A DNA stretch of 64,000 bases, from NCBI RefSeq assembly GCF_019316905.1, contig NZ_CP079216.1:1798001-1862000 (forward strand), written 5' to 3'. This document shows positions 1 through 64,000 of the stretch, piece after piece. The notes below the pieces were generated by a model. It was not told the DNA's origin, did not search any database, and saw nothing but the letters and a program-made list of their open reading frames with translations. The translations under genes were made by a program, and so were the position numbers. Position 1 is the stretch's first letter. Each line of letters opens with the position of its first letter. The DNA comes from Tessaracoccus palaemonis (GTDB lineage Bacteria; Actinomycetota; Actinomycetes; Propionibacteriales; Propionibacteriaceae).

Positions 1-2
1 CC

Positions 3-503
3 ATGCGGGTGCTGCGCGCCATCGACCTGATGATGTCGCCTCCGCTCAGCGAGCCGTCGGGGCCGGACTACAAGCTGCACTGGATCGACGACACCGCCAC
101 GGGCACGACCCGCGTGTGGCCGCTCTCCTGGCCGGGCCGCAAGGACCGCGCCGGCTGGATCACCATCCTGGTCTCGTTCCTGCTGATGGCGCTGATCGCG
201 GCGCTGGCGCTGCTGCTCGCGATCCTCGTGTTCCAGAACCAGCCGCTCGTCAACGCTCCCCAGCCGATCCCGTCGTCGGCCGAGGGGTCCGGCGGCTCCG
301 GGTCCCCGAGCGGCTCGCCGTCCGAGGGATCCGGTTCCCCGTCAGGCTCGGCCTCCGGATCGCCGTCCGAGTCGGGCGGCTCCCCCAGCGGCAGCCCGTC
401 GCCAGGCGACGAGAACAACCCGTACTCGCACTCACCGTCGATGAACATCCCGAGCGGGTCCCAGTCCGGCCCCGGCGACCCGTCTCCCAACCCCAAGCTC
501 TGA
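3..503 (+). CDS. Membrane protein with Gly/Ser/Pro-rich tail (window edge, possibly 5'-truncated)
   Basis: I do not recognise the family. The visible part is 166 residues: about 50 soluble residues, one strong transmembrane segment at about residues 53-76 (leucine/alanine/isoleucine-rich), then a roughly 85-residue extracytoplasmic tail made almost only of Gly, Ser and Pro with repeated GSPSGSPSEG-like units. Such tails act as flexible spacers through the cell wall in actinobacterial envelope proteins. The ATG at position 3 lies at the very edge of the window, so the true start may be upstream; I cannot tell. It is followed by a tRNA gene on the same strand. Confidence 0.6.
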   Translation: MRVLRAIDLMMSPPLSEPSGPDYKLHWIDDTATGTTRVWPLSWPGRKDRAGWITILVSFLLMALIAALALLLAILVFQNQPLVNAPQPIPSSAEGSGGSGSPSGSPSEGSGSPSGSASGSPSESGGSPSGSPSPGDENNPYSHSPSMNIPSGSQSGPGDPSPNPKL

Positions 504-541
504 CGATTCCGCGCTGGCCCGCTAGGGTTGGGGCCGCACGA

Positions 542-618
542 GGGGCGTTAGCTCAGCCGGTTAGAGCAGCGGACTCATAATCCGCCCGTCGCGGGTTCGA
601 GCCCCGCACGCCCCACCA
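542..618 (+). tRNA. tRNA with anticodon CAT (elongator Met or Ile2)
   Basis: A complete cloverleaf can be folded: acceptor arms GGGGCGT/ACGCCCC, D-arm GCTC...GAGC, anticodon stem GCGGA/TCCGC with loop CTCATAA (anticodon CAT at 576-578), T-arm GCGGG-TTCGAGC-CCCGC, and an encoded CCA at 616-618. A CAT anticodon can belong to elongator Met or to tRNA-Ile2, whose C34 is changed to lysidine by TilS. The loop is compatible with both; the TTAGCTCAG and GAGCAG blocks resemble Ile2 genes slightly more. It is not the initiator type. Confidence 0.93.
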
Positions 619-746
619 CTTCCACCTCCGAGACAGCGCGCGAACAAGTACTACCCCGAGTGGACCTCGCGTCGAAACCGGGCTATCGCCCGCGCAGACG
701 CTCTGGTCGAAGTAGCCTCCCGAGTACCGAACCAGGAGGTCTTCTG

Positions 747-1214
747 ATGGGACGACGCATTCCGCTGGCGCTGTCGGCGCTCGTGCTCGTCGGGCTGACA
801 GCGTGCACCGCCGCGCCCCGGGCGACAGACCCACCGAGCCCGACGGGAGCCCCGACCCCGGTGGGTTCGCCGACCGTGTCCGCCACCGGCTCCTCCTTCG
901 AGGTGCCCGAGTCCCCGAGCGCCGAGGCGGTCGCCTATGCGGAAGCTGGGGACGGTGAGGTGGGGACCCATGTCGGTCCGGCCACCGACGGCAGTTACGT
1001 CGTGCGCGCGGCCTGCGTGGGGGCACCCCGCATCAGCTACGAACTCGTCGTTGACGACACACCCGTATCGTCCGCGACCTTCGACTGTGGGGCCGAAGTG
1101 GTCAACACCGCCTTCACCGGCAGCGCAGAGAGCGTGATGATCCGGTTCCCCGACCCGCCAGCGCAGGCGGAAGCCCTCGCGGAGGTGATCCCCGAGGACG
1201 CCCTCGGACGCTGA
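747..1214 (+). CDS. Small secreted lipoprotein, unknown function
   Basis: This 155-residue protein begins with a lipoprotein signal: MGRR, a hydrophobic stretch, and the lipobox L-T-A-C with the lipidated Cys at about residue 21. A Thr/Pro/Ser-rich linker follows, then a compact domain of about 95 residues with two Cys that could form a disulfide. The ATG at 747 is chosen because AGGAGGT lies 7 bases upstream and the signal peptide starts exactly there; the frame is open further upstream but holds no signal. I do not recognise the mature domain. Its stop codon lies inside a perfect hairpin (1202-1232). Confidence 0.8.
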   Translation: MGRRIPLALSALVLVGLTACTAAPRATDPPSPTGAPTPVGSPTVSATGSSFEVPESPSAEAVAYAEAGDGEVGTHVGPATDGSYVVRAACVGAPRISYELVVDDTPVSSATFDCGAEVVNTAFTGSAESVMIRFPDPPAQAEALAEVIPEDALGR

Positions 1215-1232
1215 CGGCGTCAGCGTCCGAGG
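1202..1232. terminator. Perfect hairpin over two convergent stop codons
   Basis: CCTCGGACGCTGAC (1202-1215) and GTCAGCGTCCGAGG (1219-1232) form a perfect 14-bp stem with a 3-base loop. It contains the TGA of the lipoprotein gene on the plus strand and, on the minus strand, the stop of the decayed ASCH remnant. There is no T tract, so it would be a U-less, bidirectional terminator. Confidence 0.6.
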
Positions 1233-1340
1233 AGAGGCAGCTGCTCGCGGACCTTCTCGACGAGGTGACGGTCCGGGCGCGAGAGGCCGAGCCCGCGGCG
1301 CCCGATCCGCGGGATCGGCTGGGGCAGCGTGATGACGGCC
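1220..1340 (-). pseudogene. Remnant of the 3' end of an ASCH-domain gene
   Basis: Read on the minus strand, the last about 35 codons before the stop at 1220-1222 encode LPQPIPRIGRRGLGLSRPDR..., which match the C-terminus of the ASCH protein at 7141-7638 (LPQPIPRIGRLGLGLARPDR...). At the DNA level 1235-1329 and 7150-7244 agree at about 85 of 95 positions by hand alignment and are in the same orientation. Nothing of the rest of the ASCH gene is present here, so this is a gene end left behind, or brought in, at the left edge of the catabolic island. Confidence 0.75.
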
Positions 1341-1361
1341 TCGGGCCGGCGACAGCCGGCA

Positions 1362-2171
1362 TCAGGAAGTACCGGAGTCCCGACTACCGGTCGGCACTCC
1401 ACGCGACATCGACCCGTCCATCATCATTCTGATGTCACCGACGGCGGAGATCAGCACCTCGAGTGGGGTGCGGTACGCCAAGGCCGAGACGCTGACGGCG
1501 CCGTCACCGAACGCGGTGGTCAGGCGGACGGCGATGCAGTTGATGCCCATCTCGTTCTCCTGATCATCGATGGCATACCCACGCTCTCGGGTAGCCATCA
1601 GCTCGACCGCGAAATCCTCGTCGTCCGTCAGGGTATTGGGAGTGCGCTGCTCGACGGGGTGGGCGCGCCCCCACTCGAGCGCCTCAGCGCGCGTCGAGAA
1701 TCGCGCTGCAAGCAGTGCCTTTCCGACTCCCGTTGCCCGCGCCGGATTACGGCCTCCGATGACGGAGGTCAGCCGTACGGCACCGGATGGGGGGTCCACC
1801 TTCGCCCGGTAGACGACCTCGTCACCGTCAAGAACCGCATAGTGGGCGGTCTCCCCGAACCGCCCTGCGAGCGCCTCGAGGACCGGAGCCACGCTCACAG
1901 ACTCCGGCCGGGCCGTCTGGTACTGGTTCGCGATTCTCAGGAGCTCGTCACCCAGGGCATACCGCCCCCCCGGAAGGCGCGAAGCGAATCCCGCGCGACA
2001 CAGAGTCGCCAACGCGCGGTGAACCGTCGACTTCGGGCTCGACACCGCGCCCGCCAACTCATCCAGGGACGCGCCGTCGGGCCTTCCCCCCAGCTCCGCC
2101 ACCAGAGCAAGGACACGGTCAGCACCCACCAGCCGCGCACCCTCGTCACGCCTGTCGTCCACGCGCATCAT
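1362..2171 (-). CDS. IclR-family transcriptional regulator
   Basis: This 269-residue protein has the two-domain plan of IclR regulators. A winged helix-turn-helix lies at about residues 20-75, with SSPKSTVHRALATLCRAGFA as the recognition region. A GAF-like effector domain follows at about 85-255, including the typical ARATGVGKALLA block. IclR proteins are dimers that bind small acids and mostly repress neighbouring catabolic genes. It is divergent from the dehydrogenase at 2301 with about 130 bases between, and lies beside the aldolase-lactonase-dehydratase operon, so it is the obvious local regulator. Two adjacent ATG codons (2171 and 2168) are possible starts. The C-terminal about 15 residues look non-conserved. 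Confidence 0.88.
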   Translation of the reverse strand: MMRVDDRRDEGARLVGADRVLALVAELGGRPDGASLDELAGAVSSPKSTVHRALATLCRAGFASRLPGGRYALGDELLRIANQYQTARPESVSVAPVLEALAGRFGETAHYAVLDGDEVVYRAKVDPPSGAVRLTSVIGGRNPARATGVGKALLAARFSTRAEALEWGRAHPVEQRTPNTLTDDEDFAVELMATRERGYAIDDQENEMGINCIAVRLTTAFGDGAVSVSALAYRTPLEVLISAVGDIRMMMDGSMSRGVPTGSRDSGTS

Positions 2172-2245
2172 TCGACCTCCGGCTCGATAGTCAACCTCAG
2201 CCGATTCTAGCTGATGCCACTAATTCGAATCGCCTTCTGTCAGGT

Positions 2246-2263
2246 GGAATCCGATAGAATTCC
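2246..2263. promoter_or_regulatory. Candidate IclR operator upstream of the dehydrogenase
   Basis: GGAAT (2246-2250), eight bases, then ATTCC (2259-2263) form an inverted repeat in the divergent control region, 38 bases before the dehydrogenase start. A related TTCC-N7-GGAA palindrome is found ahead of the dehydratase (6833-6847). IclR-family sites often contain GGAA/TTCC half-sites; the assignment is inference. Confidence 0.35.
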
Positions 2264-2300
2264 CGGGTAGGCACGGCCCAAGTCCCAGGAGAACCCGAAT

Positions 2301-3317
2301 ATGCGCGCTTTCGTCATCACCGCCCCCGGCCGCGGAGAGGTTCAGGAGGTCGCCACACCCAGAGCAACGCCCGGCTCAGTCGTGGTCGCGGTCGAGCGCG
2401 TGGGCGTGTGCGGAACAGACGCGGAGTTCTTCGGCGGGGAGATGGCCTACCTGGCAACCGGGGAGGCGTCCTACCCGATGCGCATCGGTCACGAGTGGTG
2501 CGGGCGTGTCATCGAGGTCGGCGAAGGCGTCTCGGAGGACTGGCTCGGCCGACGCGTGACTGCAGACACCATGCTCGGCTGCGGCTCATGCCGCCGATGC
2601 ACCTCCGGCAGGCAGCACCTGTGCGAGGACCGCTTCGAGATCGGCGTCCGCCGAGGTTTCCCCGGGGCGCTGGCGGAACGCATCGCGGTGCCTGCGAAGG
2701 CGCTGGTGACGCTCGGGGAAATCGACGCATTGGCTGGGGCCATGGTGGAGCCTGGCGGCAACGCCCTGCGCTCCGTTCGCGGCGCGAAGGTGAAGCCCGG
2801 GGACAGCATGCTGGTGATCGGCGCCGGAGCGATCGGGCTCCTGGTTGCCCAGATCGCTCGGGCCAAGGGCGCCGACGTGCACCTGCTCGGCCGCTCAGCC
2901 CGGTCCCTGGATTTCGCCCGCACCCTCGGATTCACGCAGTCCACGACCCTGGAGGACCTGGACCGGAGCATCCCCTTCGACAGCGTGGTGGACGCATCGA
3001 ATGCTCCCGGGTCCCCCGCCCTCGCCACCGAACTCGTTGAGCCCGGAGGCAGGATCGTCCTGGTCGGCCTGTCGGGGACCCCGAGTCTCATCGACACCCG
3101 CACGGTCGCACTCGCCGATGTGACGGCGGTCGGCGTGTTGTCCGCGTCGGGAGGCCTTGAGGAGACCGTGGAGCTGTACGCGTCGGGTGCCGTGGACCCG
3201 CGCCCGCTGGTTGCGGCGACGGTCGGCCTCGGCCGGGTCGCAGCCGTGCTCGCCGGGCAACGTCCCGAGGGGGCAGGTGCCGGGCCCAAGATCCATGTGG
3301 ACCCGACACTCCTCTGA
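2301..3317 (+). CDS. Zinc-dependent MDR dehydrogenase (sugar/alcohol dehydrogenase type)
   Basis: This 338-residue medium-chain dehydrogenase has the catalytic-zinc ligands C37 (GVCGTD), H64-E65 (GHEW) and E150 (MVEP), the four structural-zinc cysteines at 94, 97, 100 and 108, and the Rossmann motif GAGAIG at 174-179. It oxidises an alcohol or sugar C1 hydroxyl with NAD(P)+. Placed with a lactonase, an aldonate dehydratase and an aldolase, it probably makes the aldonolactone, as MDR glucose dehydrogenases do in non-phosphorylative Entner-Doudoroff routes. It is somewhat short for a glucose dehydrogenase (about 355-365 residues), so an oxidation later in the route is also possible. It is divergent from the IclR gene and ends 10 bases from the convergent aldolase. 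Confidence 0.85.
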   Translation: MRAFVITAPGRGEVQEVATPRATPGSVVVAVERVGVCGTDAEFFGGEMAYLATGEASYPMRIGHEWCGRVIEVGEGVSEDWLGRRVTADTMLGCGSCRRCTSGRQHLCEDRFEIGVRRGFPGALAERIAVPAKALVTLGEIDALAGAMVEPGGNALRSVRGAKVKPGDSMLVIGAGAIGLLVAQIARAKGADVHLLGRSARSLDFARTLGFTQSTTLEDLDRSIPFDSVVDASNAPGSPALATELVEPGGRIVLVGLSGTPSLIDTRTVALADVTAVGVLSASGGLEETVELYASGAVDPRPLVAATVGLGRVAAVLAGQRPEGAGAGPKIHVDPTLL

Positions 3318-3327
3318 CCGCCGCGGA

Positions 3328-4155
3328 TCAGTAGGGCGCGGGGCCGGTTGGCACGGCCCCGGCCTCGCCGCCTCTGGCGGCCCGGACGGCCGCTCCGACG
3401 GCCTGCTGCAGCAGGCCCGTGTCCTGGGCGATGGTGACCATCGACACGCCGCGCTCAACCCAGTCCTCTCCCATGGCGGGATCGGAGCAGTGGAGCCCGA
3501 CTGCGATGCCGCGCTGTCGACAGGCATCGACAACGCGCTGGATCAGTGCGGCAACCTCTTCGCTGTCCCGGTAGGTCCGCCGACCGAGACCACAGGCGAG
3601 AGCGAGATCGTTCGGCCCGATGTACACACCGTCGAGGCCCGGCGTGGCCACGATCGCGTCCAGGTTGGCCACCCCCTCAGCCGTCTCGATCATGACCAGA
3701 CACAGGGCGGTTGAGTCCTGCTCCGCGGGGGAAGGGGCACCGTCGGAGCGTACATAGCCGAACATCGGCCCCCAACTCCTGACGCCATGGGGCGGGAATC
3801 GGCAGGCTGCGACGGCTGAGGCCGCCTCCTCCGCGGTCGAGACCATCGGCACCACCACGCCCGCCGCGCCACAGTCCAGCGCCCGCATGATCTCGGCCCC
3901 GTCCTTCCAGGGCACCCGCACGATGGGGGCGCGTCCGGCGCCACGCATCACCTGAGCGAGTACGGGCAACTCCGAGAAGGTCGTGACGCCGTGCTGAAGA
4001 TCGATGCACACGTAGTCGGCCTCGGATGCCGCGACCAGTTCGGCCACCGATGCATCGGGGATCGAGCTCCAGATGCCGTAGGCGCCATCACCTCCCGCCC
4101 AGGTATCGCGAAGCCGGGCGACGGTGCGCGCCACAGTGCCATGTGAGTGGTCCAT
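3328..4155 (-). CDS. HpcH/HpaI-family 2-keto-3-deoxy-acid aldolase
   Basis: This 275-residue class II aldolase carries the family signatures: D52-x-Q-H55 (catalytic His region), R80 in VRVPW, E157 in MIETAE and D183 in GPNDLALA, the last two being the divalent-metal ligands. Relatives such as RhmA, HpaI and GarL cleave 2-keto-3-deoxy sugar acids to pyruvate plus an aldehyde. It is the last gene of the dehydratase-lactonase-aldolase operon and so would complete the route; the sugar cannot be told from sequence alone. The start at 4155 lies 22 bases after the lactonase stop. Confidence 0.85.
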   Translation of the reverse strand: MDHSHGTVARTVARLRDTWAGGDGAYGIWSSIPDASVAELVAASEADYVCIDLQHGVTTFSELPVLAQVMRGAGRAPIVRVPWKDGAEIMRALDCGAAGVVVPMVSTAEEAASAVAACRFPPHGVRSWGPMFGYVRSDGAPSPAEQDSTALCLVMIETAEGVANLDAIVATPGLDGVYIGPNDLALACGLGRRTYRDSEEVAALIQRVVDACRQRGIAVGLHCSDPAMGEDWVERGVSMVTIAQDTGLLQQAVGAAVRAARGGEAGAVPTGPAPY

Positions 4156-4177
4156 AGGTTCTCCTTGGGAGGGGTCG

Positions 4178-5110
4178 TCAGAGGATGCTCAGGCCGGGAT
4201 CGGCGTCCGCCATCGGGGTCGGACGCCACGGCGTACTCGGGAGGCCGCGCGCGCCGGGATGTGCGATGACGACACGTCCCGCATGCGGCGAGTCGCCGGG
4301 GTCCGACGGCTCGTCACCGTCTGCGGCGGCCGTGGTGATCGCCAGCTGGTCAAGGCCCGGCCCGACGAACTCACAGCTCGTCGTCAGGCTCGCCCCGGTT
4401 CCCTGGACAGACTGGAGTTCGCCCTCGGGCGAGTAGCAGCGGACCTCGCCGGCACCCCAGAACGCAATCCAGACCGAGCCGTCGGCGTCCACCGTGAGCC
4501 CATCGGGGAAGTCCGCTGCGCAGTCGAGCCACATACTCGGTTCGCCCACAGCACCAGACGCGACGTCGTACCCGCGCGCGGTGATCTGATGCGCGAGTGT
4601 GTCTACGTGATACATCACACGGCCGTCGGGGCTCCAGGCGAGGCCATTGGACAGGGAGATCCCTGAGGCAAGCTGGGTCACGGAACCATCATGTTCAAGC
4701 CGCCACAGTTCCTCTTCCCCTGTGATGTCGCCCAGCGCGAGACTGCCGACGAGGTATCGGCCGGCCGGGTCACATGCTCCGTCGTTGAGACGACGACCGG
4801 CACCGCGGGAAATGAGTTCCACCGCCCCCAGCACCATTCCACTGCCATCGACGTGCGCAAGGTGGCGGGCCGTCGCGAGCAGAAGCCCGCCACCCACTGC
4901 GGGCACAGCAGCCCCAAGGGTCCCTTCTACGCGCAGCACTTCGCGTGCACGCCCGACGCCCGAATCATCCACAGCAGCCTCGAGAAGGAGGCCACGCCTG
5001 ATGTCCACCCACCTCAGCTTGCCCGTGACGGGGTCCCACGTCGGTCCCTCCCCCAGGAGGCACGGCTCTGCGTCAACCAGTTCAAGACCAGCGAAACTCC
5101 GGATGCGCAT
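4178..5110 (-). CDS. SMP-30/gluconolactonase-family aldonolactonase
   Basis: This 310-residue six-bladed beta-propeller lactonase has the metal-ligand positions of the SMP-30/regucalcin family: Glu21 in LLGEGPTWD, Asn in SLSNGLAWSPDG and Asp in FPDGLTVDADG. It hydrolyses an aldonolactone to the free aldonate. The start at 5110 (MRIRSFAG) is chosen over upstream codons because it overlaps the dehydratase stop by one base (TGATG), indicating translational coupling, and because the propeller begins there. Confidence 0.87.
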   Translation of the reverse strand: MRIRSFAGLELVDAEPCLLGEGPTWDPVTGKLRWVDIRRGLLLEAAVDDSGVGRAREVLRVEGTLGAAVPAVGGGLLLATARHLAHVDGSGMVLGAVELISRGAGRRLNDGACDPAGRYLVGSLALGDITGEEELWRLEHDGSVTQLASGISLSNGLAWSPDGRVMYHVDTLAHQITARGYDVASGAVGEPSMWLDCAADFPDGLTVDADGSVWIAFWGAGEVRCYSPEGELQSVQGTGASLTTSCEFVGPGLDQLAITTAAADGDEPSDPGDSPHAGRVVIAHPGARGLPSTPWRPTPMADADPGLSIL

Positions 5111-6822
5111 CAGTGGGACTCCCGCGAAACCTGCGAACCGGACGCCCCGACAAGGAAGTCGAGGTCCGCTCCGGTGTCCGCCTGCTCGACATGGTCGACG
5201 TACAGCCGCTCCCATCCTCGACTCGGCGCCGCGTACGCGGAAGCTGCGGCGAGGCTCGGCTCACGCCCGGCAAGCTCATCCTCGGGCACGTCCAGCGTCA
5301 GGGTCCGGCCGGGCACATCGAGCTCGATCCAGTCGCCATCGCGCACCAGCGCGAGTGGGCCACCGGCAGCGGCCTCGGGGGCCACATGGAGCACGACGGT
5401 CCCATAGGCGGTGCCGCTCATCCGGCCGTCGCACACGCGAACCACGTCCCGCACGCCCTGCTCAAGCAGCTTCGCGGGCAGCGGCATGTTGGACACCTCG
5501 GGCATCCCCGGATACCCCTTTGGCCCGCACCCGCGCAGCACCATGACCGAGTCGGCGTCGACCGCCAGCTCCGGATCATCGATGCGGGAGTGGAAATCCT
5601 CGATGCTCTCGAACACCACGGCCCGGCCGCGGTGATGGAGCAGGTGAGGGGAAGCGGCGGCCGGCTTGATCACGGCGCCCAGCGGGGCGAGGTTGCCTCG
5701 CAGCACGGCGATGCCGCCCTCATCCAGGATCGGCTCCTCGCGAGGACGGATCACCTCCCTGTCCCAGATCCTGGCGTCGTCGAGGTAGGACGTGAACGTC
5801 TTCCCGGTCACGGTGAGCGCGGAGTCGTCGAGCAGGTCCCGCACCTCGCGCAACGCGGCGAGGAGTCCGCCAGCGCGGTGGAGATCATCCATGAGGAACC
5901 TGCCGGCCGGCAGGAGGTCGACCAGCAGCGGCACCCTCGAACCGATGGTGTCGAAGTCGTCGAGCGAGAGGTCGATACCAAGGCGTCCGGCGATGGCGAG
6001 CAGATGCACGACGGCATTCGTGGAGCCTCCGACGGCACCCAGCGCGACGATCGCATTGTGGAACGACGCGCGGGTGAGGACCTCGCTGGGACGGCGGTCG
6101 GCCCGGACGAGTTCGACAGCCAGGCGCCCAGCCTCATGAGAGGCCTCGAGCAGGCGGCTGTCGGGAGCTGGCGTGCCCGCCGTCCCCGGGATCACCATGC
6201 CGAGGGCCTCGGCCAGGAGTCCCATCGTGGACGCGGTCCCCATGGTGTTGCAGTGGCCCTTGGACCTGATCGTCGACGACTCGCTGCGCGTGAAGTCGTC
6301 CTGCGACAGGGTCCCCGCGCGGACCTCCTCGGAGAGCCGCCAGACGTCCGTGCCACAGCCGAGTGGGCGACCCTGGAAGTGGCCCGTCAGCATGGGGCCC
6401 CCGGGGATGACGAGCGCCGGAAGGTCTACGGACGCGGCGGCCATCAGAAGCGAGGGGATGGTCTTGTCGCATCCACCGAGCAGCACCACCCCGTCGATCG
6501 GGTTCGCCCGGAGCATCTCCTCCGTGGCCATGGCAGCCATGTTGCGCCACAGCATGGCGGTGGGGCGGACCTGTGTCTCGCCGAGGGAGATGACGGGAAG
6601 GTCGAGTGGAATGCCGCCCGCCTCGTAGACACCGTTCTTCACCGCCTGTGCCACCTCACCCAGGTGCATGTTGCACGGGGTCAGGTCCGAAGCAGTGTTC
6701 GCGATGGCGATCTGCGGCCGTCCCTCGAACGCGCTCCCCGGCACACCGCGACGCATCCATGCCCGATGGATGTATGCATTTCGGTCCTCACCCGAGTACC
6801 ACTGGTCACTGCGCAGAGCCAT
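5110..6822 (-). CDS. IlvD/EDD-family sugar-acid dehydratase
   Basis: This 570-residue protein belongs to the dihydroxy-acid/phosphogluconate dehydratase family. The three iron-sulfur cysteines are C50 (LTPC), C118 (GGCDK) and C191 (GHCNTMG), the pattern of [2Fe-2S] aldonate dehydratases such as arabinonate or xylonate dehydratase. It would convert the aldonate to the 2-keto-3-deoxy acid. True IlvD is less likely, because the gene sits in a catabolic operon away from valine/isoleucine genes. The start at 6822 is supported by AAAGGTGG just upstream; an in-frame ATG at 6858 adds 12 unconserved residues and no ribosome site. It is the first gene of the operon. Confidence 0.87.
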   Translation of the reverse strand: MALRSDQWYSGEDRNAYIHRAWMRRGVPGSAFEGRPQIAIANTASDLTPCNMHLGEVAQAVKNGVYEAGGIPLDLPVISLGETQVRPTAMLWRNMAAMATEEMLRANPIDGVVLLGGCDKTIPSLLMAAASVDLPALVIPGGPMLTGHFQGRPLGCGTDVWRLSEEVRAGTLSQDDFTRSESSTIRSKGHCNTMGTASTMGLLAEALGMVIPGTAGTPAPDSRLLEASHEAGRLAVELVRADRRPSEVLTRASFHNAIVALGAVGGSTNAVVHLLAIAGRLGIDLSLDDFDTIGSRVPLLVDLLPAGRFLMDDLHRAGGLLAALREVRDLLDDSALTVTGKTFTSYLDDARIWDREVIRPREEPILDEGGIAVLRGNLAPLGAVIKPAAASPHLLHHRGRAVVFESIEDFHSRIDDPELAVDADSVMVLRGCGPKGYPGMPEVSNMPLPAKLLEQGVRDVVRVCDGRMSGTAYGTVVLHVAPEAAAGGPLALVRDGDWIELDVPGRTLTLDVPEDELAGREPSLAAASAYAAPSRGWERLYVDHVEQADTGADLDFLVGASGSQVSRESH

Positions 6823-6832
6823 CGCGCCACCT

Positions 6833-6847
6833 TTCCATTTAGCGGAA
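6833..6847. promoter_or_regulatory. Candidate operator before the dehydratase operon
   Basis: TTCC-ATTTAGC-GGAA is an inverted repeat touching the ribosome-binding site of the dehydratase gene. It shares GGAA/TTCC half-sites with the palindrome ahead of the dehydrogenase (2246-2263). A small perfect palindrome, GTAGGAATCTAC, lies just upstream at about 6860-6872. Both could serve IclR; this is inference. Confidence 0.3.
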
Positions 6848-6872
6848 CGCCATCTCATTAGTAGGAATCTAC

Positions 6873-7140
6873 ATCGTACCCCTGCGACCGCCCCGGAGGC
6901 GCAGGGCGGCAGCCGTCGTGGACGAACCGGGTATCGCCCCCTCCTCCCGATACCCCATCAGCCGGCGAAAGCCGGTTCCGGAGGGCCAAGGCACGTCACG
7001 ACCAGCCTGGATCACGCGAGCCAGACGACGGGCGAACGCACGTCCGCGCCGCGCCGGCTGGGCGTGAACCAGCCCGAGGCCGCGGTGTCACGGCGGGCAG
7101 GTGGACACGCCAGCGCGCCTGAAGAACACGAAGAGTGGTT
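6873..7140. other. Gap at the right edge of the island
   Basis: Between the dehydratase promoter and the ASCH stop codon I see no credible gene, RNA or repeat. Open frames here are GC-driven and show no family signature. It is probably joining DNA at the island edge. Confidence 0.5.
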
Positions 7141-7638
7141 TCACAGGAAAGGCAGCTGCTCGCAGACCTTCTCGATGAGGTGGCGGTCCGGGCGCGCGAG
7201 GCCCAGCCCCAGACGCCCGATCCGCGGGATGGGCTGCGGCAGCGGGTGCGGATCGGCGAGCACGAGGTGCAGGAAGGACCTCAGCGCCCACGGCGAGCAC
7301 ATCTCCAGCGGGCGGCCGTACTGGTCCTCGCCGCACCAGGACGCGTCGTGGACGTCGACGAGCCTGACGACTCCGATGACGGCCTCGTACTCGAACTGGC
7401 GCTCGGCGTCGACCCACTGCGGCGGGACGGCCGGCAGGAGGCCGAGGGCCTCGTCGTCGGGCGTGCGGGCGGCGTGGATCGCCACCCAGCCCCGGTACCC
7501 GCTGGTGGGGATGATCCGGTTCTCGACGTCCTTGTGTTCGTGCAGAATCTGCCAGGCCCAGGGCTGGCGAACGCTCAGCAACCGCATCTCAGGCAGACCC
7601 GTCCGGCGGGCAGGTGCGAAGGCGGCGGCGGTACTCAC
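7141..7638 (-). CDS. ASCH-domain protein
   Basis: The 165-residue product has an ASCH (PUA-like) fold signature: RLLSVRQPWAWQILHEHKDVENR near the N-terminus, GWVAIHAA, then GVVRLVDVHDA and WALRSFLHLV. ASCH domains bind or act on RNA; some cleave RNA or act on modified cytidine. The GTG at 7638 is chosen because AAGGAGGA lies about 8 bases upstream; the frame stays open upstream with no conservation. The last about 35 codons recur as a decayed fragment at 1220-1340, which makes this gene the probable insertion point of the catabolic island. Confidence 0.8.
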   Translation of the reverse strand: MSTAAAFAPARRTGLPEMRLLSVRQPWAWQILHEHKDVENRIIPTSGYRGWVAIHAARTPDDEALGLLPAVPPQWVDAERQFEYEAVIGVVRLVDVHDASWCGEDQYGRPLEMCSPWALRSFLHLVLADPHPLPQPIPRIGRLGLGLARPDRHLIEKVCEQLPFL

Positions 7639-7832
7639 GGTGATGATCCTCCTTGATCGATTCGTGTCCCGGACATCGTCGCGGGGACCGAATCGCCTGG
7701 GACGTCGATGTCCTGGGTCGACGGCATCCTCGCCACCATGTCCACTACCCAATGTAGTTGATCGGGACGCGTCTCGTGCCGCCGGGGCGCGGTGGCCTAG
7801 CATCGGAGGCCGGCTCGACCCCGAGGAGAACG

Positions 7833-8397
7833 ATGCCCCCCCACCGAGGTGCTGCTTATCGCGCTGCTGATCGCCGTGCTGGCGCTCGTCGCGCTACGTC
7901 TCCTGCGGCGCCCGACGCGCCCCACGCGACCCATCGCGCCGACGCGGCCGTCCGTCCCCCGGCTGCCCGCCGGCACCGAGGTCCGGTGGACGACCCACGC
8001 CCGCGAGCGCATGGCCCAGCGCGGGGTCTCGGCCGACAGCGTCCGCGCCGTCGTCACCAGGCCCGAGCGGGCCGTCGCGGACGCGGCCGAGGGCAGCGTG
8101 CGGCTGGAACGCGACCTCGGCGGCCGGACGCTGAAGGTGTGGGTCGTCGCGCCCTGGCCTCCCGAGCGGGAGGCGGTCGTCAAGTCGACGGCCTGGGCCG
8201 ACTACACCGGCGAGGTGACCGTCCCCCGCGCCTCCCTCGGGCGGGTGATCGGGAAGGGCGGGGCCACCATCCGCGGCATCCGCAGCGCCCACGACGCACG
8301 CATCGTGCAGGACGGCACCACCTTCCGCATCAGCGCCGACGACGCGGACAGCGTGCGGCAGGCCCAGCAGAGCATCCGCCGGGCCGCGCGGATCTGA
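7833..8397 (+). CDS. Membrane-anchored DUF4258-KH protein, start interrupted by a C7 run
   Basis: The main frame (GTG 7849 to 8397, 182 codons) encodes an N-terminal membrane segment (LLIALLIAVLALVALRLL), a basic Pro/Thr/Arg linker, a DUF4258-like block (THARERMAQRGVS, about residues 48-60) and a KH domain with the GxxG loop in VIGKGGATIRGI (about residues 129-140), which binds single-stranded nucleic acid. An ATG at 7833 with GAGGAGA upstream is the better start by position but is out of frame. Removing one C from the seven at 7836-7842 would join it in frame as MPPTEVLLIA. Either the GTG is the start, or the C run is a sequencing error or a slippage site. Confidence 0.75.
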
Positions 8398-8412
8398 TCT
8401 ACCGTCCAGGGC

Positions 8413-8440
8413 GTCCGGTCAGGGCTTCCCCTGACCGGAC
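8413..8440 (+). terminator. Hairpin after the KH gene
   Basis: GTCCGGTCAGGG and CCCTGACCGGAC form a perfect 12-bp stem with loop CTTC, 15 bases after the stop. A second weaker hairpin (CCGGCGGG...CCCGCCGG) follows at about 8451-8482. Together they separate the KH gene from the kinase operon. There is no T tract. Confidence 0.65.
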
Positions 8441-8525
8441 CCGGGATCGTCCGGCGGGCCCCTGGGTTGGCACCCGCCGGGCAGCGCGGATCCAGTAGCC
8501 TTGCCGGAGCAGACGGGGAGGCGCG

Positions 8526-9734
8526 TTGATATCAGAGCATCCGCACACGATCATCGGCGGCCGGTGGAGCATCTACGGGCTCCCGATCCGCGGCGGCATG
8601 AGCGTGCTGTTCCCAGCCGTCGACGGCGCCGGCACAAAGGCGATGATCAAGTTCTCGAAGGTCGACGCCGACGAGTCCATGCGCGCCAGATTCGAGGCCG
8701 AAGGGCGGGCGCTGCTCGCCGCACCGAACCCGAACACCGTGCGGCTGATCGACTCCGGGATGGACGTCCACCCCCAGGCCAGCTCGCGCGCCCCGGTCCC
8801 CTACCTCGTGCTGGAGCACGTCGACGGCGTCACGCTCGACGAGCGGATGCGCCAGACGGGGCCGATGGGCTGGGACGAGGCCGCCGGCATCGCCGTCGGG
8901 GTCCTGAACGGCCTCCGGCACCTGCACGCAGCCGGCATCATCCACCGCGACCTGTGCCCGCGCAACATCATGATCTCGCCCGACGGTCACGCGACCATCA
9001 TCGACCTCGGCATCGCGCTGAGCCCGTCGTCCTCGCCTCGGCTCACGGAGGTCGGCTCCGTGATCGGCAAGTGGAGGTACATGTCGCCCGAGCAGATGGA
9101 CGCGTGCCCCGTCGACCCTCGCACGGACCTGTACAGCCTCGCCGTGGTGCTCTTCGAGCTGCTCAGCGGCCGCCACCCGTTCCCCGTCGGCGACTCCCCC
9201 GCGACGATGCGGGCGAAACAGTCGCCCGACTGGAGTGCGATCTTCCAGTCCTTCCCCGGATCAGCCGCCGTCGGGCAGCTGCTGATCACGGCGTTGTCGC
9301 CTCACCCCGAGGACCGCTACCCGACCGCCGCTTCGATGTCCGACGCGGTGCTGCACGTTGCGTCGTTCGGCGGCACCGCGACGCAGGCCATCGCGTCCGA
9401 CACCGCGACGACCCTCAGGGAAGCCGGGCCGGGCCCGCAGGGGACGCGGGTGCTGCCGACCGATGTGGCGCACACCCGGGTGGAGGCTCCCCTTGCCGTC
9501 CCGACGGCGTCGGCGATCGAGCTCGTCAGCGACGAGAACCGCGCCGTCTTCGACCGGGCCGTCACGGCTGCCCGGGAGCGGATCGACCGGCACGCGGCCG
9601 TGTTCCAGGCGACGATCCGCGGGGCTCTGGAGGAACGCTTCCGACGAGACATCCGCCGCTCTCTCCCGCCGACCATCGCGCTGGGCGTGATCGTCGCGAT
9701 CATCGCCTTCCTCATCACCTGGGGGATGCCGTGA
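8526..9734 (+). CDS. Tail-anchored Ser/Thr protein kinase
   Basis: This 402-residue protein has a Hanks-type kinase domain at about residues 10-285: K42 in the AMIKFSK strand, HRD at 140-142, N147, DLG at 160-162 in place of DFG, and the activation/P+1 segment GKWRYMSPEQ (181-190). The Lys normally two residues after the catalytic Asp is Cys144 (HRDLCPRN), unusual but tolerable. After an about 90-residue juxtamembrane region comes one C-terminal membrane segment at about 377-396 with almost nothing after it, so it is anchored by its tail rather than carrying PASTA sensors. The start is TTG 8526 with GGGAGG upstream. The stop overlaps the next gene (GTGA). Confidence 0.88.
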   Translation: MISEHPHTIIGGRWSIYGLPIRGGMSVLFPAVDGAGTKAMIKFSKVDADESMRARFEAEGRALLAAPNPNTVRLIDSGMDVHPQASSRAPVPYLVLEHVDGVTLDERMRQTGPMGWDEAAGIAVGVLNGLRHLHAAGIIHRDLCPRNIMISPDGHATIIDLGIALSPSSSPRLTEVGSVIGKWRYMSPEQMDACPVDPRTDLYSLAVVLFELLSGRHPFPVGDSPATMRAKQSPDWSAIFQSFPGSAAVGQLLITALSPHPEDRYPTAASMSDAVLHVASFGGTATQAIASDTATTLREAGPGPQGTRVLPTDVAHTRVEAPLAVPTASAIELVSDENRAVFDRAVTAARERIDRHAAVFQATIRGALEERFRRDIRRSLPPTIALGVIVAIIAFLITWGMP

Positions 9735-10000
9735 AGACCCTCGACAGGCTCATCGACTACCTGTTCCGCACCGTCGTCCCCGACGACTACCCCTTCTCGG
9801 GCGCCGACGACCGTGCCGTCAGGACCCGGCTGACGACCCCGTCGCGGACGTCGCAGCTGGTGGTCGACGCCTACCTCAGGGAGAAGGAGGCCCCGCTGCG
9901 GACCGGACGCCGCTACCTGCAGGCGATCCTGGTCCTCGCCATGGGCGTCGCCGGCCTCGTGCTCGGCTGGGTCGCGCACCTCATCGGCTCGGTGGGCTGA
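9731..10000 (+). CDS. Small tail-anchored membrane protein of the kinase-GTPase cluster
   Basis: This 89-residue protein starts at a GTG overlapping the kinase stop by 4 bases (GTGA), so the two are probably translationally coupled. Residues 1-60 are charged and soluble, with a predicted helix around LVVDAYLREKEAPLRTG. A single hydrophobic segment at about 64-86 ends the protein. I recognise no family. The same topology occurs in the flanking kinase and in the product of 11696-13402, suggesting a shared membrane complex. It ends 4 bases before the GTPase start. Confidence 0.75.
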   Translation: MKTLDRLIDYLFRTVVPDDYPFSGADDRAVRTRLTTPSRTSQLVVDAYLREKEAPLRTGRRYLQAILVLAMGVAGLVLGWVAHLIGSVG

Positions 10001-10004
10001 ACCG

Positions 10005-11699
10005 ATGACGGCGTGCTACTTCTGCGGCCACGAGGACGGCGAGTGGCTGACTCTGCTCGTCTGCCAGGTCGGCCACGCCCAGACGTTCCGCCTGTTCCAC
10101 ACGGCCACCGGCCAGCGGGAGGGCATGGGCCGGTGGGATGGGTCGGGTGAGCCGAACCAGCGCTGGACGATCTGCCGCCTCGGCCACATGCGGCCGCGCC
10201 CGATCGCGCAGTCCGGGAGGCGCCGTGCCTGGCACCAGCGGCTGGTCGCCTGGGCCCTGCGCGCCGATGCCGCCCCGACCGAGGCACCCGCCGAGCCGCT
10301 GCGGGAGTCGCCCAACGTCATCCGCCTCCTCGGCTCGACGGGCAGCGGGAAGTCGCAGTTGGTCCGGGCGCTCCGCTTCGAGGCCCAGACGCCCGACCCG
10401 ACGTTCTGCATGATCGAGGGCATCTCGGCCTCGGCCATCGACATCGACCGTCTGCCCAGCCCCGCCGAGGGACCGACCCTCGACGACGGTGCGCTGCTGC
10501 CGACGACCAGCTTCGACAAGACCGCGCGCGACACCCTCCACAACTACCTCGCCTATCTGGGCGGCTGGGAGCAGGCGCAGGAGCTCGACGACCTGCTCGC
10601 GCGCCTCCTGCCCTTCGCCACCGGCGAGGAGATCCGCGACTGGGGCAGCGTGCGCACCCCCTACGTGCTCACGACGTACCAGGAGCGCGGTGGGGCCACC
10701 GCCAAGTCCATCACCCCCATCATCGACCTGCCCGGCGAGATCGTCCGTCACCTCTCCGGCGGCACCGGCTCCGACGAGCCGCTCCCTCCCATGTCCCGCA
10801 GCGACCTCGCACAGCTGAGCTACACCCACCAGTTCGTCGCCGTGATCGACTGCATGTCGCTGGGCGGCGTCTTCGGCGCGCTCGACCCGGCGGAGCGGGA
10901 GGCCGCCCTGCGCAAGAGGTCGAACGTGACCCCCGAGGTGGCCCACCGGATGAGCCGCAAGGAGACCGAGTCCCTGCTGGTCTTCCTGCAGTCGATGGGC
11001 CGCGTCGCCGACGGGGCGACCCGCAGCATCCCGCTCACCCTGTGCCTGGCCAAGTCCGACGCGCTGCACCGCATCCTGGCCCGCCGCCAGGTCGCCCACC
11101 ACGGCCTGGACCGCTGGTCGTTCCTCTGGGCCGACGCCACCGACAAGGCCGCCGCGCTCAACGCCTTCGTCGAGGCCGGGGCCGCCGCGCTCGTCCACCT
11201 CTGCGGCTTCGACGGGGAACGGACCGCGGCGGCCGACCGGCTGCTGCAGCCCATCTCCGCCCTGCCAGGAGGGCAGCGGTTCGCGCGGGCGATGGCGCTG
11301 TCAGCGTCGCTGCTCGCGGACCTCGGGGACTCCGGGGCGTTCCACCGGGTGATCGTCTCCGAGGGGCCGGTGGACCTCCACCTGCCCGGCGGCGGCATCG
11401 TCTCCATGGAGAGCGCCCGCGACTACTGGTTCCTGTCCACCGCCGGGTTCGACCTCATGGCGCGCGATGTCGCCTGCTCCGTCCTCGTGCAGGCGCTGCT
11501 CGCCACCGACTACGGCCGGGACCGGGTCGCAGGGATCAGCGCCCACAGTTCGCACCTGCGCTTCGCGCTCACCAGCACCCGCGAGTTCCTCCCCGGCGAC
11601 GGGCCCGTCCGTGCGGACGACGACCCACGGGCCAGGCTGGCGGAGAACTCCGGGGTGCTCCAGGTGCTGGCCGACGTCCTGCAGGGGGCACTGAGATGA
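10005..11699 (+). CDS. Zinc-finger P-loop GTPase-like protein
   Basis: This 564-residue protein begins with a zinc-binding segment (C4-x2-C7, then C20...H24 and C57...H61). A nucleotide-binding domain follows: Walker A/G1 GSTGSGKS at 110-117, a G3-like DLPG at 241-244 preceded by hydrophobic residues, and a G4-like AKSD at 349-352. These suggest GTP rather than ATP. Residues 400-564 are mostly helical and unassigned. Large soluble GTPases of this kind occur in GTPase-centred biological-conflict systems, often next to a dedicated partner; here the partner would be the next gene, which overlaps by 4 bases (ATGA). A signalling or defence role is inferred from context only. Confidence 0.75.
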   Translation: MTACYFCGHEDGEWLTLLVCQVGHAQTFRLFHTATGQREGMGRWDGSGEPNQRWTICRLGHMRPRPIAQSGRRRAWHQRLVAWALRADAAPTEAPAEPLRESPNVIRLLGSTGSGKSQLVRALRFEAQTPDPTFCMIEGISASAIDIDRLPSPAEGPTLDDGALLPTTSFDKTARDTLHNYLAYLGGWEQAQELDDLLARLLPFATGEEIRDWGSVRTPYVLTTYQERGGATAKSITPIIDLPGEIVRHLSGGTGSDEPLPPMSRSDLAQLSYTHQFVAVIDCMSLGGVFGALDPAEREAALRKRSNVTPEVAHRMSRKETESLLVFLQSMGRVADGATRSIPLTLCLAKSDALHRILARRQVAHHGLDRWSFLWADATDKAAALNAFVEAGAAALVHLCGFDGERTAAADRLLQPISALPGGQRFARAMALSASLLADLGDSGAFHRVIVSEGPVDLHLPGGGIVSMESARDYWFLSTAGFDLMARDVACSVLVQALLATDYGRDRVAGISAHSSHLRFALTSTREFLPGDGPVRADDDPRARLAENSGVLQVLADVLQGALR

Positions 11700-13402
11700 G
11701 CGGCGACTGGACGCTGCAGACGAAGTCGGACACCGGGGCCGGCTACCACCCCAACGCCGACCTCTCGTCGGCGATGATCGACGGCCCCACCAGGTCGCTG
11801 TTCGGGTCACTCGAGCAGAGCTACCGGCAGCTGCCCGTCGCCGACGGGGCTCTGGAGGCCCTGTACGTGCTGACGTGGCGCTTCAGCCCGGAGGCGGGAG
11901 CCTGGCTGACCGTGCTCCAGGGCTCGGGCGGGCGGTACGGCAACGCCGGCGCGACGCAGTTCGCGCTCGCCCCCGCCAGCTGGACGATGGCCGACTGCGT
12001 GACGAGGGCGCTGGCCGACGTCGAGGTCGGCGGCTGGCTGAGTCCGCGGCATGACGGAGGCCCGACTGCTCCGCCGCGGTGCCGCCCCGACGAACTCCTC
12101 CGGCTCCTCGCGACGCTGCTCGACCGGCCCGCACCGCCTGCGGTCACCGTCGTCGAGGCCGCGTCGCCGGCGGCGCTCTTCGCCGCCGCGTCCCGCGCAC
12201 TGCCGGAGGGGATCCTGCGGCGCACCGCCTGGTCCACGTCGGCCGCGGTCCGTCGGCCGGGCCGGGACGGTCCGCTGATCAGCGGACCCTGGCCCGCAGA
12301 CCTCGCTGCCCGATACCCGCAGGAGCACGCCGCCTTCCTCAAGCTCGCCGCCGCGTCGACCGGCGCGCCTCCGCAGCCGCCGAAGGCCGTCGTCTGGGCG
12401 GCGCGGGAGGCCTCCGCCGGTCGCCACCCGGGTCGGCTCGTCGACGCCACCGACCCGCTCGAGTGGGCCGCGGCCCTGGAGCACCGGCGGCCGATGACCG
12501 ACCGCGAGGCGGCAGGCCTGCTGCGCTCGGACGCGTTGGTCGAGGCCGACCGCCAGCGGTGGACCGACGGCGGGCACGCGGCGAAGCTCGTGGCCAGGGA
12601 CCCCGCCTGGCTGGGGCCGCTGCTCGGGCAGCGCATGGCGTGGGTCGCCGAGGGTGTGGCGGACGTCGTGACCCGGGAAGCGCCCTGGGCCGAACTGGTC
12701 CGGGTGCAGAAGGCCGCCGTCCGGCAGGGACGGCCCGCCCCCGCCGCCCTGCGGTCGCTGGCGCCCGTCGACAGGGCCCGGCTGGCCCGCGACGTGCTCG
12801 ACGGCAGCACGGCGCCTGAGCTCCGCGCGGCCGCACCGTGGCTGGAGGCCCTCGGCCTGGACAGGTCCGGCAACGAGGACCTCTTCCCACCCGGCCGCTC
12901 CGATGTCGCCGCCCAGCTGCGCGCCGCCCCCCGCAACGTCGCCGGGGCCATCGAGTTCGCCCGTGGGGAGGCACGCTGGGACGAGGAGCTGGCCGCCCTC
13001 ATGCAGGCCGCCCCCGCGGCCAGGCTCCACCTGCTCGTCGCCCTGGCGCCGTCGAACGCCCTCGCCAGCTTCCTGCGGAAACACCCAACGGCCCTGGCTC
13101 CGGACGAGGTGCCCGACCTGATCGTGGCAGCGGAACGGCTGCAGGGCCGACTGAAGGATCCCGACCGCTTCGTCGTCTCGCTGCTCCGGCAGCTGCACTC
13201 CGCCTCCGGCGAGGACACGCCGCTGCTCGCCGAGCCGTTCGCGGACCAGCAGTCGGCCGCGGCCCTCCGCCTCATGCTGGGTCTGCCGCAGCGGGCGCCC
13301 GCGCGACGCGCGCCGCGGTGGCTGGTCGCACTCATCTGCGCCTCGACCGGGCTCGTCGTCGGCATCCTGCTCGGCTGGCTCCTCCTCGGAGGCCTGCTGT
13401 AG
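11696..13402 (+). CDS. Large tail-anchored protein, probable GTPase partner
   Basis: The 568-residue product starts at an ATG overlapping the GTPase stop. Its N-terminal about 130 residues look globular (TRSLFGSLEQSYRQLP...LYVLTWRFSPEAG). The middle, about 150-530, is alanine/leucine/arginine-rich and helical with no catalytic motif that I can see. One membrane segment lies at about 543-566 and ends the protein. By position and architecture it resembles GAP-like effector or partner proteins that accompany GTPases in conflict systems, but I cannot show homology without a profile search. It closes the four-gene operon. Confidence 0.65.
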   Translation: MSGDWTLQTKSDTGAGYHPNADLSSAMIDGPTRSLFGSLEQSYRQLPVADGALEALYVLTWRFSPEAGAWLTVLQGSGGRYGNAGATQFALAPASWTMADCVTRALADVEVGGWLSPRHDGGPTAPPRCRPDELLRLLATLLDRPAPPAVTVVEAASPAALFAAASRALPEGILRRTAWSTSAAVRRPGRDGPLISGPWPADLAARYPQEHAAFLKLAAASTGAPPQPPKAVVWAAREASAGRHPGRLVDATDPLEWAAALEHRRPMTDREAAGLLRSDALVEADRQRWTDGGHAAKLVARDPAWLGPLLGQRMAWVAEGVADVVTREAPWAELVRVQKAAVRQGRPAPAALRSLAPVDRARLARDVLDGSTAPELRAAAPWLEALGLDRSGNEDLFPPGRSDVAAQLRAAPRNVAGAIEFARGEARWDEELAALMQAAPAARLHLLVALAPSNALASFLRKHPTALAPDEVPDLIVAAERLQGRLKDPDRFVVSLLRQLHSASGEDTPLLAEPFADQQSAAALRLMLGLPQRAPARRAPRWLVALICASTGLVVGILLGWLLLGGLL

Positions 13403-13446
13403 GCGGCGGAACGTCACTAGTGTGGGGCCTGAGGTAAGGAGTCGTT

Positions 13447-14376
13447 GTGAGGATTCTCATTGTCGGGGCCGGGGCCACGGGAGGCGCGTTCGGAGCCAGG
13501 CTGATCCAGGCCGGGCGCGACGTCACCTTCCTGGTGCGGGAACACAGGGCGGAGCAGTTGCGCAGCGAGGGGCTGGCGTTCTCGGCCCCGGACGTGACGA
13601 CGCGGCTCGACGTGCGATGCGTCACCTCGGTGGCGCAGGGCGACGTCTACGACCTGATCATCATCGCGGTCAAGGCCCCTGCCCTCGACGCGGCGATCGG
13701 CACGATCCGCCCCGCGGTCGGCGACGACACGCTGATCCTCCCCCTGCTCAACGGCATGCGCCACATCGAAGCGCTGGTGGAGGTGTTCGGGGCACGCGTG
13801 CTGGGTGGGCTGGTGAAGATCGTGGCCACGCTCGACCGCAACTCCCAGGCGGTCCAGCTGACGACGCTCAGCGCCATGACGATCGGACGGCTCGACGGCG
13901 GCGAGGTCCCCGACGCGGTACGCGAGGCGCTCGACGTGCCCGGCATCCACCTGTCCGTCAGCGGCGACATCATCGGACGGCTGTGGGAGAAGTGGGCCTT
14001 CATCGCGTCGGCGGGCGTGGTGTCCTGCCTGTTCCGCGGGGAGGTCGGAGACATCCTCGAGGCGGGCGGCGAGGAGCAGATCCTGCAGGCCATCGAGGAG
14101 TGCGAGCGGGTGGCCGCGGCCGCCGGCCACACCGTCGGTCGGCAAGGCCATGAGGGTTCCGTCGCCATGCTGACGGAGCCCGGCTCGCACTTCACGTCGT
14201 CGCTCTACCGGGACCTCAGGCTCGGCGACCCGTTGGAGGCCGAGCACATCCTTGGCGACCTCGCCCACCGGGCGAGGTCGGTGGGGGTGCCGACTCCCCT
14301 GCTGGACGCGGCCCTGCTGCAGGTGCGGACCCATCGCGTCGCGCGGGCCCGCACCTCGGCCGGGGTCAGCGCCTGA
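13447..14376 (+). CDS. Ketopantoate reductase-family (PanE/ApbA) oxidoreductase
   Basis: This 309-residue protein has the N-terminal NADPH-binding motif GAGATGGAFGA at residues 7-17, the mid-domain motif LLNGMRH and the family lysine in LWEKWAF. PanE reduces 2-dehydropantoate to pantoate for coenzyme A synthesis. Many genomes carry several paralogues, so this one may act on another 2-keto acid. The GTG at 13447 has AAGGAG about 7 bases upstream. It converges on the beta-repeat gene and the two coding ends overlap by 11 bases. Confidence 0.83.
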   Translation: MRILIVGAGATGGAFGARLIQAGRDVTFLVREHRAEQLRSEGLAFSAPDVTTRLDVRCVTSVAQGDVYDLIIIAVKAPALDAAIGTIRPAVGDDTLILPLLNGMRHIEALVEVFGARVLGGLVKIVATLDRNSQAVQLTTLSAMTIGRLDGGEVPDAVREALDVPGIHLSVSGDIIGRLWEKWAFIASAGVVSCLFRGEVGDILEAGGEEQILQAIEECERVAAAAGHTVGRQGHEGSVAMLTEPGSHFTSSLYRDLRLGDPLEAEHILGDLAHRARSVGVPTPLLDAALLQVRTHRVARARTSAGVSA

Positions 14377-14998
14377 CGCGGGACCCGGAGCCGGACTCGA
14401 CGACGCTGCCGTCGACGTCGTAGCCGCGGTAGGTGAGCAGGTTGCCGGCGTCGTACTCGCGGGCGCTGCCGTCGATCTCGGCGGTCGAGTGGAGCGTCAG
14501 GTTGCCGGAGTTGCGCTCGGTGACGCTGCCGTCGACCTCTCCGTAGACGCGCAGGCCGCCCTCGCCCTTCTCGGTGATGGAGCCGTCGATCTCGCCGGAG
14601 AGACGGATGATGACGCCGCCGTGGTCGGCCTCGGAGATGCCGCGGTCGACGCTGCCGGAGACGCGCACATCGCCCGACCCGGTCTCGGTGACAGTGCCGT
14701 CGATCTCGCCGACGACGGCCACGGAGCCGCTGCCCGTCTCGGTCACGTTGCCCTCGACCTCGCCGGTGCGGCCGATCGTGATGCTGCCGTTGCCCGTCTG
14801 GCGGACGTTGCCGGTGACCTTGCCGTTGATGGTGAGGTTGCCGTCACGGACGATCAGGTCGCCACGGATGACGGTGCGGGCGGCGACGGTGTAGCTGCCC
14901 TTCTTCTCCGTGGTGGGGGCCGCGCTGGCGGTCATCGGAACGAGGGTGGCCAGCAGGCCGATCGCGGCGGTGCCGGCGAGGATGCGGGAGGTCTTCAT
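14366..14998 (-). CDS. Secreted repetitive beta-repeat protein
   Basis: The 210-residue product has a Sec signal peptide (about residues 1-27, ending ASAAP). The rest is a tandem repeat of about 19-20 residues built on G(E/K)(I/V)DG-x-VTE-x-GSG-x-(V/L)-x-V. At least eight copies run from about residue 45 to the end. Alternating hydrophobic residues with regularly placed Gly fit a right-handed beta-helix or bactofilin-like solenoid, here outside the cell. I recognise no named family. The start at 14998 carries the signal peptide and has AAAGG upstream; upstream in-frame codons encode no signal. Confidence 0.72.
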   Translation of the reverse strand: MKTSRILAGTAAIGLLATLVPMTASAAPTTEKKGSYTVAARTVIRGDLIVRDGNLTINGKVTGNVRQTGNGSITIGRTGEVEGNVTETGSGSVAVVGEIDGTVTETGSGDVRVSGSVDRGISEADHGGVIIRLSGEIDGSITEKGEGGLRVYGEVDGSVTERNSGNLTLHSTAEIDGSAREYDAGNLLTYRGYDVDGSVVESGSGSRVRR

Positions 14999-15105
14999 GG
15001 TGGTTGCCTTTCGTGAGCCGCGGAAGCTGCCTTCCGCTGTGATGGCTTCATCCTGTCGGGCATGCATGAGACGCCGGTGACGCCCTAGTGAGAGACCTCT
15101 CATCT

Positions 15106-15933
15106 TCATCGCAGGCACTCGGCGAGGGTCTTCAGCCAGGCGGCGACACCGTCGGGGCCGTCGGCCAGCACGTCGGCCCGGGCCGCCAGGACGGCCTGTT
15201 CAGCCGAGGCGCTGACGACGCGGCAGGTGGCGACGCCCTCGCCGGCCAGCTCGTCGAGGAGGTCGAAGGCTGGCAGGTCACCGAGGTCGTCGCCGCAGAA
15301 CGCGACGGCCGTCGCGCGGGTCTCGGCGACCAGGCCGCGCAGGGCGTCGCCCTTGGTGATGGTGGAGGCGCGCAGCTCGAGCACGCTGCGGCCCGGTTCC
15401 AGCGTGAGGCCGTGGCGCGCCGCGATCCCGCTCAGCGGCCCCTCCAGCGCGGCGAAGGACTCGTGCGGGGAGGCCGCGCGACGCGTGTGGACGCCCAGCG
15501 CGCGACCCTTGTCCTCCAGATGGACGCCGACGAAGCGGTCGTCGGCGAGCAGGTCGACGATCTCGGCGCGCGCCTCGTCGATCCCGGGCGGCACCTCAGC
15601 GGGAGTCTCCTGGCCCGTCGACGCGTCCCAGCGCTCGGCACCGTACTGGCCGAGCACGACGACGTTCTCGAGCCCCTGTCGTTCGTCGAGCCTGCCGAGC
15701 TCCCGCACCGTCGCGACGGCGCGTCCGGTGATGATGGCGATGCGGCCCACGCGGGGGCCGAGATCGGCCAGGGCGTCGGCCGCGGCGGGCAGCAGACGGG
15801 AGTCGGTGGGGTCCGGCACGATCGGCGCCAGGGTGCCGTCGAAGTCCATGGCGACCAGGACTCGGGCCGGGTCGGCCGCCCCCTTGTCGAAGAAGGCGGA
15901 GGCGTCGTCGGTGCGGAGCTCGAAGTCACTCAT
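15106..15933 (-). CDS. otsB: Trehalose-6-phosphate phosphatase
   Basis: This 275-residue HAD-superfamily phosphatase has the nucleophile motif DFDGTLAPI (Asp30 and Asp32), the IITGR motif, a cap domain and the final GDDLGDLPAF acidic motif typical of trehalose phosphatases. It converts trehalose-6-phosphate to trehalose, the second step of the OtsA/OtsB pathway used for osmotic and stress protection. It is divergent from otsA. The ATG at 15933 with GGAG just upstream is chosen; upstream codons run into the inverted-repeat element. Confidence 0.9.
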   Translation of the reverse strand: MSDFELRTDDASAFFDKGAADPARVLVAMDFDGTLAPIVPDPTDSRLLPAAADALADLGPRVGRIAIITGRAVATVRELGRLDERQGLENVVVLGQYGAERWDASTGQETPAEVPPGIDEARAEIVDLLADDRFVGVHLEDKGRALGVHTRRAASPHESFAALEGPLSGIAARHGLTLEPGRSVLELRASTITKGDALRGLVAETRATAVAFCGDDLGDLPAFDLLDELAGEGVATCRVVSASAEQAVLAARADVLADGPDGVAAWLKTLAECLR

Positions 15934-15978
15934 GGGCTCCAACCTAGCCAGCCTCCGGGCACCTGCCGCCGCAGACGC

Positions 15979-16059
15979 GATGAGCACGACACACTTCTCA
16001 CGGCCGGAATCGGCCGATTTCGGGCCGTTTTCCGCGATGACAAGTGTGTCGTGCTCATC
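15979..16059. repeat. 81-bp element with perfect 18-bp inverted ends between otsB and otsA
   Basis: GATGAGCACGACACACTT (15979-15996) and AAGTGTGTCGTGCTCATC (16042-16059) are perfect inverted repeats around 45 bases that hold further palindromes (CGGCCG-GAAT-CGGCCG). It could be a miniature inverted-repeat element or a cruciform control element between the divergent trehalose genes. Confidence 0.75.
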
Positions 16060-16154
16060 CGCGGGACCGGCGCGGGATTCTCCCCCGGTTGGCCGGATGC
16101 GCCCGGCGGGCCTTGACGGGTCGATAGGGTGGAACGCAACCAGGAGGTTCAGCA

Positions 16155-17549
16155 GTGAACAGAGATGCCCAGTTCGTCGTCGTCGCCAACCGTCTCCCAG
16201 TCGACAGGGTCGTGGCCGACGACGGAAGCGTCGACTGGCGCACATCGCCCGGCGGCCTGGTGACAGCCCTCGAGCCCGTCATGCGCAAGCAGGGCGGGGC
16301 CTGGATCGGCTGGCACGGCGCACCCGACGAGGAGCTCGACCCGTTCGACCACGACGGCTACCGGATCGTGCCGATCCCGCTCAGCCAGCAGGAGTTCGAG
16401 GAGTACTACGAGGGATTCTCCAATGCCACGCTGTGGCCGCTGTACCACGACACCGTCGCCTTCCCGGAGTTCCACCGTGAGTGGTGGGACGCATATGTGG
16501 AGGTCAACCGTCGGTTCGCGGAGCGGACCGCGGAGGTCGCGGCCGAGGGCGCGACGGTGTGGATCCAGGACTACCAGTTGCAGCTGGTGCCGCAGCTGCT
16601 CCGCGAGATGCGGCCCGATCTGAAGATCGGCTTCTTCCTGCACATCCCGTTCCCGCCCATCGAGATCTTCCTGCAGCTGCCGTGGCGCGAGCAGATCATC
16701 CAGGGGCTGCTCGGCGCCGACCTCGTCGGCTTCCAGGTGCCGGGCGCCGCGTCGAACTTCCGACGGCTGGTCCGCAAGCGGACCCGTCTGAAGCTCGACC
16801 GCGACCGCGTGCTGCTCCCCGACCACGCGTGCAACGTGAAGGCCTACCCCATCTCCATCGACACCGAGGGGTTCATCGACATGGCGCACGACCCCGACGT
16901 CGTCGCCGAGTCCGATGCGCTGCTCGAGGAGCTCGGGCATCCCAAGGTCGTGCTGCTGGGCGTCGACCGCCTCGACTACACCAAGGGCCTGCGGCAGCGA
17001 GTCCGCGCGATCGGCGAGCTGTTCGAGGAGGGGCGCCTCGACCCGGCCGATGTGGTGTTCATGCAGGTCGCCACACCGTCGCGGGAACGGGTCGACGAGT
17101 ACCGGCGGCTCCGCGACGACATCGATCAGCTGGTCGGCCGCATCAACTCGGAGGTGGGCGGCATCGGGCGCCCGCCCATCGTGTACCGCCACGCCAGCTT
17201 CCCCCGCACCACGATGGCGGCGATGTACCGGATCGCCGACGTGATGGTCGTCACCCCGCTCGCCGACGGCATGAACCTGGTGGCCAAGGAGTACGTCGCG
17301 TGCCACCCGAAGACCAGCGGCGCCCTCGTGCTGAGCGAGTTCGCAGGCGCCGCGCAGGAGTTGCGCCAGGCCTACCTGGTGAACCCGTACGACCTCAACG
17401 GGCTCAAGGAGTCGATCATGCGGGCCGTCACCGACCCGCGAATGGTCAGGCAGCGCCGGATGCGGGCGTTGAAGAAGCAGGTGCTCGCCAACACGATCGA
17501 CAGCTGGGCCGACAGCTTCCTCAACGACCTCCGCGCGCTCACGTCGTAG
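16155..17549 (+). CDS. otsA: Alpha,alpha-trehalose-phosphate synthase
   Basis: This 464-residue GT20 glycosyltransferase makes trehalose-6-phosphate from UDP- or ADP/GDP-glucose and glucose-6-phosphate. Visible signatures are NRLPV near the N-terminus, GGLVTAL, DYQLQLVPQLLR, FFLHIPFPP, GVDRLDYTKGL and the donor-binding DGMNLVAKEY. Length is normal. The GTG at 16155 has AGGAGG upstream. It is divergent from otsB across the inverted-repeat element, so the pathway genes share one control region. Confidence 0.95.
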   Translation: MNRDAQFVVVANRLPVDRVVADDGSVDWRTSPGGLVTALEPVMRKQGGAWIGWHGAPDEELDPFDHDGYRIVPIPLSQQEFEEYYEGFSNATLWPLYHDTVAFPEFHREWWDAYVEVNRRFAERTAEVAAEGATVWIQDYQLQLVPQLLREMRPDLKIGFFLHIPFPPIEIFLQLPWREQIIQGLLGADLVGFQVPGAASNFRRLVRKRTRLKLDRDRVLLPDHACNVKAYPISIDTEGFIDMAHDPDVVAESDALLEELGHPKVVLLGVDRLDYTKGLRQRVRAIGELFEEGRLDPADVVFMQVATPSRERVDEYRRLRDDIDQLVGRINSEVGGIGRPPIVYRHASFPRTTMAAMYRIADVMVVTPLADGMNLVAKEYVACHPKTSGALVLSEFAGAAQELRQAYLVNPYDLNGLKESIMRAVTDPRMVRQRRMRALKKQVLANTIDSWADSFLNDLRALTS

Positions 17550-17606
17550 CCCGACCCGCATCGGACGTAGCGTTGCAGACGCCGGACACGTCGAAGGAGA
17601 TGGGTG

Positions 17607-18092
17607 ATGGGTACGACGAAGAACACGATCTGCCTGTGGTTTGACGGCGATGCCGAGGAGGCCGCCGAGTTCTACGCCTCGGTGTTCCCGGACAGTCGCG
17701 TCAACGCCGTGAACCGTGCGCCTGGGGACTACCCGGACGGGAAGGCGGGCGACGTCCTGACCGTCGACTTCACCGTCTGCGGGATCCCGTGCGTCGGGCT
17801 CAACGGCGGCGACGCGTTCCACCACAGTGAGGCGTTCTCATTCCAGGTCGCGACCGACGACCAGGCTGAGACCGACCGCTACTGGGACGCGATCGTCGGC
17901 AACGGCGGTCAGGAGAGCAACTGCGGCTGGTGCAAGGACCGATGGGGCCTGTCATGGCAGATCACGCCGCGCGCGCTGACCGAGGCGATGTCGTCGGCCG
18001 AGCCGGGCGTCGCCGAGCGGGCGTTCGCCGCGATGATGACGATGAACAGGATCGACATCGCAGCCATCGAGAAGGCCGTCGCCGGCGGATAG
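17607..18092 (+). CDS. VOC-superfamily protein (PhnB-like)
   Basis: This 161-residue protein belongs to the PhnB-like/'3-demethylubiquinone methyltransferase' branch of the VOC fold, recognised by TICLWFDGDAEEAAEFYASVFP, TVDFTVCGIPCVGLNGG and GWCKDRWGLSWQITP. Members are small dimers that may bind metal and act in resistance or isomerase reactions; the function of this branch is not settled. The ATG at 17607 has AAGGAG 7 bases upstream and is preferred to the GTG one codon before. Confidence 0.85.
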   Translation: MGTTKNTICLWFDGDAEEAAEFYASVFPDSRVNAVNRAPGDYPDGKAGDVLTVDFTVCGIPCVGLNGGDAFHHSEAFSFQVATDDQAETDRYWDAIVGNGGQESNCGWCKDRWGLSWQITPRALTEAMSSAEPGVAERAFAAMMTMNRIDIAAIEKAVAGG

Positions 18093-18111
18093 CCGTTCGC
18101 CTGCGCGTGGC

Positions 18112-18765
18112 TCAGTCGACGAGGTCGATGAACCTCCGGAAGGCGTCCACGCCGGCGAAGGTGACGGGTTCGGTCGGCCGGTTGAACTGCTCCGCGGTCA
18201 TCCGGAAGTACACCTCCTCTGCCGGCTCTCCGAGTCTGTCAACCGGGCGCTGGTCGAAGCGCTCGTAGCCGACCTTCGCGCTGACGCGCTGGCTGACGGG
18301 GTTGTCGAGGAAGGCCTCAGTGCGGCACTGGGCCGCGCCGAGTGCGTCGAAGACGAAGGCGCAGACCATCTGGCGCATCAGGGTGCCTGTCCCCCGGCCC
18401 TGGTGTGCGAGCCCGAGCCACGAGCCGGTGTGCACGATCCGGGTCGCCGGGAACTGCGTCGCGCGCAGGTCCTGGCAGCCGACGAGCTGCCCGCCCCGAC
18501 GCACGACCATCAGCAGCTGCCAGCTCTCGGGCCGCGCGGAACCCCACGTGTCGAAGTAGAACTGCGCGGCGCTGAGCCTCAACTCCGCGGGTGGGAGAAG
18601 TGCCCAGTTGGTGACGAACGGGTAGCCGGTGTCGGGCCGCGCGGTGCCGGCGATGGCCAGCTCGACCAGCTCCGGCACGACGTCGGGCGTCAGGGCGCTC
18701 AGCTCGACGTCGCCGCAGCGGATGGCCACCCCGAAGGGCGGATAGATCTCTGACCAGGTTCTCAC
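18112..18765 (-). CDS. GNAT-family N-acetyltransferase
   Basis: This 217-residue protein has the acetyl-CoA-binding motif A of GNAT enzymes (GLAHQGRGTGTLMRQMVCAF) and the following AFLDNPVSQRVSAKVGYE segment, as in RimJ/RimL-type acetyltransferases. The substrate is unknown. The GTG at 18765 is chosen because the longer open frame upstream runs through the terminator and the tRNA-Asn gene. It converges with the VOC gene. Confidence 0.8.
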   Translation of the reverse strand: MRTWSEIYPPFGVAIRCGDVELSALTPDVVPELVELAIAGTARPDTGYPFVTNWALLPPAELRLSAAQFYFDTWGSARPESWQLLMVVRRGGQLVGCQDLRATQFPATRIVHTGSWLGLAHQGRGTGTLMRQMVCAFVFDALGAAQCRTEAFLDNPVSQRVSAKVGYERFDQRPVDRLGEPAEEVYFRMTAEQFNRPTEPVTFAGVDAFRRFIDLVD

Positions 18766-18836
18766 CCGCCCGACGTTAGCGCCGCGTCTCCCCCGCCGCC
18801 ACGGCCCACGCCGCCAGCGATCCCCGGCCCCACCCG

Positions 18837-18890
18837 GAAAATCGTTCAGTGGTCGATTCTCCCCGGTCCGGCGACGAGTTTCGCCCACAG
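18837..18890 (+). repeat. Dispersed 54-bp repeat, copy 1
   Basis: Begins GAAAATCGTTCAGTGGTCGA and contains TTCTCCCCGGTCCGG. It is one of four copies in the window. Its first 35 bases are exactly inverted at 19191-19244, so the pair flanks tRNA-Asn. Confidence 0.85.
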
Positions 18891-18972
18891 CCCATTCACC
18901 CTCTGTCGCATCGGCCACCTGGAGTCGTTGCCTGCGTTCTGGGCCTCGCGGCTCACGGCCTGGGCTCTGTAC

Positions 18973-19011
18973 AAAAAAACGCTCCGACAAGCGGTTATGC
19001 TTGTCGGAGCG
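18973..19011 (-). terminator. Rho-independent terminator of tRNA-Asn
   Basis: CGCTCCGACAAGC (18980-18992), a 6-base loop and GCTTGTCGGAGCG (18999-19011) give a perfect 13-bp stem, followed on the minus strand by seven T (18979-18973). It lies 9 bases after the tRNA-Asn CCA end, a textbook intrinsic terminator. Confidence 0.95.
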
Positions 19012-19019
19012 GTCTTCGA

Positions 19020-19095
19020 TGGCTCCCCGGACTGGACTCGAACCAGTAACCCTTCGATTAACAGTCGAATGCTCTGCCAATTGAGCTACCAGGGA
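19020..19095 (-). tRNA. tRNA-Asn (anticodon GTT)
   Basis: On the minus strand a 76-base cloverleaf with encoded CCA is visible. The acceptor TCCCTGG pairs with CCGGGGA through one G-T wobble; the anticodon loop is CTGTTAA with anticodon GTT, and the T-arm reads CTGG-TTCGAGT-CCAG. It is followed by a strong terminator. Confidence 0.97.
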
Positions 19096-19190
19096 TCAGC
19101 GCCCTCGCGCGAGATGAAACTCTAGCAGACCCCGCGCGGGACACGCCAATCGGCCAGGCGTCACCGTCGCCGACCCCGCAACAGCGGAGG

Positions 19191-19244
19191 CAGTGTGCGA
19201 TTCTCGGCACCGGACCGGGGAGAATCGACCACTGAACGATTTTC
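19191..19244 (-). repeat. Dispersed 54-bp repeat, copy 2 (inverted)
   Basis: The reverse complement begins GAAAATCGTTCAGTGGTCGA and shares its first 35 bases exactly with copy 1. The two form an inverted pair around tRNA-Asn and its terminator. Confidence 0.85.
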
Positions 19245-19246
19245 GT

Positions 19247-19346
19247 GTCGGAGGTGAGGCCCCGGGGTCGGGTCGGAGGTGAGGCCCCGGGGTCGGGTCG
19301 AAGGTGAGGCCCCGGGGTCGGGTTGGAGGTGAGGCCCGGGTCGGGC
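19247..19346 (+). repeat. 25-bp tandem repeat, about four units
   Basis: Units starting at 19247, 19272, 19297 and 19322 follow GTCGGAGGTGAGGCCCCGGG plus GTCGG. The first two are identical, the third has one change and the fourth is shortened. It fills the gap between repeat copy 2 and the hypothetical gene ending at 19361. Confidence 0.9.
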
Positions 19347-19360
19347 CGGGAGGTTCGGGG

Positions 19361-19855
19361 TCAGAAGTACTCGGCCCGCAGGCGGTCGGTCTCGGCGACG
19401 ATGGCCGCGCGGGTGACGTCGTCGAGGAGGTCCGCGCCACCCGAGGGGACGGCGTAGAAGCGGACCGTCTCGTCGGCTCCGAGGCCGCGGCGGCCCACCA
19501 CCTGGACGTGTCCCGGGTCGGTGGCGATGACCGACTGCACGACGGTGGACGCCTCGATCCGCTCACGGAACAGCTGCGGCAGCCGGTTGGCGTCCTCGAG
19601 CACCACCTCGTGCTCGTCGGCCTCGACGGTGCGCCAGCGGAAGGTCCTCGACTCACCCTTCCAGGAGCCGCCGGCGATCGTCTCCCACGGCCAACTGGTC
19701 CACGTTCCGTCGACGCACAGCGCGAGCTCCTCGCGCGTGCCGACCAGCACCGTCGAGCCCTCGCCGGTCCCGAACGCGAGCGGCTTGACCGCGTGCCCAA
19801 CCGCCTCGGCGAGTCCTGCGAAGTGGTCGGGGGTGGAGCGTCGAAACAGCGGCAT
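19361..19855 (-). CDS. Hypothetical protein
   Basis: This 164-residue soluble protein has no signal peptide or membrane segment. It is acidic overall, with motifs such as GTREELALCVDGTWTSWPWE and FRWRTVEADEHEVVLED that suggest a small beta-rich fold. I do not recognise the family, though this type of short conserved protein is common in actinobacteria. The ATG at 19855 follows GGGGA. It is divergent from the sigma-factor gene, with an inverted repeat between them. Confidence 0.7.
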   Translation of the reverse strand: MPLFRRSTPDHFAGLAEAVGHAVKPLAFGTGEGSTVLVGTREELALCVDGTWTSWPWETIAGGSWKGESRTFRWRTVEADEHEVVLEDANRLPQLFRERIEASTVVQSVIATDPGHVQVVGRRGLGADETVRFYAVPSGGADLLDDVTRAAIVAETDRLRAEYF

Positions 19856-19970
19856 GTCCCCATTCTGCCCGACCCCCGAAAGCGGGCAGAGCCGCTGCAC
19901 CGCGGGAGGTCGGGCAGGAGCCGGCCGCGGGACAACGGGCGAACCGGCCGGGGCGCGAACAGACCGCGCC

Positions 19971-20009
19971 TGTGGAGAAGTCGTGTTGTCCGTCGTGGAG
20001 TTCTCCACA
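19971..20009. promoter_or_regulatory. Inverted repeat upstream of the sigma factor
   Basis: TGTGGAGAA (19971-19979) and TTCTCCACA (20001-20009) are perfect inverted 9-mers 21 bases apart, about 50 bases before the sigma-factor start. They could be an operator or a hairpin between the two divergent genes; their function is unknown. Confidence 0.45.
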
Positions 20010-20061
20010 CCCGCCAACACCCCGGCGCCACGGCCACCGTCGCGGAGCAGGATCTCCTGCC

Positions 20062-20898
20062 ATGAGCACAACCACCCTGGATTTCCCGCTGGTCACCCTC
20101 CTGCCCGGCGAAGACACCCACCTCGCCCTGGCCGTGGAGGCGGGCGTGTACGCGGCGACACTGCCGGAGCGGCGTGAGCTCCGCGCGATAGTCGCCGCCG
20201 GAGACGAGGCCCGCGAGCGGCTCTGGTGGGCCGGGGTCCGCACCGCTGCCTCGCTCGCCTACCGGCATGCCGCCCGTAGCGGCCTGCCGGTCGACGATGT
20301 CCTCCAGGACGCGTGCGTCGCGGTCTCCGAGGCTGTCTGCACCTGGGACTGCCGCAGAGGCGCCTCGTTCACGACGCACGTGTACCACCTCGTGAGTTTC
20401 GCCATGCAGAGCGTCGGCCGCCATAGGGGCGGTTCCTGGTCCTCCAGCAAGGGGGACCGGCGCGCGGCGCGGGTCGTCGCGGACGAGCACTCACGCCTCG
20501 CCGAGCGGGGCATCCGGCTGGCCCCGCACGAGATCGCCGCCCTGACCGGCGTGTCGGCGACCGCGGCCGCGAGGGGCGCGACGATGATCGTCGGCCTCCC
20601 CGACGAGCCGCTCGCCGACCCCGACGCAGCCCTCGCCTTCCACCGGATCGACGAGCTGGGCACGGACTTCCTCGAGTTGCTGCATCCCCGGCATCGCACG
20701 ATGCTGAAGCTCAGATTCGGCCTCGACGGCCCCGCCCACACCCTCCAGGAGGCCGCGGCCGTCCTGGGAATCTCGTCGTCGACGGCGCTACGGGTGCACC
20801 AGGGCGCGTTGCGGGCGGCCCGCCGGATCCTCGAGGAGGAGCGGACGACGGCGCTGCGGAGCCGCGGCGCGTCGCTCGATGATGAGAGCTGCGCCTAG
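20062..20898 (+). CDS. Sigma-70 family RNA polymerase sigma factor
   Basis: This 278-residue protein has a region-2-like segment (SGLPVDDVLQDACVAVSEAVCTWD...FTTHVYHLVSFAMQ, about residues 75-120), a linker with a region-3-like helix-turn-helix (APHEIAALTGVSATAA) and region 4 near the C-terminus (HPRHRTMLKLRFGLDGPAHT, then EAAAVLGISSSTALRVHQGALRAARRIL). It is neither the principal sigma factor nor a short ECF type; no anti-sigma gene is adjacent. The start is the ATG at 20062. The palindrome GCAGGATCTCCTGC sits over its ribosome-binding region. Its stop overlaps that of dnaG. Confidence 0.8.
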   Translation: MSTTTLDFPLVTLLPGEDTHLALAVEAGVYAATLPERRELRAIVAAGDEARERLWWAGVRTAASLAYRHAARSGLPVDDVLQDACVAVSEAVCTWDCRRGASFTTHVYHLVSFAMQSVGRHRGGSWSSSKGDRRAARVVADEHSRLAERGIRLAPHEIAALTGVSATAAARGATMIVGLPDEPLADPDAALAFHRIDELGTDFLELLHPRHRTMLKLRFGLDGPAHTLQEAAAVLGISSSTALRVHQGALRAARRILEEERTTALRSRGASLDDESCA

Positions 20899-22736
20899 CC
20901 CAGCGAGACGCTCTGCAGCTTCTTGCGCAGCATCTCCAGCTCCGTCAGCTGCGCGAACTGGGCGCGGTGTCCCGTGGGGTCCTTCAGCGGATCCGTGCGC
21001 TGCAGCCGCGACTTCACCTGTGCGATGTCGCGGGTCACATGCGTCAGCCGCAGCCGGGAGCTGTAGGCCAGCGAATAGCCCTCGTCCGGCACCCGCAGAA
21101 GAGGCTCGACGAGCAACGCAACCAGCAGCTGGCGCACCAGATCGTTCGGCGCCAGAGAACGCAGCTGATCCGTCCATCCCTCCCCGAACGGGACCGAGCT
21201 GATCAGCCGGAACACCGCCTGGTAGCCGGGATGCGTGAAGTCGTCGGCGGTCACCGCGTTCCAGGCCGTGTCGAACGTGAGGGGGAACTGCAGCATCAGC
21301 TTGAGCGTGTCGCGCTCCAGCCTCAGCGCCGGGTCGTCGGGCCGAGGCCAGTCGGGGTCCGGGCCCGAGGCCGCGTCCTCTGGCGGAGGCTCGTGGCGCG
21401 GCGGCTCAGCGTGCTGGCCTCGGCGGGCGACCCGCTGCGCCTCGCGTCGCACGTCCTCGACGTCCATCCCGAGCACCCCGGCGAGCTCGCGGAGGTACTG
21501 GGTCACGAGCGACTGGTCGCGGATGGAGCCGACCAGCTCGGCGCCCTCACGGGCAGCCGACAGCCTGCCGTCGGCGCGGTCCAGGTCGTAGCTCTTGGCG
21601 ATGTTGCTCATCACGAAGCGGTACAGCGGCACGCGTCTCGCGACCAGTTCCCGGACCGCGGCGTCGCCCTGCTGCATCCTCAGATCGCAGGGGTCCAGCC
21701 CGCTCGGCTCGACCGCGACGTACGTCTGGGCCGTGAAGTTGTGGTCCCCCTTGAAGACCTTCAGAGCCGCGGCCTGGCCGGCCTTGTCGCCGTCGAACGT
21801 GAAGATGACCTCGCCGTGCAGGCCATCGGAGCTGCCCATCAGGCGCTGCAGAAGCCGCGCATGGTCCTCACCGAACGCGGTGCCGCACGACGCGACGGCG
21901 GTCGTGACCCCCGAGAGGTGCGCGGCCATCACGTCGGTGTAGCCCTCGACGATCACGGCCTGCGACCTGCGGCCGATCTCGCGTCGGGCAAGGTCGAGCC
22001 CGTAGAGGACGTGCGACTTCTTGTAGACCGGCGACTCCGGCGTGTTGATGTACTTGGCGGGCAGCCGGTCGTCGTCGTAGATGCGGCGGGCGCCGAACCC
22101 GAGGACGGCCTGCGCCGAGTCCCGGATGGGCCACAGCACGCGGCCGGTGAAGAAGTCCCGGCCGCCGTCGCGGATCAGCCCCGCGGCCTTGAGCACCGCG
22201 TCGTCGAAGCCCTTGCCACGCAGCGTCTGTCGCAGGGCCTGACCGTGCCGCGGCGCGTAGCCGACGGTGAACTGCAGCGCGGCCGCCCGGTCGAAGTCGC
22301 GGCCGTTCAGGAAGCGACGCGCCTCCACCGCCTCGGCGGAGTCGAGCTGCGCGCTGAAGAAGTCCTGCGCCGCCTGGTTGGCCTCCAGCACCCGTTTGCG
22401 GAGCCCCGGCTGCTGGCCGGGCTGGCCGTCGTCGTCGATCCGCAGCACGATCCCGGCACGGTCGGCGAGCACCTGCACCGCCTCGACGAAGGACAGGTTC
22501 TGCTGGCGCTGGAGAAATGTGATGACGTCTCCGCCCTCGCCGCAGCCGAAGCAGTAGTAGAAGCCACGCGACGGGGTGACCGTGAAGCTGGGGGTCTTCT
22601 CGTCGTGGAACGGGCACAGCCCCTTCAGCGATCCACCGCCCGCGTTGCGCAGCTGCACGTACCCGCCGATCACGTCGTCGATGCGGCTCCGCTCACGGAC
22701 CTGGGCGATGTCCTCCTCGTTGATGCGACCCGCCAT
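20895..22736 (-). CDS. dnaG: DNA primase
   Basis: This 613-residue primase makes RNA primers for replication. The N-terminal CHC2 zinc finger shows C41, H44, C62 and C65; the TOPRIM core shows EGYTDVMA and FDGDKAG; a C-terminal helical DnaB-binding region follows a Pro/Glu-rich linker. The start at 22736 (MAGRINEEDI) fits the family; the longer open frame upstream is only repeat DNA. In actinobacteria dgt and dnaG are commonly neighbours, as here, although a repeat-filled gap separates them. Confidence 0.96.
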   Translation of the reverse strand: MAGRINEEDIAQVRERSRIDDVIGGYVQLRNAGGGSLKGLCPFHDEKTPSFTVTPSRGFYYCFGCGEGGDVITFLQRQQNLSFVEAVQVLADRAGIVLRIDDDGQPGQQPGLRKRVLEANQAAQDFFSAQLDSAEAVEARRFLNGRDFDRAAALQFTVGYAPRHGQALRQTLRGKGFDDAVLKAAGLIRDGGRDFFTGRVLWPIRDSAQAVLGFGARRIYDDDRLPAKYINTPESPVYKKSHVLYGLDLARREIGRRSQAVIVEGYTDVMAAHLSGVTTAVASCGTAFGEDHARLLQRLMGSSDGLHGEVIFTFDGDKAGQAAALKVFKGDHNFTAQTYVAVEPSGLDPCDLRMQQGDAAVRELVARRVPLYRFVMSNIAKSYDLDRADGRLSAAREGAELVGSIRDQSLVTQYLRELAGVLGMDVEDVRREAQRVARRGQHAEPPRHEPPPEDAASGPDPDWPRPDDPALRLERDTLKLMLQFPLTFDTAWNAVTADDFTHPGYQAVFRLISSVPFGEGWTDQLRSLAPNDLVRQLLVALLVEPLLRVPDEGYSLAYSSRLRLTHVTRDIAQVKSRLQRTDPLKDPTGHRAQFAQLTELEMLRKKLQSVSLG

Positions 22737-22790
22737 GCCGGGAAGTCTAGTGGCACTCTCCAGGGGCTCCCGCACGCGTCCCGCCCAGCC

Positions 22791-22955
22791 GGTTCGCTGA
22801 GCACTTCGCCAAGCGCAGCACAAGCCTGTCGAATGGCACTCCTCCGGTTCCCTGAGCACTTCGACGAGCTCAGCACAAGCCTGTCGAAGGGATCTCCTCC
22901 GGTTCCCTGAGCACTTCGACAAGCTCAGCACATGCCTGTCGAAGGGCCCTGAGCG
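22791..22955. repeat. 55-bp tandem palindromic repeats, three units
   Basis: Units begin at 22791, 22846 and 22901, exactly 55 bases apart. Each contains GGTTCnCTGAGCACTTCG followed by an imperfect hairpin with arms of the CTTCGAC...GTCGAAG type. Related fragments occur at 26925-27055 and inside the DUF222/HNH gene. Confidence 0.9.
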
Positions 22956-22998
22956 CAGCGAAGGGATCTCCTCTCGCTTCGCTCGAGGCACCTCGACA

Positions 22999-23121
22999 GG
23001 CTCGGCGACCCGGGAAGGCTCGGCGACCCGGGAAGGCTCGGCGACCCGGGAAAGCTCGGCGACCCGGGAAAGCTCGGCGACCCGGGAAAGCTCGGCGACC
23101 CGGGAAAGCTCGGCGAGCCGA
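22999..23121. repeat. 18-bp tandem repeat, six full units
   Basis: GGCTCGGCGACCCGGGAA is repeated three times from 22999. Three units with a G-to-A first base follow, then a partial seventh from 23107. It fills the gap up to the dgt stop codon. Confidence 0.95.
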
Positions 23122-23124
23122 GAG

Positions 23125-24234
23125 TCAGGCGCCGCGACCGATGCCGCGGGGCAGCTTCTTCGGGTCCCAGCCCAGCAGCAGCTGGGCGCGCTCGAAGGCG
23201 AACCGGTCGGTCATGCCCCCGACGTAGGCGACGGCGCCGTGCGTGAGGTTGCCGCGGGTGTACTCCGCAGGCAGCGACTCGGGGTTCTCCAGGTAGTACG
23301 TGACGAGGTCGCGCAGCACGTCGACGACGGTGGTGGACTGGGCGACGGACTCCGGGCGGGTGTAGATCCGTTCGTAGTTGAAGCGACGCAGCTCCGCGAG
23401 TGCCTCAGCCGTCGTCTTGTCCATGCCGACGGTGCCGGTCGCGGCCGTCGTCTCGATCACCGCGTTGATGAACGTGGCGAGCTGCTGGCTCCGTCTCGTG
23501 CCGGCCACCTCGCGCACGATCGGGGGCACGTCGTCGATCGTGACGATGCCCGCGTGGATGGCGTCCTCGAGGTCGTGAGCGCAGTAGGCGATGCGGTCGG
23601 CCCAGGAGACGATCTCCCCCTCCACCGTCAGCGGTGCGGGGCGCGACCAGGAGTGATTGCGGATGCCGTCGAGCGTCTGGACGGTGAGGTTCAGGTCGGC
23701 CAGGACGACGTCGGCCCCCCACGGGCCGTGGTCGTAGCCCTCCGAGATGAACTCGTCGAACGCGTCCTCCGAGGCGTGGCCGCCTGGTCCGTGGCCGCAG
23801 TCGTGGCCGAGCGCGATGGCGTCGGTCAGCGTGACGTTGACGCCGATGCCCCGCGCCATCGCGACGGCGGCCTGGGCCACCTCGAGCGCGTGCGTCAGGC
23901 GGGTGCGCTGGTGGTCGGTCGGGTAGACGACCACCTGCGTCTTTCCCGCCAACCTGCGGAAGGCCGCAGAGTGCACGATCCGGTCGCGGTCACGCTCGAA
24001 GCAGGTGCGCAGCGGGTCGGGTTCCTCCTGAATGGCCCGCTCGCCCGAGCCGCGCGAGAAGGCCGCCTCCGGCACCAGCGTCAGCCGCTCCAGCTCCTCT
24101 CGGGCCTCCCGGCGGCGCGGCTCGCGGGGCGAGACGCGCGCCCGCGAGGACGAGTGGGCGACGGTGACGTCCGAGCCGTGGCCGTGCATCGTCTCGGCCC
24201 AGGCCCGTGCGCGCGGCAACAGGTTGTCGTTCAT
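23125..24234 (-). CDS. dgt: dGTP triphosphohydrolase-like HD protein
   Basis: This 369-residue protein belongs to the dGTPase family of HD-domain phosphohydrolases, which split dNTPs to nucleoside and triphosphate. Visible ligands are H115 (RLTHALEVAQ) and H144-D145 (GHDCGHGPGGHASEDAF), with SWADRIAYCAHDLEDA later. Length and the N-terminal arginine-rich arm fit the actinobacterial type. The start ATG 24234 overlaps the gltA stop by 4 bases (ATGA) and has GGGG just upstream. Confidence 0.92.
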   Translation of the reverse strand: MNDNLLPRARAWAETMHGHGSDVTVAHSSSRARVSPREPRRREAREELERLTLVPEAAFSRGSGERAIQEEPDPLRTCFERDRDRIVHSAAFRRLAGKTQVVVYPTDHQRTRLTHALEVAQAAVAMARGIGVNVTLTDAIALGHDCGHGPGGHASEDAFDEFISEGYDHGPWGADVVLADLNLTVQTLDGIRNHSWSRPAPLTVEGEIVSWADRIAYCAHDLEDAIHAGIVTIDDVPPIVREVAGTRRSQQLATFINAVIETTAATGTVGMDKTTAEALAELRRFNYERIYTRPESVAQSTTVVDVLRDLVTYYLENPESLPAEYTRGNLTHGAVAYVGGMTDRFAFERAQLLLGWDPKKLPRGIGRGA

Positions 24235-25568
24235 CCCCTCAAACGTAGTCCACGCCAACGGCGGAAGCGCGTAGGCGGAACCGCCGGCCGCTCGCCCTGC
24301 GGGACCCACTCCGACAGCGGCTCCCCAGTGTAGATCTGCCGGGGCCGGTAGATGCGCTGACCCGGGTTGTCGTGGACCTCCTTCCAGTGCGCGATCCAGC
24401 CCGGCGTGCGGCCGATCCCGAACAGCACCGTGAACATGTCCTTCGGGATGCCGATGGCGCGCAGGATGATGCCGGAGTAGAAGTCGACGTTCGGGTAGAG
24501 GCGGCGCGAGGTGAAGTAGTCGTCAGCGAGCGCGATCTGCTCGACCTCACGGGCGATGTCCAGCAGCGGGTCGGTCACGTGCATCGAGTCGAGCAGCGAG
24601 TCCGCGGCCTCCTTGAGGATCTTCGCCCGCGGGTCGAAGTTGCGGTAGACGCGGTGTCCGAAGCCCATCAGCTTGACGTCGGATGACTTGTCCTTGACCT
24701 TCGCGACGTACTCCGCGGCCGTCAGGTCGCCCTCGTTGATCCGCTCCAGCATCTCGATGACGGCCATGTTGGCGCCGCCGTGCAGGCGACCCCACAGGGC
24801 GTTGACGCCGGCGGACACCGACGCGAACAGGTTCGCCTGCGACGAGGCGACCATGCGGACGGTCGACGTCGAGCAGTTCTGCTCGTGGTCGCCGTGCAGG
24901 ACAAGGAACATGTTGAGCGCGTGGGCGACCTCGGGCGTCGCCTCGTAGTCGCGGTACGGGACCGAGAACATCATGTGCAGGAAGTTCTCGGCGTAGGGCA
25001 GGTCGTAGCGAGGGTAGGTGACCGGCTGCCCCAGGTGCGACTTGTAGGACGCCGCCGCGATCGTGCGGGTCTTGGCGAGCAGGCTGGCCGCCGCCCGACG
25101 GAATCCCGCCTCGTCGTCGAACTCCTGGTGCGGCTCGTAGCTCTGCAGCGCGTTGATCATCGACGAGAGAATGCTCATCGGGTGTGCGTTGACGGGGAAC
25201 CCGTCGAAGTGCTTGCGCATATCGCGGTGTAGCGACGAGTTCTCGGTCAGCAGGTCGCGGAACTCGTCGCGCTGTTCCTTGTCGGGCAGCGAGCCGAAAA
25301 TCAGCAGCTCGGCGGTCTCGATGAAGCTCGAGCGGGCGGCCAGGTCCTCGATGGGCACGCCGCGGTACCGCAGGATGCCCTTCTCGCCGTCGATGAAGGT
25401 GATCGCCGACTCGCACGAGCCGGTGTTGCCGTAGCCGTCGTCGAGGGTGATGAGCCCGGTCGCGGCGCGCAGCGAGCTGATGTCGATGCCGCGCTCGCCC
25501 TCGGTTCCGGTCACGACGGGCAGCACGTGCTCGACCCCGTCGACGACGAGGGTCACAGATTCGGTCAT
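24231..25568 (-). CDS. gltA: Citrate synthase
   Basis: This 445-residue type II citrate synthase condenses acetyl-CoA and oxaloacetate. Catalytic residues are visible as His in LHGGANMA, His in GFGHRVYRNFDPR and Asp in PNVDFYSG; LHGDHEQNCSTSTVR is the substrate-binding block. The C-terminus carries an unusual Arg-rich extension. The ATG at 25568 has GGAGG upstream. It sits between dusB and dgt and its stop overlaps dgt. Confidence 0.96.
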   Translation of the reverse strand: MTESVTLVVDGVEHVLPVVTGTEGERGIDISSLRAATGLITLDDGYGNTGSCESAITFIDGEKGILRYRGVPIEDLAARSSFIETAELLIFGSLPDKEQRDEFRDLLTENSSLHRDMRKHFDGFPVNAHPMSILSSMINALQSYEPHQEFDDEAGFRRAAASLLAKTRTIAAASYKSHLGQPVTYPRYDLPYAENFLHMMFSVPYRDYEATPEVAHALNMFLVLHGDHEQNCSTSTVRMVASSQANLFASVSAGVNALWGRLHGGANMAVIEMLERINEGDLTAAEYVAKVKDKSSDVKLMGFGHRVYRNFDPRAKILKEAADSLLDSMHVTDPLLDIAREVEQIALADDYFTSRRLYPNVDFYSGIILRAIGIPKDMFTVLFGIGRTPGWIAHWKEVHDNPGQRIYRPRQIYTGEPLSEWVPQGERPAVPPTRFRRWRGLRLRG

Positions 25569-25677
25569 TGGGGATTTCCTCCGATCGAAGGGGCAGCCCA
25601 CGAGGAGCAACCGCGTTTCGGGGAATCTACTCCGGCCTTCTCTGGCGTTCCCGGGTCGGGTCGGATAACGGGACTCC

Positions 25678-26841
25678 TCAGCCGCCCGAGACACCGACCT
25701 CAGCGTCGCTCAGGTCCAGGTCGCAGCCGGAGGTGTCGTCGTACCAGCCGTGCGGAAGGACGACCTTGCCTCGCGGCGACCCCTGCCGCCCGCGCGGCGT
25801 CCCCAGTTCCGCGACGGGGAACTGTGCGTCCGCATCGAGCTGGCTGACCAGGTCCCGGAGCTCGTCCAGCGACGAGACCATCGCGAACGACCGGCGCAGC
25901 TCGCCGACGGGGTAGCCCTTGAAGTACCAGGCCATGTGCTTGCGCAGGTCCGTCAGCCCGTGTCGCTCGCCCTGGTGCTCGGCGAGAAGCTCCGCGTGCC
26001 GGATGATCATCCGGCCGACCTCGCCGAGCGTCGGGCGGATCCGCTGGCCCTCCCCGCGGAAGGCGGCAGCCAGGTCGCCGAACAGCCAGGGGCGGCCGAG
26101 GCAGCCGCGGCCGATGACGACGCCGTCGCAGCCGGTCTCCTCCATCATGGTCAGCGCGTCCTCGGCCTCCCAGATGTCGCCGTTGCCGAGCACCGGGATG
26201 CCGACCGCCTGCTTGAGCTCCGCGATCCGGGCCCAGTCGGCCTCCCCCGAGTACGCCTGCGCGACGGTGCGGCCGTGCAGGGTGATCGCCGCCGCGCCCT
26301 CCTCCTCGGCGATGCGGCCCGCGTCGAGGAATGTGATGTGGGCGTCGTCGATGCCGATGCGGGTCTTGACGGTGACGGGCACGCCGAACTCGTCGGCCGC
26401 GGCGACCGTCTCACGGACTATGGCGCGCAGCCGGTCCCGCTTGTAGGGCAGCACTCCCCCGCCGCCCTTCCGGGTGACCTTCGGCACGGGGCAGCCGAAG
26501 TTGAGGTCGATGTGGTCGACGGCGAAGTCTCGGGCGAGGATGCGGGCGGCCTCGGCCATGATCGGGGCGTCGACGCCGTAGAGCTGCACCGAGCGGGTGG
26601 TCTCGCCGTCGTCGAAGCGCACCATGTCGCGCGACTTCGGATCACCGACGACCAGCCCACGCGACGTGATCATCTCGCACACGTACAGCCCGGCGCCCTG
26701 CTCGCGGCACAGCTGCCGGTACGCGGCGTTCGTCACACCCGCCATGGGCGCGAGCACCACGGGCAGCTCGACGACGACGGCGTCGCGCCGGCTCGGCGCG
26801 TGCAGGCGCAGCGGGGCGAAGGTGGTGGCGGTCGCGGTCAA
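25678..26841 (-). CDS. dusB: tRNA-dihydrouridine synthase
   Basis: This 387-residue FMN-dependent Dus enzyme reduces uridine to dihydrouridine in tRNA. Motifs in order: APMAGVTNAAYR, LNFGCPVPKVTRKGGG with the catalytic Cys, TVKTRIG, LHGRTVAQAYSG, GNGDIWEAEDA and GRGCLGRPWLF. The start is TTG 26841 with GGAG upstream. It is probably the first gene of the dusB-gltA-dgt set. Confidence 0.93.
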   Translation of the reverse strand: MTATATTFAPLRLHAPSRRDAVVVELPVVLAPMAGVTNAAYRQLCREQGAGLYVCEMITSRGLVVGDPKSRDMVRFDDGETTRSVQLYGVDAPIMAEAARILARDFAVDHIDLNFGCPVPKVTRKGGGGVLPYKRDRLRAIVRETVAAADEFGVPVTVKTRIGIDDAHITFLDAGRIAEEEGAAAITLHGRTVAQAYSGEADWARIAELKQAVGIPVLGNGDIWEAEDALTMMEETGCDGVVIGRGCLGRPWLFGDLAAAFRGEGQRIRPTLGEVGRMIIRHAELLAEHQGERHGLTDLRKHMAWYFKGYPVGELRRSFAMVSSLDELRDLVSQLDADAQFPVAELGTPRGRQGSPRGKVVLPHGWYDDTSGCDLDLSDAEVGVSGG

Positions 26842-26924
26842 CGCGGGGCTCCTCGGGGTAGCAGGGCGACGTGACAGTCTACGTCGTGGATGAGGCGAGG
26901 CGAGAATCGTCGTCGGGGTGGAAC

Positions 26925-27055
26925 CCTTCGCTCCGCTCAGGGCCCTTCGACAAGCTCAGGGAACCGGGGCAGGCCCAGGGAACCTGACGGGTCGCCGAGC
27001 ACTTCGACAGGCTCAGCACATGCCTGTCGAGGTGCCTCGAGCGCAGCGAGAGGAG
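26925..27055. repeat. Cluster of short palindromic repeats
   Basis: It contains CTTCGACAAGCTCAGGGAA and CTTCGACAGGCTCAGCACAT followed by TGCCTGTCGA, the same family as the 55-bp units at 22791-22955. It occupies the space between dusB and the siderophore ATPase end. Confidence 0.8.
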
Positions 27056-27072
27056 TCTCCGGGCGGAGAGCT

Positions 27073-27879
27073 TCAGCCGACCGGGCGGTGGCGGCGACTG
27101 TAGGGGGCGACCATCGGAGTGCCGCTCACGGGGTCCGGGAGGACCTCGGAGTCGATGCCGAAGACCTCCTTCACCAGAGCCGCGTCGACGATGTCGACGG
27201 GGGCGCCCTGCGCCACGATCCGGCCGTCCTTCATCGCGATCAGATGCTCGGCGTAGCGGCAGGCCAGCGCCAGCTCGTGCAGCACCATCACGACGGTGGT
27301 GCCGCGACGCTCGTTCAGGTCAGCGAGCAGGTCGAGCACGTCGATCTGGTGCGAGATGTCGAGGTAGGTGGTCGGCTCATCCAGCAGGAGCAGGTCGGTG
27401 GCCTGCGCCAGAGCCATGGCGATCCAGACGCGCTGACGCTGGCCGCCGGACAGCTCGTCCACACTGCGCTCGGCCAGGTCGATCACCCCGGCGGAGGCCA
27501 TCGCCTCGTCGACGATCTCGTCGTCGTTCGCCGTGCCTCGCCGCAGCCAGCCCTGGTGCGGGTAGCGGCCGCGGGAGACGAGGTCGGCCACGGTGATCGA
27601 GTCGGGCGCGATGGGCGACTGCGGCAGGAGGCCCAACAGTGTGGCGACACGTGAGGTCGGCATGGTGTGGATGTCGTGGCCGTCGAGTAGCACCTTCCCG
27701 GAGGTCGGCGCCAGCAGGCGCGCCAGGCCCCGCAGCAGCGTGGACTTGCCGCACGCGTTGGCGCCCACGATGACGGTGAGGCGGCCGGGGGGCACGTCGA
27801 GGTCGAGCCCGTCGACGACGGTGCGCTGGTCGTAGCCGAGGCTGACGCTCTCGGCGCTCAGCTGGTGCGACGTGGTCAC
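27073..27879 (-). CDS. Siderophore ABC transporter ATP-binding protein
   Basis: This 268-residue FepC-type ATPase has Walker A GANACGKST, signature LSGGQRQRVW, Walker B LLLLDEPTTYLD and the H-loop VLHEL. It powers uptake of a ferric siderophore or heme-like cobalamin-type substrate through the two permeases encoded just upstream. The GTG at 27879 overlaps the permease stop by 4 bases (GTGA) and has GGAGGA upstream. Confidence 0.93.
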   Translation of the reverse strand: MTTSHQLSAESVSLGYDQRTVVDGLDLDVPPGRLTVIVGANACGKSTLLRGLARLLAPTSGKVLLDGHDIHTMPTSRVATLLGLLPQSPIAPDSITVADLVSRGRYPHQGWLRRGTANDDEIVDEAMASAGVIDLAERSVDELSGGQRQRVWIAMALAQATDLLLLDEPTTYLDISHQIDVLDLLADLNERRGTTVVMVLHELALACRYAEHLIAMKDGRIVAQGAPVDIVDAALVKEVFGIDSEVLPDPVSGTPMVAPYSRRHRPVG

Positions 27880-28904
27880 GATCGTCCTCCCGGGCGGTTG
27901 GTGTCGTTCCTGGCCAGCAGCCAGGCGAGGTAGGGGGCGCCGAGGGCGCCGGTGACGACGCCGACGGGCAGGTTGACGCCCGAAACGGCGTACTGGGCGA
28001 TGAGATCCGCGCCGATGACGAGCGCGGCGCCGACCGCGGTGGCCGCGGCGGGCGAGGCTGACGCGTGGCCGACCAGGCGGCGCGCGATCTGGGGCGCCAT
28101 CAGCGCGACGAACCCGACGGGGCCGGCCGCTCCGACCGCGACCGCGGCGAGCACGACGGCGGTCAGGAGCACGAGGACGCGGGTGCGCTCGACCCGGAAC
28201 CCGAGGCCCGCGGCCGTCGCGTCGCCGAGCTCGAGCGCGCGCAGCCCCCTGGCCTGCAGCGCAAGCGCGACCAGCGCCAGGATGCCGACGACGGCGGTGA
28301 CGGTCACGACCGGCCACCCCGCCCCGTTCAGCGAGCCGACCAGCCAGGTGTAGGCCACGGCCGCGTCACGGCTGTCGACCGTGGTGATCAGGTAGCTGGT
28401 CAACGCCGTGGCGACCGCGGCCACGCCGATGCCGACCAGCACCAGGCGCATCCCGACGAGCCCGCGGTTCCACGTCAGGCCCGCCACGATCGCGGCCCCG
28501 ACGACGCCGCCGACGGCGACCAGCAGGGTGAGCGGCAGCCCGGAGATGCCGAGCAGCAGCACGCCGGCAACGCCCGCGGTGCCGGACGCGGACGTGACGC
28601 CGATGATGTCCGGGCTGGCGAGCGGGTTGCGCAGCACGGCCTGGAACACGGCGCCGGACGCGCCGAGGCAGCCGCCGACGAGCACGGCGGCCAGCGCCCG
28701 TGGGAGGCGGTTCTGCAGCACGACGAAGTTGGTGATCCGGTCGCCGCGTCCGGTGAGCGCCTCGAGCACCTCGGTCGGGGTGAGCCCCGCCTGGCCGAGC
28801 ATCAGCGCGACGACGAACAGAGCGAGAGCCAGCGTCGTCATGCATAGGCCGACGGTCATGGTGCGGCGGCGGAGGTTCCGCCGGCAGGTCGCGGTGACGC
28901 TCAC
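27876..28904 (-). CDS. FecCD-family siderophore permease (second subunit)
   Basis: This 342-residue integral membrane protein with about ten hydrophobic segments belongs to the BtuC/FecCD family: QNRLPRALAAVLVGGCLGASGAVFQ and NPLASPDIIGVTSASGT near the N-terminus, GLVGMRLVLVGIG mid-protein, and AGPVGFVALMAPQIARRLVGH near the coupling helix. The GTG at 28904 overlaps the first permease stop by 4 bases. Confidence 0.92.
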   Translation of the reverse strand: MSVTATCRRNLRRRTMTVGLCMTTLALALFVVALMLGQAGLTPTEVLEALTGRGDRITNFVVLQNRLPRALAAVLVGGCLGASGAVFQAVLRNPLASPDIIGVTSASGTAGVAGVLLLGISGLPLTLLVAVGGVVGAAIVAGLTWNRGLVGMRLVLVGIGVAAVATALTSYLITTVDSRDAAVAYTWLVGSLNGAGWPVVTVTAVVGILALVALALQARGLRALELGDATAAGLGFRVERTRVLVLLTAVVLAAVAVGAAGPVGFVALMAPQIARRLVGHASASPAAATAVGAALVIGADLIAQYAVSGVNLPVGVVTGALGAPYLAWLLARNDTNRPGGRS

Positions 28905-29956
28905 AGGCCGGCCGCCCTTCCCCGTCGGATCAACGCGATGAACACCGGGGCGCCGACGACGGCCACGACGATGCCCACCTGCAGCTCGCTCGGCCGGGCG
29001 ACGATCCGCGCCACGACGTCGGCGAACAGCAGGATCGCGGCGGCCGCGGGCGCGCTGTAGGGCAGGATCCAGCGGTAGTCGGGCCCCGTGAAACGGCGCA
29101 CGGCGTGCGGGACGACCAGCGCGAGGAAGCTGATCGGGCCGGCGACGGCGGTGGCGGTTCCGACGAGCACCACGAGGATCGCGCCGACCAGCAGCCGCGT
29201 GCGGCCGACGTTCAGGCCGAGGCCTGCGGCGGTGTCGTCGCCGAGCGCGAGCAGGTTGAGGGGCCGGCCGAGGAACAGCGCGGCGACGACGCCGGCCACG
29301 AGGAACGGCGCGATCGGCCCGAGCACGTCGAAGCCGCGGCCGGCGAGCGCGCCGACCTGCCAGAACCGCATGGTGTCGAGCGCCTCGGCGCGCGCGATCA
29401 GGAGGCCCGAGACCAGCGAGGTGGCGGCGGCGCCGATCGCGGCGCCGGCGAGCGTGAGCTTGACGGGTGTGGCGCCCTCCCGACCGCGCGAGGCGATGAA
29501 CCACACGAGCGCGGAGGCGATGCAGGCGCCGGCGAAGGCGAACCAGAGGTAGCCCGCGGGGTTCGTGACGCCGAAGGCGACGATGCCCACCACCACGGCG
29601 AGCGACGCTCCGGGGGAGATGCCGAGCAGGCCAGGGTCGGCGATGGGGTTGCGGGTCAGGCCCTGTGCGACGGCCCCCGCCAGCCCCAGCGCGGCCCCTA
29701 CGGCGATGCCGACCACCGTCCTGGGCAGCCGCTTGTCGATGATGGCGATGTGCTCGGGGTCGGCCGCGTCGTAGGCGACGATCGCCCGCCACACGCTCTC
29801 GAGCGAGATGTCGGCGCTGCCGACGGCGAGGCTGAGGAACGACGCGGCCACCAGAGCGACGATCAGCACCACGGCCCCCAGGGCGCGCCGGTCCGTGGAC
29901 CGGCCCCGGTCGAGCCCCGGGGCCGGTCTGCTGGAGGTGCTGGTGCTACTTGACAC
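28901..29956 (-). CDS. FecCD-family siderophore permease (first subunit)
   Basis: This 351-residue permease is paralogous to its neighbour: DKRLPRTVVGIAVGAALGLAGA, NPIADPGLLGISPGASLAVV and AGPISFLALVVPHAVRRFTG are the matching family blocks. The two form a heterodimeric channel with the ATPase and the lipoprotein. The start GTG 29956 lies inside the end of the binding-protein gene (11-base overlap), indicating coupling. Confidence 0.92.
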   Translation of the reverse strand: MSSSTSTSSRPAPGLDRGRSTDRRALGAVVLIVALVAASFLSLAVGSADISLESVWRAIVAYDAADPEHIAIIDKRLPRTVVGIAVGAALGLAGAVAQGLTRNPIADPGLLGISPGASLAVVVGIVAFGVTNPAGYLWFAFAGACIASALVWFIASRGREGATPVKLTLAGAAIGAAATSLVSGLLIARAEALDTMRFWQVGALAGRGFDVLGPIAPFLVAGVVAALFLGRPLNLLALGDDTAAGLGLNVGRTRLLVGAILVVLVGTATAVAGPISFLALVVPHAVRRFTGPDYRWILPYSAPAAAAILLFADVVARIVARPSELQVGIVVAVVGAPVFIALIRRGRAAGL

Positions 29957-30992
29957 GCTCAGCGGCCGCGGCGAGCTGCGGCACGTACTGGTCGAGCATC
30001 CACGGGATGGACAGGACGGTCGGTGCGCTGGAGGCCATCACGAAGGACTCGCCCACGATCGGGGCGAAGCGCTCCTCCTTGACCTGCGGCATGGCCGCGA
30101 CCAGCGGGTCGGCGACGAACGCGTCGGCCTCGTCCTGGCTGCCGAAGTAGGCCACGAGCACGTCGGACTCCACCTTCTGCAGGTTCTCGAACGAGACGGG
30201 GAAGAAGTACGAGTCGTCCTCCTTCGGATCCAGCGCGTCGACCGACGGGGCCACCGACATGCCGAGCTGGGCGAGCAGCTGCACGCGCGGGTCGGTGTCG
30301 CGGAAGATGTTGAGCACCTCGGGCTGGTTGTTCGCGGCGTAGACGAACGTCTTCCCGTCGAGCACCGGGTTGTCGGCGGCAAGCTTGGCGACGGCGTCAT
30401 CGGTCTGCTGCACGAGAGCGGCGGCCTCGTCCTCCAGCCCGAGGGCCCGGCCGACGATCGTCGTCTGGTCCTGCCAGGTGGTGGCCCACATCTGGTCGGG
30501 GTAGGCGACGACCGGAGCGATCTGGCTGAGCGAGTCGAACTGTTCCTGCGTGAGGCCGGAGTAGGGGGCGAGGATGACGTCGGGCCTGACGGCCACGAAC
30601 TCCTCCACGTCCGGCTCGCCGTTCTCGGTGCCGGTGAGCAGCGTCGGGGTCTCGCCGCCGAGCTCGGTGATCTTGTCGGCGTCCCAGGGCAGGACACCGT
30701 CCTCGTTGCCGCCGTAGGTGTTGGCTGGCATCGCGACGGGCACGACACCCAGTGCGAGCACGGCATCCTGCGCGGACCAGCCCCAGGTCGCGACGCGCTC
30801 GGGCTTGGACTCGATCACCGCGTCGCCGAGGGCGGAGGTGATGGTGACGGGGAATGCGTCGTCGGCGGCGGACGAGGAGGTCGAGGCGGCATCGGTGGTC
30901 GCGTCGCTGCTGGAACCGCAACCGGTCAGCGCGAGGGCGGCGACCAGCACCGACGAGACGCCGAGGGCTGCTCGCTTGGCGATGGCATGCAT
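29946..30992 (-). CDS. Siderophore-binding lipoprotein (FecB/FepB type)
   Basis: This 348-residue protein has a lipoprotein signal with lipobox LTGC (Cys at about 25), a Ser/Thr/Ala linker, and a two-lobed periplasmic-binding-protein-III domain: VATWGWSAQDAVLALG, VRPDVILAPYSGL, and DPLVAAMPQVKEERF near the end. It captures ferric siderophore at the cell surface and is the first gene of the four-gene operon. AAAGG precedes the ATG at 30992. An AT-rich patch with TATATT lies about 50 bases upstream (31050-31062), the probable promoter; I see no clear iron box. Confidence 0.92.
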   Translation of the reverse strand: MHAIAKRAALGVSSVLVAALALTGCGSSSDATTDAASTSSSAADDAFPVTITSALGDAVIESKPERVATWGWSAQDAVLALGVVPVAMPANTYGGNEDGVLPWDADKITELGGETPTLLTGTENGEPDVEEFVAVRPDVILAPYSGLTQEQFDSLSQIAPVVAYPDQMWATTWQDQTTIVGRALGLEDEAAALVQQTDDAVAKLAADNPVLDGKTFVYAANNQPEVLNIFRDTDPRVQLLAQLGMSVAPSVDALDPKEDDSYFFPVSFENLQKVESDVLVAYFGSQDEADAFVADPLVAAMPQVKEERFAPIVGESFVMASSAPTVLSIPWMLDQYVPQLAAAAERVK

Positions 30993-31137
30993 GGGGAACC
31001 TTTCGGAGGCGGCCCTTGTCAGGGCCGCGGGCCGGTCTGGAATAAAGCAAGGACAATATAGAGCTAAACCGGGGCGGACACTCAGTCGCCACAGCGACGG
31101 CGGGATAGGGCAGCATTGCCTTCATGAGGAACCACCG

Positions 31138-31827
31138 ATGAGCACGCACCTGACAGCCGTCTCCGACCCGGACGAGCTGGCGCGCGTCTACCGCGAGCTG
31201 CTGGAGCCCAGCTTCCCCGCCGACGAGCTCGGTCCACTGGAGGCGCTCCAGGCCGACCTCGGTGATCCCGGCTCGCTGGTCCTGACTCTGCGGGACGACG
31301 AGGGCCTGGACCTGGCCGTGTCGATCGCCTTCCACGACGCCGGCGCGGGAGTGCTGCTGCTCGCCTATCTGGCGGTCCGGCCGGGCACGCGCGGCGGCGG
31401 GTACGGCAACGCGCTGATGGCGGGCTCTCTCCAGCGGTGGGACGAGGTCTTCTCCCCGGATTTCGTGATCGGCGAGGTCGAGCGGCCGGGCGACCGCGCC
31501 GACGTGGTCGAGGAACACGGCGACCCGGAGGCCAGGCTGCGGTTCTACCGCCGCTTCGGTGCGCGGCGCGTCGTCGCCCCGTTCTTCCAGCCCGGGATCG
31601 CGCCGGCACGCCACCGTATCCCGATGTACCTCATGCTGCTGAACATCTCCCCCTCCGCGAGGGTGGGCGAGGAGGTCGACGGGCACCTCAGCGTCTCGGC
31701 GCCGCCGCTGCGGGCATTCGTCGCCGACTACATCGCGGCCACCGAGGAGCGCCCGCCCACCGACCCCGAGGCCGTCGAGCTGCTGGCCGCCCTGGGGGGC
31801 GACACCGTGGACACCGTTCCCCTCTGA
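31138..31827 (+). CDS. GNAT-family acetyltransferase
   Basis: This 229-residue protein has a GNAT core with AYLAVRPGTRGGGYGNALMAGSL as the acetyl-CoA motif and EARLRFYRRFGARRV as the later conserved helix. The C-terminal about 65 residues are an extra helical segment. The substrate is unknown. The ATG at 31138 has GAGGA upstream. It is divergent from the siderophore operon and convergent with the alpha-galactosidase gene. Confidence 0.8.
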   Translation: MSTHLTAVSDPDELARVYRELLEPSFPADELGPLEALQADLGDPGSLVLTLRDDEGLDLAVSIAFHDAGAGVLLLAYLAVRPGTRGGGYGNALMAGSLQRWDEVFSPDFVIGEVERPGDRADVVEEHGDPEARLRFYRRFGARRVVAPFFQPGIAPARHRIPMYLMLLNISPSARVGEEVDGHLSVSAPPLRAFVADYIAATEERPPTDPEAVELLAALGGDTVDTVPL

Positions 31828-31855
31828 CCAGCGGGCCTGCCGCCCGGCTCAGAGG
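31821..31855. terminator. Bidirectional hairpin between convergent genes
   Basis: CCTCTGA (31821-31827) pairs with TCAGAGG (31849-31855), with an inner CGGGC/GCCCG stem. Both gene stop codons lie within the outer arms. Confidence 0.55.
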
Positions 31856-33981
31856 CGCTCCAGCTCGAACAGGACGGCCGACTCGGGCAGCATCATCGGG
31901 GCGCGCACCCCGACGGTGCCGAGCAGTCTGCCCGGCAGCACGACGGGCTGCGCCTCCCACGCGGGGCGCAGCTGCGGCGGCACCGGCTGCCGGTCGATGA
32001 CGGTCAGCCGGTAGTCCGCGTCACTGTCGAGGCCGGGGAACCGCACAAGGCCGAGGTTGGCGCCAGGCGTGGCGGACAGCTGAGCCAGCGAGAAGATCGC
32101 CTTGTCATTCGTGACGACGCCCTTGAACCAGGTGCCGGGATCCGGGGTGTCGACGCGGATCTGCCGACCGCCGAGCAGCACTGATCGGTTGGCCTTGTAC
32201 CAGTCGATCCACCAGCCCAGCTCGGCCAGCTCGTCCTCGGTGGCCTGCGCGAGGTCCCACTCGATGCCCAGGTGCCCGAACACGGCGGTGGCGGCCCGGA
32301 AGGTGAGGTCGTGCCAGCGCCCCGTCGTGTGCGAACGGCCCGAGGCGATGTGGCTGCCCTGGAACTCCGGCGGGATCAGCTGGCCGGTCCACGGCAGCAT
32401 CCGCTGCCGCTCGGCCGGGTCGATGATGTCGGAGACCCACACCCGCTCGGTCCGCTTGAGGACCTCGAGGTCGACTCGGGCGCCGCCGGAGCTGCACGAC
32501 TCGAACTCCACGCCCGGGTGCCGCCGGCGCAGCTCGTCGAGCAGCCGGTAGAAGGCGGCGGTCTGCGCGTGCACGCCGGGCCGGCCGTCCGGCCCGCTGC
32601 CGGCGTCGACCAGGTCGCGGTTGTGGTCCCACTTCACGTAATCGATGCGGTACTCGGCGAGCACGGCGTCCACCTGGCCGAGGACGTGGGCGAAGGCGCC
32701 CTCGTCGGCGAGGTTGAGCACCTGCTGGAAGCGCGACTCGACAGGCAGCCGGCCGGCGGGCTGCAGCACCCACTCTGGATGCGCCCGGGCGACGTCGGAG
32801 TCGAGGTTGACCATCTCGGGCTCGAACCAGAGCCCGAACTGCATGCCGAGGTCCTTGACCTGGTCGACCAAGGGGTGCAGGCCGTCGGGCCACGCCTGGG
32901 GGGAGACGACCCAGTCGCCCAGGCCGGCGCGCTCGTTGCGGCGGCCACCGAACCAGCCGTCGTCGAGCACGAACCGCTCGACGCCCACCCTCGCCGCGCG
33001 GCGGGCGAGGTCGACGAGACGGTCGGCATCGTGGTCGAAGTAGACGGCCTCCCAGACGTTGAGCGTCACCGGGCGGTCGGCCGACGGGGCGTGGGGCTGG
33101 GCCCGGAGGAAGCCGTGGAAACGATCGGCGACCGCGTCGAGGCCGTGCCCGTGGCCGAAGTACAGCCAGGGGGTCGCGTAGCTCTCCCCCGTCGCCAGCC
33201 TGGCCTCCCCCGGCAGCAGCAGCTCGCCGCCGGAGATGAGTTGGGTGCCGTAGAGGTCGCGCTCGACCTGGTGGATGTGGTTGCCGCTCCACGCCGTGTG
33301 GACGCACCAGACCTCGCCCGCGCCGAACCCGAAGCCCGCCTCCCCGATGTGGAGGACATAGGCGGCGTCAGCGCCGGTGCGGCCGTGTCGCCCCTCCCTG
33401 CGGTGGGCGCCCGTGCCGAGTGTCGTGCGCTGCGGGAACCGTTCCACGCCCCAGCGCCCGGCGAAGTCGAGGACCTCCGTGGCGCGGGTCGGCACCGGCA
33501 GCGCCAGCGTGAACTCATCGACGGTGAACGTCCCCGCGCCGAGGTTGGTGACCGCGGCCTGCGCCGCGACCAGGCCCTGCGGCGTCAGCTCCACAGTAAT
33601 GGTCAGCTCGAGGCCGGGCGCGACGGCGTGGAAGCCGACGCTGGCGGCGCCGAGCGAGGCGAAGGCAGGGGCGGGCGCGCCGTCGACCGTCACGGCGTCC
33701 ACCCGCCAGTAAGGCGTCCACTCGCGGCCGTCGCGCGAGCCGATCAGCCCGGGTCGCACCGTGATGCCGCGCCTGGCCTCCGGCAGGACGGCGTAACGGA
33801 CGGGCAGGTCCGGCGCGCTGGGCGCGACGGTGGCGCGGGTCGCCGCCGACAGCTCGGTGAGCTGGGTCTCGGAGACGGGGCCGAGGTGGTCTCCCCAGTG
33901 CAGCACTTCGGGGAGGTCTCCCCCCGTCGTCTCCAGTGCGATGCTGACTCCGGCGGCGGAAAGGACGAGGCGGGTGTCCAC
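31849..33981 (-). CDS. GH36 alpha-galactosidase
   Basis: This 710-residue protein matches family 36 in length and order: an N-terminal beta-sandwich, a TIM barrel with RFVLDDGWFGGR (about 337-348) and LWFEPEMVN (384-392), the nucleophile D452 in YVKWDHNRD, the CSSGGARVD loop, and the acid/base D518 in RVWVSDIID. It hydrolyses terminal alpha-galactosides such as melibiose or raffinose. No signal peptide is present, so it acts in the cytoplasm and needs a transporter; the only sugar importer in view is at 52487-55646. The GTG at 33981 has GAGGAG upstream. Confidence 0.93.
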   Translation of the reverse strand: MDTRLVLSAAGVSIALETTGGDLPEVLHWGDHLGPVSETQLTELSAATRATVAPSAPDLPVRYAVLPEARRGITVRPGLIGSRDGREWTPYWRVDAVTVDGAPAPAFASLGAASVGFHAVAPGLELTITVELTPQGLVAAQAAVTNLGAGTFTVDEFTLALPVPTRATEVLDFAGRWGVERFPQRTTLGTGAHRREGRHGRTGADAAYVLHIGEAGFGFGAGEVWCVHTAWSGNHIHQVERDLYGTQLISGGELLLPGEARLATGESYATPWLYFGHGHGLDAVADRFHGFLRAQPHAPSADRPVTLNVWEAVYFDHDADRLVDLARRAARVGVERFVLDDGWFGGRRNERAGLGDWVVSPQAWPDGLHPLVDQVKDLGMQFGLWFEPEMVNLDSDVARAHPEWVLQPAGRLPVESRFQQVLNLADEGAFAHVLGQVDAVLAEYRIDYVKWDHNRDLVDAGSGPDGRPGVHAQTAAFYRLLDELRRRHPGVEFESCSSGGARVDLEVLKRTERVWVSDIIDPAERQRMLPWTGQLIPPEFQGSHIASGRSHTTGRWHDLTFRAATAVFGHLGIEWDLAQATEDELAELGWWIDWYKANRSVLLGGRQIRVDTPDPGTWFKGVVTNDKAIFSLAQLSATPGANLGLVRFPGLDSDADYRLTVIDRQPVPPQLRPAWEAQPVVLPGRLLGTVGVRAPMMLPESAVLFELERL

Positions 33982-33999
33982 GATGACTCCTCAGTCGTA

Positions 34000-34299
34000 T
34001 CAGGTGTTGCGGGGCTGGTTCTCGCCGACCTCGTCGGGCGGCAGGTAGGCGCTCGGCTCGTCGACGGCCCGGCTGAGCAGCGGGGTCAGCAGCATCTTCG
34101 CGTCGTACCCGTTGAAGGAGCGACGGTAGGCGCCGACGGACGCCCAGCGGCCGACGATGGCCCACAGACCCGGCTCGTCGAGGTTCTGCACGAGGTCCAT
34201 GCTGACGCAGCCGGGACGGGCCGACCACCAGTCGACGACGGGCTGAGCCTCGTCCCGGAACCCGTCGCCCTGGTCGCGGAAGCGGCTGATGGCGAGCAT
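34000..34299 (-). CDS. ABM-superfamily (antibiotic biosynthesis monooxygenase-like) protein
   Basis: This protein of about 99 residues has the pattern of small dimeric alpha+beta-barrel monooxygenase-like proteins: LAISRF, a central WSARPGCVSMDLVQNLDEPGLW, and GRWASVGAYRRSFNGYDAKM. Members include quinol and heme-degrading monooxygenases, but no heme or quinone motif can be assigned here. The start may be ATG 34299 or GTG 34305; neither has a clear ribosome site. It is divergent from znuA. Confidence 0.72.
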   Translation of the reverse strand: MLAISRFRDQGDGFRDEAQPVVDWWSARPGCVSMDLVQNLDEPGLWAIVGRWASVGAYRRSFNGYDAKMLLTPLLSRAVDEPSAYLPPDEVGENQPRNT

Positions 34300-34346
34300 G
34301 GTCACGACACTAGCGGACGATCTCCGGTGGTCACACGCCCTGGGCT

Positions 34347-34375
34347 TTGACAGCGACCCTCCACCAGTTGATAAT
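34347..34375 (+). promoter_or_regulatory. Promoter of the znu-zur operon
   Basis: TTGACA (34347-34352), a 17-base spacer and GATAAT (34370-34375) make a near-consensus sigma-70 promoter. The expected transcription start falls at about 34382-34383, on the znuA ATG, which points to a leaderless mRNA. Confidence 0.75.
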
Positions 34376-34383
34376 GGTTCTCA
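34369..34383 (+). promoter_or_regulatory. Candidate Zur box
   Basis: TGATAA-TGG-TTCTCA is an imperfect palindrome (one mismatch) that overlaps the -10 element of the znuA promoter. It resembles actinobacterial Zur boxes. The operon encodes a FUR-family regulator (zur), so zinc-dependent autorepression is expected. Confidence 0.65.
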
Positions 34384-35333
34384 TGAACCTGAAGCCCGCA
34401 CTTGCCGCCGCCGCAGCGCTCAGCCTCGCGGCCTGCGGCTCGACCGCAGCCACCAGCTCGACCGACGCCGAGGACAACGGCCCCGACGTGGTCGTGGCCT
34501 TCTACCCGCTGGAGTGGGCGAGCACCCAGGTGATGGGCGACATCGGGTCCGTCTCGACGCTCACCGCGCCGGGCGTCGAGCCCCACGACCTGGAGCTCAC
34601 GCCGAAGCAGGTCGCTTCCCTTGCCGACGCCGACCTGGTCATCTACCTCTCCGACTTCCAGAGCGCCGTCGACGACGCCATCGAGCAGTCCGGCGCGACA
34701 AACGTGCTGGACGTCGCCCAGTACGTCGACCTGCTCACCCCCGTCGAGGACCACGACCACGAGGCGGACGAGCACGAGGAGGAGGCCACCGAGGACGAGC
34801 ACGACCACGGCGACTTCGACCCGCACTTCTGGCAGGACCCGACCCGGATGCAGAAGGTTGTCGCGGCGATCTCCGACGCGCTCGCCGAGGTCGACGCCGA
34901 CGACGCCGCGACGTTCCAGGCCAACGCGGAGACCGCGTCAGAGGACCTCGGCAAGATCGACGACGAGTTCACCACCGGCCTGGCCGACTGCGCGATCAGC
35001 GAGTTCATCACCACGCACGAGGCCTTCGGCTACCTCGCCGACCGCTACGACCTGACCCAGATCGGCATCTCGGGCATCAGCCCCGACGAGGAGCCCTCGC
35101 CGGCCCGCATCGCCGCCATCCAGGAGGAGGCGACGGAGCACAACATCACCACGATCTTCTTCGAGACCCTCAGCTCCGACGCAGTCGCCTCATCGATCGC
35201 CAGCGATCTCGGCCTGAAGACCGCTGTGCTCGACCCCCTCGAGGGCGTCACGGAAAAGTCGCCCGGCACTGACTACCCTTCAATCATGCGCGCAAACCTC
35301 GAAGCACTACGGACGGCCAATGGCTGCAGCTGA
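34383..35333 (+). CDS. znuA: Zinc-binding lipoprotein of the ZnuABC importer
   Basis: This 316-residue cluster-A-I binding protein has a lipobox LAAC (Cys at about 18), AFYPLEWASTQVMGD, the metal ligand His in VEPHDLELTP, a His/Asp/Glu-rich loop (EDHDHEADEHEE... EHDHGDFDPH), His in TTHEAFGYLA and Asp/Glu ligands near FFETLSSD. It binds zinc outside the membrane. The start at 34383 is preferred because it coincides with the predicted transcript start; the ATG at 34374 lies inside the -10 element and cannot be transcribed from that promoter. Confidence 0.92.
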   Translation: MNLKPALAAAAALSLAACGSTAATSSTDAEDNGPDVVVAFYPLEWASTQVMGDIGSVSTLTAPGVEPHDLELTPKQVASLADADLVIYLSDFQSAVDDAIEQSGATNVLDVAQYVDLLTPVEDHDHEADEHEEEATEDEHDHGDFDPHFWQDPTRMQKVVAAISDALAEVDADDAATFQANAETASEDLGKIDDEFTTGLADCAISEFITTHEAFGYLADRYDLTQIGISGISPDEEPSPARIAAIQEEATEHNITTIFFETLSSDAVASSIASDLGLKTAVLDPLEGVTEKSPGTDYPSIMRANLEALRTANGCS

Positions 35334-36075
35334 CCTCGTCCACGCCGAGGGCGTCTACGTCTCCCTCGGCGGGATGCCCATCCTCCGCGACGTCCACGTC
35401 GACGTCGCGGCCGGTGAGGCCGTCGCCCTGATCGGCGGCAACGGATCCGGCAAGTCGACGCTCATCCGCGCCGTGCTGGGGCTCATCCCGCACCAGGAGG
35501 GCGTCGTCGAGCTGTTCGGCGAGCGGCTGCCCGGATTCCACGACTGGCGGCGCGTGGGCTACGTGCCACAGCTGTCGACGGTGAACGTGGCCGGCGCGAC
35601 CGTCCGCGAGATCGCCTCGGCCGGGCGGCTGGCACACCGCAGGCCCTTCCAATGGTTGTCCGCCGCCGACCGGGCTGCCAGGGACCACGCCCTCGAACAG
35701 GTCGGGCTGGCCGACCGCGCGAAGTGGCCGTTCAGCGCGCTGTCCGGAGGCCAGAAGCAGCGGGTGCTGATCGCCCGCGCACTGGCCGCCGAGCCCGAGC
35801 TGCTCGTGATGGACGAACCGCTGGCCGGCGTCGACCTGCACAGCCAGGCCGGGCTGGCGGAGCTGCTGCGTGGCTTCCGAGACGCGGGGCTCGGCCTGCT
35901 CGTCGTGTTGCACGAACGCGGAGCCATGGCCGAGGTCCTCGACCGCACGGTCACGCTGTGCGACGGACGCGTCGTCACCGGCGAGAACCACCCCGTCGAT
36001 ACCGAACACGACCACCCTGCCCCCGAGCCGTCGCTGATCGGGCTCTCCGACCCCATCGCAGGAGCGGCATCATGA
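35320..36075 (+). CDS. znuC: Zinc ABC transporter ATP-binding protein
   Basis: This 251-residue ATPase has Walker A GGNGSGKST, the Q-loop VPQ, signature LSGGQKQRV, Walker B LLVMDEPLAGVD and an H-loop His in VVLHERG. The C-terminal tail holds several His residues. The start overlaps znuA by 14 bases and its stop overlaps znuB (ATGA). Confidence 0.93.
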   Translation: MAAADLVHAEGVYVSLGGMPILRDVHVDVAAGEAVALIGGNGSGKSTLIRAVLGLIPHQEGVVELFGERLPGFHDWRRVGYVPQLSTVNVAGATVREIASAGRLAHRRPFQWLSAADRAARDHALEQVGLADRAKWPFSALSGGQKQRVLIARALAAEPELLVMDEPLAGVDLHSQAGLAELLRGFRDAGLGLLVVLHERGAMAEVLDRTVTLCDGRVVTGENHPVDTEHDHPAPEPSLIGLSDPIAGAAS

Positions 36076-37058
36076 TCGAGATCCTCTCCCTGCCCTTCAT
36101 GCAGCGCGCGGTCATCGCCGCCGTGTTGAGCGGACTCATCGCGCCCGCCATCGGCACCTTCATCGTCCAGAAGCGCATGAGCCTGCTGGGCGACGGGCTC
36201 GGCCATGTGGCGATCGCGGGCGTCGGCCTGGCGCTGATGACGGGCTGGGCGACCATGCCCGTCGCCGTCGTCGTCTGCGTCGTCGGGGCGGTGGCCGTCG
36301 AGCTGCTGCGCCAGCACGGCAAGGCGACCGGCGACCTCGGCCTGGCCATCCTGTTCTACGGCGGCCTTGCCTCGGGCGTGTTGATGGCGGGCATCGCCGG
36401 GCAGGGCGCCGGCGGCCTCTCGTCGTACCTGTTCGGCTCGCTCACCTCGGTCAGCGAGACCGACATCGTGCTCATCGCCGTGCTCGGGGTCGTGATCCTG
36501 GTGACCTGCATCGGGCTGGCCCCCCGACTGTTCGCCGTGTGTGTCGACGAGGACTTCGCCCGCGTGCTCGGCATCCGCGTCAAGGTCATCAACCTGCTGG
36601 TGGTCGTGCTGGCCGCCATCAGCATCACGGCGGCGATGCGGACGGTCGGGCTCCTGCTGATCAGCGCGCTGATGGTCATCCCCGTGGCCGCCGCCCAGCA
36701 GCTGTTCGTCGGCTTCTACCGTGCCTTCTTCGGGTCGATGGTCGTCGGCGTGCTGGCGGCCCTCGGCGGCACCGTCGGCTCCTACTACCTCGACACGGCC
36801 ACCGGCGCCACCATCGTCGTGACCTCCATCGTGCTGCTCGGCATCGCCTGGCTGCTCGGCGGGCGGATCCGCAGGGCGCACCATTTCATCCCGTTCGTCG
36901 AGGACGACGGCGACCACGACTACATGCGCGCCGAGAACCACGACGACACCTTCGCCCACAAGGGCGGGGTCAAGGTCATTCAGCACGGAGACCACGTCGA
37001 CTACGTCCACGACGGGCACCGGCACGCCCTCCACGGAGACCACTATGACGAGCACTAA
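36072..37058 (+). CDS. znuB: Zinc ABC transporter permease with histidine-rich tail
   Basis: This 328-residue membrane protein of the ABC-3 family shows GTFIVQKRMSLLGDGLGHVAIAG and LGIRVKVINLLVVVLAA blocks and about eight hydrophobic segments up to about residue 270. It ends in an unusual cytoplasmic tail of about 50 residues rich in His and Asp (HHF, DHDY, HGDHVDYVHDGHRHALHGDH). The tail may buffer or sense zinc. The start overlaps znuC by 4 bases; the 3' end overlaps zur by 14 bases. Confidence 0.92.
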   Translation: MIEILSLPFMQRAVIAAVLSGLIAPAIGTFIVQKRMSLLGDGLGHVAIAGVGLALMTGWATMPVAVVVCVVGAVAVELLRQHGKATGDLGLAILFYGGLASGVLMAGIAGQGAGGLSSYLFGSLTSVSETDIVLIAVLGVVILVTCIGLAPRLFAVCVDEDFARVLGIRVKVINLLVVVLAAISITAAMRTVGLLLISALMVIPVAAAQQLFVGFYRAFFGSMVVGVLAALGGTVGSYYLDTATGATIVVTSIVLLGIAWLLGGRIRRAHHFIPFVEDDGDHDYMRAENHDDTFAHKGGVKVIQHGDHVDYVHDGHRHALHGDHYDEH

Positions 37059-37461
37059 CAGCCCGGTCACCCGCCAGACATGGCAGCGCGCCGCTGTGCG
37101 CGACCTGATGGAGGGGGCACGCGAGTTCCGCACCGCGCAGCAGGTCCACGACCAGTTGCGCGGGATCGGGGCGAAGGTGGGGCTCGCCACGGTCTACCGG
37201 GCGCTGCAGGCGATGGCCGAGGCCGGCGAGGTGGACGTGCTGCGTACCCCCGACGGCGAGGCGGCCTACCGTCGCTGCTCCGCCGGTCACCACCACCACC
37301 TCGTCTGTCGACGCTGCGGCTTCTCGATCGAGATCAAGCCGACAGACCTGGAGGCCTGGGCGGCCACCGTCGCGCAGCAGCACGGCTTCACGCAGGTCGG
37401 CCACGAGCTCGAGATCTTCGGGCTGTGTCAGGACTGCTCCCGGCTGGCGGACGACTCCTGA
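37045..37461 (+). CDS. zur: Zinc uptake regulator, FUR family
   Basis: This 138-residue FUR-family repressor has an N-terminal winged helix (VGLATVYRALQAMAEAGEVD), the metal motif HHHH at 82-85, and structural-zinc pairs C88-x2-C91 and C128-x2-C131. Zinc-loaded Zur represses uptake genes. As the last gene of the znu operon under a Zur-like box, it is probably autoregulated. Confidence 0.92.
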   Translation: MTSTNSPVTRQTWQRAAVRDLMEGAREFRTAQQVHDQLRGIGAKVGLATVYRALQAMAEAGEVDVLRTPDGEAAYRRCSAGHHHHLVCRRCGFSIEIKPTDLEAWAATVAQQHGFTQVGHELEIFGLCQDCSRLADDS

Positions 37462-37493
37462 CCCACTCTCCCGAGTCGTGCCAGGATCGTCGG

Positions 37494-38351
37494 ATGCTGA
37501 CGTATGACGTGGTGGATGTGTTCGCCGAGCGGCCCTTCGCGGGCAACCAGTTGGCGGTGGTCCACGGATCCGAGGGGCTGACCGACGAGCAGCTCCGCCT
37601 GGTGGCCGCCGAGTTCAACTTCTCCGAGACGGCCTTCCCGACAGCTGTGTCCGCAACCTCCTACGACGTGCGGATCTTCACTCCCCGCGGCGAGCTCCCG
37701 TTCGCCGGGCACCCGACGCTGGGCACCGCCTGGGCACTGAGGGCGGCCGGCCTGCTTGAGGGATCGTCCGCCGTCCAGCGCTGCGGCGCGGGCGACATCG
37801 AGCTGGCCTTCGAGGGCGACCTGGTCCGGCTCGCGGCGGCGCCGGTCTCCGTCGGGGAGTTCGACCGTGCCGTCGCTCTCCGGCTCGTGGCCGGGCTGGG
37901 CCTGGCAGCCGACGACCTGCTGGGGACGGGGCACGTCGCCAGCGCGGGGCTGCCGTTCTCGTTCCTGCGGGTGAGCGACGACGCCGTCGGGCGCGCGTCG
38001 ATCTTCTCCGGACCCAAGCCCACCGACGGCTTCGACGGGACCGTGGTCTACGCGCTGGCCGACGGCCCCCACGGCACCGTCACCTCGCACGCCCGGGTCT
38101 TCATCCCGGGCGAGGCCGTGCCGGAGGATCCGGCGACGGGGTCGGCCGCGGCGGCTTTCGGACTGGTCCTCGCCGACTCCGGCGTTCTGCCCGAGGGCGG
38201 AGACTACGTGATCCGGCAGGGGGCGGAGATGGGCCGACCGTCGGTGCTGCACGGCCGCGTCGCCGCCACCGACGGCGTCGCCTCGCGGGTCGAGGTGGCG
38301 GGCGGGGTGCACCGCATCGGGTCGGGCACGATGGTCGTTCCCGGGGCCTGA
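37494..38351 (+). CDS. PhzF-family isomerase/epimerase-like protein
   Basis: This 285-residue protein has the PhzF pattern: DVFAERPFAGNQLAVV, the catalytic Glu in NFSETAF (about residue 45), FTPRGELPFAGHPTLGTAWAL and EDPATGSAAAAFGLVL. PhzF proteins isomerise by proton shuttling; most such genes, including this one, are outside phenazine clusters and have no known substrate. The ATG at 37494 has AGGA upstream. Confidence 0.88.
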   Translation: MLTYDVVDVFAERPFAGNQLAVVHGSEGLTDEQLRLVAAEFNFSETAFPTAVSATSYDVRIFTPRGELPFAGHPTLGTAWALRAAGLLEGSSAVQRCGAGDIELAFEGDLVRLAAAPVSVGEFDRAVALRLVAGLGLAADDLLGTGHVASAGLPFSFLRVSDDAVGRASIFSGPKPTDGFDGTVVYALADGPHGTVTSHARVFIPGEAVPEDPATGSAAAAFGLVLADSGVLPEGGDYVIRQGAEMGRPSVLHGRVAATDGVASRVEVAGGVHRIGSGTMVVPGA

Positions 38352-38355
38352 CCGG

Positions 38356-39159
38356 CTACAGCAGCGTCTCGATCACGGCGGCGACACCATCCTCGTTGTT
38401 GGTCAGCGTCACGCGGTCGGCGGCCTCCCTGGCCTCCGGCTCGGCGTTGCCCATTGCCACGCCGAGGCCTGCGAAGCGCAGCATCTCGACGTCGTTGAGG
38501 TTGTCGCCGAAGGCCACGACGTCGGCCGGGTCGATGCACCAGCGGTCACACAGGCGTGCCAGGGCCGCTGCCTTCGTGACGCCCACCGGGCCGACCTCCA
38601 GGAACGGCGCACCGCTGGTGGTGGCGTGGAAGCCGTCGATGCCCAGGCCGCGCGCGGCAGCCAGGAGATCCGCCGGCTCGTGGTGGTCATCACGCAGGAC
38701 CAGCTTGCCCGAGGGTGCCGCCAACACCTCCTCGCGGTCGCCGATGCGCTGGGTGACCGGCCAGAGGGTCTCGAGCTCGCCCGGGTCGGCCAGCCCCTGG
38801 TAGCCCGCCTCGGCGAAGTACAGGTCTCCCCCGTCGCGCACGGACACGGCCTTCAGAGTCGGGAACAGGGCGGTCATCTCAGCAACCAGCCGCCGCTGCA
38901 CGTCCACCGCGACGGTCGCCTGCCAGAGCACCTGACGGGCGTCGAGGTCGGTGATGACCGCGCCGTTGCTGCCGACGCACGGCCCCATCAGCGCGGTGCC
39001 CTGGACGATCGCTCCGATGGAATAGGGCTGCCTGCCCGAGATCGCCAGCACCCGGATGCCCGCATCGCGCGCCGCCTGGAAGGCCCGGCGGGTCCGCGCG
39101 GAGAGTGTGTGATCGCTGCGGATGAGGGTCCCGTCGACGTCGGTGGCAATGAGGCGCAT
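38356..39159 (-). CDS. Cof-type HAD phosphatase
   Basis: This 267-residue HAD IIB hydrolase has nucleophile motif DVDGTLI at residues 7-13, AISGRQPYS, the conserved Lys region VTKAAAL and the terminal acidic motif AFGDNLNDVEML. Substrates are typically sugar phosphates or FMN-like compounds. The start at 39159 (MRLIATDVDGT) fits the family. It lies 10 bases after the recO stop on the same strand and probably forms an operon with it. Confidence 0.87.
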   Translation of the reverse strand: MRLIATDVDGTLIRSDHTLSARTRRAFQAARDAGIRVLAISGRQPYSIGAIVQGTALMGPCVGSNGAVITDLDARQVLWQATVAVDVQRRLVAEMTALFPTLKAVSVRDGGDLYFAEAGYQGLADPGELETLWPVTQRIGDREEVLAAPSGKLVLRDDHHEPADLLAAARGLGIDGFHATTSGAPFLEVGPVGVTKAAALARLCDRWCIDPADVVAFGDNLNDVEMLRFAGLGVAMGNAEPEAREAADRVTLTNNEDGVAAVIETLL

Positions 39160-39169
39160 GGCCTCAACC

Positions 39170-39889
39170 CTAACGTTCGAAGAACGGGAGCGACCGGAGC
39201 GCCCTCTCCAGGTGCCAGGTGGAGTAGGCCACGACCATTCCGTCGACACGCTGTTGCGTGGCGCGGTCGGCGGCGGTCACCTCGGCCCAGTCGCCGGCGA
39301 GCAGCGCCCCGAGGTACGCGGAGTCCCCAGCGTACAGCTGGGCGGAGCCGGGGGTCCGGCACGCCGTGCACACCGCGCCACCGCCCTGCGGGGAGAACCA
39401 GCGCACGTCCACGTCTCCGCAGCCCGCGCAGGCCGCCGTCGCGAGGGCGTATCCGGCGACGGCGAGCGCCCTCAGGAGATAGGAGTCGACGATGAGCGGC
39501 GCAGGCCGGTCCTCGGCGTCGAGTGCCAGCAGCGCACCGAGGAGGAGACGGTACTGCTGCAGGGAGGGGACTCCCTCCTCCGCGACGAGTCGCTCGGCCG
39601 TCTCGACGAGCACCTGGGCCGCCGTGAATCTTGAGTAGTCGGCGCCGAGGCTGCTGCTGTGCAGCGACACGGCCTGCGTCACGATGTCGAGGCCGTGTCC
39701 CTGGGCGAACTGGATGTCGATGTGCTGGAACGGCTCGAGCCGGCCACCGAACTTCGACGAGGTTCGCCGGACCCCCTTCGCGACGGCGTGCACCTTGCCG
39801 TGGGCGCGTGTCAGCAGAATGATGACGCGGTCAGCCTCACCGAACTGGTGAGTCCGCAGCACCACGGCTTCGTCACGGTAGGTGGGCAC
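39170..39889 (-). CDS. recO: DNA repair protein RecO
   Basis: This 239-residue protein has the N-terminal OB-fold of RecO (YRDEAVVLRTHQFGEADRVI, LLTRAHGKVHAVAKGVRR) and two C-x2-C zinc pairs (CAGCGD and CTAC). RecO with RecR loads RecA and anneals single strands. The GTG at 39889 lies exactly 6 bases after a TACAAT box (39901-39896, minus strand), so the transcript is predicted to be leaderless; there is no ribosome site. Confidence 0.92.
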   Translation of the reverse strand: MPTYRDEAVVLRTHQFGEADRVIILLTRAHGKVHAVAKGVRRTSSKFGGRLEPFQHIDIQFAQGHGLDIVTQAVSLHSSSLGADYSRFTAAQVLVETAERLVAEEGVPSLQQYRLLLGALLALDAEDRPAPLIVDSYLLRALAVAGYALATAACAGCGDVDVRWFSPQGGGAVCTACRTPGSAQLYAGDSAYLGALLAGDWAEVTAADRATQQRVDGMVVAYSTWHLERALRSLPFFER

Positions 39890-39919
39890 CGGAGAATTGT
39901 AGGCCGCTAGATTTGGAGC
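39890..39919. promoter_or_regulatory. Divergent -10 elements for leaderless recO and uppS
   Basis: On the minus strand TACAAT (39901-39896) ends 6 bases before the recO GTG. On the plus strand TAGATT (39908-39913) ends 6 bases before the uppS GTG at 39920. Both place +1 on the start codon. The -35 regions are not clear. Confidence 0.6.
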
Positions 39920-40684
39920 GTGCCTGAGCCTCGCCGTCGCCCCACGCCTCACCCCAGTGGCGCCACCCCGCCCGACCTGCCGAAGAAGGCGCTGCCCCGG
40001 CACGTCGCGATCGTGATGGACGGCAACGGCCGCTGGGCGAAGCAGCGCGGCCTGAAGCGCACGGAGGGTCACGCAATGGGCGAGGCCTCGCTGCTGGACG
40101 TCGTCCACGGGGCCATCGAGCAGGGCATCCCGTACCTGTCGGCCTACGCCTTTTCGACGGAGAACTGGAAGCGGTCGCCGGAGGAGGTGCGCTGGCTGAT
40201 GGGCTTCAACCGCGACGTGATCCACCGTCGTCGCGACGAGCTCAACGACCTCGGCGTCCGGATCCGCTGGGCAGGGCGCCGCCCGCGGCTGTGGGGGTCG
40301 GTCATCAGGGAGCTCGAGGTCGCCGAGGAGATGAGCCGGGACAACACCACGCTGACGCTGCAGTTCTGCGTGAACTACGGCGGCCGGGCGGAGATCGTCG
40401 ACGCGGCCCGCGAGATCGCCCGCCTGGCGAAGGCCGGCAAGCTCGACCCCGACCGGCTGACCGAGGAACGCTTCGCGAAGTTCCTCGACGAGCCGGAGAT
40501 CCCCGACGTCGACCTGTTCCTCCGCAGCTCCGGCGAGCAGCGCACGTCGAACTTCCTCCTGTGGCAGTCGGCCTACGCGGAGTTCATCTTCCTCGACCGC
40601 CTGTGGCCGGACTTCGACCGCCGCGACCTCTGGGCGGCCGTGGAGCAGTACGTGACGCGCGAGCGCCGCTTCGGCACCGCCTGA
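39920..40684 (+). CDS. uppS: Isoprenyl (undecaprenyl) diphosphate synthase
   Basis: This 254-residue cis-prenyltransferase has the catalytic [43 protein letters not shown] and [22 protein letters not shown] blocks. It makes the polyprenyl carrier for peptidoglycan and other wall polymers. The N-terminal 20 residues are a Pro/Arg arm. The start is GTG 39920. Confidence 0.94.
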
Positions 40685-40796
40685 CCGCCCTCGTTCACCA
40701 CACCTCCCCGCCTCAGGCGGCTGCGGCAACGGCGCCACACCCTGACCGCCATCAGCGGCACCGCGCCACGCACCAGCCCACCGCCGGCCGCTTGCC

Positions 40797-40850
40797 GAAA
40801 ATCGGGCAGTGCCCGGTTCTCCCCGGTCCGGTCACGAGAACCGCCCACCG
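40797..40850 (+). repeat. Dispersed 54-bp repeat, copy 3
   Basis: Begins GAAAATCGGGCAGTGCCCGG and contains TTCTCCCCGGTCCGG. With copy 4 it occupies much of the uppS to DUF222 gap (40685-41039), which holds no gene. Confidence 0.85.
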
Positions 40851-40905
40851 CCTCGCCAACTCACCCCCACCCGCCTGCCGCCGCCCTGACCCTTCCGTCT
40901 CCCCC

Positions 40906-40959
40906 GAAAATCGTGCAGTGCCCGGTTCTCCCCGGTCCGGTAACGAGAATCGCCCAGCG
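40906..40959 (+). repeat. Dispersed 54-bp repeat, copy 4
   Basis: Begins GAAAATCGTGCAGTGCCCGG, 109 bases after copy 3 in the same orientation and about 80 bases before the DUF222/HNH gene. Confidence 0.85.
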
Positions 40960-41039
40960 CCTCCCACCCGGTTTCACCCTCAGCGAACAAGCCGAACATA
41001 CGAACGATTTCTGTCGGTGCCGATCTCTACCGTGAACAC

Positions 41040-42051
41040 ATGGAACCAACGACCAGACTCAGCACCCACGCGGCACTGACCGCGATCCGTGCCGCGCTGG
41101 CCGCCATCGACCACCCCCACCGCACCAGCATCAGCCACCGCGAACGCCTCACCCTCCTCCAGACCGCCCGCCGCGCCCAGGGACAGCTCGCCGGACTCGT
41201 GGCCATGCTTACCGGCGAAGCAGAAGCAAACCACTCCGCCGAAACCGTCGCCGGAACCCAGCTCCCCACCCTGCTCGGTCAGCAGGAACACCTCGATGTC
41301 CGCGACGCCCTGCGTTCCGTCACGCAGGCCCGCGACATCGCCCGCCACGACGACGTGGCCCACCGCGTCATCGACGGCAACCTCTCGCCCCAGCACGCCC
41401 AGGCCATCCGCCGCACCCTCGACACCCTCCCCCACACCCTCAACACCGGCCAGCGCGACCACGCACGCTCATACCTCATCGACAAGGCCGCCACCCTCAC
41501 ACCCGGCCGCCTGACCGCCTCCACCGACGACCTGCTGGCCGCCGTCGCACCCGACCTGGTCCCCACCGCCGAGGAACGCGACGCAAGGCTCGCCCGGCAA
41601 CGCACCGACGCACTCGCCCGCCGCTCCTTCACCTGGGGCGAAGACACCACCCACCCCGGCTCCTGGTACTTCAAAGGCTCCCTCCCCACCCTCGAAGCCG
41701 AACAGGTCATCCGCGCGATCACCATCGAGGTCAACCACGCCAAACGCGCCCAACGCCGCCAGCACCGCCGACACGACACACCCCGCTGGGACCAACACCA
41801 GGCCGACGCCCTCACCACCCTCACCACCCACGCCACCCCCATCCGCGACACCGACAACTCCCCCACCACACCGACACCAGCCGCCTCGAACGGCGAACCG
41901 GCTACCTCGGGATCCTCGGGACCCTCACGGACCCGAACCCCAGGCACCCGCCGCGCCGCAGGACACGACACCCCAGCCCCGCTCGCGACCACGGCAGCAC
42001 CGCCAGCCGATCCCCCACAGCCGAAGCCGCCAACCCTTCGACAGGCTCAGG
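41040..42051 (+). pseudogene. DUF222/HNH (13E12-type) gene, 5' part, interrupted by IS3 element
   Basis: The first 337 codons encode the helical DUF222 domain (about residues 1-220) and a long Pro/Thr/Ala linker. The frame then enters the IS element. DUF222 proteins of actinobacteria usually end in an HNH nuclease, which is found beyond the IS (43372-43922). Removing 42052-43367 and one CAGG copy joins the two halves in frame into a 520-residue protein. The linker near the break, translated PTLRQAQ, is itself written by the palindromic-repeat family seen at 22791 and 26925. Confidence 0.88.
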
Positions 42052-42117
42052 TGGGCCTACCCTGGATTTGTGGACACCTGAGTAAGCGGGATCGTGGGTT
42101 CCGCGGGAGGGTGCCTG

Positions 42118-42438
42118 ATGGCAGCAGAGAAGAAGAGTCGTCGGAGGTACACGGCGGAGTATCGGGCCGAGGCGGCTCGGTTGGTGATCGACACCGGGCG
42201 GCCGATCGCGCATGTGGCCCAGGAGTTGGGTATCGGGTCCCAGCTGTTGGGGCGGTGGGTCCAGGCGGAGCGTGATCGGGACGCTGGCGAGCCCGACGGC
42301 GATCTGAGCTTGGACGAGCGGGCCGAGTTGAAGCGGTTGCGTCGGGAAGTCAGCGAGCTACGCAAGGACAACGAGTTCCTGGGAAAAGCAGCTGCCTTCT
42401 TCGCGTCGAAGCCACCACGATCGAACGGTTCGAACTGA
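42118..42438 (+). CDS. IS3-family transposase OrfA
   Basis: This 106-residue protein has a helix-turn-helix (RYTAEYRAEAARLV...HVAQELGIGSQLLGRWV) and a C-terminal leucine-zipper-like helix (LKRLRREVSELRKDNEFL). It binds the element ends. A GGGAAAAGC stretch at 42381-42389 in the overlap can serve for -1 slippage to give the OrfAB transposase. The ATG at 42118 has GGGAGG upstream. Confidence 0.9.
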   Translation: MAAEKKSRRRYTAEYRAEAARLVIDTGRPIAHVAQELGIGSQLLGRWVQAERDRDAGEPDGDLSLDERAELKRLRREVSELRKDNEFLGKAAAFFASKPPRSNGSN

Positions 42439-43334
42439 TGGCGGCGGAGAAGGCCAACTTTGAGGTGGCCCGGATGGCGCGGCTGTTGCGGGTGTCCAGG
42501 TCGGGTTACTACCAGTGGGCCCAGCGCCGCGTGGCTGGTCCGAGCAGCCGGGCTCGCCGGCAGGCGAGCTTGGATGAACGGGTCCGTGCTCTGCATGAGG
42601 CCTCTGACCAGGTCTACGGCGCGCCGAGGATCACCGCTGATCTCCACCAGGAGGGCACGGCAGTCAACGTGAAGACGGTCGCTTCGTCGTTGCGTCGGCA
42701 GGGTCTGGAGGGGATCTCCCCGCGCTCGTTCTCGCCGGTGACCACGATCCCGGGGGTCCCGACTCACCACATTCCCGACCGGGTCAGCCGCGAGTGGGAC
42801 ACGGGAGAGTTGAACAGGGTGTGGGTCTCGGACATCACCTACCTGCGGACCGGGGAGGGCTGGCTCTACCTGTGTGTGGTGCGTGACGGGTGTTCCCGGC
42901 GGGTGCTGGGCTGGGCGATGGACTCCCACCAGGACAGTGACCTGGTCGAACGCGCGTTGACTATGGCGAGAACCCTCCGTGGTGACGTCCCGGGGCAGGT
43001 CGTGTTCCATGCCGACCGCGGCACGCAGTACACCTCCGACCAACTGCACCGCGCCGCGAAACGCCTCGGGGTGGAGCAGTCGATGGGACGCACCGGGGTG
43101 TGCTTCGACAACGCGATGGCTGAGTCGTTCTGGTCCACGCTGAAGCACGAGTTCTACCACCGGCACACCTGGCCGACCCGGGCCCAAGCCCGACGGGAGG
43201 TCGCCCGCTGGATCGAGGTCGTCTACAACCGACGACGACGTCACTCAGCCCTGGGCTACCAACGCCCCGTCGAGTTCGAAACCACCAAGACCCAGACCGA
43301 CACCGGCCGGGTCACCAAGGATCAAGCCGCGTAA
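42438..43334 (+). CDS. IS3-family transposase OrfB (DDE integrase core)
   Basis: This 298-residue protein has an HTH_21-like N-terminal part (SRSGYYQWAQR...QVYGAPRI) and an rve integrase core with DDE residues visible as Asp in VWVSDITYL, Asp in VFHADRGTQY and Glu in MAESFWSTLKHE. RRRHSALGYQRPVEFE ends the core. The ATG overlaps the orfA stop (TGATG), and the frame is also open upstream to the slippery site. Confidence 0.92.
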   Translation: MAAEKANFEVARMARLLRVSRSGYYQWAQRRVAGPSSRARRQASLDERVRALHEASDQVYGAPRITADLHQEGTAVNVKTVASSLRRQGLEGISPRSFSPVTTIPGVPTHHIPDRVSREWDTGELNRVWVSDITYLRTGEGWLYLCVVRDGCSRRVLGWAMDSHQDSDLVERALTMARTLRGDVPGQVVFHADRGTQYTSDQLHRAAKRLGVEQSMGRTGVCFDNAMAESFWSTLKHEFYHRHTWPTRAQARREVARWIEVVYNRRRRHSALGYQRPVEFETTKTQTDTGRVTKDQAA

Positions 43335-43371
43335 GCGGCACGTGTCCACAATTTGCGGAGAACCCCACAGG

Positions 43372-43922
43372 GCGTTTCGACAAGCTCAACGAACCGGGGA
43401 ACTGACGGCTCCGACGCCAGCAACAGCCCGGACCCATACACACCCGCGACGCTTGTCGTGACCATCGACTACACCGAACTCGCCACCCAACTCCACGCCA
43501 CAGGCCAACTCCCCTCCGGCACCCCGATCCCGGCCCGAGAGCTCCGCCGGCTGGCCTGCGACGCCCAGATCATCCCCATCGTCCTAGGCGCACAGTCAGA
43601 AATCCTCGACGTCGGCCGCGCCCACCGCTTCGTCACCCCCGCCATCCGACACGCCCTCAACCTCCGCGACAACGGCTGCATCTTCCCCGGCTGCCACGCC
43701 ACCGCCCTCGAATGCGACGCCCACCACATCACCCCCTGGTGGGCCGGAGGATCAACATCCCTGACCAATCTCGCACTCCTCTGCCCCTACCACCACCCCA
43801 AAGTCGAACCCACCCACACCGGCCCCGGCGCCGGCACCACCTCCGCCGACGGCTGGCACATCACCATCAACCCGACCACCGGCAAACCCACACTGAGCCG
43901 AAAACCACCAGACACCAGCTGA
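43372..43922 (+). pseudogene. DUF222/HNH gene, 3' part with HNH nuclease domain
   Basis: This about 183-codon part holds the HNH domain: RDNGCIFPGCHATALECDAHHITPWWAGG followed by LTNLALLCPYHHPKVEP, with zinc cysteines and the HH catalytic pair intact. It has lost its start and upstream domain through the IS3 insertion. After excision of the element the join reads ...RQAQ-GVSTSSTNRG... without a frameshift. Confidence 0.88.
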
Positions 43923-44029
43923 CCCAGCCGACGCGCCCCGACACACCCCCACTCCGGAGAACGGACGACGCAGGGCCGCCCAGTTCGGGCCCCGCATGCC
44001 GCGCGCACCCACCTGAAAGCGCCCGGCGC

Positions 44030-45468
44030 GGGTGAGTCCCATAGCGTGGTGTCAATCCTGTGGGGGTTCTCGTCGTCGTGGACGTTGAAGGGCCATCGTG
44101 GGATGACCAGTTGTTTCCGGCAAGAAGCAAAGCAGAGATCCCACGATGACCCAGTACCAGTCTGCCCTTTCGACCCTGATCGGTGAAGTTCTCGCCGATC
44201 CCGACCTCGCGCATCAGGACGTGTTCCGCCGGATGCTGCAGGCCGGCCTGCAAGACCTTGTCGACGCGGAAGCGACCGCGAAGATCGGCGCCGCCCGTTA
44301 CGAGCGCACCCCGGAACGGACCACCCGCCGCAACGGCACGCGCCCGAAGGTCCTCGCGACCCCGGCCGGGGAGGTCGACCTGCAGATCCCGAAGCTGCGG
44401 GAAGGGTCGTTCTTCCCGTCTCTGTTGCACCCGCGGCGGCGGGTCGATAAGGCCCTCTACGCGGTGATCTGCCAGGCCTGGATCGACGGGGTCTCGACCC
44501 GCAAGGTCGAGCACCTGATCCGGGCCCTCGGCAACGACACCGGCATCTCCCGCTCGACGGTGTCGCGGATCTGCGGCGAGATCGACGAAGCAGTCCACGA
44601 GTTCCTGCACCGCAGACTCGATCACACCTGGTTCCCGTACCTGTTCCTCGACGCCACCTACCTCGACGTCCGCCACCGCGGCCGGGTCGTCTCCCAAGCA
44701 CTGGTCGTCGCGACCGGAGTCTCTGGTGAGGGCCGACGCGAGATCCTCGGGATGGCGCTCGGTGACGCGGAGACCACCGACTTCTGGACCGAGTTCCTCC
44801 GCTCGCTGCGCGACCGTGGCCTCAAGGTCGCCACCGATGCGGACCCGCTCGGGGTGACCCTGGTCACCAGCGACGCGCACGCCGGACTGAAAGCGGCAGT
44901 GAAAGCGATCCTGCCCGGAGCGGGGTGGCAGAGATGCCGGGTCCACTTCGCCCGCAACGTAACTCAACGCCTCGGATCGGCCCACTCGAAACCGGTCAAC
45001 GCGCTGATCTCCACGATCTTCGCGCAGACCACGACCCAAACCGTGATCGCGCAATACAAGGCCGTCACCGACAGCCTCCGCTCCGCGTTTCCCGAGGTCA
45101 CCGCGATGCTCGAGGCCGCCGAAGCGGACCTGACCGGGTTCGCGACGCTGCCGCGCGAGCACTGGCAAAAGGTCTGGTCGAACAACCCCATCGAGCGCCT
45201 CAACCGGGAGATCAAACGACGCGCCGACGTCGTCCAGATCTTCCCCGACCGCGACTCCGTGACCCGCCTCATCGGCGCCGTCCTCCAGGAGCAGCACGAG
45301 GAATGGTCTTACGGCGAACGCCGCTACTTCTCCGACATCTCCATGCGCAAACTCGTCCACACCCTCCACGAACACACCGAACCCGCCCACCACGAGCTCT
45401 ACCTCACCGCCTGACCATCACCCACCAACAGGAAGCAACGGAATGACACCACACCACGGGACTTGACC
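44030..45468 (+). mobile_element. IS256-family insertion sequence
   Basis: This 1439-bp element has 29-bp terminal inverted repeats (44030-44058 and 45440-45468) matching at 22 of 29 positions, including GTGGTGTCA. It is flanked by an 8-bp direct repeat CCCGGCGC (44022-44029 and 45469-45476), the duplication size typical of IS256. It carries one intact transposase gene. Confidence 0.9.
44146..45414 (+). CDS. IS256-family (mutator-type) transposase
   Basis: This 422-residue transposase has the DDE residues visible as Asp in FLDATYLDVRHRG, Asp in VTSDAHAGLKAA and Glu in NNPIERLNREIKRR, plus the GWQRCRVHFARNV segment with the C/H pair conserved in mutator transposases. Full length and uninterrupted, so the element may be active. 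Confidence 0.95.
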   Translation: MTQYQSALSTLIGEVLADPDLAHQDVFRRMLQAGLQDLVDAEATAKIGAARYERTPERTTRRNGTRPKVLATPAGEVDLQIPKLREGSFFPSLLHPRRRVDKALYAVICQAWIDGVSTRKVEHLIRALGNDTGISRSTVSRICGEIDEAVHEFLHRRLDHTWFPYLFLDATYLDVRHRGRVVSQALVVATGVSGEGRREILGMALGDAETTDFWTEFLRSLRDRGLKVATDADPLGVTLVTSDAHAGLKAAVKAILPGAGWQRCRVHFARNVTQRLGSAHSKPVNALISTIFAQTTTQTVIAQYKAVTDSLRSAFPEVTAMLEAAEADLTGFATLPREHWQKVWSNNPIERLNREIKRRADVVQIFPDRDSVTRLIGAVLQEQHEEWSYGERRYFSDISMRKLVHTLHEHTEPAHHELYLTA

Positions 45469-45476
45469 CCCGGCGC

Positions 45477-45796
45477 CGGGCAGTGCCGCGCCGAGACGGG
45501 CCGAGCGACTCCACGCACGCTGCCAAGCGTCGGGACAGCGCGTGGCCTCCCGGGCTGCGGGCATCGGGCGGCGTCCGCGCGCAGCACATCGTGCGGCGCA
45601 CAGCAGCGGGGCAACGGGCGGAGTCCGGACGCAAGGCATCGCGCCGCACAGCAGCGGGCATCGGGCGGTGCGGGAAGCCCGACGCAGGACCCGGCTGGAC
45701 GCGCTGCCCAGGCACGGTCAGAGAAGGGCGGGTGGACAGCCAGGCAACGACTGTCGCCAGCCCCGATACCTCGGGCTCCCGCCACCCTGACCGCCG
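45477..45796. other. Non-coding GC-rich stretch with imperfect repeats
   Basis: No credible gene is seen. An about 55-base unit containing CGCACAGCAGCGGG and CATCGGGCGG recurs imperfectly (about 45555, 45590 and 45643). Codon use and composition of the open frames are not gene-like. With 43923-44021 this was one spacer before IS256 entered. Confidence 0.6.
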
Positions 45797-45852
45797 GCTG
45801 GCCGCTGGCTGCTGGCCGCTGGCTGCTGGCCGCTGGCCGCTGGCCGCTGGCC
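45797..45852 (+). repeat. 7-bp tandem repeat, eight units
   Basis: GCTGGCC and GCTGGCT units run eight times without a break from 45797. A heptamer repeat of this purity is a likely variable-number locus. It is non-coding, downstream of the helicase stop. Confidence 0.9.
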
Positions 45853-45994
45853 GCTGAAGATGGTTGCCGCCGTCGTGGCCAGCCGTCCGAGACGCCAGGC
45901 GTCCGGACATGCTGCCCGCAACGGCGTGCCCGCTTCCGGTGACGGCCCACGCCCCAACGGCTACCGAGTCGACTGCGAAGGCGTGGGTCTGCTG

Positions 45995-48538
45995 TCAGCC
46001 GTCGAGGCGGCCGAAGGATGTGGTCCGGACGACAGCCGAGCCGGCTGCGTCGCTGGCGGCGAGGTCGACGTCGGCGGTGATCCGCCAGTCGTGGTTGCCC
46101 ATGGGGTCGTCGATGATCTGCGTCGCGGTCCAGACCTTCGGCCCCTTCGCCAGGGAGAATAGCCCGGGGCTGCGGGCGCCGCCGTCGATGCCGATGTCGT
46201 CGTGCTCGTCCCAGTAGTCGGCGAGCGCGTCGTCCCAGGCCTCGGCGTCGAACAGGACCTCCAGCGCCGGCTCTGCGAGCTGGGCCGCGGACTCCTCCAG
46301 GGCTCCGAGCTGCTCCCACCTGTCCCGGGCGGCGAGCTCGACGCGGCGGAACATGGCGGTGCGGATCATCGCGGTGAAAGCCCTCTCGTTGCCCGTGACG
46401 GGACGCGGGGGCGGCGGGGGCGCTCCCTGGGCGGCGAGCGCCGCGGCCTCGGCGACCTTCTCCGGGTCGGTGAGTGACTCCCACTCATCGAGGAGCGACG
46501 AGTCGGTCTGGCGGATGGTCTCCCCCAGCCACTCGACGATGTCCTCGAACTCCTCGTTGCGGTACTCGTCCGGGACCGTGTGACGGAGCGCCCGGTACGC
46601 GTCGGACAGGTATCTGAGCACAGTGCCCTCACTACGCTGCAGCTTGTAGAAGCCGATGAACTGGGTGAAGTTCATCGCGTGTTCCCACATGTCGCGCACC
46701 ACGGACTTCGGGGACAGTGCGGTGGCGTCGACCCAGGGGTGTGCCTGCGCGTAGATGTCGACGGCGGGCTCGAGCAGGTCGGCGAGCGGCTTCGGCCAGG
46801 TGATCGCCTCGAGTCTCTCCATGCGCTCCTCGTACTCGACACCGTCGGCCTTCAGCTGCGCGACGGCCTCGCCGCGCGCCTGATGCTGCTGCGCAAGCAG
46901 GACCTGGAACGGGTCGTCGAGCACAGACTCCATGACGGAGACGACGTCGCGGGCGAAGGAGTCGCCCTCGGGGTCGAGCAGTTCCAACGCGGCCACCGCG
47001 AACGGGGCGAGCGGCTGGTTCAACGCGAAATCCTCGGCTACGTCGTCCGCCAGCCGGTACCCGTCGTCGCCGCGCACGATGACGTTGGAGGCGACGAGAC
47101 CACGGGCGAGGGACACGGCACGACGCTTCAGCCCGCGCTTCCGGTCAGGCGACTCGTGGCTCATCTCGATGAGGTTCCTCAGCGCGGAAGCCGCGTCGCC
47201 GGGTCGCTGAACGATGTTCAGGAGCGTCCCGTGGTTGACCTGCATCCGGCTGACGAGCTGTTCCGGCTCGGCGACCTTGAGCCTGTCGAACGTCTCCTCG
47301 TTCCAGTTCACGAAGCCCTCCGGCGGCTTCTTCCGCGCGACCTTCCGGCGTTTCTTCGGGTCGTCGCCGGCCTTGGCGAGCGCCCGCTCGTTCTCGATCA
47401 CGTGCTCGGGCGCCTGGACCACGACGAAGCCGACTGTGTCGAACCCCGCCCGCCCGGCCCGGCCGGCGATCTGGTGGAACTCACGCGACTTCAGGCGCCG
47501 TACCCGGTTCCCGTCGTACTTGGTCAGGCCCGTGAACAACACGGTGCGGATGGGCACGTTGATGCCGACGCCGAGCGTGTCGGTGCCGCAGATGACCTTC
47601 AGCAGGCCCGTCTGGGCGAGTTGCTCGACGAGGCGCCGGTACTTCGGCAGCATCCCGGCGTGGTGCACGCCGATGCCGCGCCGCACGAGCCCCTGCAGGA
47701 TCTTCCCGAAACCGGGTCCGAACCGGAATGCCCCGATCTCCTCGGCGAGCAGGTCCGCGTCGTGTCGGGTGATGAGGTTGACGCTGAGCAGGGACTGGGC
47801 GCGCTCCAGTGCGTCCGCCTGTGTGAAGTGAACGATGTAGATGGGTGCCTTCTGCTCGCGCACCAGCTCGAGGACCTGCTCCTGCAGCGGCGTCGTCGAC
47901 CACTCGAACAGCAGGGGGACGGGACGCTCGGCGTCGTCGACGACGTTGGTGGGGCGCCCGGTGAACTCGCTCAGCTGCGCCGCCATCTCGGAGACGTCGC
48001 CCAATGTGGCGCTCATCAGCAGGAACTGCGCCTGCGGCAGCTCCAGGAGGGGGACCTGCCAGGCCCAGCCGCGGTCCGGCTCGGAGTAGAAGTGGAACTC
48101 GTCCGCGATCACGAGACCGACGTCGGCATCACGGCCCTCGCGCAGCGCGATGTTCGCGAGGATCTCGGCCGTGCAGCAGATGATGGGCGCGTCCGCGTTG
48201 ACGGAGGCATCGCCGGTGACCATGCCGACGTTGTCGGCCCCGAAGACCTGACACAGCGCGAAGAACTTCTCGCTCACCAGTGCCTTGATGGGCGCCGTGT
48301 AGAAGGAGACCCGGTCCGTGGCCAGCGCCGCGAAGTGCGCGGCCAACGCCACCATCGACTTTCCCGACCCTGTCGGCGTCGCGAGGATCAGGTTGTTGCC
48401 GCTGAACAGCTCGATCGCGGCCTCGTCCTGGTGGGGATACAGCTGGATGCCTTCGCCCTCGACCCAGGCCGTGAAGTGCTCGTACAGGGTGTCGGCGTCA
48501 CCGGCGACGCGGTCGGTGAGCTTCGGCATGGCGTTCAC
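45995..48538 (-). CDS. Ski2-like DExH RNA helicase with DUF3516 domain
   Basis: This 847-residue superfamily 2 helicase has Walker A ATPTGSGKS, the DExH box as DEFHF, SAT motif LLMSATLG, and the RecA2 motifs HHAGMLPKYR and HQIAGRAGRAGFD. The C-terminal about 400 residues form the DUF3516 region typical of actinobacterial homologues, with a Pro-rich loop (GAPPPPPRP). It probably remodels structured RNA in ribosome or RNA turnover. Starts at GTG 48538 or ATG 48529 are both possible; GGAAGG lies just upstream. Confidence 0.9.
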   Translation of the reverse strand: MNAMPKLTDRVAGDADTLYEHFTAWVEGEGIQLYPHQDEAAIELFSGNNLILATPTGSGKSMVALAAHFAALATDRVSFYTAPIKALVSEKFFALCQVFGADNVGMVTGDASVNADAPIICCTAEILANIALREGRDADVGLVIADEFHFYSEPDRGWAWQVPLLELPQAQFLLMSATLGDVSEMAAQLSEFTGRPTNVVDDAERPVPLLFEWSTTPLQEQVLELVREQKAPIYIVHFTQADALERAQSLLSVNLITRHDADLLAEEIGAFRFGPGFGKILQGLVRRGIGVHHAGMLPKYRRLVEQLAQTGLLKVICGTDTLGVGINVPIRTVLFTGLTKYDGNRVRRLKSREFHQIAGRAGRAGFDTVGFVVVQAPEHVIENERALAKAGDDPKKRRKVARKKPPEGFVNWNEETFDRLKVAEPEQLVSRMQVNHGTLLNIVQRPGDAASALRNLIEMSHESPDRKRGLKRRAVSLARGLVASNVIVRGDDGYRLADDVAEDFALNQPLAPFAVAALELLDPEGDSFARDVVSVMESVLDDPFQVLLAQQHQARGEAVAQLKADGVEYEERMERLEAITWPKPLADLLEPAVDIYAQAHPWVDATALSPKSVVRDMWEHAMNFTQFIGFYKLQRSEGTVLRYLSDAYRALRHTVPDEYRNEEFEDIVEWLGETIRQTDSSLLDEWESLTDPEKVAEAAALAAQGAPPPPPRPVTGNERAFTAMIRTAMFRRVELAARDRWEQLGALEESAAQLAEPALEVLFDAEAWDDALADYWDEHDDIGIDGGARSPGLFSLAKGPKVWTATQIIDDPMGNHDWRITADVDLAASDAAGSAVVRTTSFGRLDG

Positions 48539-48723
48539 CCTACCTTCCGGGCGTCGACGTGCAGAGCCAGGTCTCCCGGCCTCGGCATTCGTCGCGGAGG
48601 CACTGCGGTGGCCCGCCGCCGTCGGCCGGCCGAGTCGGGCGCGCTTCCCGGGGCCCTCGACGTGTGCCTGGACTGTCTGCGGGTCGGCGCCGTCATCCTC
48701 ACCCCGTCGGCCGAGCAGCCGAC

Positions 48724-49491
48724 TCAGCCGACCCGTCGGGCTCCGCTGTAGGGCATCCAGGAGAGCTTGGCGATCTCTACGCCGGTGCGCGAGGATCCGG
48801 CATGCACGATCTTGCCGTTGCCGATGTAGATCCCGACGTGGCTGATGGGAGCGTAGAAGAACACCAGATCGCCCGCCTGCAGGTCCTTCTTGGCGACCTT
48901 CTTCCCGTTCCTGGACTGCGTCCTCGCGGAGTGGCTCAGCTTCACGCCCGCCGACTTGTAGGCGTAGCTCGTCAGCCCTGAGCAGTCAAAGGCGCTGGGG
49001 CCGGTGGCTCCGTAGCGGTACCGCTTGCCGACCTGCTTCTTCGCGACTGCCACGGCCTTCGCGGCCTTCTTCGTCAGGATCTCGACCCGGAAGCGGCCCG
49101 TCGCGGAGCTCGCGTACTTGGCCGTCTTCTTCGTCGCGACTCGCAGCGTCGCGCTGCTGCTGGTTCGCGAGATCTTGGCGCTCAGCTTGTAGGCACCCGA
49201 CGAGCTGGTCTTCGTGGAGGCGACCTTGACCCACTTCTTCTTGCCGTTGAGACGCTGAAGCTCCACGACCGCACCCTTGCGTGCCGGGGACGCCTTGCCC
49301 TTGACGGTGAACTTCGTCTTGTTCGTCACCGTGGACGGCTTCGACGTCACCTTCGTCTTGCTCGACTTCGGTGCGGAGGCCGACGACTTGGCCGGGAGCG
49401 CCGGCGCGTCGGCGGACGCGGCGGGCACGAAGCCGGCTCCCAGGAGAGCGACGGCGACGAACACGGAGGCGATGGTCCTTCGCAGATTCAT
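48724..49491 (-). CDS. Secreted NlpC/P60 peptidoglycan hydrolase
   Basis: The 255-residue product has a signal peptide (about residues 1-27), a Lys/Ser/Thr-rich region with a small beta domain (about 45-135) that could bind wall polymers, and a C-terminal NlpC/P60 domain with catalytic Cys in FDCSGLTSYAY and His in ISHVGIYIGNGKIVHAG. It cleaves peptide stems in peptidoglycan. The ATG at 49491 has AAAGGA upstream. The promoter TTGCAT-N17-TAAGGT lies at 49575-49547. Confidence 0.9.
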   Translation of the reverse strand: MNLRRTIASVFVAVALLGAGFVPAASADAPALPAKSSASAPKSSKTKVTSKPSTVTNKTKFTVKGKASPARKGAVVELQRLNGKKKWVKVASTKTSSSGAYKLSAKISRTSSSATLRVATKKTAKYASSATGRFRVEILTKKAAKAVAVAKKQVGKRYRYGATGPSAFDCSGLTSYAYKSAGVKLSHSARTQSRNGKKVAKKDLQAGDLVFFYAPISHVGIYIGNGKIVHAGSSRTGVEIAKLSWMPYSGARRVG

Positions 49492-49546
49492 GGTGTGGTC
49501 CTTTCGTCCGACCGGGATGGCCGTTCTTGGGGGCTGACCGCACGCT

Positions 49547-49575
49547 ACCTTAAGTTTTCTCAGATTTGAATGCAA
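49547..49575 (-). promoter_or_regulatory. Promoter of the NlpC/P60 gene
   Basis: On the minus strand TTGCAT (49575-49570), a 17-base spacer and TAAGGT (49552-49547) form a good promoter about 55 bases before the start codon, overlapped by TTCTCAG repeats. Confidence 0.6.
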
Positions 49576-49593
49576 GTTCTCAGAATTTCTCAG
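49557..49593 (+). promoter_or_regulatory. Three helically phased TTCTCAG repeats
   Basis: TTCTCAG occurs at 49557-49563, 49577-49583 and 49587-49593, that is 20 and 10 bases apart and so on one face of the helix, in the AT-rich gap between two divergent genes. They look like direct-repeat binding sites of an unknown regulator. Confidence 0.55.
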
Positions 49594-49628
49594 GCTGTAG
49601 GGTGACGCCACCGAGACAGGAGAACGGC

Positions 49629-50420
49629 ATGCACCGGACCGTGACCGCCCACCTTGAGATCACAGCCGCCACCGACGCGACGATCGTCCTGGAAGTCGCC
49701 GCCGCCGCGGGCGGAAACGGAGCTGAGACGCTGTCCGCGACCGCTTCGGACCACGCGCCAACCATCCGCGTCATCACGGCTCCCCACGGCGCCCGGTGGC
49801 ACGTGCTGGATGTCCGGGCCGGGCAGGTATCCGTCGACTACCGGCTGGAGATCGACGGCCTGAGCGCCTCAGCACCCATCGATGACTACGACCTTCTCCA
49901 CTATCTGCGACCGAGCCGCTACTGCGAGTCGGACCAGCTCTCCCCCACGGCGCACGCGGAGTTCTCAGGTCTGCAGGGGGCCGACCTCCTGGCTGCCGTG
50001 AGCTCGTGGGTCGGCACGCGGCTGACCTACGTGCCCGGCTCCTCACTTCCCACCGATGGCGCCGTCCGCACACTGTTGGCCCGGCAGGGCGTCTGCCGGG
50101 ACTACGCGCACCTGGTCGTCGCGTTGCTGCGCGCGCTCGACGTCCCGGCGCGGCTGGTGTCCGTATACGCCCCCGGGCTCGACCCCATGGACTTCCACGC
50201 CGTCGCCGAGGCCTTCGTCGACGGTCAGTGGCGGGTCGTCGACGCCACGACGCTGGCGCCGCGACAGGCGTTCCTGCGCATCGCGACCGGTCGGGACGCG
50301 GCGGACACGGCGTTCATGTCCGTGCACCACGGCATGGCGACGCTGGACGCCCTGCAGGTGACGGCCGTCGCGGATCAGCTCCCCACCGACAACGTGAATG
50401 AGCTGGTCAGCCTCGGCTGA
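49629..50420 (+). CDS. Transglutaminase-like domain protein
   Basis: This 263-residue protein has an N-terminal beta domain (about 1-100) and a transglutaminase-like cysteine-protease core with Cys in RQGVCRDYAHL, His in MDFHAVAEAF and Asp in WRVVDAT. There is no signal peptide. Such proteins act as peptidases or on peptide crosslinks; the substrate is unknown. The ATG at 49629 has ACAGGAG upstream. It shares a control region with the NlpC/P60 gene. Confidence 0.88.
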   Translation: MHRTVTAHLEITAATDATIVLEVAAAAGGNGAETLSATASDHAPTIRVITAPHGARWHVLDVRAGQVSVDYRLEIDGLSASAPIDDYDLLHYLRPSRYCESDQLSPTAHAEFSGLQGADLLAAVSSWVGTRLTYVPGSSLPTDGAVRTLLARQGVCRDYAHLVVALLRALDVPARLVSVYAPGLDPMDFHAVAEAFVDGQWRVVDATTLAPRQAFLRIATGRDAADTAFMSVHHGMATLDALQVTAVADQLPTDNVNELVSLG

Positions 50421-50432
50421 CCAGCTCATTCA
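50395..50432. terminator. Perfect hairpin between the transglutaminase gene and leuA
   Basis: TGAATGAGCTGGTCAGC (50395-50411), loop CTCG, and GCTGACCAGCTCATTCA (50416-50432) form a perfect 17-bp stem that contains the TGA stop at 50418-50420. It is placed to end transcription from both sides. No T tract is present. Confidence 0.75.
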
Positions 50433-50450
50433 GGGCGTGCAGGTGGCGGC

Positions 50451-52196
50451 TCAGCCGCGCTGTGCGCGGTTCAGCGCGCTCAGGATCGCCTTCTTCGAGG
50501 CGGATGTGATGCTCGGGTCGATGCCGACGCCCCACAGCACCTGGGCATCGTCGCCCTCGCCGACCTCACACTCGACGTAGGCGATGGCGTTCGCGTCGCC
50601 GCCGGACTGGAGCGCGTGCTCCGAGTAGTCGAGCACGGTGATCTTCGCGCCCTCCCGGCTGAGCGCGTCGACGAAGGCCGACAGCGGGCCGTTGCCCTCA
50701 CCCTCGACGGAGACGCCCTTGCGCGTCGGGCCGTCGACCACGGCGGCAACGTGGAACTGGCCGTTGGCCGACGTGGAGCCCTCCCTGATCAGCTTCCACG
50801 CTCCCTCGCTGAGGTACTCGTCGGTGAAGATGTCCATGATCTCCTGCGGGGACACCTCGCCGCCGCGGGCGTCGGTGTGCTGCTGCACGACGCGGCTGAA
50901 CTCGATCTGCAGCCGGCGCGGCAGCTCCATCTTGTACTCGGACTTCATCAGGTAGGCCATGCCGCCCTTGCCCGACTGCGAGTTCACGCGGATGACGGCC
51001 TCGTAGGTGCGGCCGACGTCATGCGGGTCGATGGGCAGATACGGCGCCTCCCACGGCATGTCGCCGACGACGCTGCCCGCCTTGAGCGCCTCCGCCTCCA
51101 GATGCTCCAGGCCCTTCTTGATGGCGTCCTGGTGGGAGCCGGAGAAGGCCGTGTAGACGAGGTCGCCGGCGTACGGGTGACGCGGGTGGACGGGCAGCCC
51201 TGTGCAGTACTCGACGGTGCGCCGTACGGCGTCGATGTCGGAGAAGTCCAACTGCGGGTCCACGCCCTGCGTGTACAGGTTCAGCGCCAGGGTGAGGAGG
51301 TCGACGTTGCCTGTGCGCTCCCCGTGGCCGAACAGGCAGCCCTCGACGCGGTCAGCGCCGGCCATCTGCGCCAGCTCGGCGGCGGCCACGGCCGTGCCGC
51401 GGTCGTTGTGCGGGTGCAGCGACACCGCGACGTGCTCGCGGTTGTTGACGTTGCGGATGAAGTACTCGATCTGGTCGGCGTACGTGTTGGGCGTGGAGCG
51501 CTCGACGGTGGCCGGCAGGTTGAAGATGATCTCGCGACCCTCGCCGGGCTGCCACACGTCGCTGACGGCATTGCAGACCTCGACGGCGAAGTCGGTGGGA
51601 GTCTGCGTGAAGATCTCCGGCGAGTACTGGTAGCCGAACTCGACGTCGCCCAGGAACTTGTCCGCGTACTTCATGACGGTCTCCGTGCCGTGCACGGCCA
51701 GCTGGACGCACTCGGCCTCGGAGATGCGGAACACGACGTCGCGGAACAGCTGTGCCGTCGCGTTGTACATGTGGATCGTGCCGCTTCGAGCCCCGATCAG
51801 CGACTCCGCCGTGCGGGAGATCAGGTCCTCGCGCGCCTGCGTCAGGACCGAGATCGTCACGTCGTCGGGGATCCTGTCGCCCTCGATGAGCTGGCGGACG
51901 AAGTCGAAGTCGGTCTGCGAGGCTGACGGGAACCCGACCTCGATCTCCTTGAACCCCAGCGAGACCAGGAGCTCGAACATGCGCATCTTGCGCGCAGGCG
52001 TCATGGGGTCGATGAGCGCCTGGTTGCCGTCGCGGAGATCGGTCGACAGCCAGCGCGGCGCCTTCTCGATGCGCTTCGTCGGCCAGGTACGGTCCGGCAC
52101 GTCGACGGGTTGGAACGGGGTGTAGCGGTGCACCGGCATCGGCGTCGGCTGCTGCGTGGGCACGGACTGCGTGCGGGTGTTGAAGGTGGTGGTCAT
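50451..52196 (-). CDS. leuA: 2-isopropylmalate synthase
   Basis: This 581-residue long-form LeuA condenses acetyl-CoA with 2-ketoisovalerate, the first step of leucine synthesis. Visible blocks are [15 protein letters not shown] (metal and catalytic), [11 protein letters not shown] and FGHGERTGN, then a C-terminal regulatory domain (about 440-581) for leucine feedback with [15 protein letters not shown] Leu-rich leader peptide lies upstream (52269-52361), pointing to attenuation. Confidence 0.96.
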
Positions 52197-52242
52197 GTCC
52201 TCGGGTTCCTCGATGGGGTGTGGTGCCGGGCACGGAAGTTCA

Positions 52243-52290
52243 CCGCAGCGAGGAGGCCGGCTGGTCGTTCAGGACTGGGCCCCGCTGCGG
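52243..52290 (-). promoter_or_regulatory. Attenuator stem in the leuA leader
   Basis: On the minus strand CCGCAGCG (52290-52283) lies 5 bases after the four Leu codons and can pair with CGCTGCGG (52250-52243). A ribosome stalled on the Leu codons would leave this pairing free, the logic of an antiterminator. I could not settle the competing terminator stem by eye. Confidence 0.55.
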
Positions 52291-52361
52291 CGGCCAAGGA
52301 GGAGAAGCCTGCCACGCACGGAGCCGAGACTAACCCGGCCCGGGTGCAGAGGCAAGATCAT
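52269..52361 (-). CDS. leuL: leuA leader peptide
   Basis: This 30-codon open frame starts at ATG 52361 with GAGAAGG upstream and ends at 52269. It reads MILPLHPGRVSLGSVRGR, then four consecutive Leu codons (CTT CTC CTC CTT, 52307-52296), then GRRSGAQS. Seven of 30 residues are Leu. It is 72 bases before leuA on the same strand. Leu-rich leader peptides before leuA are known in actinobacteria and control the gene by attenuation. Confidence 0.75.
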   Translation of the reverse strand: MILPLHPGRVSLGSVRGRLLLLGRRSGAQS

Positions 52362-52418
52362 GCGCTGGCCTTCTCACGATGGGGACCACCGACGGCGACC
52401 CGCAGTCCACCGCCGGGC

Positions 52419-52454
52419 CCACCCACACCGACGCGCGAGGGTCGGTGTGGGTGG
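52419..52454 (-). terminator. Hairpin terminator of the sugar ABC operon
   Basis: CCACCCACACCGAC (52419-52432) and GTCGGTGTGGGTGG (52441-52454) form a perfect 14-bp stem with an 8-base loop, 33 bases after the permease stop. It insulates the leuA leader from the upstream importer operon. Confidence 0.75.
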
Positions 52455-52486
52455 CCGGACCGTCATCCGGGACGGCCGGTGGGGAG

Positions 52487-53335
52487 CTACTTGCCTGCGC
52501 CGGCAGTCAGGCCGCCGATGAGACGCTTCTCGATGAACCCGAACAGGATGATCACCGGGACGACGGCGATGAGTGCCACGGCGAACAGGTACTGCCAGTC
52601 CTGGATGTAGAGGCCGAGGAACCTCGGCATCGACACCGTCAGCGGCTGCAGGTCCGGGGTCTGCACCAGGATCAGCGCGGCGGCGTACTCGTTCCACGCG
52701 TTGACGAACACGAACACCACTGCGGTGACGATGCCCGGCCACACCAGCGGAAGCGAGATCCGAAACATCGTCTGGAGCCTGCCGAGGCCGTCGATCAGGG
52801 CAGCCTCCTCGATCTCCTTGGGCACCGAGGCGAAGAACGCCTGCATGATCCAGATCGCGAAGCTCAGGTTGAACGCCCCGTTGATCAGGATCAGCGCGCC
52901 CCAGACCGCGTACCCCTGCCAACCGCGGAACTCCTGATAGAGACCGACGGCGAGCACCGTCGGCTGCAGCATCTGGGTCACGAGCACGAGTAGAAGGAAG
53001 GAGAGACGACCCGGGAACCTGAACCGCGCGACATAGTAGGCGGCCGGCGTCGCGACCACCAGCACGAGCAGCGTCGCACCGGAGGCGATGACCACGGTGG
53101 ACAGCAGCGACGACGCTGGGTTGACCTCGGAGGACCACACCGAGATGTAGTTGCTCCACTGGGGCGTCGCCGGGAAGTAGACAGGCGGGATCTCGGTCAC
53201 CTCCAGTCTCGTCTTCAGCGAGGTGACGAACATCAGCGCGTACGGGAACCCGAAGAACACCACGACCGCGATCGAGCCGAGCGCGACGAGCCAGGGGTTC
53301 GGACGCTTGTGGATGCCCTGCTGGCGCCTGGCCAT
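52487..53335 (-). CDS. Carbohydrate ABC transporter permease, MalG type
   Basis: This 282-residue protein has six membrane segments and the EAA loop EIEEAALIDGLGRLQTMFRI-SLPLVWPG that docks the ATPase. The FP(Y)ALMFVTSLKT start and the final FIEKRLIGGLTAGAGK are typical of CUT1 sugar importers. It pairs with the permease upstream (one base between the genes). No ATPase gene is present, so a shared MsmK-type ATPase encoded elsewhere is probable. Confidence 0.92.
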   Translation of the reverse strand: MARRQQGIHKRPNPWLVALGSIAVVVFFGFPYALMFVTSLKTRLEVTEIPPVYFPATPQWSNYISVWSSEVNPASSLLSTVVIASGATLLVLVVATPAAYYVARFRFPGRLSFLLLVLVTQMLQPTVLAVGLYQEFRGWQGYAVWGALILINGAFNLSFAIWIMQAFFASVPKEIEEAALIDGLGRLQTMFRISLPLVWPGIVTAVVFVFVNAWNEYAAALILVQTPDLQPLTVSMPRFLGLYIQDWQYLFAVALIAVVPVIILFGFIEKRLIGGLTAGAGK

Positions 53336-53336
53336 G

Positions 53337-54278
53337 TCAGTCCACCTCCCTGGTCGGGCGGACGGCCGCCAGGTAGATCGCGATGATCACCAGGCAGAAC
53401 AGGAAGTTCAGCACGGACAGCGCCGACGAGACTCCCGGGCCGAGGGCCCGCTGGTACTCGTACATGAGCGTCGTGGTGATGTGGCCCGTGTGGTATCCCG
53501 GGGTCTCCTGGAGCAGCCTCAGGATGGGCAGGGAATTGAACACGTTGATGATGTTGATCAGTGCCGCCGTCGCTATCGCCGGTCGCAGCAGCGGAAGCAC
53601 GATGTGAAGGTAACGCTGCGGGGACGTCGCCCCATCGACGTGCGCGGCCTCCAGGACGTCCTCCGGAACGGACTGCAGCCCGGCGAGGATCGTGTAGGTC
53701 GTGAACGGGAGAGACACATAGATGGCGACGAACACCGCGATCCAGAAGGCGCTGGTCGGGTCCTTGGTCCAGGCGCGCCCGACCTCGAGGACGCCGGTGT
53801 CCACCAGCAGCCGATTGAACAGTCCGATGTTCTCCTGCAGCCCGTATCTGAAGACGGTGGCGGTCATGACGACCGAGCAGGCCCACGGGATGATGATGAA
53901 GAGCCGCAACAGCTTGCGTCCGCGGAAGGGCTTGTTGAGGAACTGGGCGAGCAGCAGCGACAACACCAGGGTCACCAGCACGACGACCACGACCCACACG
54001 ACGGTGTTCAGCAGGATCCTGCCGATCGGCACCCCCGGGAAGGTGAGCGCGCCCGCAGGGCCGATGTAGTTGTCGAGGCCAATCGGGTCGTCACCCTTCC
54101 GGATGCCCTGCTTGGTGTACTTGAAGAACGACGTGTAGACCATGAGACACGCTGGGTAGAGAACCACACCCGCGATGAGGATCAGCGACGGCAACAGCCA
54201 GGGGACGGCCGTCGCGGCCTCACGCAGCCGCGACGGCCTCCTGATGATCGCCGCTTCTGCGGTGGCATTGAGAGACAA
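53337..54278 (-). CDS. Carbohydrate ABC transporter permease, MalF type
   Basis: The product of about 313 residues has six membrane segments, WLLPSLILIAGVVLYPACLMVY at the start and the EAA loop VPEDVLEAAHVDGATSPQRYLHIVLPLLRPA. It forms the channel with the MalG-type subunit. The TTG at 54278 is chosen because AAAGG lies 10 bases upstream and the membrane domain follows directly; an ATG at 54356 would put about 26 unconserved residues in front and run through a hairpin. Confidence 0.88.
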   Translation of the reverse strand: MSLNATAEAAIIRRPSRLREAATAVPWLLPSLILIAGVVLYPACLMVYTSFFKYTKQGIRKGDDPIGLDNYIGPAGALTFPGVPIGRILLNTVVWVVVVVLVTLVLSLLLAQFLNKPFRGRKLLRLFIIIPWACSVVMTATVFRYGLQENIGLFNRLLVDTGVLEVGRAWTKDPTSAFWIAVFVAIYVSLPFTTYTILAGLQSVPEDVLEAAHVDGATSPQRYLHIVLPLLRPAIATAALINIINVFNSLPILRLLQETPGYHTGHITTTLMYEYQRALGPGVSSALSVLNFLFCLVIIAIYLAAVRPTREVD

Positions 54279-54314
54279 GGAGGATGGACCTTTCTGGAAC
54301 CAGGCGGGCCGGAG

Positions 54315-54349
54315 GGCGGGAGGCGCGACACCCGGCCGCGCCTCCCGCC
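54315..54349 (-). terminator. Intercistronic hairpin between binding protein and permeases
   Basis: GGCGGGAGGCGCG and CGCGCCTCCCGCC form a perfect 13-bp stem with a 9-base loop right after the binding-protein stop. It may stabilise the binding-protein mRNA or partly terminate transcription, giving more binding protein than permease. Confidence 0.65.
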
Positions 54350-54365
54350 GGTTCACCGGATCTGA

Positions 54366-55646
54366 TCAGCCCTGCGCGTCGACCTGCGCCTGGATCTGGG
54401 CGAGCAGTTCGGCGGGGTCCTCTGTGCCGACCTTGTAGGCGCTGCCCTGGAGCGCGGACTGCAGGGCATCCCACGCCGTGTTGCCGACGGGAAGGAACTT
54501 CACGATGGACAGCGCGTCCAGGAATCCCTTCTCGTTCTCGGTCGATGCCTCGCTCTTTGCCTTCTCGATCATGCTCGTTGTCACGGGCAGCAGCTTGGTG
54601 CCCTTGTACCACGACTCGTACATGGCATCGGAGTACATGAGGTCAAGGAATGCACCGGTCGCTGCCTTCCGGTCAGCATCGTCATTGTTGAAGGCGACGA
54701 TGAAGTCCGTCACGCCGGTTGCGACGCCGTCGCCGCCGTCCTTGTCCGGAACGGGGGCGAGCGCGACGTTGACCCCCTTGGCCTCGGAGTCGACCACGAC
54801 CTGCGAGTGGCCCACCATCATGCCGAGAGTGCCCGCCTGCATCAGGTTGGTGATGTCCTGCCTGTTGTCCTCCAGCTTGGGCTGGGTGAGACCCGCCTCG
54901 AACAGCTTCCTCATCTCCGTGAAGCCCTCGACAGCCTCGGGGCTGGTGGCAGTGAGGTTCTCACCATCCACCCAGGTTCCGCCGGCGCCCCACAGCCACA
55001 GGGAGGACTCGACCTGTGCCTCCTCCTCGCCGAGCGGCATACCGTACCCGACAACGCCGTCGCCGAGGGCGACGAGCTTGCCGGCCGCGTCCTCCAGCTC
55101 GGCCCAGGACTTCGGGGCCTCCGTGATGCCCGCCTTCTTGAACAGATCGGTGTTGTAGACGAGCATGCGTGCGCTGGCGATGTCCGGGGCTGCCCACTGG
55201 GTGCCGTCGGCTCCGACGCCGTTGGCGAGCAGGGAGGGTTCGATGGCGGCGATGGTCTCCGGGCTCATCACGTCACTGATGTCGTAGAGCAGTCCGGCAT
55301 CCGCGGAGCCGGCGAATGCGTTGTCGTTGAGGATGTCGGGGTAGTCCCCGGCCTGGATGCGGGCGGAGACCTTCTCGGTGAATCCGTCCCAGCCCTCGAT
55401 CTGGAGCTTCACCTCGACGTTCGGGTAGGTCTTGTGGAACTCGTCGATGATGGTCTGCCAGTCAGCCTCCGAGCTGTCCGCGTAGGACGGCGCGAGGATG
55501 CTGATGGTGGTGGTGAGGTCTGCCGGGTCGATCGACTCGCCTGCGGAGGCGTCCGTGGATGACGGGGTGGATGATCCCCCGCACGCGGAGAGCGCAAGAA
55601 CACTGGCAGTGGCCAGGACGCCGAGCTTGAGGACACGATGGTTCAC
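54366..55646 (-). CDS. Sugar-binding lipoprotein of a CUT1 ABC transporter
   Basis: This 426-residue family-1 solute-binding protein has lipobox LSAC (Cys at about 22), a Ser/Thr linker, and family blocks WQTIIDEFHKTYPNVEVKLQ, AARMLVYNTDLFKKAGI-like (IASARMLVYNTDLFKKAG) and GVTDFIVAFNND. It captures oligosaccharide or glycoside. It is the first gene of the operon and close enough to serve the alpha-galactosidase functionally, but nothing proves the substrate. Confidence 0.92.
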   Translation of the reverse strand: MNHRVLKLGVLATASVLALSACGGSSTPSSTDASAGESIDPADLTTTISILAPSYADSSEADWQTIIDEFHKTYPNVEVKLQIEGWDGFTEKVSARIQAGDYPDILNDNAFAGSADAGLLYDISDVMSPETIAAIEPSLLANGVGADGTQWAAPDIASARMLVYNTDLFKKAGITEAPKSWAELEDAAGKLVALGDGVVGYGMPLGEEEAQVESSLWLWGAGGTWVDGENLTATSPEAVEGFTEMRKLFEAGLTQPKLEDNRQDITNLMQAGTLGMMVGHSQVVVDSEAKGVNVALAPVPDKDGGDGVATGVTDFIVAFNNDDADRKAATGAFLDLMYSDAMYESWYKGTKLLPVTTSMIEKAKSEASTENEKGFLDALSIVKFLPVGNTAWDALQSALQGSAYKVGTEDPAELLAQIQAQVDAQG

Positions 55647-55739
55647 GTGTGGTGCCTTCCTAGCAATAAGCAGCCGGACTGGCTGTTACCCGGAACACTA
55701 GGAAGGGCCACGGTGATTGGGAAGCGTCGAAAAGTCCTC

Positions 55740-55755
55740 GTAACCGGAAAGTTAC
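55740..55755. promoter_or_regulatory. Candidate operator upstream of the sugar importer
   Basis: GTAAC, six bases and GTTAC form an inverted repeat about 95 bases upstream of the binding-protein start. No regulator gene is adjacent; the role is a guess from position. Confidence 0.25.
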
Positions 55756-55798
55756 TGGGTTGGCCGAAACGATCAGAGCGACTGCGCGTTTGAGGCTC

Positions 55799-56725
55799 TC
55801 AGAACCCCAACCGGTTCAGGTATTTCGCGTCGCGCTGCCATTCCTTGAGCACCTTGACGTGCAGATTCAGGTGCACGCGGGTGCCCAGCAGGCGGTTGAT
55901 CTGCTCTCGGGCCGTCGTGCCGATCTCGCGCAGGCGGGCGCCCTTGTGGCCGATGATGATGCCCTTCTGGGACTCCCGCTCGACGACGATCGACGCAAAC
56001 ACGTCGGTCAACGGCTTGTCCTCCGGGCGGTCGGGTCGCGGCATGATCTCGTCGATGACGACGGCGATGGAGTGGGGCAGCTCGTCGCGGACTCCCTCCA
56101 GAGCGGCCTCGCGGATCAGCTCCGCGATCAGCGTCTCCTCCGGCTCGTCGGTGATCTCGCCGTCCGGGTAGTAGGCCGGGCCCTCGGGCAGCAGCGAGAT
56201 GAGAACGTCACGGACGGTGTCGACCTGATCCCCGGCCGTCGCGGAGCAGGGGATGACCTCGGCCCACGTCACCCCGAGCTCCTCGGCCACGGCCGCGACG
56301 TCCACCAGGTGCGACAGCTGCCGCTCCTTCGTCACGAGGTCGGTCTTGGTGGCCAGCGCGATGAGCGTCGGCTTCTTCGGCAGCTTGGCGATCTCCGAGA
56401 TGATGAACTTGTCGCCGGGGCCGATCCGCTGGTCGCACGGCAGGCACACGCCGACGACGTCGACCTCGCTCCAGGTCTCGTAGACGAGGTCGTTGAGGCG
56501 CTGGCCCAGCAGCGTGCGGGGGCGGTGGAGCCCGGGGGTGTCGATGAGGACGAGCTGGCCGTCGTCACGCGTGATGATGCCGCGCACCGCGTGCCGCGTG
56601 GTCTGTGGCTTGCTGGACGCGATGGCGATCTTCTGGCCGACGAGCGCGTTGGTCAGCGTCGACTTGCCGGCGTTCGGACGCCCCACGAAACAGGCGAAGC
56701 CCGAGTGGAATGCGGTGTCAGTCAT
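55799..56725 (-). CDS. era: GTPase Era
   Basis: This 308-residue protein has G1 GRPNAGKS (15-22), G3 DTPG, a G4-like TKTD and a C-terminal KH domain with GIIIGHKGARLREIG. Era binds the 3' end of 16S rRNA and assists small-subunit assembly. The ATG overlaps the corC-like gene by 8 bases; the phoH-ybeY-corC-era order is a conserved bacterial block. Confidence 0.95.
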   Translation of the reverse strand: MTDTAFHSGFACFVGRPNAGKSTLTNALVGQKIAIASSKPQTTRHAVRGIITRDDGQLVLIDTPGLHRPRTLLGQRLNDLVYETWSEVDVVGVCLPCDQRIGPGDKFIISEIAKLPKKPTLIALATKTDLVTKERQLSHLVDVAAVAEELGVTWAEVIPCSATAGDQVDTVRDVLISLLPEGPAYYPDGEITDEPEETLIAELIREAALEGVRDELPHSIAVVIDEIMPRPDRPEDKPLTDVFASIVVERESQKGIIIGHKGARLREIGTTAREQINRLLGTRVHLNLHVKVLKEWQRDAKYLNRLGF

Positions 56726-58034
56726 CTTCGGGTTCTCCTTCTTCGCCGCGGAGTTCCGCGAGCTCCTCGTCGCTGAGCCTGCGGGCCAGGACGGTGCCGA
56801 TCTGGTGGCGGCGGCCGATCGCCCTGTCGGCGATCAGTTCGATGTCGCTCACCACGGTGCGCGATCCGGGAATGGGTACGAGGTTGAGCTGCTTGGCCAT
56901 CAGCCCGCCGACGGTCTCGACGTCGTCGTCGTCGATCCTCTCGTCGAACAGGGCGCCGAGCTCGTCGACGGGGAGCCGTGCCGAGACGCGGAACCGTCCC
57001 TCCCCCAGGTCCTGGACCGCGGGCTGGTCGGTGTCGTACTCGTCGACGATCTCGCCGACGATCTCCTCGAGGATGTCCTCGATCGTCGCCAGCCCCGCGG
57101 TGCCGCCGAACTCGTCGATGACGACGACGAGGTGCGAGTGGCTGAGCTGCATGTCGTGCAGGAGCTCGCTGACCGGCTTGGAGTCGGGGCAGAACGCGGC
57201 GGGCCGCATGATGTCGCCCACACTCTCCTGCCGCTCCGCGTCGGGGAAGTCGTAGATGCGTTTGGACACGTCCTTGAGGTACACGACCCCGAGGATGTCG
57301 TCGAGGTCCTTGCCGATGACGGGGATGCGCGAGAAGCCCGAGCGCAGGGCGAGGCTCAGCAGCTGGCGCAGCGTCTTGTCGCGGGTCACGTACACCATGT
57401 CGGTGCGCGGGACCATGACCTCCTTGACGATCGTGTCGCCCAACTCGAACACCGAATGGATCATCTTGGACTCGCCGGCCTCGATGACCTCGTTCGCCTC
57501 GGCGATGTCGACGAGGTCACGCAGCTCGGCCTCGCTCGCGAACGGCCCGTCCGCGTAACCGCGGCCCGGGGTCAGCGCGTTGCCGATGAGGATCATGAGC
57601 TGCGCGACGGGGCCGAGCACGGTGGTGAGGCCGCTGACCAGTGGGCCGAAGATGGTGAGCGTCTTCTCGGGGTTCTGCCTGCCCAGCGTGCGCGGGGCCA
57701 CCCCCCACAGGATGAACGACACCGTGAGCATGATGGCGATCGTCACGAGCGCACGGACCCAGTCGGCCGGGAACTGCGTGAACATCACGATGGCGGCCAG
57801 CACGATCGACGCTGTCTCGAAGGCGGCACGCGTGAACATCACTGCGTTGATCGACGGCGCGGGGTCGGCCGCGATGAGCCGGATCCGCTCGGCACCGCGG
57901 ACCCCCTGCTCGACGAGCCGCTCGGCCCGGGAACGTGTGATGACGCTCAGGGCGGTCTCCACGGCGGCCAGGAGGGACGCGGCGACGGCGCACACGAGCG
58001 CGCCGATGACCTGGATCCATTCGGCCTGTGTCAC
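56718..58034 (-). CDS. CNNM/CorC-type hemolysin-family protein with CBS domains
   Basis: This 438-residue protein has an N-terminal DUF21 membrane domain (about 1-190, four segments), a CBS pair (about 205-325, with VMVPRTDMVYV and VIDEFGGTAGLATIEDILEEIVGEI) and a C-terminal CorC_HlyC domain (about 345-425). Family members take part in magnesium or cobalt transport. The GTG at 58034 overlaps the ybeY stop (GTGA). Confidence 0.92.
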   Translation of the reverse strand: MTQAEWIQVIGALVCAVAASLLAAVETALSVITRSRAERLVEQGVRGAERIRLIAADPAPSINAVMFTRAAFETASIVLAAIVMFTQFPADWVRALVTIAIMLTVSFILWGVAPRTLGRQNPEKTLTIFGPLVSGLTTVLGPVAQLMILIGNALTPGRGYADGPFASEAELRDLVDIAEANEVIEAGESKMIHSVFELGDTIVKEVMVPRTDMVYVTRDKTLRQLLSLALRSGFSRIPVIGKDLDDILGVVYLKDVSKRIYDFPDAERQESVGDIMRPAAFCPDSKPVSELLHDMQLSHSHLVVVIDEFGGTAGLATIEDILEEIVGEIVDEYDTDQPAVQDLGEGRFRVSARLPVDELGALFDERIDDDDVETVGGLMAKQLNLVPIPGSRTVVSDIELIADRAIGRRHQIGTVLARRLSDEELAELRGEEGEPEDD

Positions 58035-58483
58035 GGGCGGGCCAGTTCCCAGGCGGCGATGATCTTGTCGTTGAGCCCGAACATGACGGCCTTCTCCTCC
58101 GGCTCTGCGTGGTCGTGCCCCAGGAGGTGCAGCAGCCCGTGGATCAGGAGGTACTCGGCCTCGGCGTTGGGGAGGCGGCCGTTCTCGGCCGCCTGCCTGG
58201 CGGTGACGGCCGGGCAGAGCACGATGTCGCCGAGCAGGCCGCTCGGCGGCTCCTCATCCTCGGCGGGCGCACGGAGCTCGTCCATGGGGAAGCTCATCAC
58301 GTCGGTCGGGCCGGGCAGGTCCATGAACCGCTCGTGGTAGTCCTCCATGGTCTTCTCGTCGACCAGCAGGATCGACAGGTCGGCCTGCGGGTGGATCCGC
58401 AGCTGCGCCAGCGCGAAGCGCGCGAGCGCCACCAGCCCCAGCTCGTCGGCCTCGAGGCCTGACTCGTTGTTGATGTCGATCAT
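58031..58483 (-). CDS. ybeY: Endoribonuclease YbeY
   Basis: This 150-residue protein has the zinc motif HGLLHLLGHDH near the C-terminus and the LSILLVDEKTMEDYHERFMDLPGPTDVMSFP block. YbeY matures and quality-controls 16S rRNA. The ATG at 58483 overlaps the phoH stop by 4 bases. Confidence 0.95.
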   Translation of the reverse strand: MIDINNESGLEADELGLVALARFALAQLRIHPQADLSILLVDEKTMEDYHERFMDLPGPTDVMSFPMDELRAPAEDEEPPSGLLGDIVLCPAVTARQAAENGRLPNAEAEYLLIHGLLHLLGHDHAEPEEKAVMFGLNDKIIAAWELARP

Positions 58484-59439
58484 CGGCGGTGCTGCTCCCG
58501 GGGCTGGTTGAGGCTCTCGAACTGGTCGTAGGCGGCGACGATCCGGCCGACGAGCTTGTGCCGCACGACGTCGCGCGACGTCAGCGTGCAGAAGGCGATG
58601 TCGTCGACGCCGTCGAGGACGTCCTGCACGCCCCGGAGCCCGGAGCGGGTGCCGCCGGGCAGGTCGATCTGGGTGATGTCTCCGGTGACGACGATCTTCG
58701 AGCCGAAGCCGAGGCGCGTGAGGAACATCTTCATCTGCTCCATCGACGTGTTCTGCGCCTCGTCGAGGATGATGAACGCGTCGTTGAGCGTGCGCCCGCG
58801 CATGTAGGCCAGCGGCGCGACCTCGACCGTCCCGGACGTCAGGAGCTTCGGCACCGAGTCCGGCTCGACCATGTCGTGCAGCGCGTCGTAGAGCGGCCTC
58901 AGGTAGGGGTCGATCTTGTCGTTCAGCGTGCCGGGCAAGAACCCGAGACGCTCCCCCGCCTCGATCGCGGGGCGCGTCAGGATGATGCGGCTGACCTCCT
59001 TGTTCTGGAGGGCCTGCACCGCCTTCGCCATGGCGAGGTAGGTCTTGCCGGTGCCCGCCGGCCCGATGCCGAACACGACGGTGTGGCGGTCGATCGCGTC
59101 GACGTACCGCTTCTGGTTGAGCGTCTTGGGACGCACGGCCCGCCCGCGCGAGCTGACGATGTTCTGCGTCAGGATCTCGGCGGCGGCCGCGTGCGGGTCG
59201 TCTGCCATGCCGATGACGCGCTCGACGGTCTCGCTGGTCAGCCCCTGACCGGTGCGCAGGATGGTGACGAGTTCGGTGACGATCTCCGCCGCCTTCGCGA
59301 CCTGGTCGGCGGCACCGCTGATCGTGACCCGCGCGCCGCGCACGTGGATGTCGGCGGCCAGCTGGTCCTCGAGGATCCGCAGGAAGGCGTCGCTCGGTCC
59401 GAGCAGGCTGACCATGTCGATCGAGCTCGGCACCATCAC
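58480..59439 (-). CDS. phoH: PhoH-family ATPase
   Basis: This protein of about 319 residues has the P-loop GPAGTGKT, ILTRPAIEAGERLGFLPG, FIILDEAQN and VVTGDITQIDLPGG motifs of PhoH proteins linked to RNA metabolism with YbeY. The start is uncertain: GTG 59439 and ATG 59436 lack ribosome sites, whereas a CTG at 59484 in the same frame has AGGAG 8 bases upstream and would add 15 residues. The GTG next to that AGGAG (59491) is in another frame. Confidence 0.93.
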   Translation of the reverse strand: MMVPSSIDMVSLLGPSDAFLRILEDQLAADIHVRGARVTISGAADQVAKAAEIVTELVTILRTGQGLTSETVERVIGMADDPHAAAAEILTQNIVSSRGRAVRPKTLNQKRYVDAIDRHTVVFGIGPAGTGKTYLAMAKAVQALQNKEVSRIILTRPAIEAGERLGFLPGTLNDKIDPYLRPLYDALHDMVEPDSVPKLLTSGTVEVAPLAYMRGRTLNDAFIILDEAQNTSMEQMKMFLTRLGFGSKIVVTGDITQIDLPGGTRSGLRGVQDVLDGVDDIAFCTLTSRDVVRHKLVGRIVAAYDQFESLNQPREQHRR

Positions 59440-59553
59440 GGTGCGCGTCGCGAGCTGCAGGTCGTGTGCGTTGCTGCTGTTCAGGGTTCACTCCTGGTCG
59501 GTGTGGGCGTGTCTCGCCCGGCGTCCCAGCTTACTACCGGGGTGCGGCCCGGC

Positions 59554-59982
59554 TCACTCGATGATGTCGTCGTCGCTCTGGTCGTCCGAGATGATGTGCA
59601 TCGCGGCCTCCTCGGCCGACGCAGCGCCTCCGCTGATGCCGACATCCACGCCTAGCGTGTCCTCCCGGCCGCTGCCCTGCACGTGCATCAGCCGGCCGGC
59701 CCGCTCGGCTCCGACCTCACGCTTCTCGTTGTTGGGGTTCCAGTTCTCGACATCCGGGACGGGCTCGGGGATCTCCTGTCTCATCCGCTGCTCGAGGGTC
59801 TCCCCCTGACGCATCTCCTCGGGCGTGTTGCCGAAGCCCTGGGCGGGCGACCAGTTGTCCGGGGCGATGTAGCCCTCGTCCAGCACGTCGTCGACGCCGC
59901 GGTCGATCAGCGAGTCAGACCGCTGAAGCTGGTCGAGTTGCTCCGATCCCTCGGGGATTCCGTCTCCGAATTCTTCGCTCAT
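59554..59982 (-). CDS. DUF5709 family protein
   Basis: This 142-residue acidic protein has the actinobacterial DUF5709 pattern: SDSLIDRGVDDVLDEGYIAPDNW then GETLEQRMRQEIPEP, and GAERAGRL. The function is unknown. It is a single gene between phoH and the divergent transporter gene. Confidence 0.85.
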   Translation of the reverse strand: MSEEFGDGIPEGSEQLDQLQRSDSLIDRGVDDVLDEGYIAPDNWSPAQGFGNTPEEMRQGETLEQRMRQEIPEPVPDVENWNPNNEKREVGAERAGRLMHVQGSGREDTLGVDVGISGGAASAEEAAMHIISDDQSDDDIIE

Positions 59983-60123
59983 GTGCTGAGTCTGCCACCC
60001 CCGGGCGACAGGTTCAGGCGAAACCCCCGGGCGTCGCGCATTCCCCTCCGATCAGGCCTCCGCCGGGCCGGAGCGGAGGGTCCCGATGAGGCCGCGCGGC
60101 GCGTCGGCCGTAGGATCTGACCC

Positions 60124-60846
60124 GTGACGCCCACCTCCCGCACCCGTTTCGCCGAGAGTCCCCGCGGCGTCTTCGACGTCGTCGTTGCGCTGTTCTGCGC
60201 GCTGCTGCTGATCTCGAACATCGCCGCGACGAAGCTGATCCAGCTCGGCCCCGAGCTGACGCTGTGGGGGTTCCCGCTGCTGCCGCTCATCACGGACGGC
60301 GGTGCACTGCTGTTCCCGCTGACGTACGTGCTGGGCGACGTGCTCGCCGAGGTCTACGGGCTGAGGGGGGCCAGGCGCGCGATCTTCATCGGCTTCGCGG
60401 TGTCCGTCCTGGCGTCGCTGACCTTCGTGGTGGTCGGGGCGCTGCCGCCGGCTGCGGACTACGCGAACCAGGAGGCGTTCCTGGCGGTGCTGGGCTTCGT
60501 GCCGCGGATCGTCGTCGCGTCGCTGGTCGGCTACCTGGCCGGCCAGCTGCTGAATGCATGGGTGCTGGTGAAGCTGAAGGAGCGCACCGACGAGCGGTCG
60601 CTGTGGGCGCGCCTGCTCGGCTCGACGGTGGTCGGCGAGGCGGCCGACACCATCCTGTTCTGCCTGATCGCCTTCGGCGGCGTCATCTCGGGCGGGACGA
60701 TGGTCAACTACATCCTGGTCGGCTACCTGTGGAAGGTCGGCGTGGAGGCTGTCTTCCTGCCCGTCACGTACCGCGTGATCCGCGTCGTGAAGCGGCTCGA
60801 GCCGTCCTACGCCGGCCGCGCGGCCGAGCCGGACCCCGTTGTCTGA
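60124..60846 (+). CDS. Queuosine-precursor transporter, YhhQ/VUT type
   Basis: This 240-residue protein with six to seven membrane segments has the family blocks LLISNIAATKLIQL, FPLTYVLGDVLAEVYG and GEAADTILFCLIAF. YhhQ proteins import preQ0/preQ1 or related 7-deazaguanines used to make queuosine in tRNA. A tgt gene lies 1 kb away (61852-63087), matching salvage of an imported base. The start is GTG 60124. Confidence 0.87.
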   Translation: MTPTSRTRFAESPRGVFDVVVALFCALLLISNIAATKLIQLGPELTLWGFPLLPLITDGGALLFPLTYVLGDVLAEVYGLRGARRAIFIGFAVSVLASLTFVVVGALPPAADYANQEAFLAVLGFVPRIVVASLVGYLAGQLLNAWVLVKLKERTDERSLWARLLGSTVVGEAADTILFCLIAFGGVISGGTMVNYILVGYLWKVGVEAVFLPVTYRVIRVVKRLEPSYAGRAAEPDPVV

Positions 60847-60865
60847 GTCCGGCGCGGCCGAGGGA

Positions 60866-61816
60866 TCACCAGGCGTAGGCCTCCGGGGCGGGGCCGCCGG
60901 GGCCTGGGAAGATCTCGTCGATCCGCGCCAGGGCGTCCTCGCCGAACGTGATGTCGAACGCCGCGAGGGCGGAGGTCAGCTGGTCGAGCGTGCGGGGGCC
61001 GACGATGGGGCCGAGCACGCCGGGGCGGTGCAGCAGCCACGCGAGGGCGGCCTCGCCGGGCCTGACCTCCAGCTCGGCGCAGAAGTCCTCCCACTTCGCC
61101 AGGGCCGCGGCCTTGGCGTCGTCGACCTTGTACCCGGCCCGACGCACGCCGCCGGAGGAGCCGCCGAGACGACCGGAGGCCAGCGGCGACCACGCGATGA
61201 CGCCGAGCCCGTAGTGCTGGGCCGCGGGGAGCACCTCGAGTTCGATGTCGCGGGCGAGCAGGTTGTACAGCGACTGCTCGGTCACCAGGCCGAGGCCGTG
61301 GCGGGCGCGGGCGGCCTCGGAGCCCTGCGCGATGTGCCAGCCGGCGAAGTTCGAGCTGCCGACGTAGGTGATCTTCCCCTGCGTCACGAGGACGTCCATC
61401 GCCTGCCAGATCTCGTCCCAACCGGTGTCCCGGTCGACGTGGTGCATCTGGTAGAGGTCGATGTGGTCGGTGCCGAGCCTCCTCAGCGAGTCCTCGACCG
61501 CCCGGCGGATGTTGAAGGCCGACAGGCCGCGGTCGTTGATGCGCTCGCTCATCTTGCCGAACACCTTGGTGGCGAGCACGATCTCGTCGCGGTGGCCGGA
61601 CTTCGCCAGCCAGCGGCCCACGATCTCCTCGGTCCAGCCGCGGTGCTCGACGCCGCCGTAGACGTTGGCGGTGTCGAAGAAGTTGATGCCCTCGTCGAAG
61701 GCGCGGTCCATGATGGCGAACGCGTCCGCCTCGTCGGTGTGCGGGCCGAAGTTCATGGTCCCCAGCACCAGGCGGGAGACGCGGGCGCCGCTGCGCCCCA
61801 GCTGTGCGTACTGCAT
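60866..61816 (-). CDS. Aldo/keto reductase
   Basis: This 316-residue (beta/alpha)8 NADPH reductase has the catalytic pattern: Asp and Tyr in FDTANVYGG, Lys in VLATKVFG, His in YQMHHVD, and the cofactor block VGPRTLDQLTSAL near the end. The substrate is unknown. The ATG at 61816 fits the family start MQYAQLGRSG. It lies 35 bases after tgt on the same strand. Confidence 0.92.
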   Translation of the reverse strand: MQYAQLGRSGARVSRLVLGTMNFGPHTDEADAFAIMDRAFDEGINFFDTANVYGGVEHRGWTEEIVGRWLAKSGHRDEIVLATKVFGKMSERINDRGLSAFNIRRAVEDSLRRLGTDHIDLYQMHHVDRDTGWDEIWQAMDVLVTQGKITYVGSSNFAGWHIAQGSEAARARHGLGLVTEQSLYNLLARDIELEVLPAAQHYGLGVIAWSPLASGRLGGSSGGVRRAGYKVDDAKAAALAKWEDFCAELEVRPGEAALAWLLHRPGVLGPIVGPRTLDQLTSALAAFDITFGEDALARIDEIFPGPGGPAPEAYAW

Positions 61817-61851
61817 GGCCCCCACGCTACCGCGGGGCCGAACCCGGCCGG

Positions 61852-63087
61852 TCAGCCGACGGGCGAGGAGTCCCCGTAGAACCGGCCGAGGAACTCGTCG
61901 CGGAAGGCGAGGAACTCGCCGGCCTTCAGCGCCTCCCGGATGTTGTCGACCAGGCGGACCGTGAAGCGCTCGTTGTGGATCGTCGCCAGCGTCGAGGCCA
62001 GCATCTCCTTGGCCTTGAAGAGGTGGTGCAGGTAGGCCCGCGTGTAGTGCGCGCAGGTGTAGCAGTCGCAGCCCTCCTCCAGCGGGATGAACGAGCGTCG
62101 GTGCCTGGCGGTGTTGACGTTGTAGCGCCCGTCGGCCGTGTAGATGGCCGCGTTGCGCGCGACGCGCGACGGGTTGACGCAGTCGAACGTGTCGACGCCC
62201 ATCTCGACGGCCGCGAAGAAGTCGTCCGGCTCGGAGATGCCGAGCAGGTGGCGGGGCTTGTCCTCGGGCAGCTCGTCGACCATCCAGCCGATGATCTCCC
62301 CGAGGTTCTCCTTCTCCAGCGCCCCGCCCAGCCCGAAGCCGTCGAAGCTCGTACCGTCGACCTCGAGGGCGGCCAGCCCGGAGGCGGCCCGGCGGCGCAG
62401 GTCCTCGTACTGGGCGCCCTGGATGACGCCGAACAACGCCTGATACGGCTTGTCGACGCGCTCCCGGGTCAGCTTCGCGTGCTCCGCGAGGCAGCGCACG
62501 GCCCACCGGTGGGTCCGCTCGACGGAGTCCTCCTGGTAGGCGCGGGTGTTCATGAGCGTGGTCAGCTCGTCGAACGCGAACATGATGTCGGCGCCGAGCT
62601 CGTGCTGGATTCGCATCGAGACCTCGGGCGTGAAGCGGTGCTTCGTGCCGTCGAGGTGCGAGACGAACGTGACGCCGTCCTCGTCGACGTGCGCCCTGCG
62701 GGTCTTCCCCTCGGCGATGACGTCGTCGTTCGCGAGCCCCTTGGTGTCCATCGCGAGCACCTTGCGGAACCCTGCGCCGAGGCTCATCACCTGGAAGCCG
62801 CCGGAGTCGGTGAACGTGGGGCCGGGCCAGTTCATGAACCGCCCGAGGCCGCCGGCCTCGTCGATCAGGTCGGAGCCGGGCCTGAGGTACAGGTGGTAGG
62901 CGTTGGCGAGCACGGCCTGGGCGCCGAGCTCCGCGACGCTCTCCGGCAGCACGGCCTTGACGGTCGCCTTGGTCCCGACGACCACGAAGGCGGGGGTCTC
63001 GATGTCGCCGTGCGGCGTGTGGATGACGCCCGCGCGGCCGGGGGCGCCGTCGAGCCGGTGGGTGACGTCGAAGGAGAAGCCGGTCAT
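61852..63087 (-). CDS. tgt: Queuine/preQ1 tRNA-guanine transglycosylase
   Basis: This 411-residue enzyme has TDSGGFQVMSLG (catalytic Asp), the nucleophile region FDELTT, LGISEPDDFF and the zinc site C-x-C-x2-C...H in GCDCYTCAHY. It exchanges G34 of GUN tRNAs (Asn, Asp, His, Tyr) for a 7-deazaguanine; tRNA-Asn(GTT) in this window is one expected target. The start ATG 63087 overlaps the rsmE stop by 4 bases. Confidence 0.94.
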   Translation of the reverse strand: MTGFSFDVTHRLDGAPGRAGVIHTPHGDIETPAFVVVGTKATVKAVLPESVAELGAQAVLANAYHLYLRPGSDLIDEAGGLGRFMNWPGPTFTDSGGFQVMSLGAGFRKVLAMDTKGLANDDVIAEGKTRRAHVDEDGVTFVSHLDGTKHRFTPEVSMRIQHELGADIMFAFDELTTLMNTRAYQEDSVERTHRWAVRCLAEHAKLTRERVDKPYQALFGVIQGAQYEDLRRRAASGLAALEVDGTSFDGFGLGGALEKENLGEIIGWMVDELPEDKPRHLLGISEPDDFFAAVEMGVDTFDCVNPSRVARNAAIYTADGRYNVNTARHRRSFIPLEEGCDCYTCAHYTRAYLHHLFKAKEMLASTLATIHNERFTVRLVDNIREALKAGEFLAFRDEFLGRFYGDSSPVG

Positions 63088-63824
63088 CGGCGGGCCAGGA
63101 CGTCGAGCTGGCCGAGCGCGACGGCCGCGGCGGTCGAGGTGCGCAGGACGCCGTCGCTGATCAGCACCGGCCGGGCTCCCGCGGCGACGAAGCGGTCGAG
63201 CTCCTCGCCGGAGATGCCGCCCTCGGGGCCGACGATGACCAGCCCGGTCCCCCGGTCGGGCAGCACGACGTCGGCGATGTGCACCTCGGCGTCCTCGTGC
63301 AGCACGAGCGCGACGTCCACGGAGCCGATGGCGGCCACGACGTCTGCCGTCGAGGCGGCCTCGACGATGGGGACGACCATGCGACGCGCCTGCTTGGCCG
63401 ACTCCCGGGCCGTGGCCCGCCACCTGGCGAGCGACTTGTCGCCCCTGTCCCCGGACCAGCGCACGATCGAGCGCGACGCCTGCCAGGCGAGGATGCGGCA
63501 GGCACCCAGCTCGGTGGCCATCTGGACGGCGAGGTCGGACCGGTCGCCCTTGGCGAGCGCCTGCACGACCGTCCAATTCCAGACCCGGTCGCCCACGGGC
63601 TCGAGGGCCGTGACCTCGACGACGAACTCCCGCTTGTCGACGGCCACCACCGTGCCGGTCAGGCCGAGTCCCGCGCCGTTGCTGAGCAGGACCGACTCGC
63701 CGGGGGCGATGCGCTTCACGATGCCGTGGTGCGCCTCCTCCCCCACGACGGAGATCCTCGAGCCGACGACGACGGAATCGTCGAAGTCGGCCAGGAACAG
63801 GGGGAAGGTCACGAGGTGAACCAC
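63084..63824 (-). CDS. rsmE: 16S rRNA (uracil-1498-N3) methyltransferase
   Basis: This 246-residue SPOUT methyltransferase has a PUA-like N-terminal part (HHGIVKRIAPGESVLLSNG), WNWTVVQALAKGDRSD, and the knot motifs VIVGPEGGIS and ISDGVLRTSTAAAVAL. The GTG at 63824 lies 16 bases inside the end of dnaJ. The dnaJ-rsmE pairing is common in actinobacteria. Confidence 0.94.
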   Translation of the reverse strand: MVHLVTFPLFLADFDDSVVVGSRISVVGEEAHHGIVKRIAPGESVLLSNGAGLGLTGTVVAVDKREFVVEVTALEPVGDRVWNWTVVQALAKGDRSDLAVQMATELGACRILAWQASRSIVRWSGDRGDKSLARWRATARESAKQARRMVVPIVEAASTADVVAAIGSVDVALVLHEDAEVHIADVVLPDRGTGLVIVGPEGGISGEELDRFVAAGARPVLISDGVLRTSTAAAVALGQLDVLARR

Positions 63825-64000
63825 TCGGAGAGCTTGCCGAGCACGCCCTTGCCGTGCTTCGCGGTCTCCGCCTCCGGGTGGTCCTCGTGGCGCGACTCGG
63901 CGAGCTGGCGCAGCAGGTCGCGCTGCTGGTCATCCAGCTTCGTCGGGGTCTGCACGAGCACCGTGACGCCGAGCTCGCCGCGGCCGCCGCCGCGCAGCTT
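63809..64000 (-). CDS. dnaJ: Chaperone DnaJ, C-terminal fragment (window edge)
   Basis: The last 63 codons of a gene entering from the right are visible. They read GRGELGVTVLVQTPTKLDDQ then RDLLRQLAESR and end LGKLSEWFTS, the C-terminal beta-domain end of DnaJ. The rest lies outside the window. Confidence 0.88.
   Translation of the reverse strand, partial: KLRGGGRGELGVTVLVQTPTKLDDQQRDLLRQLAESRHEDHPEAETAKHGKGVLGKLSEWFTS

Follow-up and report, generated by a model that had tools for sequence, protein, structure and literature searches.

Four adjacent genes of Tessaracoccus palaemonis appear to encode a far-diverged, minimal version of the DO-GTPase2–GAP1 (GAP1-N2-like) systems, which would sit at the inner face of the membrane and act as a membrane switch, probably for conflict or envelope stress. 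We consider this reading, which takes the homology and the membrane-switch role jointly and is indifferent to the trigger, reasonably probable. For its parts, homology to DO-GTPase and GAP1, as judged from sequence profiles, is very likely, and, once that homology is granted, a membrane switch is likely.

A compact, membrane-oriented operon conserved in diverged relatives

The operon occupies positions 8526–13402 of the window (the whole stretch of 64,000 nucleotides that was analysed), spans 4.9 kb and comprises four co-oriented genes in the list of open reading frames (ORFs), all on the plus strand. These encode a PknB-like Ser/Thr protein kinase of 402 residues that begins at a TTG codon (8526–9734; Pfam Pkinase, E = 1.3e-31), a small tail-anchored membrane protein of 89 residues that begins at a GTG codon (9731–10000), a zinc-type P-loop GTPase of 564 residues (10005–11699) and a partner protein of 568 residues (11696–13402). 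The tight packing described in the first-pass annotation was borne out, with 4-base overlaps at the kinase/small-gene and GTPase/partner junctions and a 4-base gap between the small gene and the GTPase gene. Likewise, three of the four proteins are tail-anchored as it had stated: at a hydropathy cut-off of 1.6, a single C-terminal membrane segment is found in the kinase (residues 380–398 of 402), in the 89-residue protein (66–84, with ~65 residues preceding it) and in the partner (546–564 of 568), and none is found in the GTPase. Among 170 other mechanically called ORFs from ten stretches of the genus, one has a comparable tail.

Four further Tessaracoccus genomes (L014–L017) contain these genes in unchanged order, so that the block is found in 5 of 39 genomes of the genus, its own included; none was seen outside the genus in a search of limited sensitivity. 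One of these blocks (L017) is a near-identical relative of that in the window. The proteins of the other three are only 24–34% identical to their counterparts in the window, and the flanking genes differ. Because gene order is kept in diverged relatives with other neighbours, we regard the block as a real conserved unit. Indeed, the coordinates of L014–L016 give 4-base overlaps at the kinase/small-gene and GTPase/partner junctions and a 1-base overlap at the small-gene/GTPase junction, the partner gene lying directly downstream of the GTPase gene in all three as in the window, and C-terminal membrane segments recur on the kinase, the partner and the small protein of these relatives (measured in L014, and by eye in L015 and L016). 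Comparison of the window with a 96–98% identical relative gave dN/dS values of 0.27 for the kinase, 0.16 for the GTPase and 0.24 for the partner, which are under purifying selection; the value of 0.60 for the small gene rests on 5 differences. The genes are thus kept together across genomes, and the membrane-oriented kinase–GTPase–partner unit put forward in the first-pass annotation is real, conserved and, in our assessment, of conflict-system type.

Profile comparisons point to DO-GTPase2 and GAP1

The GTPase carries the motifs previously noted, namely G1 (GSTGSGKS, residues 110–117), a G3-like DLPG within DLPGE (241–245) and a G4-like AKSD (349–352). In a four-row alignment K116 and D241–E245 are invariant; AKSD varies, reading SKSD or SKGD in relatives. 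Consistent with the zinc-binding start proposed earlier, the N terminus has one CxxC...CxxxH set, a putative zinc site whose residues C4, C7, C57 and H61 are invariant in all four sequences. The 2020 description of these systems reports N-terminal zinc ribbons in 60% of DO-GTPase2 members and a conserved Walker-B glutamate (Kaur et al. 2020, PMC7159879). The latter is also present here, as E245 of DLPGE aligns with the glutamate of FDxAGE in DO-GTPase2 references.

By profile–profile comparison (hhalign), the GTPase matched a set of 17 DO-GTPase2 sequences, all of which match PF19993 (15 of 17 over its cut-off), with Prob 96.4 and P = 1.2e-9 over 203 columns. Controls were far weaker, with P = 0.045 for the best shuffle (198 scored of 200), 0.57 for the reversed sequence and, at best, 1.2e-3 over 20 P-loop columns for 25 other GTPases. 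Two of three reference sub-sets failed, the five zinc-type or the seven short DO-GTPase2 sequences alone giving 1.1% each, and the last 200 residues of the GTPase (its C-terminal tail after G4), which have no domain assignment, scored no better than 100 shuffles (Prob 0.4). Neither the GTPase nor its three homologues (four homologues in all) matched PF19993 at E = 10 or below, and the predicted model was unusable (mean pLDDT 32.5; four input sequences, single chain).

The partner, in turn, matched 17 GAP1 sequences chosen from PF20013 matches over cut-off (eight from Tessaracoccus and nine others) with Prob 89.8 and P = 1.8e-6 over 411 columns, as against 0.24 for the best shuffle (198 scored of 200) and 0.19 for the reversed sequence. 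The alignment stays in register from residue 15 to residue 486 of the partner, runs through GRYGN (79–83) and the M-domain core LPEG...WSTS (169–182), and covers the three domain ranges that Pfam gives to reference GAP1, corresponding to an N2-like N domain, the M domain and part of the C domain. In relatives, the GR-x-GN-like motif reads GHYGP or GEYGP. With the eight Tessaracoccus GAP1 sequences alone the probability was 0.2%, versus 79.6% (P = 1.5e-5) with the nine non-Tessaracoccus sequences alone. Searches of the partner family with PF20013, PF20014 and PF20052 returned nothing over cut-off, the sole hit being GAP1-M at E = 0.12 in one of four homologues, and the N and M regions of the predicted partner model are of low confidence.

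On these profile matches, the GTPase is a predicted far-diverged relative of DO-GTPase2, and the partner is, by the same measure, one of GAP1. The place of the partner gene, adjoining the GTPase gene on its downstream side, is also that of GAP1 genes beside DO-GTPase genes. The HMM–HMM comparison that the first-pass annotation had called for therefore found a family for each protein, both below Pfam cut-offs, and its statement that two members had no recognisable family no longer stands. These results suggest that the family reaches beyond current Pfam models; its spread is therefore probably underestimated.

The kinase and the small protein set the operon apart from known systems

The best PDB matches of the kinase are PknB chains (E = 3.6e-37), and K42, E59, D142, N147 and D160 fall in invariant alignment columns, such that its catalytic residues are complete and activity is predicted. 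Its TTG start is backed by alignment with the start sites of relatives. The kinase domain is shared with PknB/PASTA kinases; the window kinase, by contrast, is tail-anchored, has no PASTA match and ends 4 residues after its membrane segment, leaving it with no extracellular sensor domain. A match to a well-studied family, which would have argued against a new system, was found for the kinase alone and for none of the other three proteins.

The 89-residue protein has no Pfam or NCBIfam match over cut-off and no PADLOC or PHROGs match. It is 24–26% identical to 82-residue counterparts at the same position in three relatives, making it the least conserved of the four (30–34% for the others). As the sole component with no assigned domain, it is the likeliest candidate for a membrane output (an effector) or a signal input.

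The association of DO-GTPase, GAP1 and a kinase at the membrane was predicted computationally in 2020 as the 'third theme' of GAP1-N2 systems; this theme has a catalytically complete kinase, often with a transmembrane segment or zinc ribbon, PP2C and vWA genes usually adjoin, and a C-terminal transmembrane segment on GAP1 is among the features described for these systems (PMC7159879). The operon shares with this theme, so far as described there, a zinc-type GTPase with the Walker-B glutamate, a GAP1-like protein with a tail segment, a kinase with a membrane segment and an actinobacterial host. It differs in having one GTPase, the extra 89-residue protein and core proteins that both fall below Pfam cut-offs, and in that a scan of its four proteins and of four neighbouring ones in the window (three of other families, one with no match) gave no PP2C, vWA or FNIII match; FNIII repeats are described as rapidly evolving (PMC7159879). 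In contrast, a third-theme locus that we compared (L064) has a kinase, PP2C, a vWA-like gene and two DO-GTPase2 genes, and its kinase shares with that of the window only a 102-residue stretch at 29%.

Canonical GAP1-N2 clusters with PF20013 GAP1 also occur in this genus (L029, L031, L032 and L073–L077), and in all but L032 the cluster also contains a DO-GTPase2 of zinc type. Their GTPase has ~323 residues as compared with 564 in the window, and the kinase HRD...N motif appears in no ORF of the eight clusters (10–20-kb stretches). PF20013 was found in 10 of 39 genomes and the window block in 5 of 39, with no overlap, an outcome that has a probability of 0.21 by chance. Thus, the operon is not undescribed in the sense first proposed, given that the membrane association of DO-GTPase, GAP1 and kinase was already set out in the 2020 prediction (PMC7159879); the novelty lies in the reduction to four genes, in a PknB-like kinase with a membrane tail and in the 89-residue protein. 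One tentative interpretation, which we hold to be possible, is a previously undescribed, minimal and self-contained DO-GTPase–GAP1 subtype made up of four proteins, of which three are anchored by their tails; a PknB-like kinase would substitute for PP2C, vWA and FNIII, and the 89-residue protein would be the effector. Such a system could be the smallest of its kind and the simplest to reconstitute and test.

A candidate membrane switch and its alternatives

In the mechanism we envisage, the GAP1-like partner would recruit the soluble zinc-type GTPase to the membrane and gate it there, the GTP state of the complex would serve as a threshold switch, and the tail-anchored kinase would set or relay that switch by phosphorylating the partner, the GTPase or the small protein, with the 89-residue protein acting as membrane effector or signal input. 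The trigger would most likely be an invader or a related envelope insult, as proposed for the family, and the outcome may be growth arrest or a membrane change rather than gene regulation, which is disfavoured because no DNA-binding part was recognised in the four proteins. Nor was any effector recognised.

A conflict role is somewhat favoured over the same family serving as a housekeeping or envelope-stress unit, in which the PknB-like kinase would sense the membrane or cell wall and the GTPase–GAP1 switch would adjust growth. Rather unlikely overall, that alternative draws on the kinase's closeness to PknB, the slow evolution between close species, a mention of DO-GTPases for membrane-related stress in a further paper (PMC11237479) and the surroundings of the operon. 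In particular, a dihydroxy-acid-type dehydratase is among the recognised neighbours, as is a ketopantoate-reductase-like protein; a 29-residue stretch of the latter gave the single PADLOC match obtained from nine neighbours (E = 0.0096), which we discounted. There was thus no convincing defence gene among the nine, and a location in a defence island, which the first-pass annotation had suggested checking, was not supported. However, the patchy spread through varied neighbourhoods is unlike that of a housekeeping pathway, and the kinase lacks the extracellular domain with which it would sense.

Less likely still is a special form of our preferred explanation, an abortive-infection-like module whose 89-residue protein is a membrane toxin restrained by the kinase or the GTPase complex; the low conservation and domainless character of this protein would agree with it, as would the SLATT membrane effectors found fused to GAP1 in the family (PMC7159879), but a single membrane segment with a short cytoplasmic part would be just as suitable for an anchor or adaptor. 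Were the operon instead unrelated to DO-GTPase and GAP1, having arisen independently around a generic P-loop NTPase, the lack of Pfam-level matches for the GTPase and partner and the failing sub-sets would be accounted for; this is improbable in view of two separate profile matches that link neighbouring genes to neighbours in a known system, with controls far weaker.

Conservons (CvnA–D) comprise a roadblock protein, a DUF742 protein, an MglA-type GTPase and a histidine-kinase-like protein. A conservon-like G-protein system is suggested by an actinobacterial operon whose four genes include those for a GTPase and a kinase (conservons, too, are GTPase operons of four genes in actinobacteria). 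It is highly improbable and contradicted by domain content, as none of the matches of the four proteins belongs to a roadblock, DUF742, histidine-kinase or MglA-type family, the kinase is of Ser/Thr type, the GTPase has 564 residues, and the families of kinase, GTPase and partner differ.

DO-GTPase–GAP1 systems are known so far as genome predictions. Across 5.39 million open papers searched we found no experimental test of them, with 'DO-GTPase' appearing beyond the 2020 prediction only in passing, in one paper, and 'GAP1-N2', 'Double-GTPase' and 'GTPase-associated protein 1' only in the 2020 paper and one on alignment methods. The membrane switch proposed here, with a single GTPase, GAP1-like protein, kinase and small membrane protein encoded in 4.9 kb, is compact enough to be transferred whole into a laboratory strain, which could make the idea of a threshold switch against invaders at the membrane directly testable.

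Operon organization and membrane tails

The ORFs called in the window place the Ser/Thr kinase at 8526–9734, the small protein at 9731–10000, the GTPase at 10005–11699 and the partner at 11696–13402. These coordinates agree with those of the first-pass annotation, as does the packing, in which two junctions are 4-base overlaps and the third is a 4-base gap. A simple scan revealed no terminator-like sites in the operon region; the single promoter-like match from such a scan overlies the kinase start and means little. The annotation had also proposed a C-terminal membrane segment in three of the four proteins, and hydropathy analysis bears this out: the kinase, the small protein and the partner each contain one strong hydrophobic segment that stops 4–5 residues short of the C-terminus, and the GTPase contains none at the same cut-off. 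Only 1 of 170 other ORFs (a mechanical ORF set from ten stretches of the genus) has a comparable tail, so the tails of three of the four operon proteins do not reflect background. Positive residues flank membrane segments on the cytoplasmic side (the positive-inside rule), and reading of the sequences places arginines just ahead of the tail segment in all three proteins; together these would give the enzymatic parts a cytoplasmic location.

The kinase matches Pfam Pkinase (E 1.3e-31), and the PDB structures closest to it are those of PknB (E 3.6e-37). Its residues Lys42, Glu59, Asp142, Asn147 and Asp160 occupy invariant alignment columns, and presumably have the catalytic roles assigned from kinase biochemistry.

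Family assignment of the GTPase and the partner

Neither the GTPase nor the partner scored above any curated cut-off or gave a match of note against PADLOC or PHROGs. The sequences had suggested the DO-GTPase–GAP1 systems of Kaur et al. 2020 (PMC7159879), and both proteins were compared with two reference sets by profile–profile alignment in hhalign. For GAP1, there were 20 PF20013 matches, all above the cut-off, of which 17 were used (the non-Tessaracoccus references stop at the edge of their stretch); for DO-GTPase2, there were 17 references (5 zinc-type, 5 membrane-type and 7 short), all of which match PF19993, 15 of them above its cut-off. The partner aligned with the GAP1 profile over 411 columns (Prob 89.8, P 1.8e-6), with its residues 15–486 in register with reference GAP1 residues 20–554, an alignment spanning the Pfam GAP1-N2 and GAP1-M ranges of the reference plus most of GAP1-C. 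The GTPase aligned with the DO-GTPase2 profile from upstream of the P-loop to past AKSD (Prob 96.4, P 1.2e-9); its last 200 residues received no family assignment. Column shuffles (200 each, 198 scored) gave lowest P values of 0.24 for the partner and 0.045 for the GTPase, reversed profiles gave 0.19 and 0.57, respectively, and kinase and cross-comparison controls gave Prob 0.1–0.3. Against 25 ordinary GTPases from its own and related genomes, the best P for the GTPase was 1.2e-3, over 20 P-loop columns.

The profile signal hinges on diverse reference alignments, since some reference subsets fail. The relation of the partner was detected with the nine other GAP1 sequences alone (79.6%, P 1.5e-5) and went undetected with the eight Tessaracoccus GAP1 sequences alone (0.2%); that of the GTPase was detected with membrane-type DO-GTPases alone (96.2%, P 2.4e-9) and went undetected with zinc-type or short DO-GTPase2 alone (1.1% each). 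The Walker-B glutamate, a DO-GTPase hallmark according to Kaur et al. 2020 (PMC7159879), is invariant in the alignment of the GTPase with its homologues (DLPGE). Equally invariant is the CxxC/CxxxH zinc-type start of the GTPase, a predicted zinc site. The GAP1-like GRYGN of the partner is not conserved in the relatives, which have GHYGP or GEYGP.

The structure model of the partner (mean pLDDT 60.6) is reliable only over residues ~261–480, a helical repeat array, and ends in a tail helix; fold searches with it returned generic helical-repeat likeness and nothing more. The GTPase model, with a mean pLDDT of 32.5, is unusable. The family claims thus rest on sequence profiles, by which we assign the GTPase as a relative of DO-GTPase2 and the partner as a relative of GAP1.

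Conservation and distribution

The operon lies in a 3.2 Mb, single-contig genome. When 60 genomes were searched with the GTPase, 7 showed a match, its own genome included; two of these were discarded as weak on inspection. By profile search, 5 of 39 genus genomes are positive: its own, a 98% identical relative and three others with identities of about 34%. The three diverged loci retain the complete four-gene set with order and strand unchanged, at identities to the window of 34% for the kinases, 24–26% for the small proteins, 33–34% for the GTPases and 30–32% for the partners. Hydropathy measurement located the tail membrane segments in L014, one of these loci; in the others they can be seen by eye in the alignments. 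Their gene neighbourhoods are unlike that of the window, and their upstream sides are also unlike one another. With only three candidates scored per genome listed, a class-wide search of 394 genomes gave no match beyond its own genome, and an order-wide search of 391 genomes with the partner profile gave none beyond the same five. Compared with the 96–98% relative, dN/dS is 0.27 for the kinase, 0.16 for the GTPase and 0.24 for the partner; the value of 0.60 for the small gene comes from five differences. The partner of genome G023 (L016:7110–8678) lacks about 50 profile positions (376–426) in the C-domain region, and its single frame runs through the tail TM.

Comparison with DO-GTPase–GAP1 systems

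In Kaur et al. 2020 (PMC7159879), DO-GTPase and GAP1 form a constant pair, N2-type GAP1 often bears C-terminal TMs, and an active kinase, usually adjoining PP2C and vWA genes, occurs in 10% of GAP1-N2 neighbourhoods, in actinobacteria only. Like these kinase-type systems, the operon combines a GTPase, a GAP1-like protein and a kinase; unlike them, it gave no match to PP2C, vWA or FNIII among its four proteins and the four neighbours scanned, a scan that rapidly evolving FNIII repeats could escape. At the kinase-type reference locus L064, two DO-GTPase2 genes accompany genes for a kinase, a PP2C and a vWA-like protein, and a GAP1 gene (L044) lies in the same stretch. The operon kinase is not close to the L064 kinase, the match being limited to 102 residues at 29%. 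PF20013 was found in 10 of 39 genus genomes, and no ORF with the kinase HRD...N motif was found in eight 10–20 kb stretches of the genus with canonical GAP1-N2 clusters. Such clusters occur in other Tessaracoccus at L029, L031, L032 and L073–L077, where the DO-GTPases, where found, are short and zinc-type.

Membership of theme three, the GAP1-N2 neighbourhoods with a kinase, was set aside: the scores lie below curated cut-offs, and no PP2C/vWA feature emerged from the four proteins and four neighbours scanned. On these grounds we file the operon as a new variant within the DO-GTPase–GAP1 kind. Our searches of an open-access library found no experimental test of DO-GTPase–GAP1 systems; PMC11237479 mentions DO-GTPase in passing.

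Proposed mechanism and role

The operon products most likely act as a membrane-surface switch, in which the GAP1-like partner would tether the GTPase to the membrane, a threshold would be set by GTP binding and hydrolysis, the tail-anchored kinase would modulate or relay the switch, and the small tail-anchored protein would serve as output or input. What the sequence analysis shows is how the proteins are related to known families, that their genes form an operon, that three of them carry membrane tails and that the key residues of the kinase are intact; we infer the contacts, activities, trigger and outcome. The family and the patchy distribution lead us to favour a role in conflict, although no defence gene stood out among nine operon neighbours in the window. 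That the operon instead serves envelope stress is a live rival to the conflict role.

Neighbouring genes and other features of the window

A putative PIN/VapC-like ORF follows the operon in two relatives (L014:12059–12448 and L015:9147–9536 (minus strand)). In the window, the operon is followed by a ketopantoate-reductase-like gene (Pfam ApbA, 13447–14376), and the genes directly upstream of the G023 operon (L016:1763–3908) are, we presume from how they read, panC/panD/panB; the pantothenate-type neighbours at both operons may be a coincidence. At 14366–15118, a predicted protein with a long series of V-x-G-x-V/I-T-E-x-G near-repeats is perhaps a beta-helix. The stretch 40001–42000, where base composition is strongly skewed locally (GC skew -0.23, AT skew 0.22), overlaps in part an ORF (41040–42275) that we take to resemble a truncated 13E12/HNH-type repeat protein. 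Two tandem repeats lie at 22789–22947 (a 55-base unit in 2.9 copies, containing the inverted arms CTTCGACA and TGTCGAAG) and at 23000–23120 (an 18-base unit in 6.7 copies, 98%).
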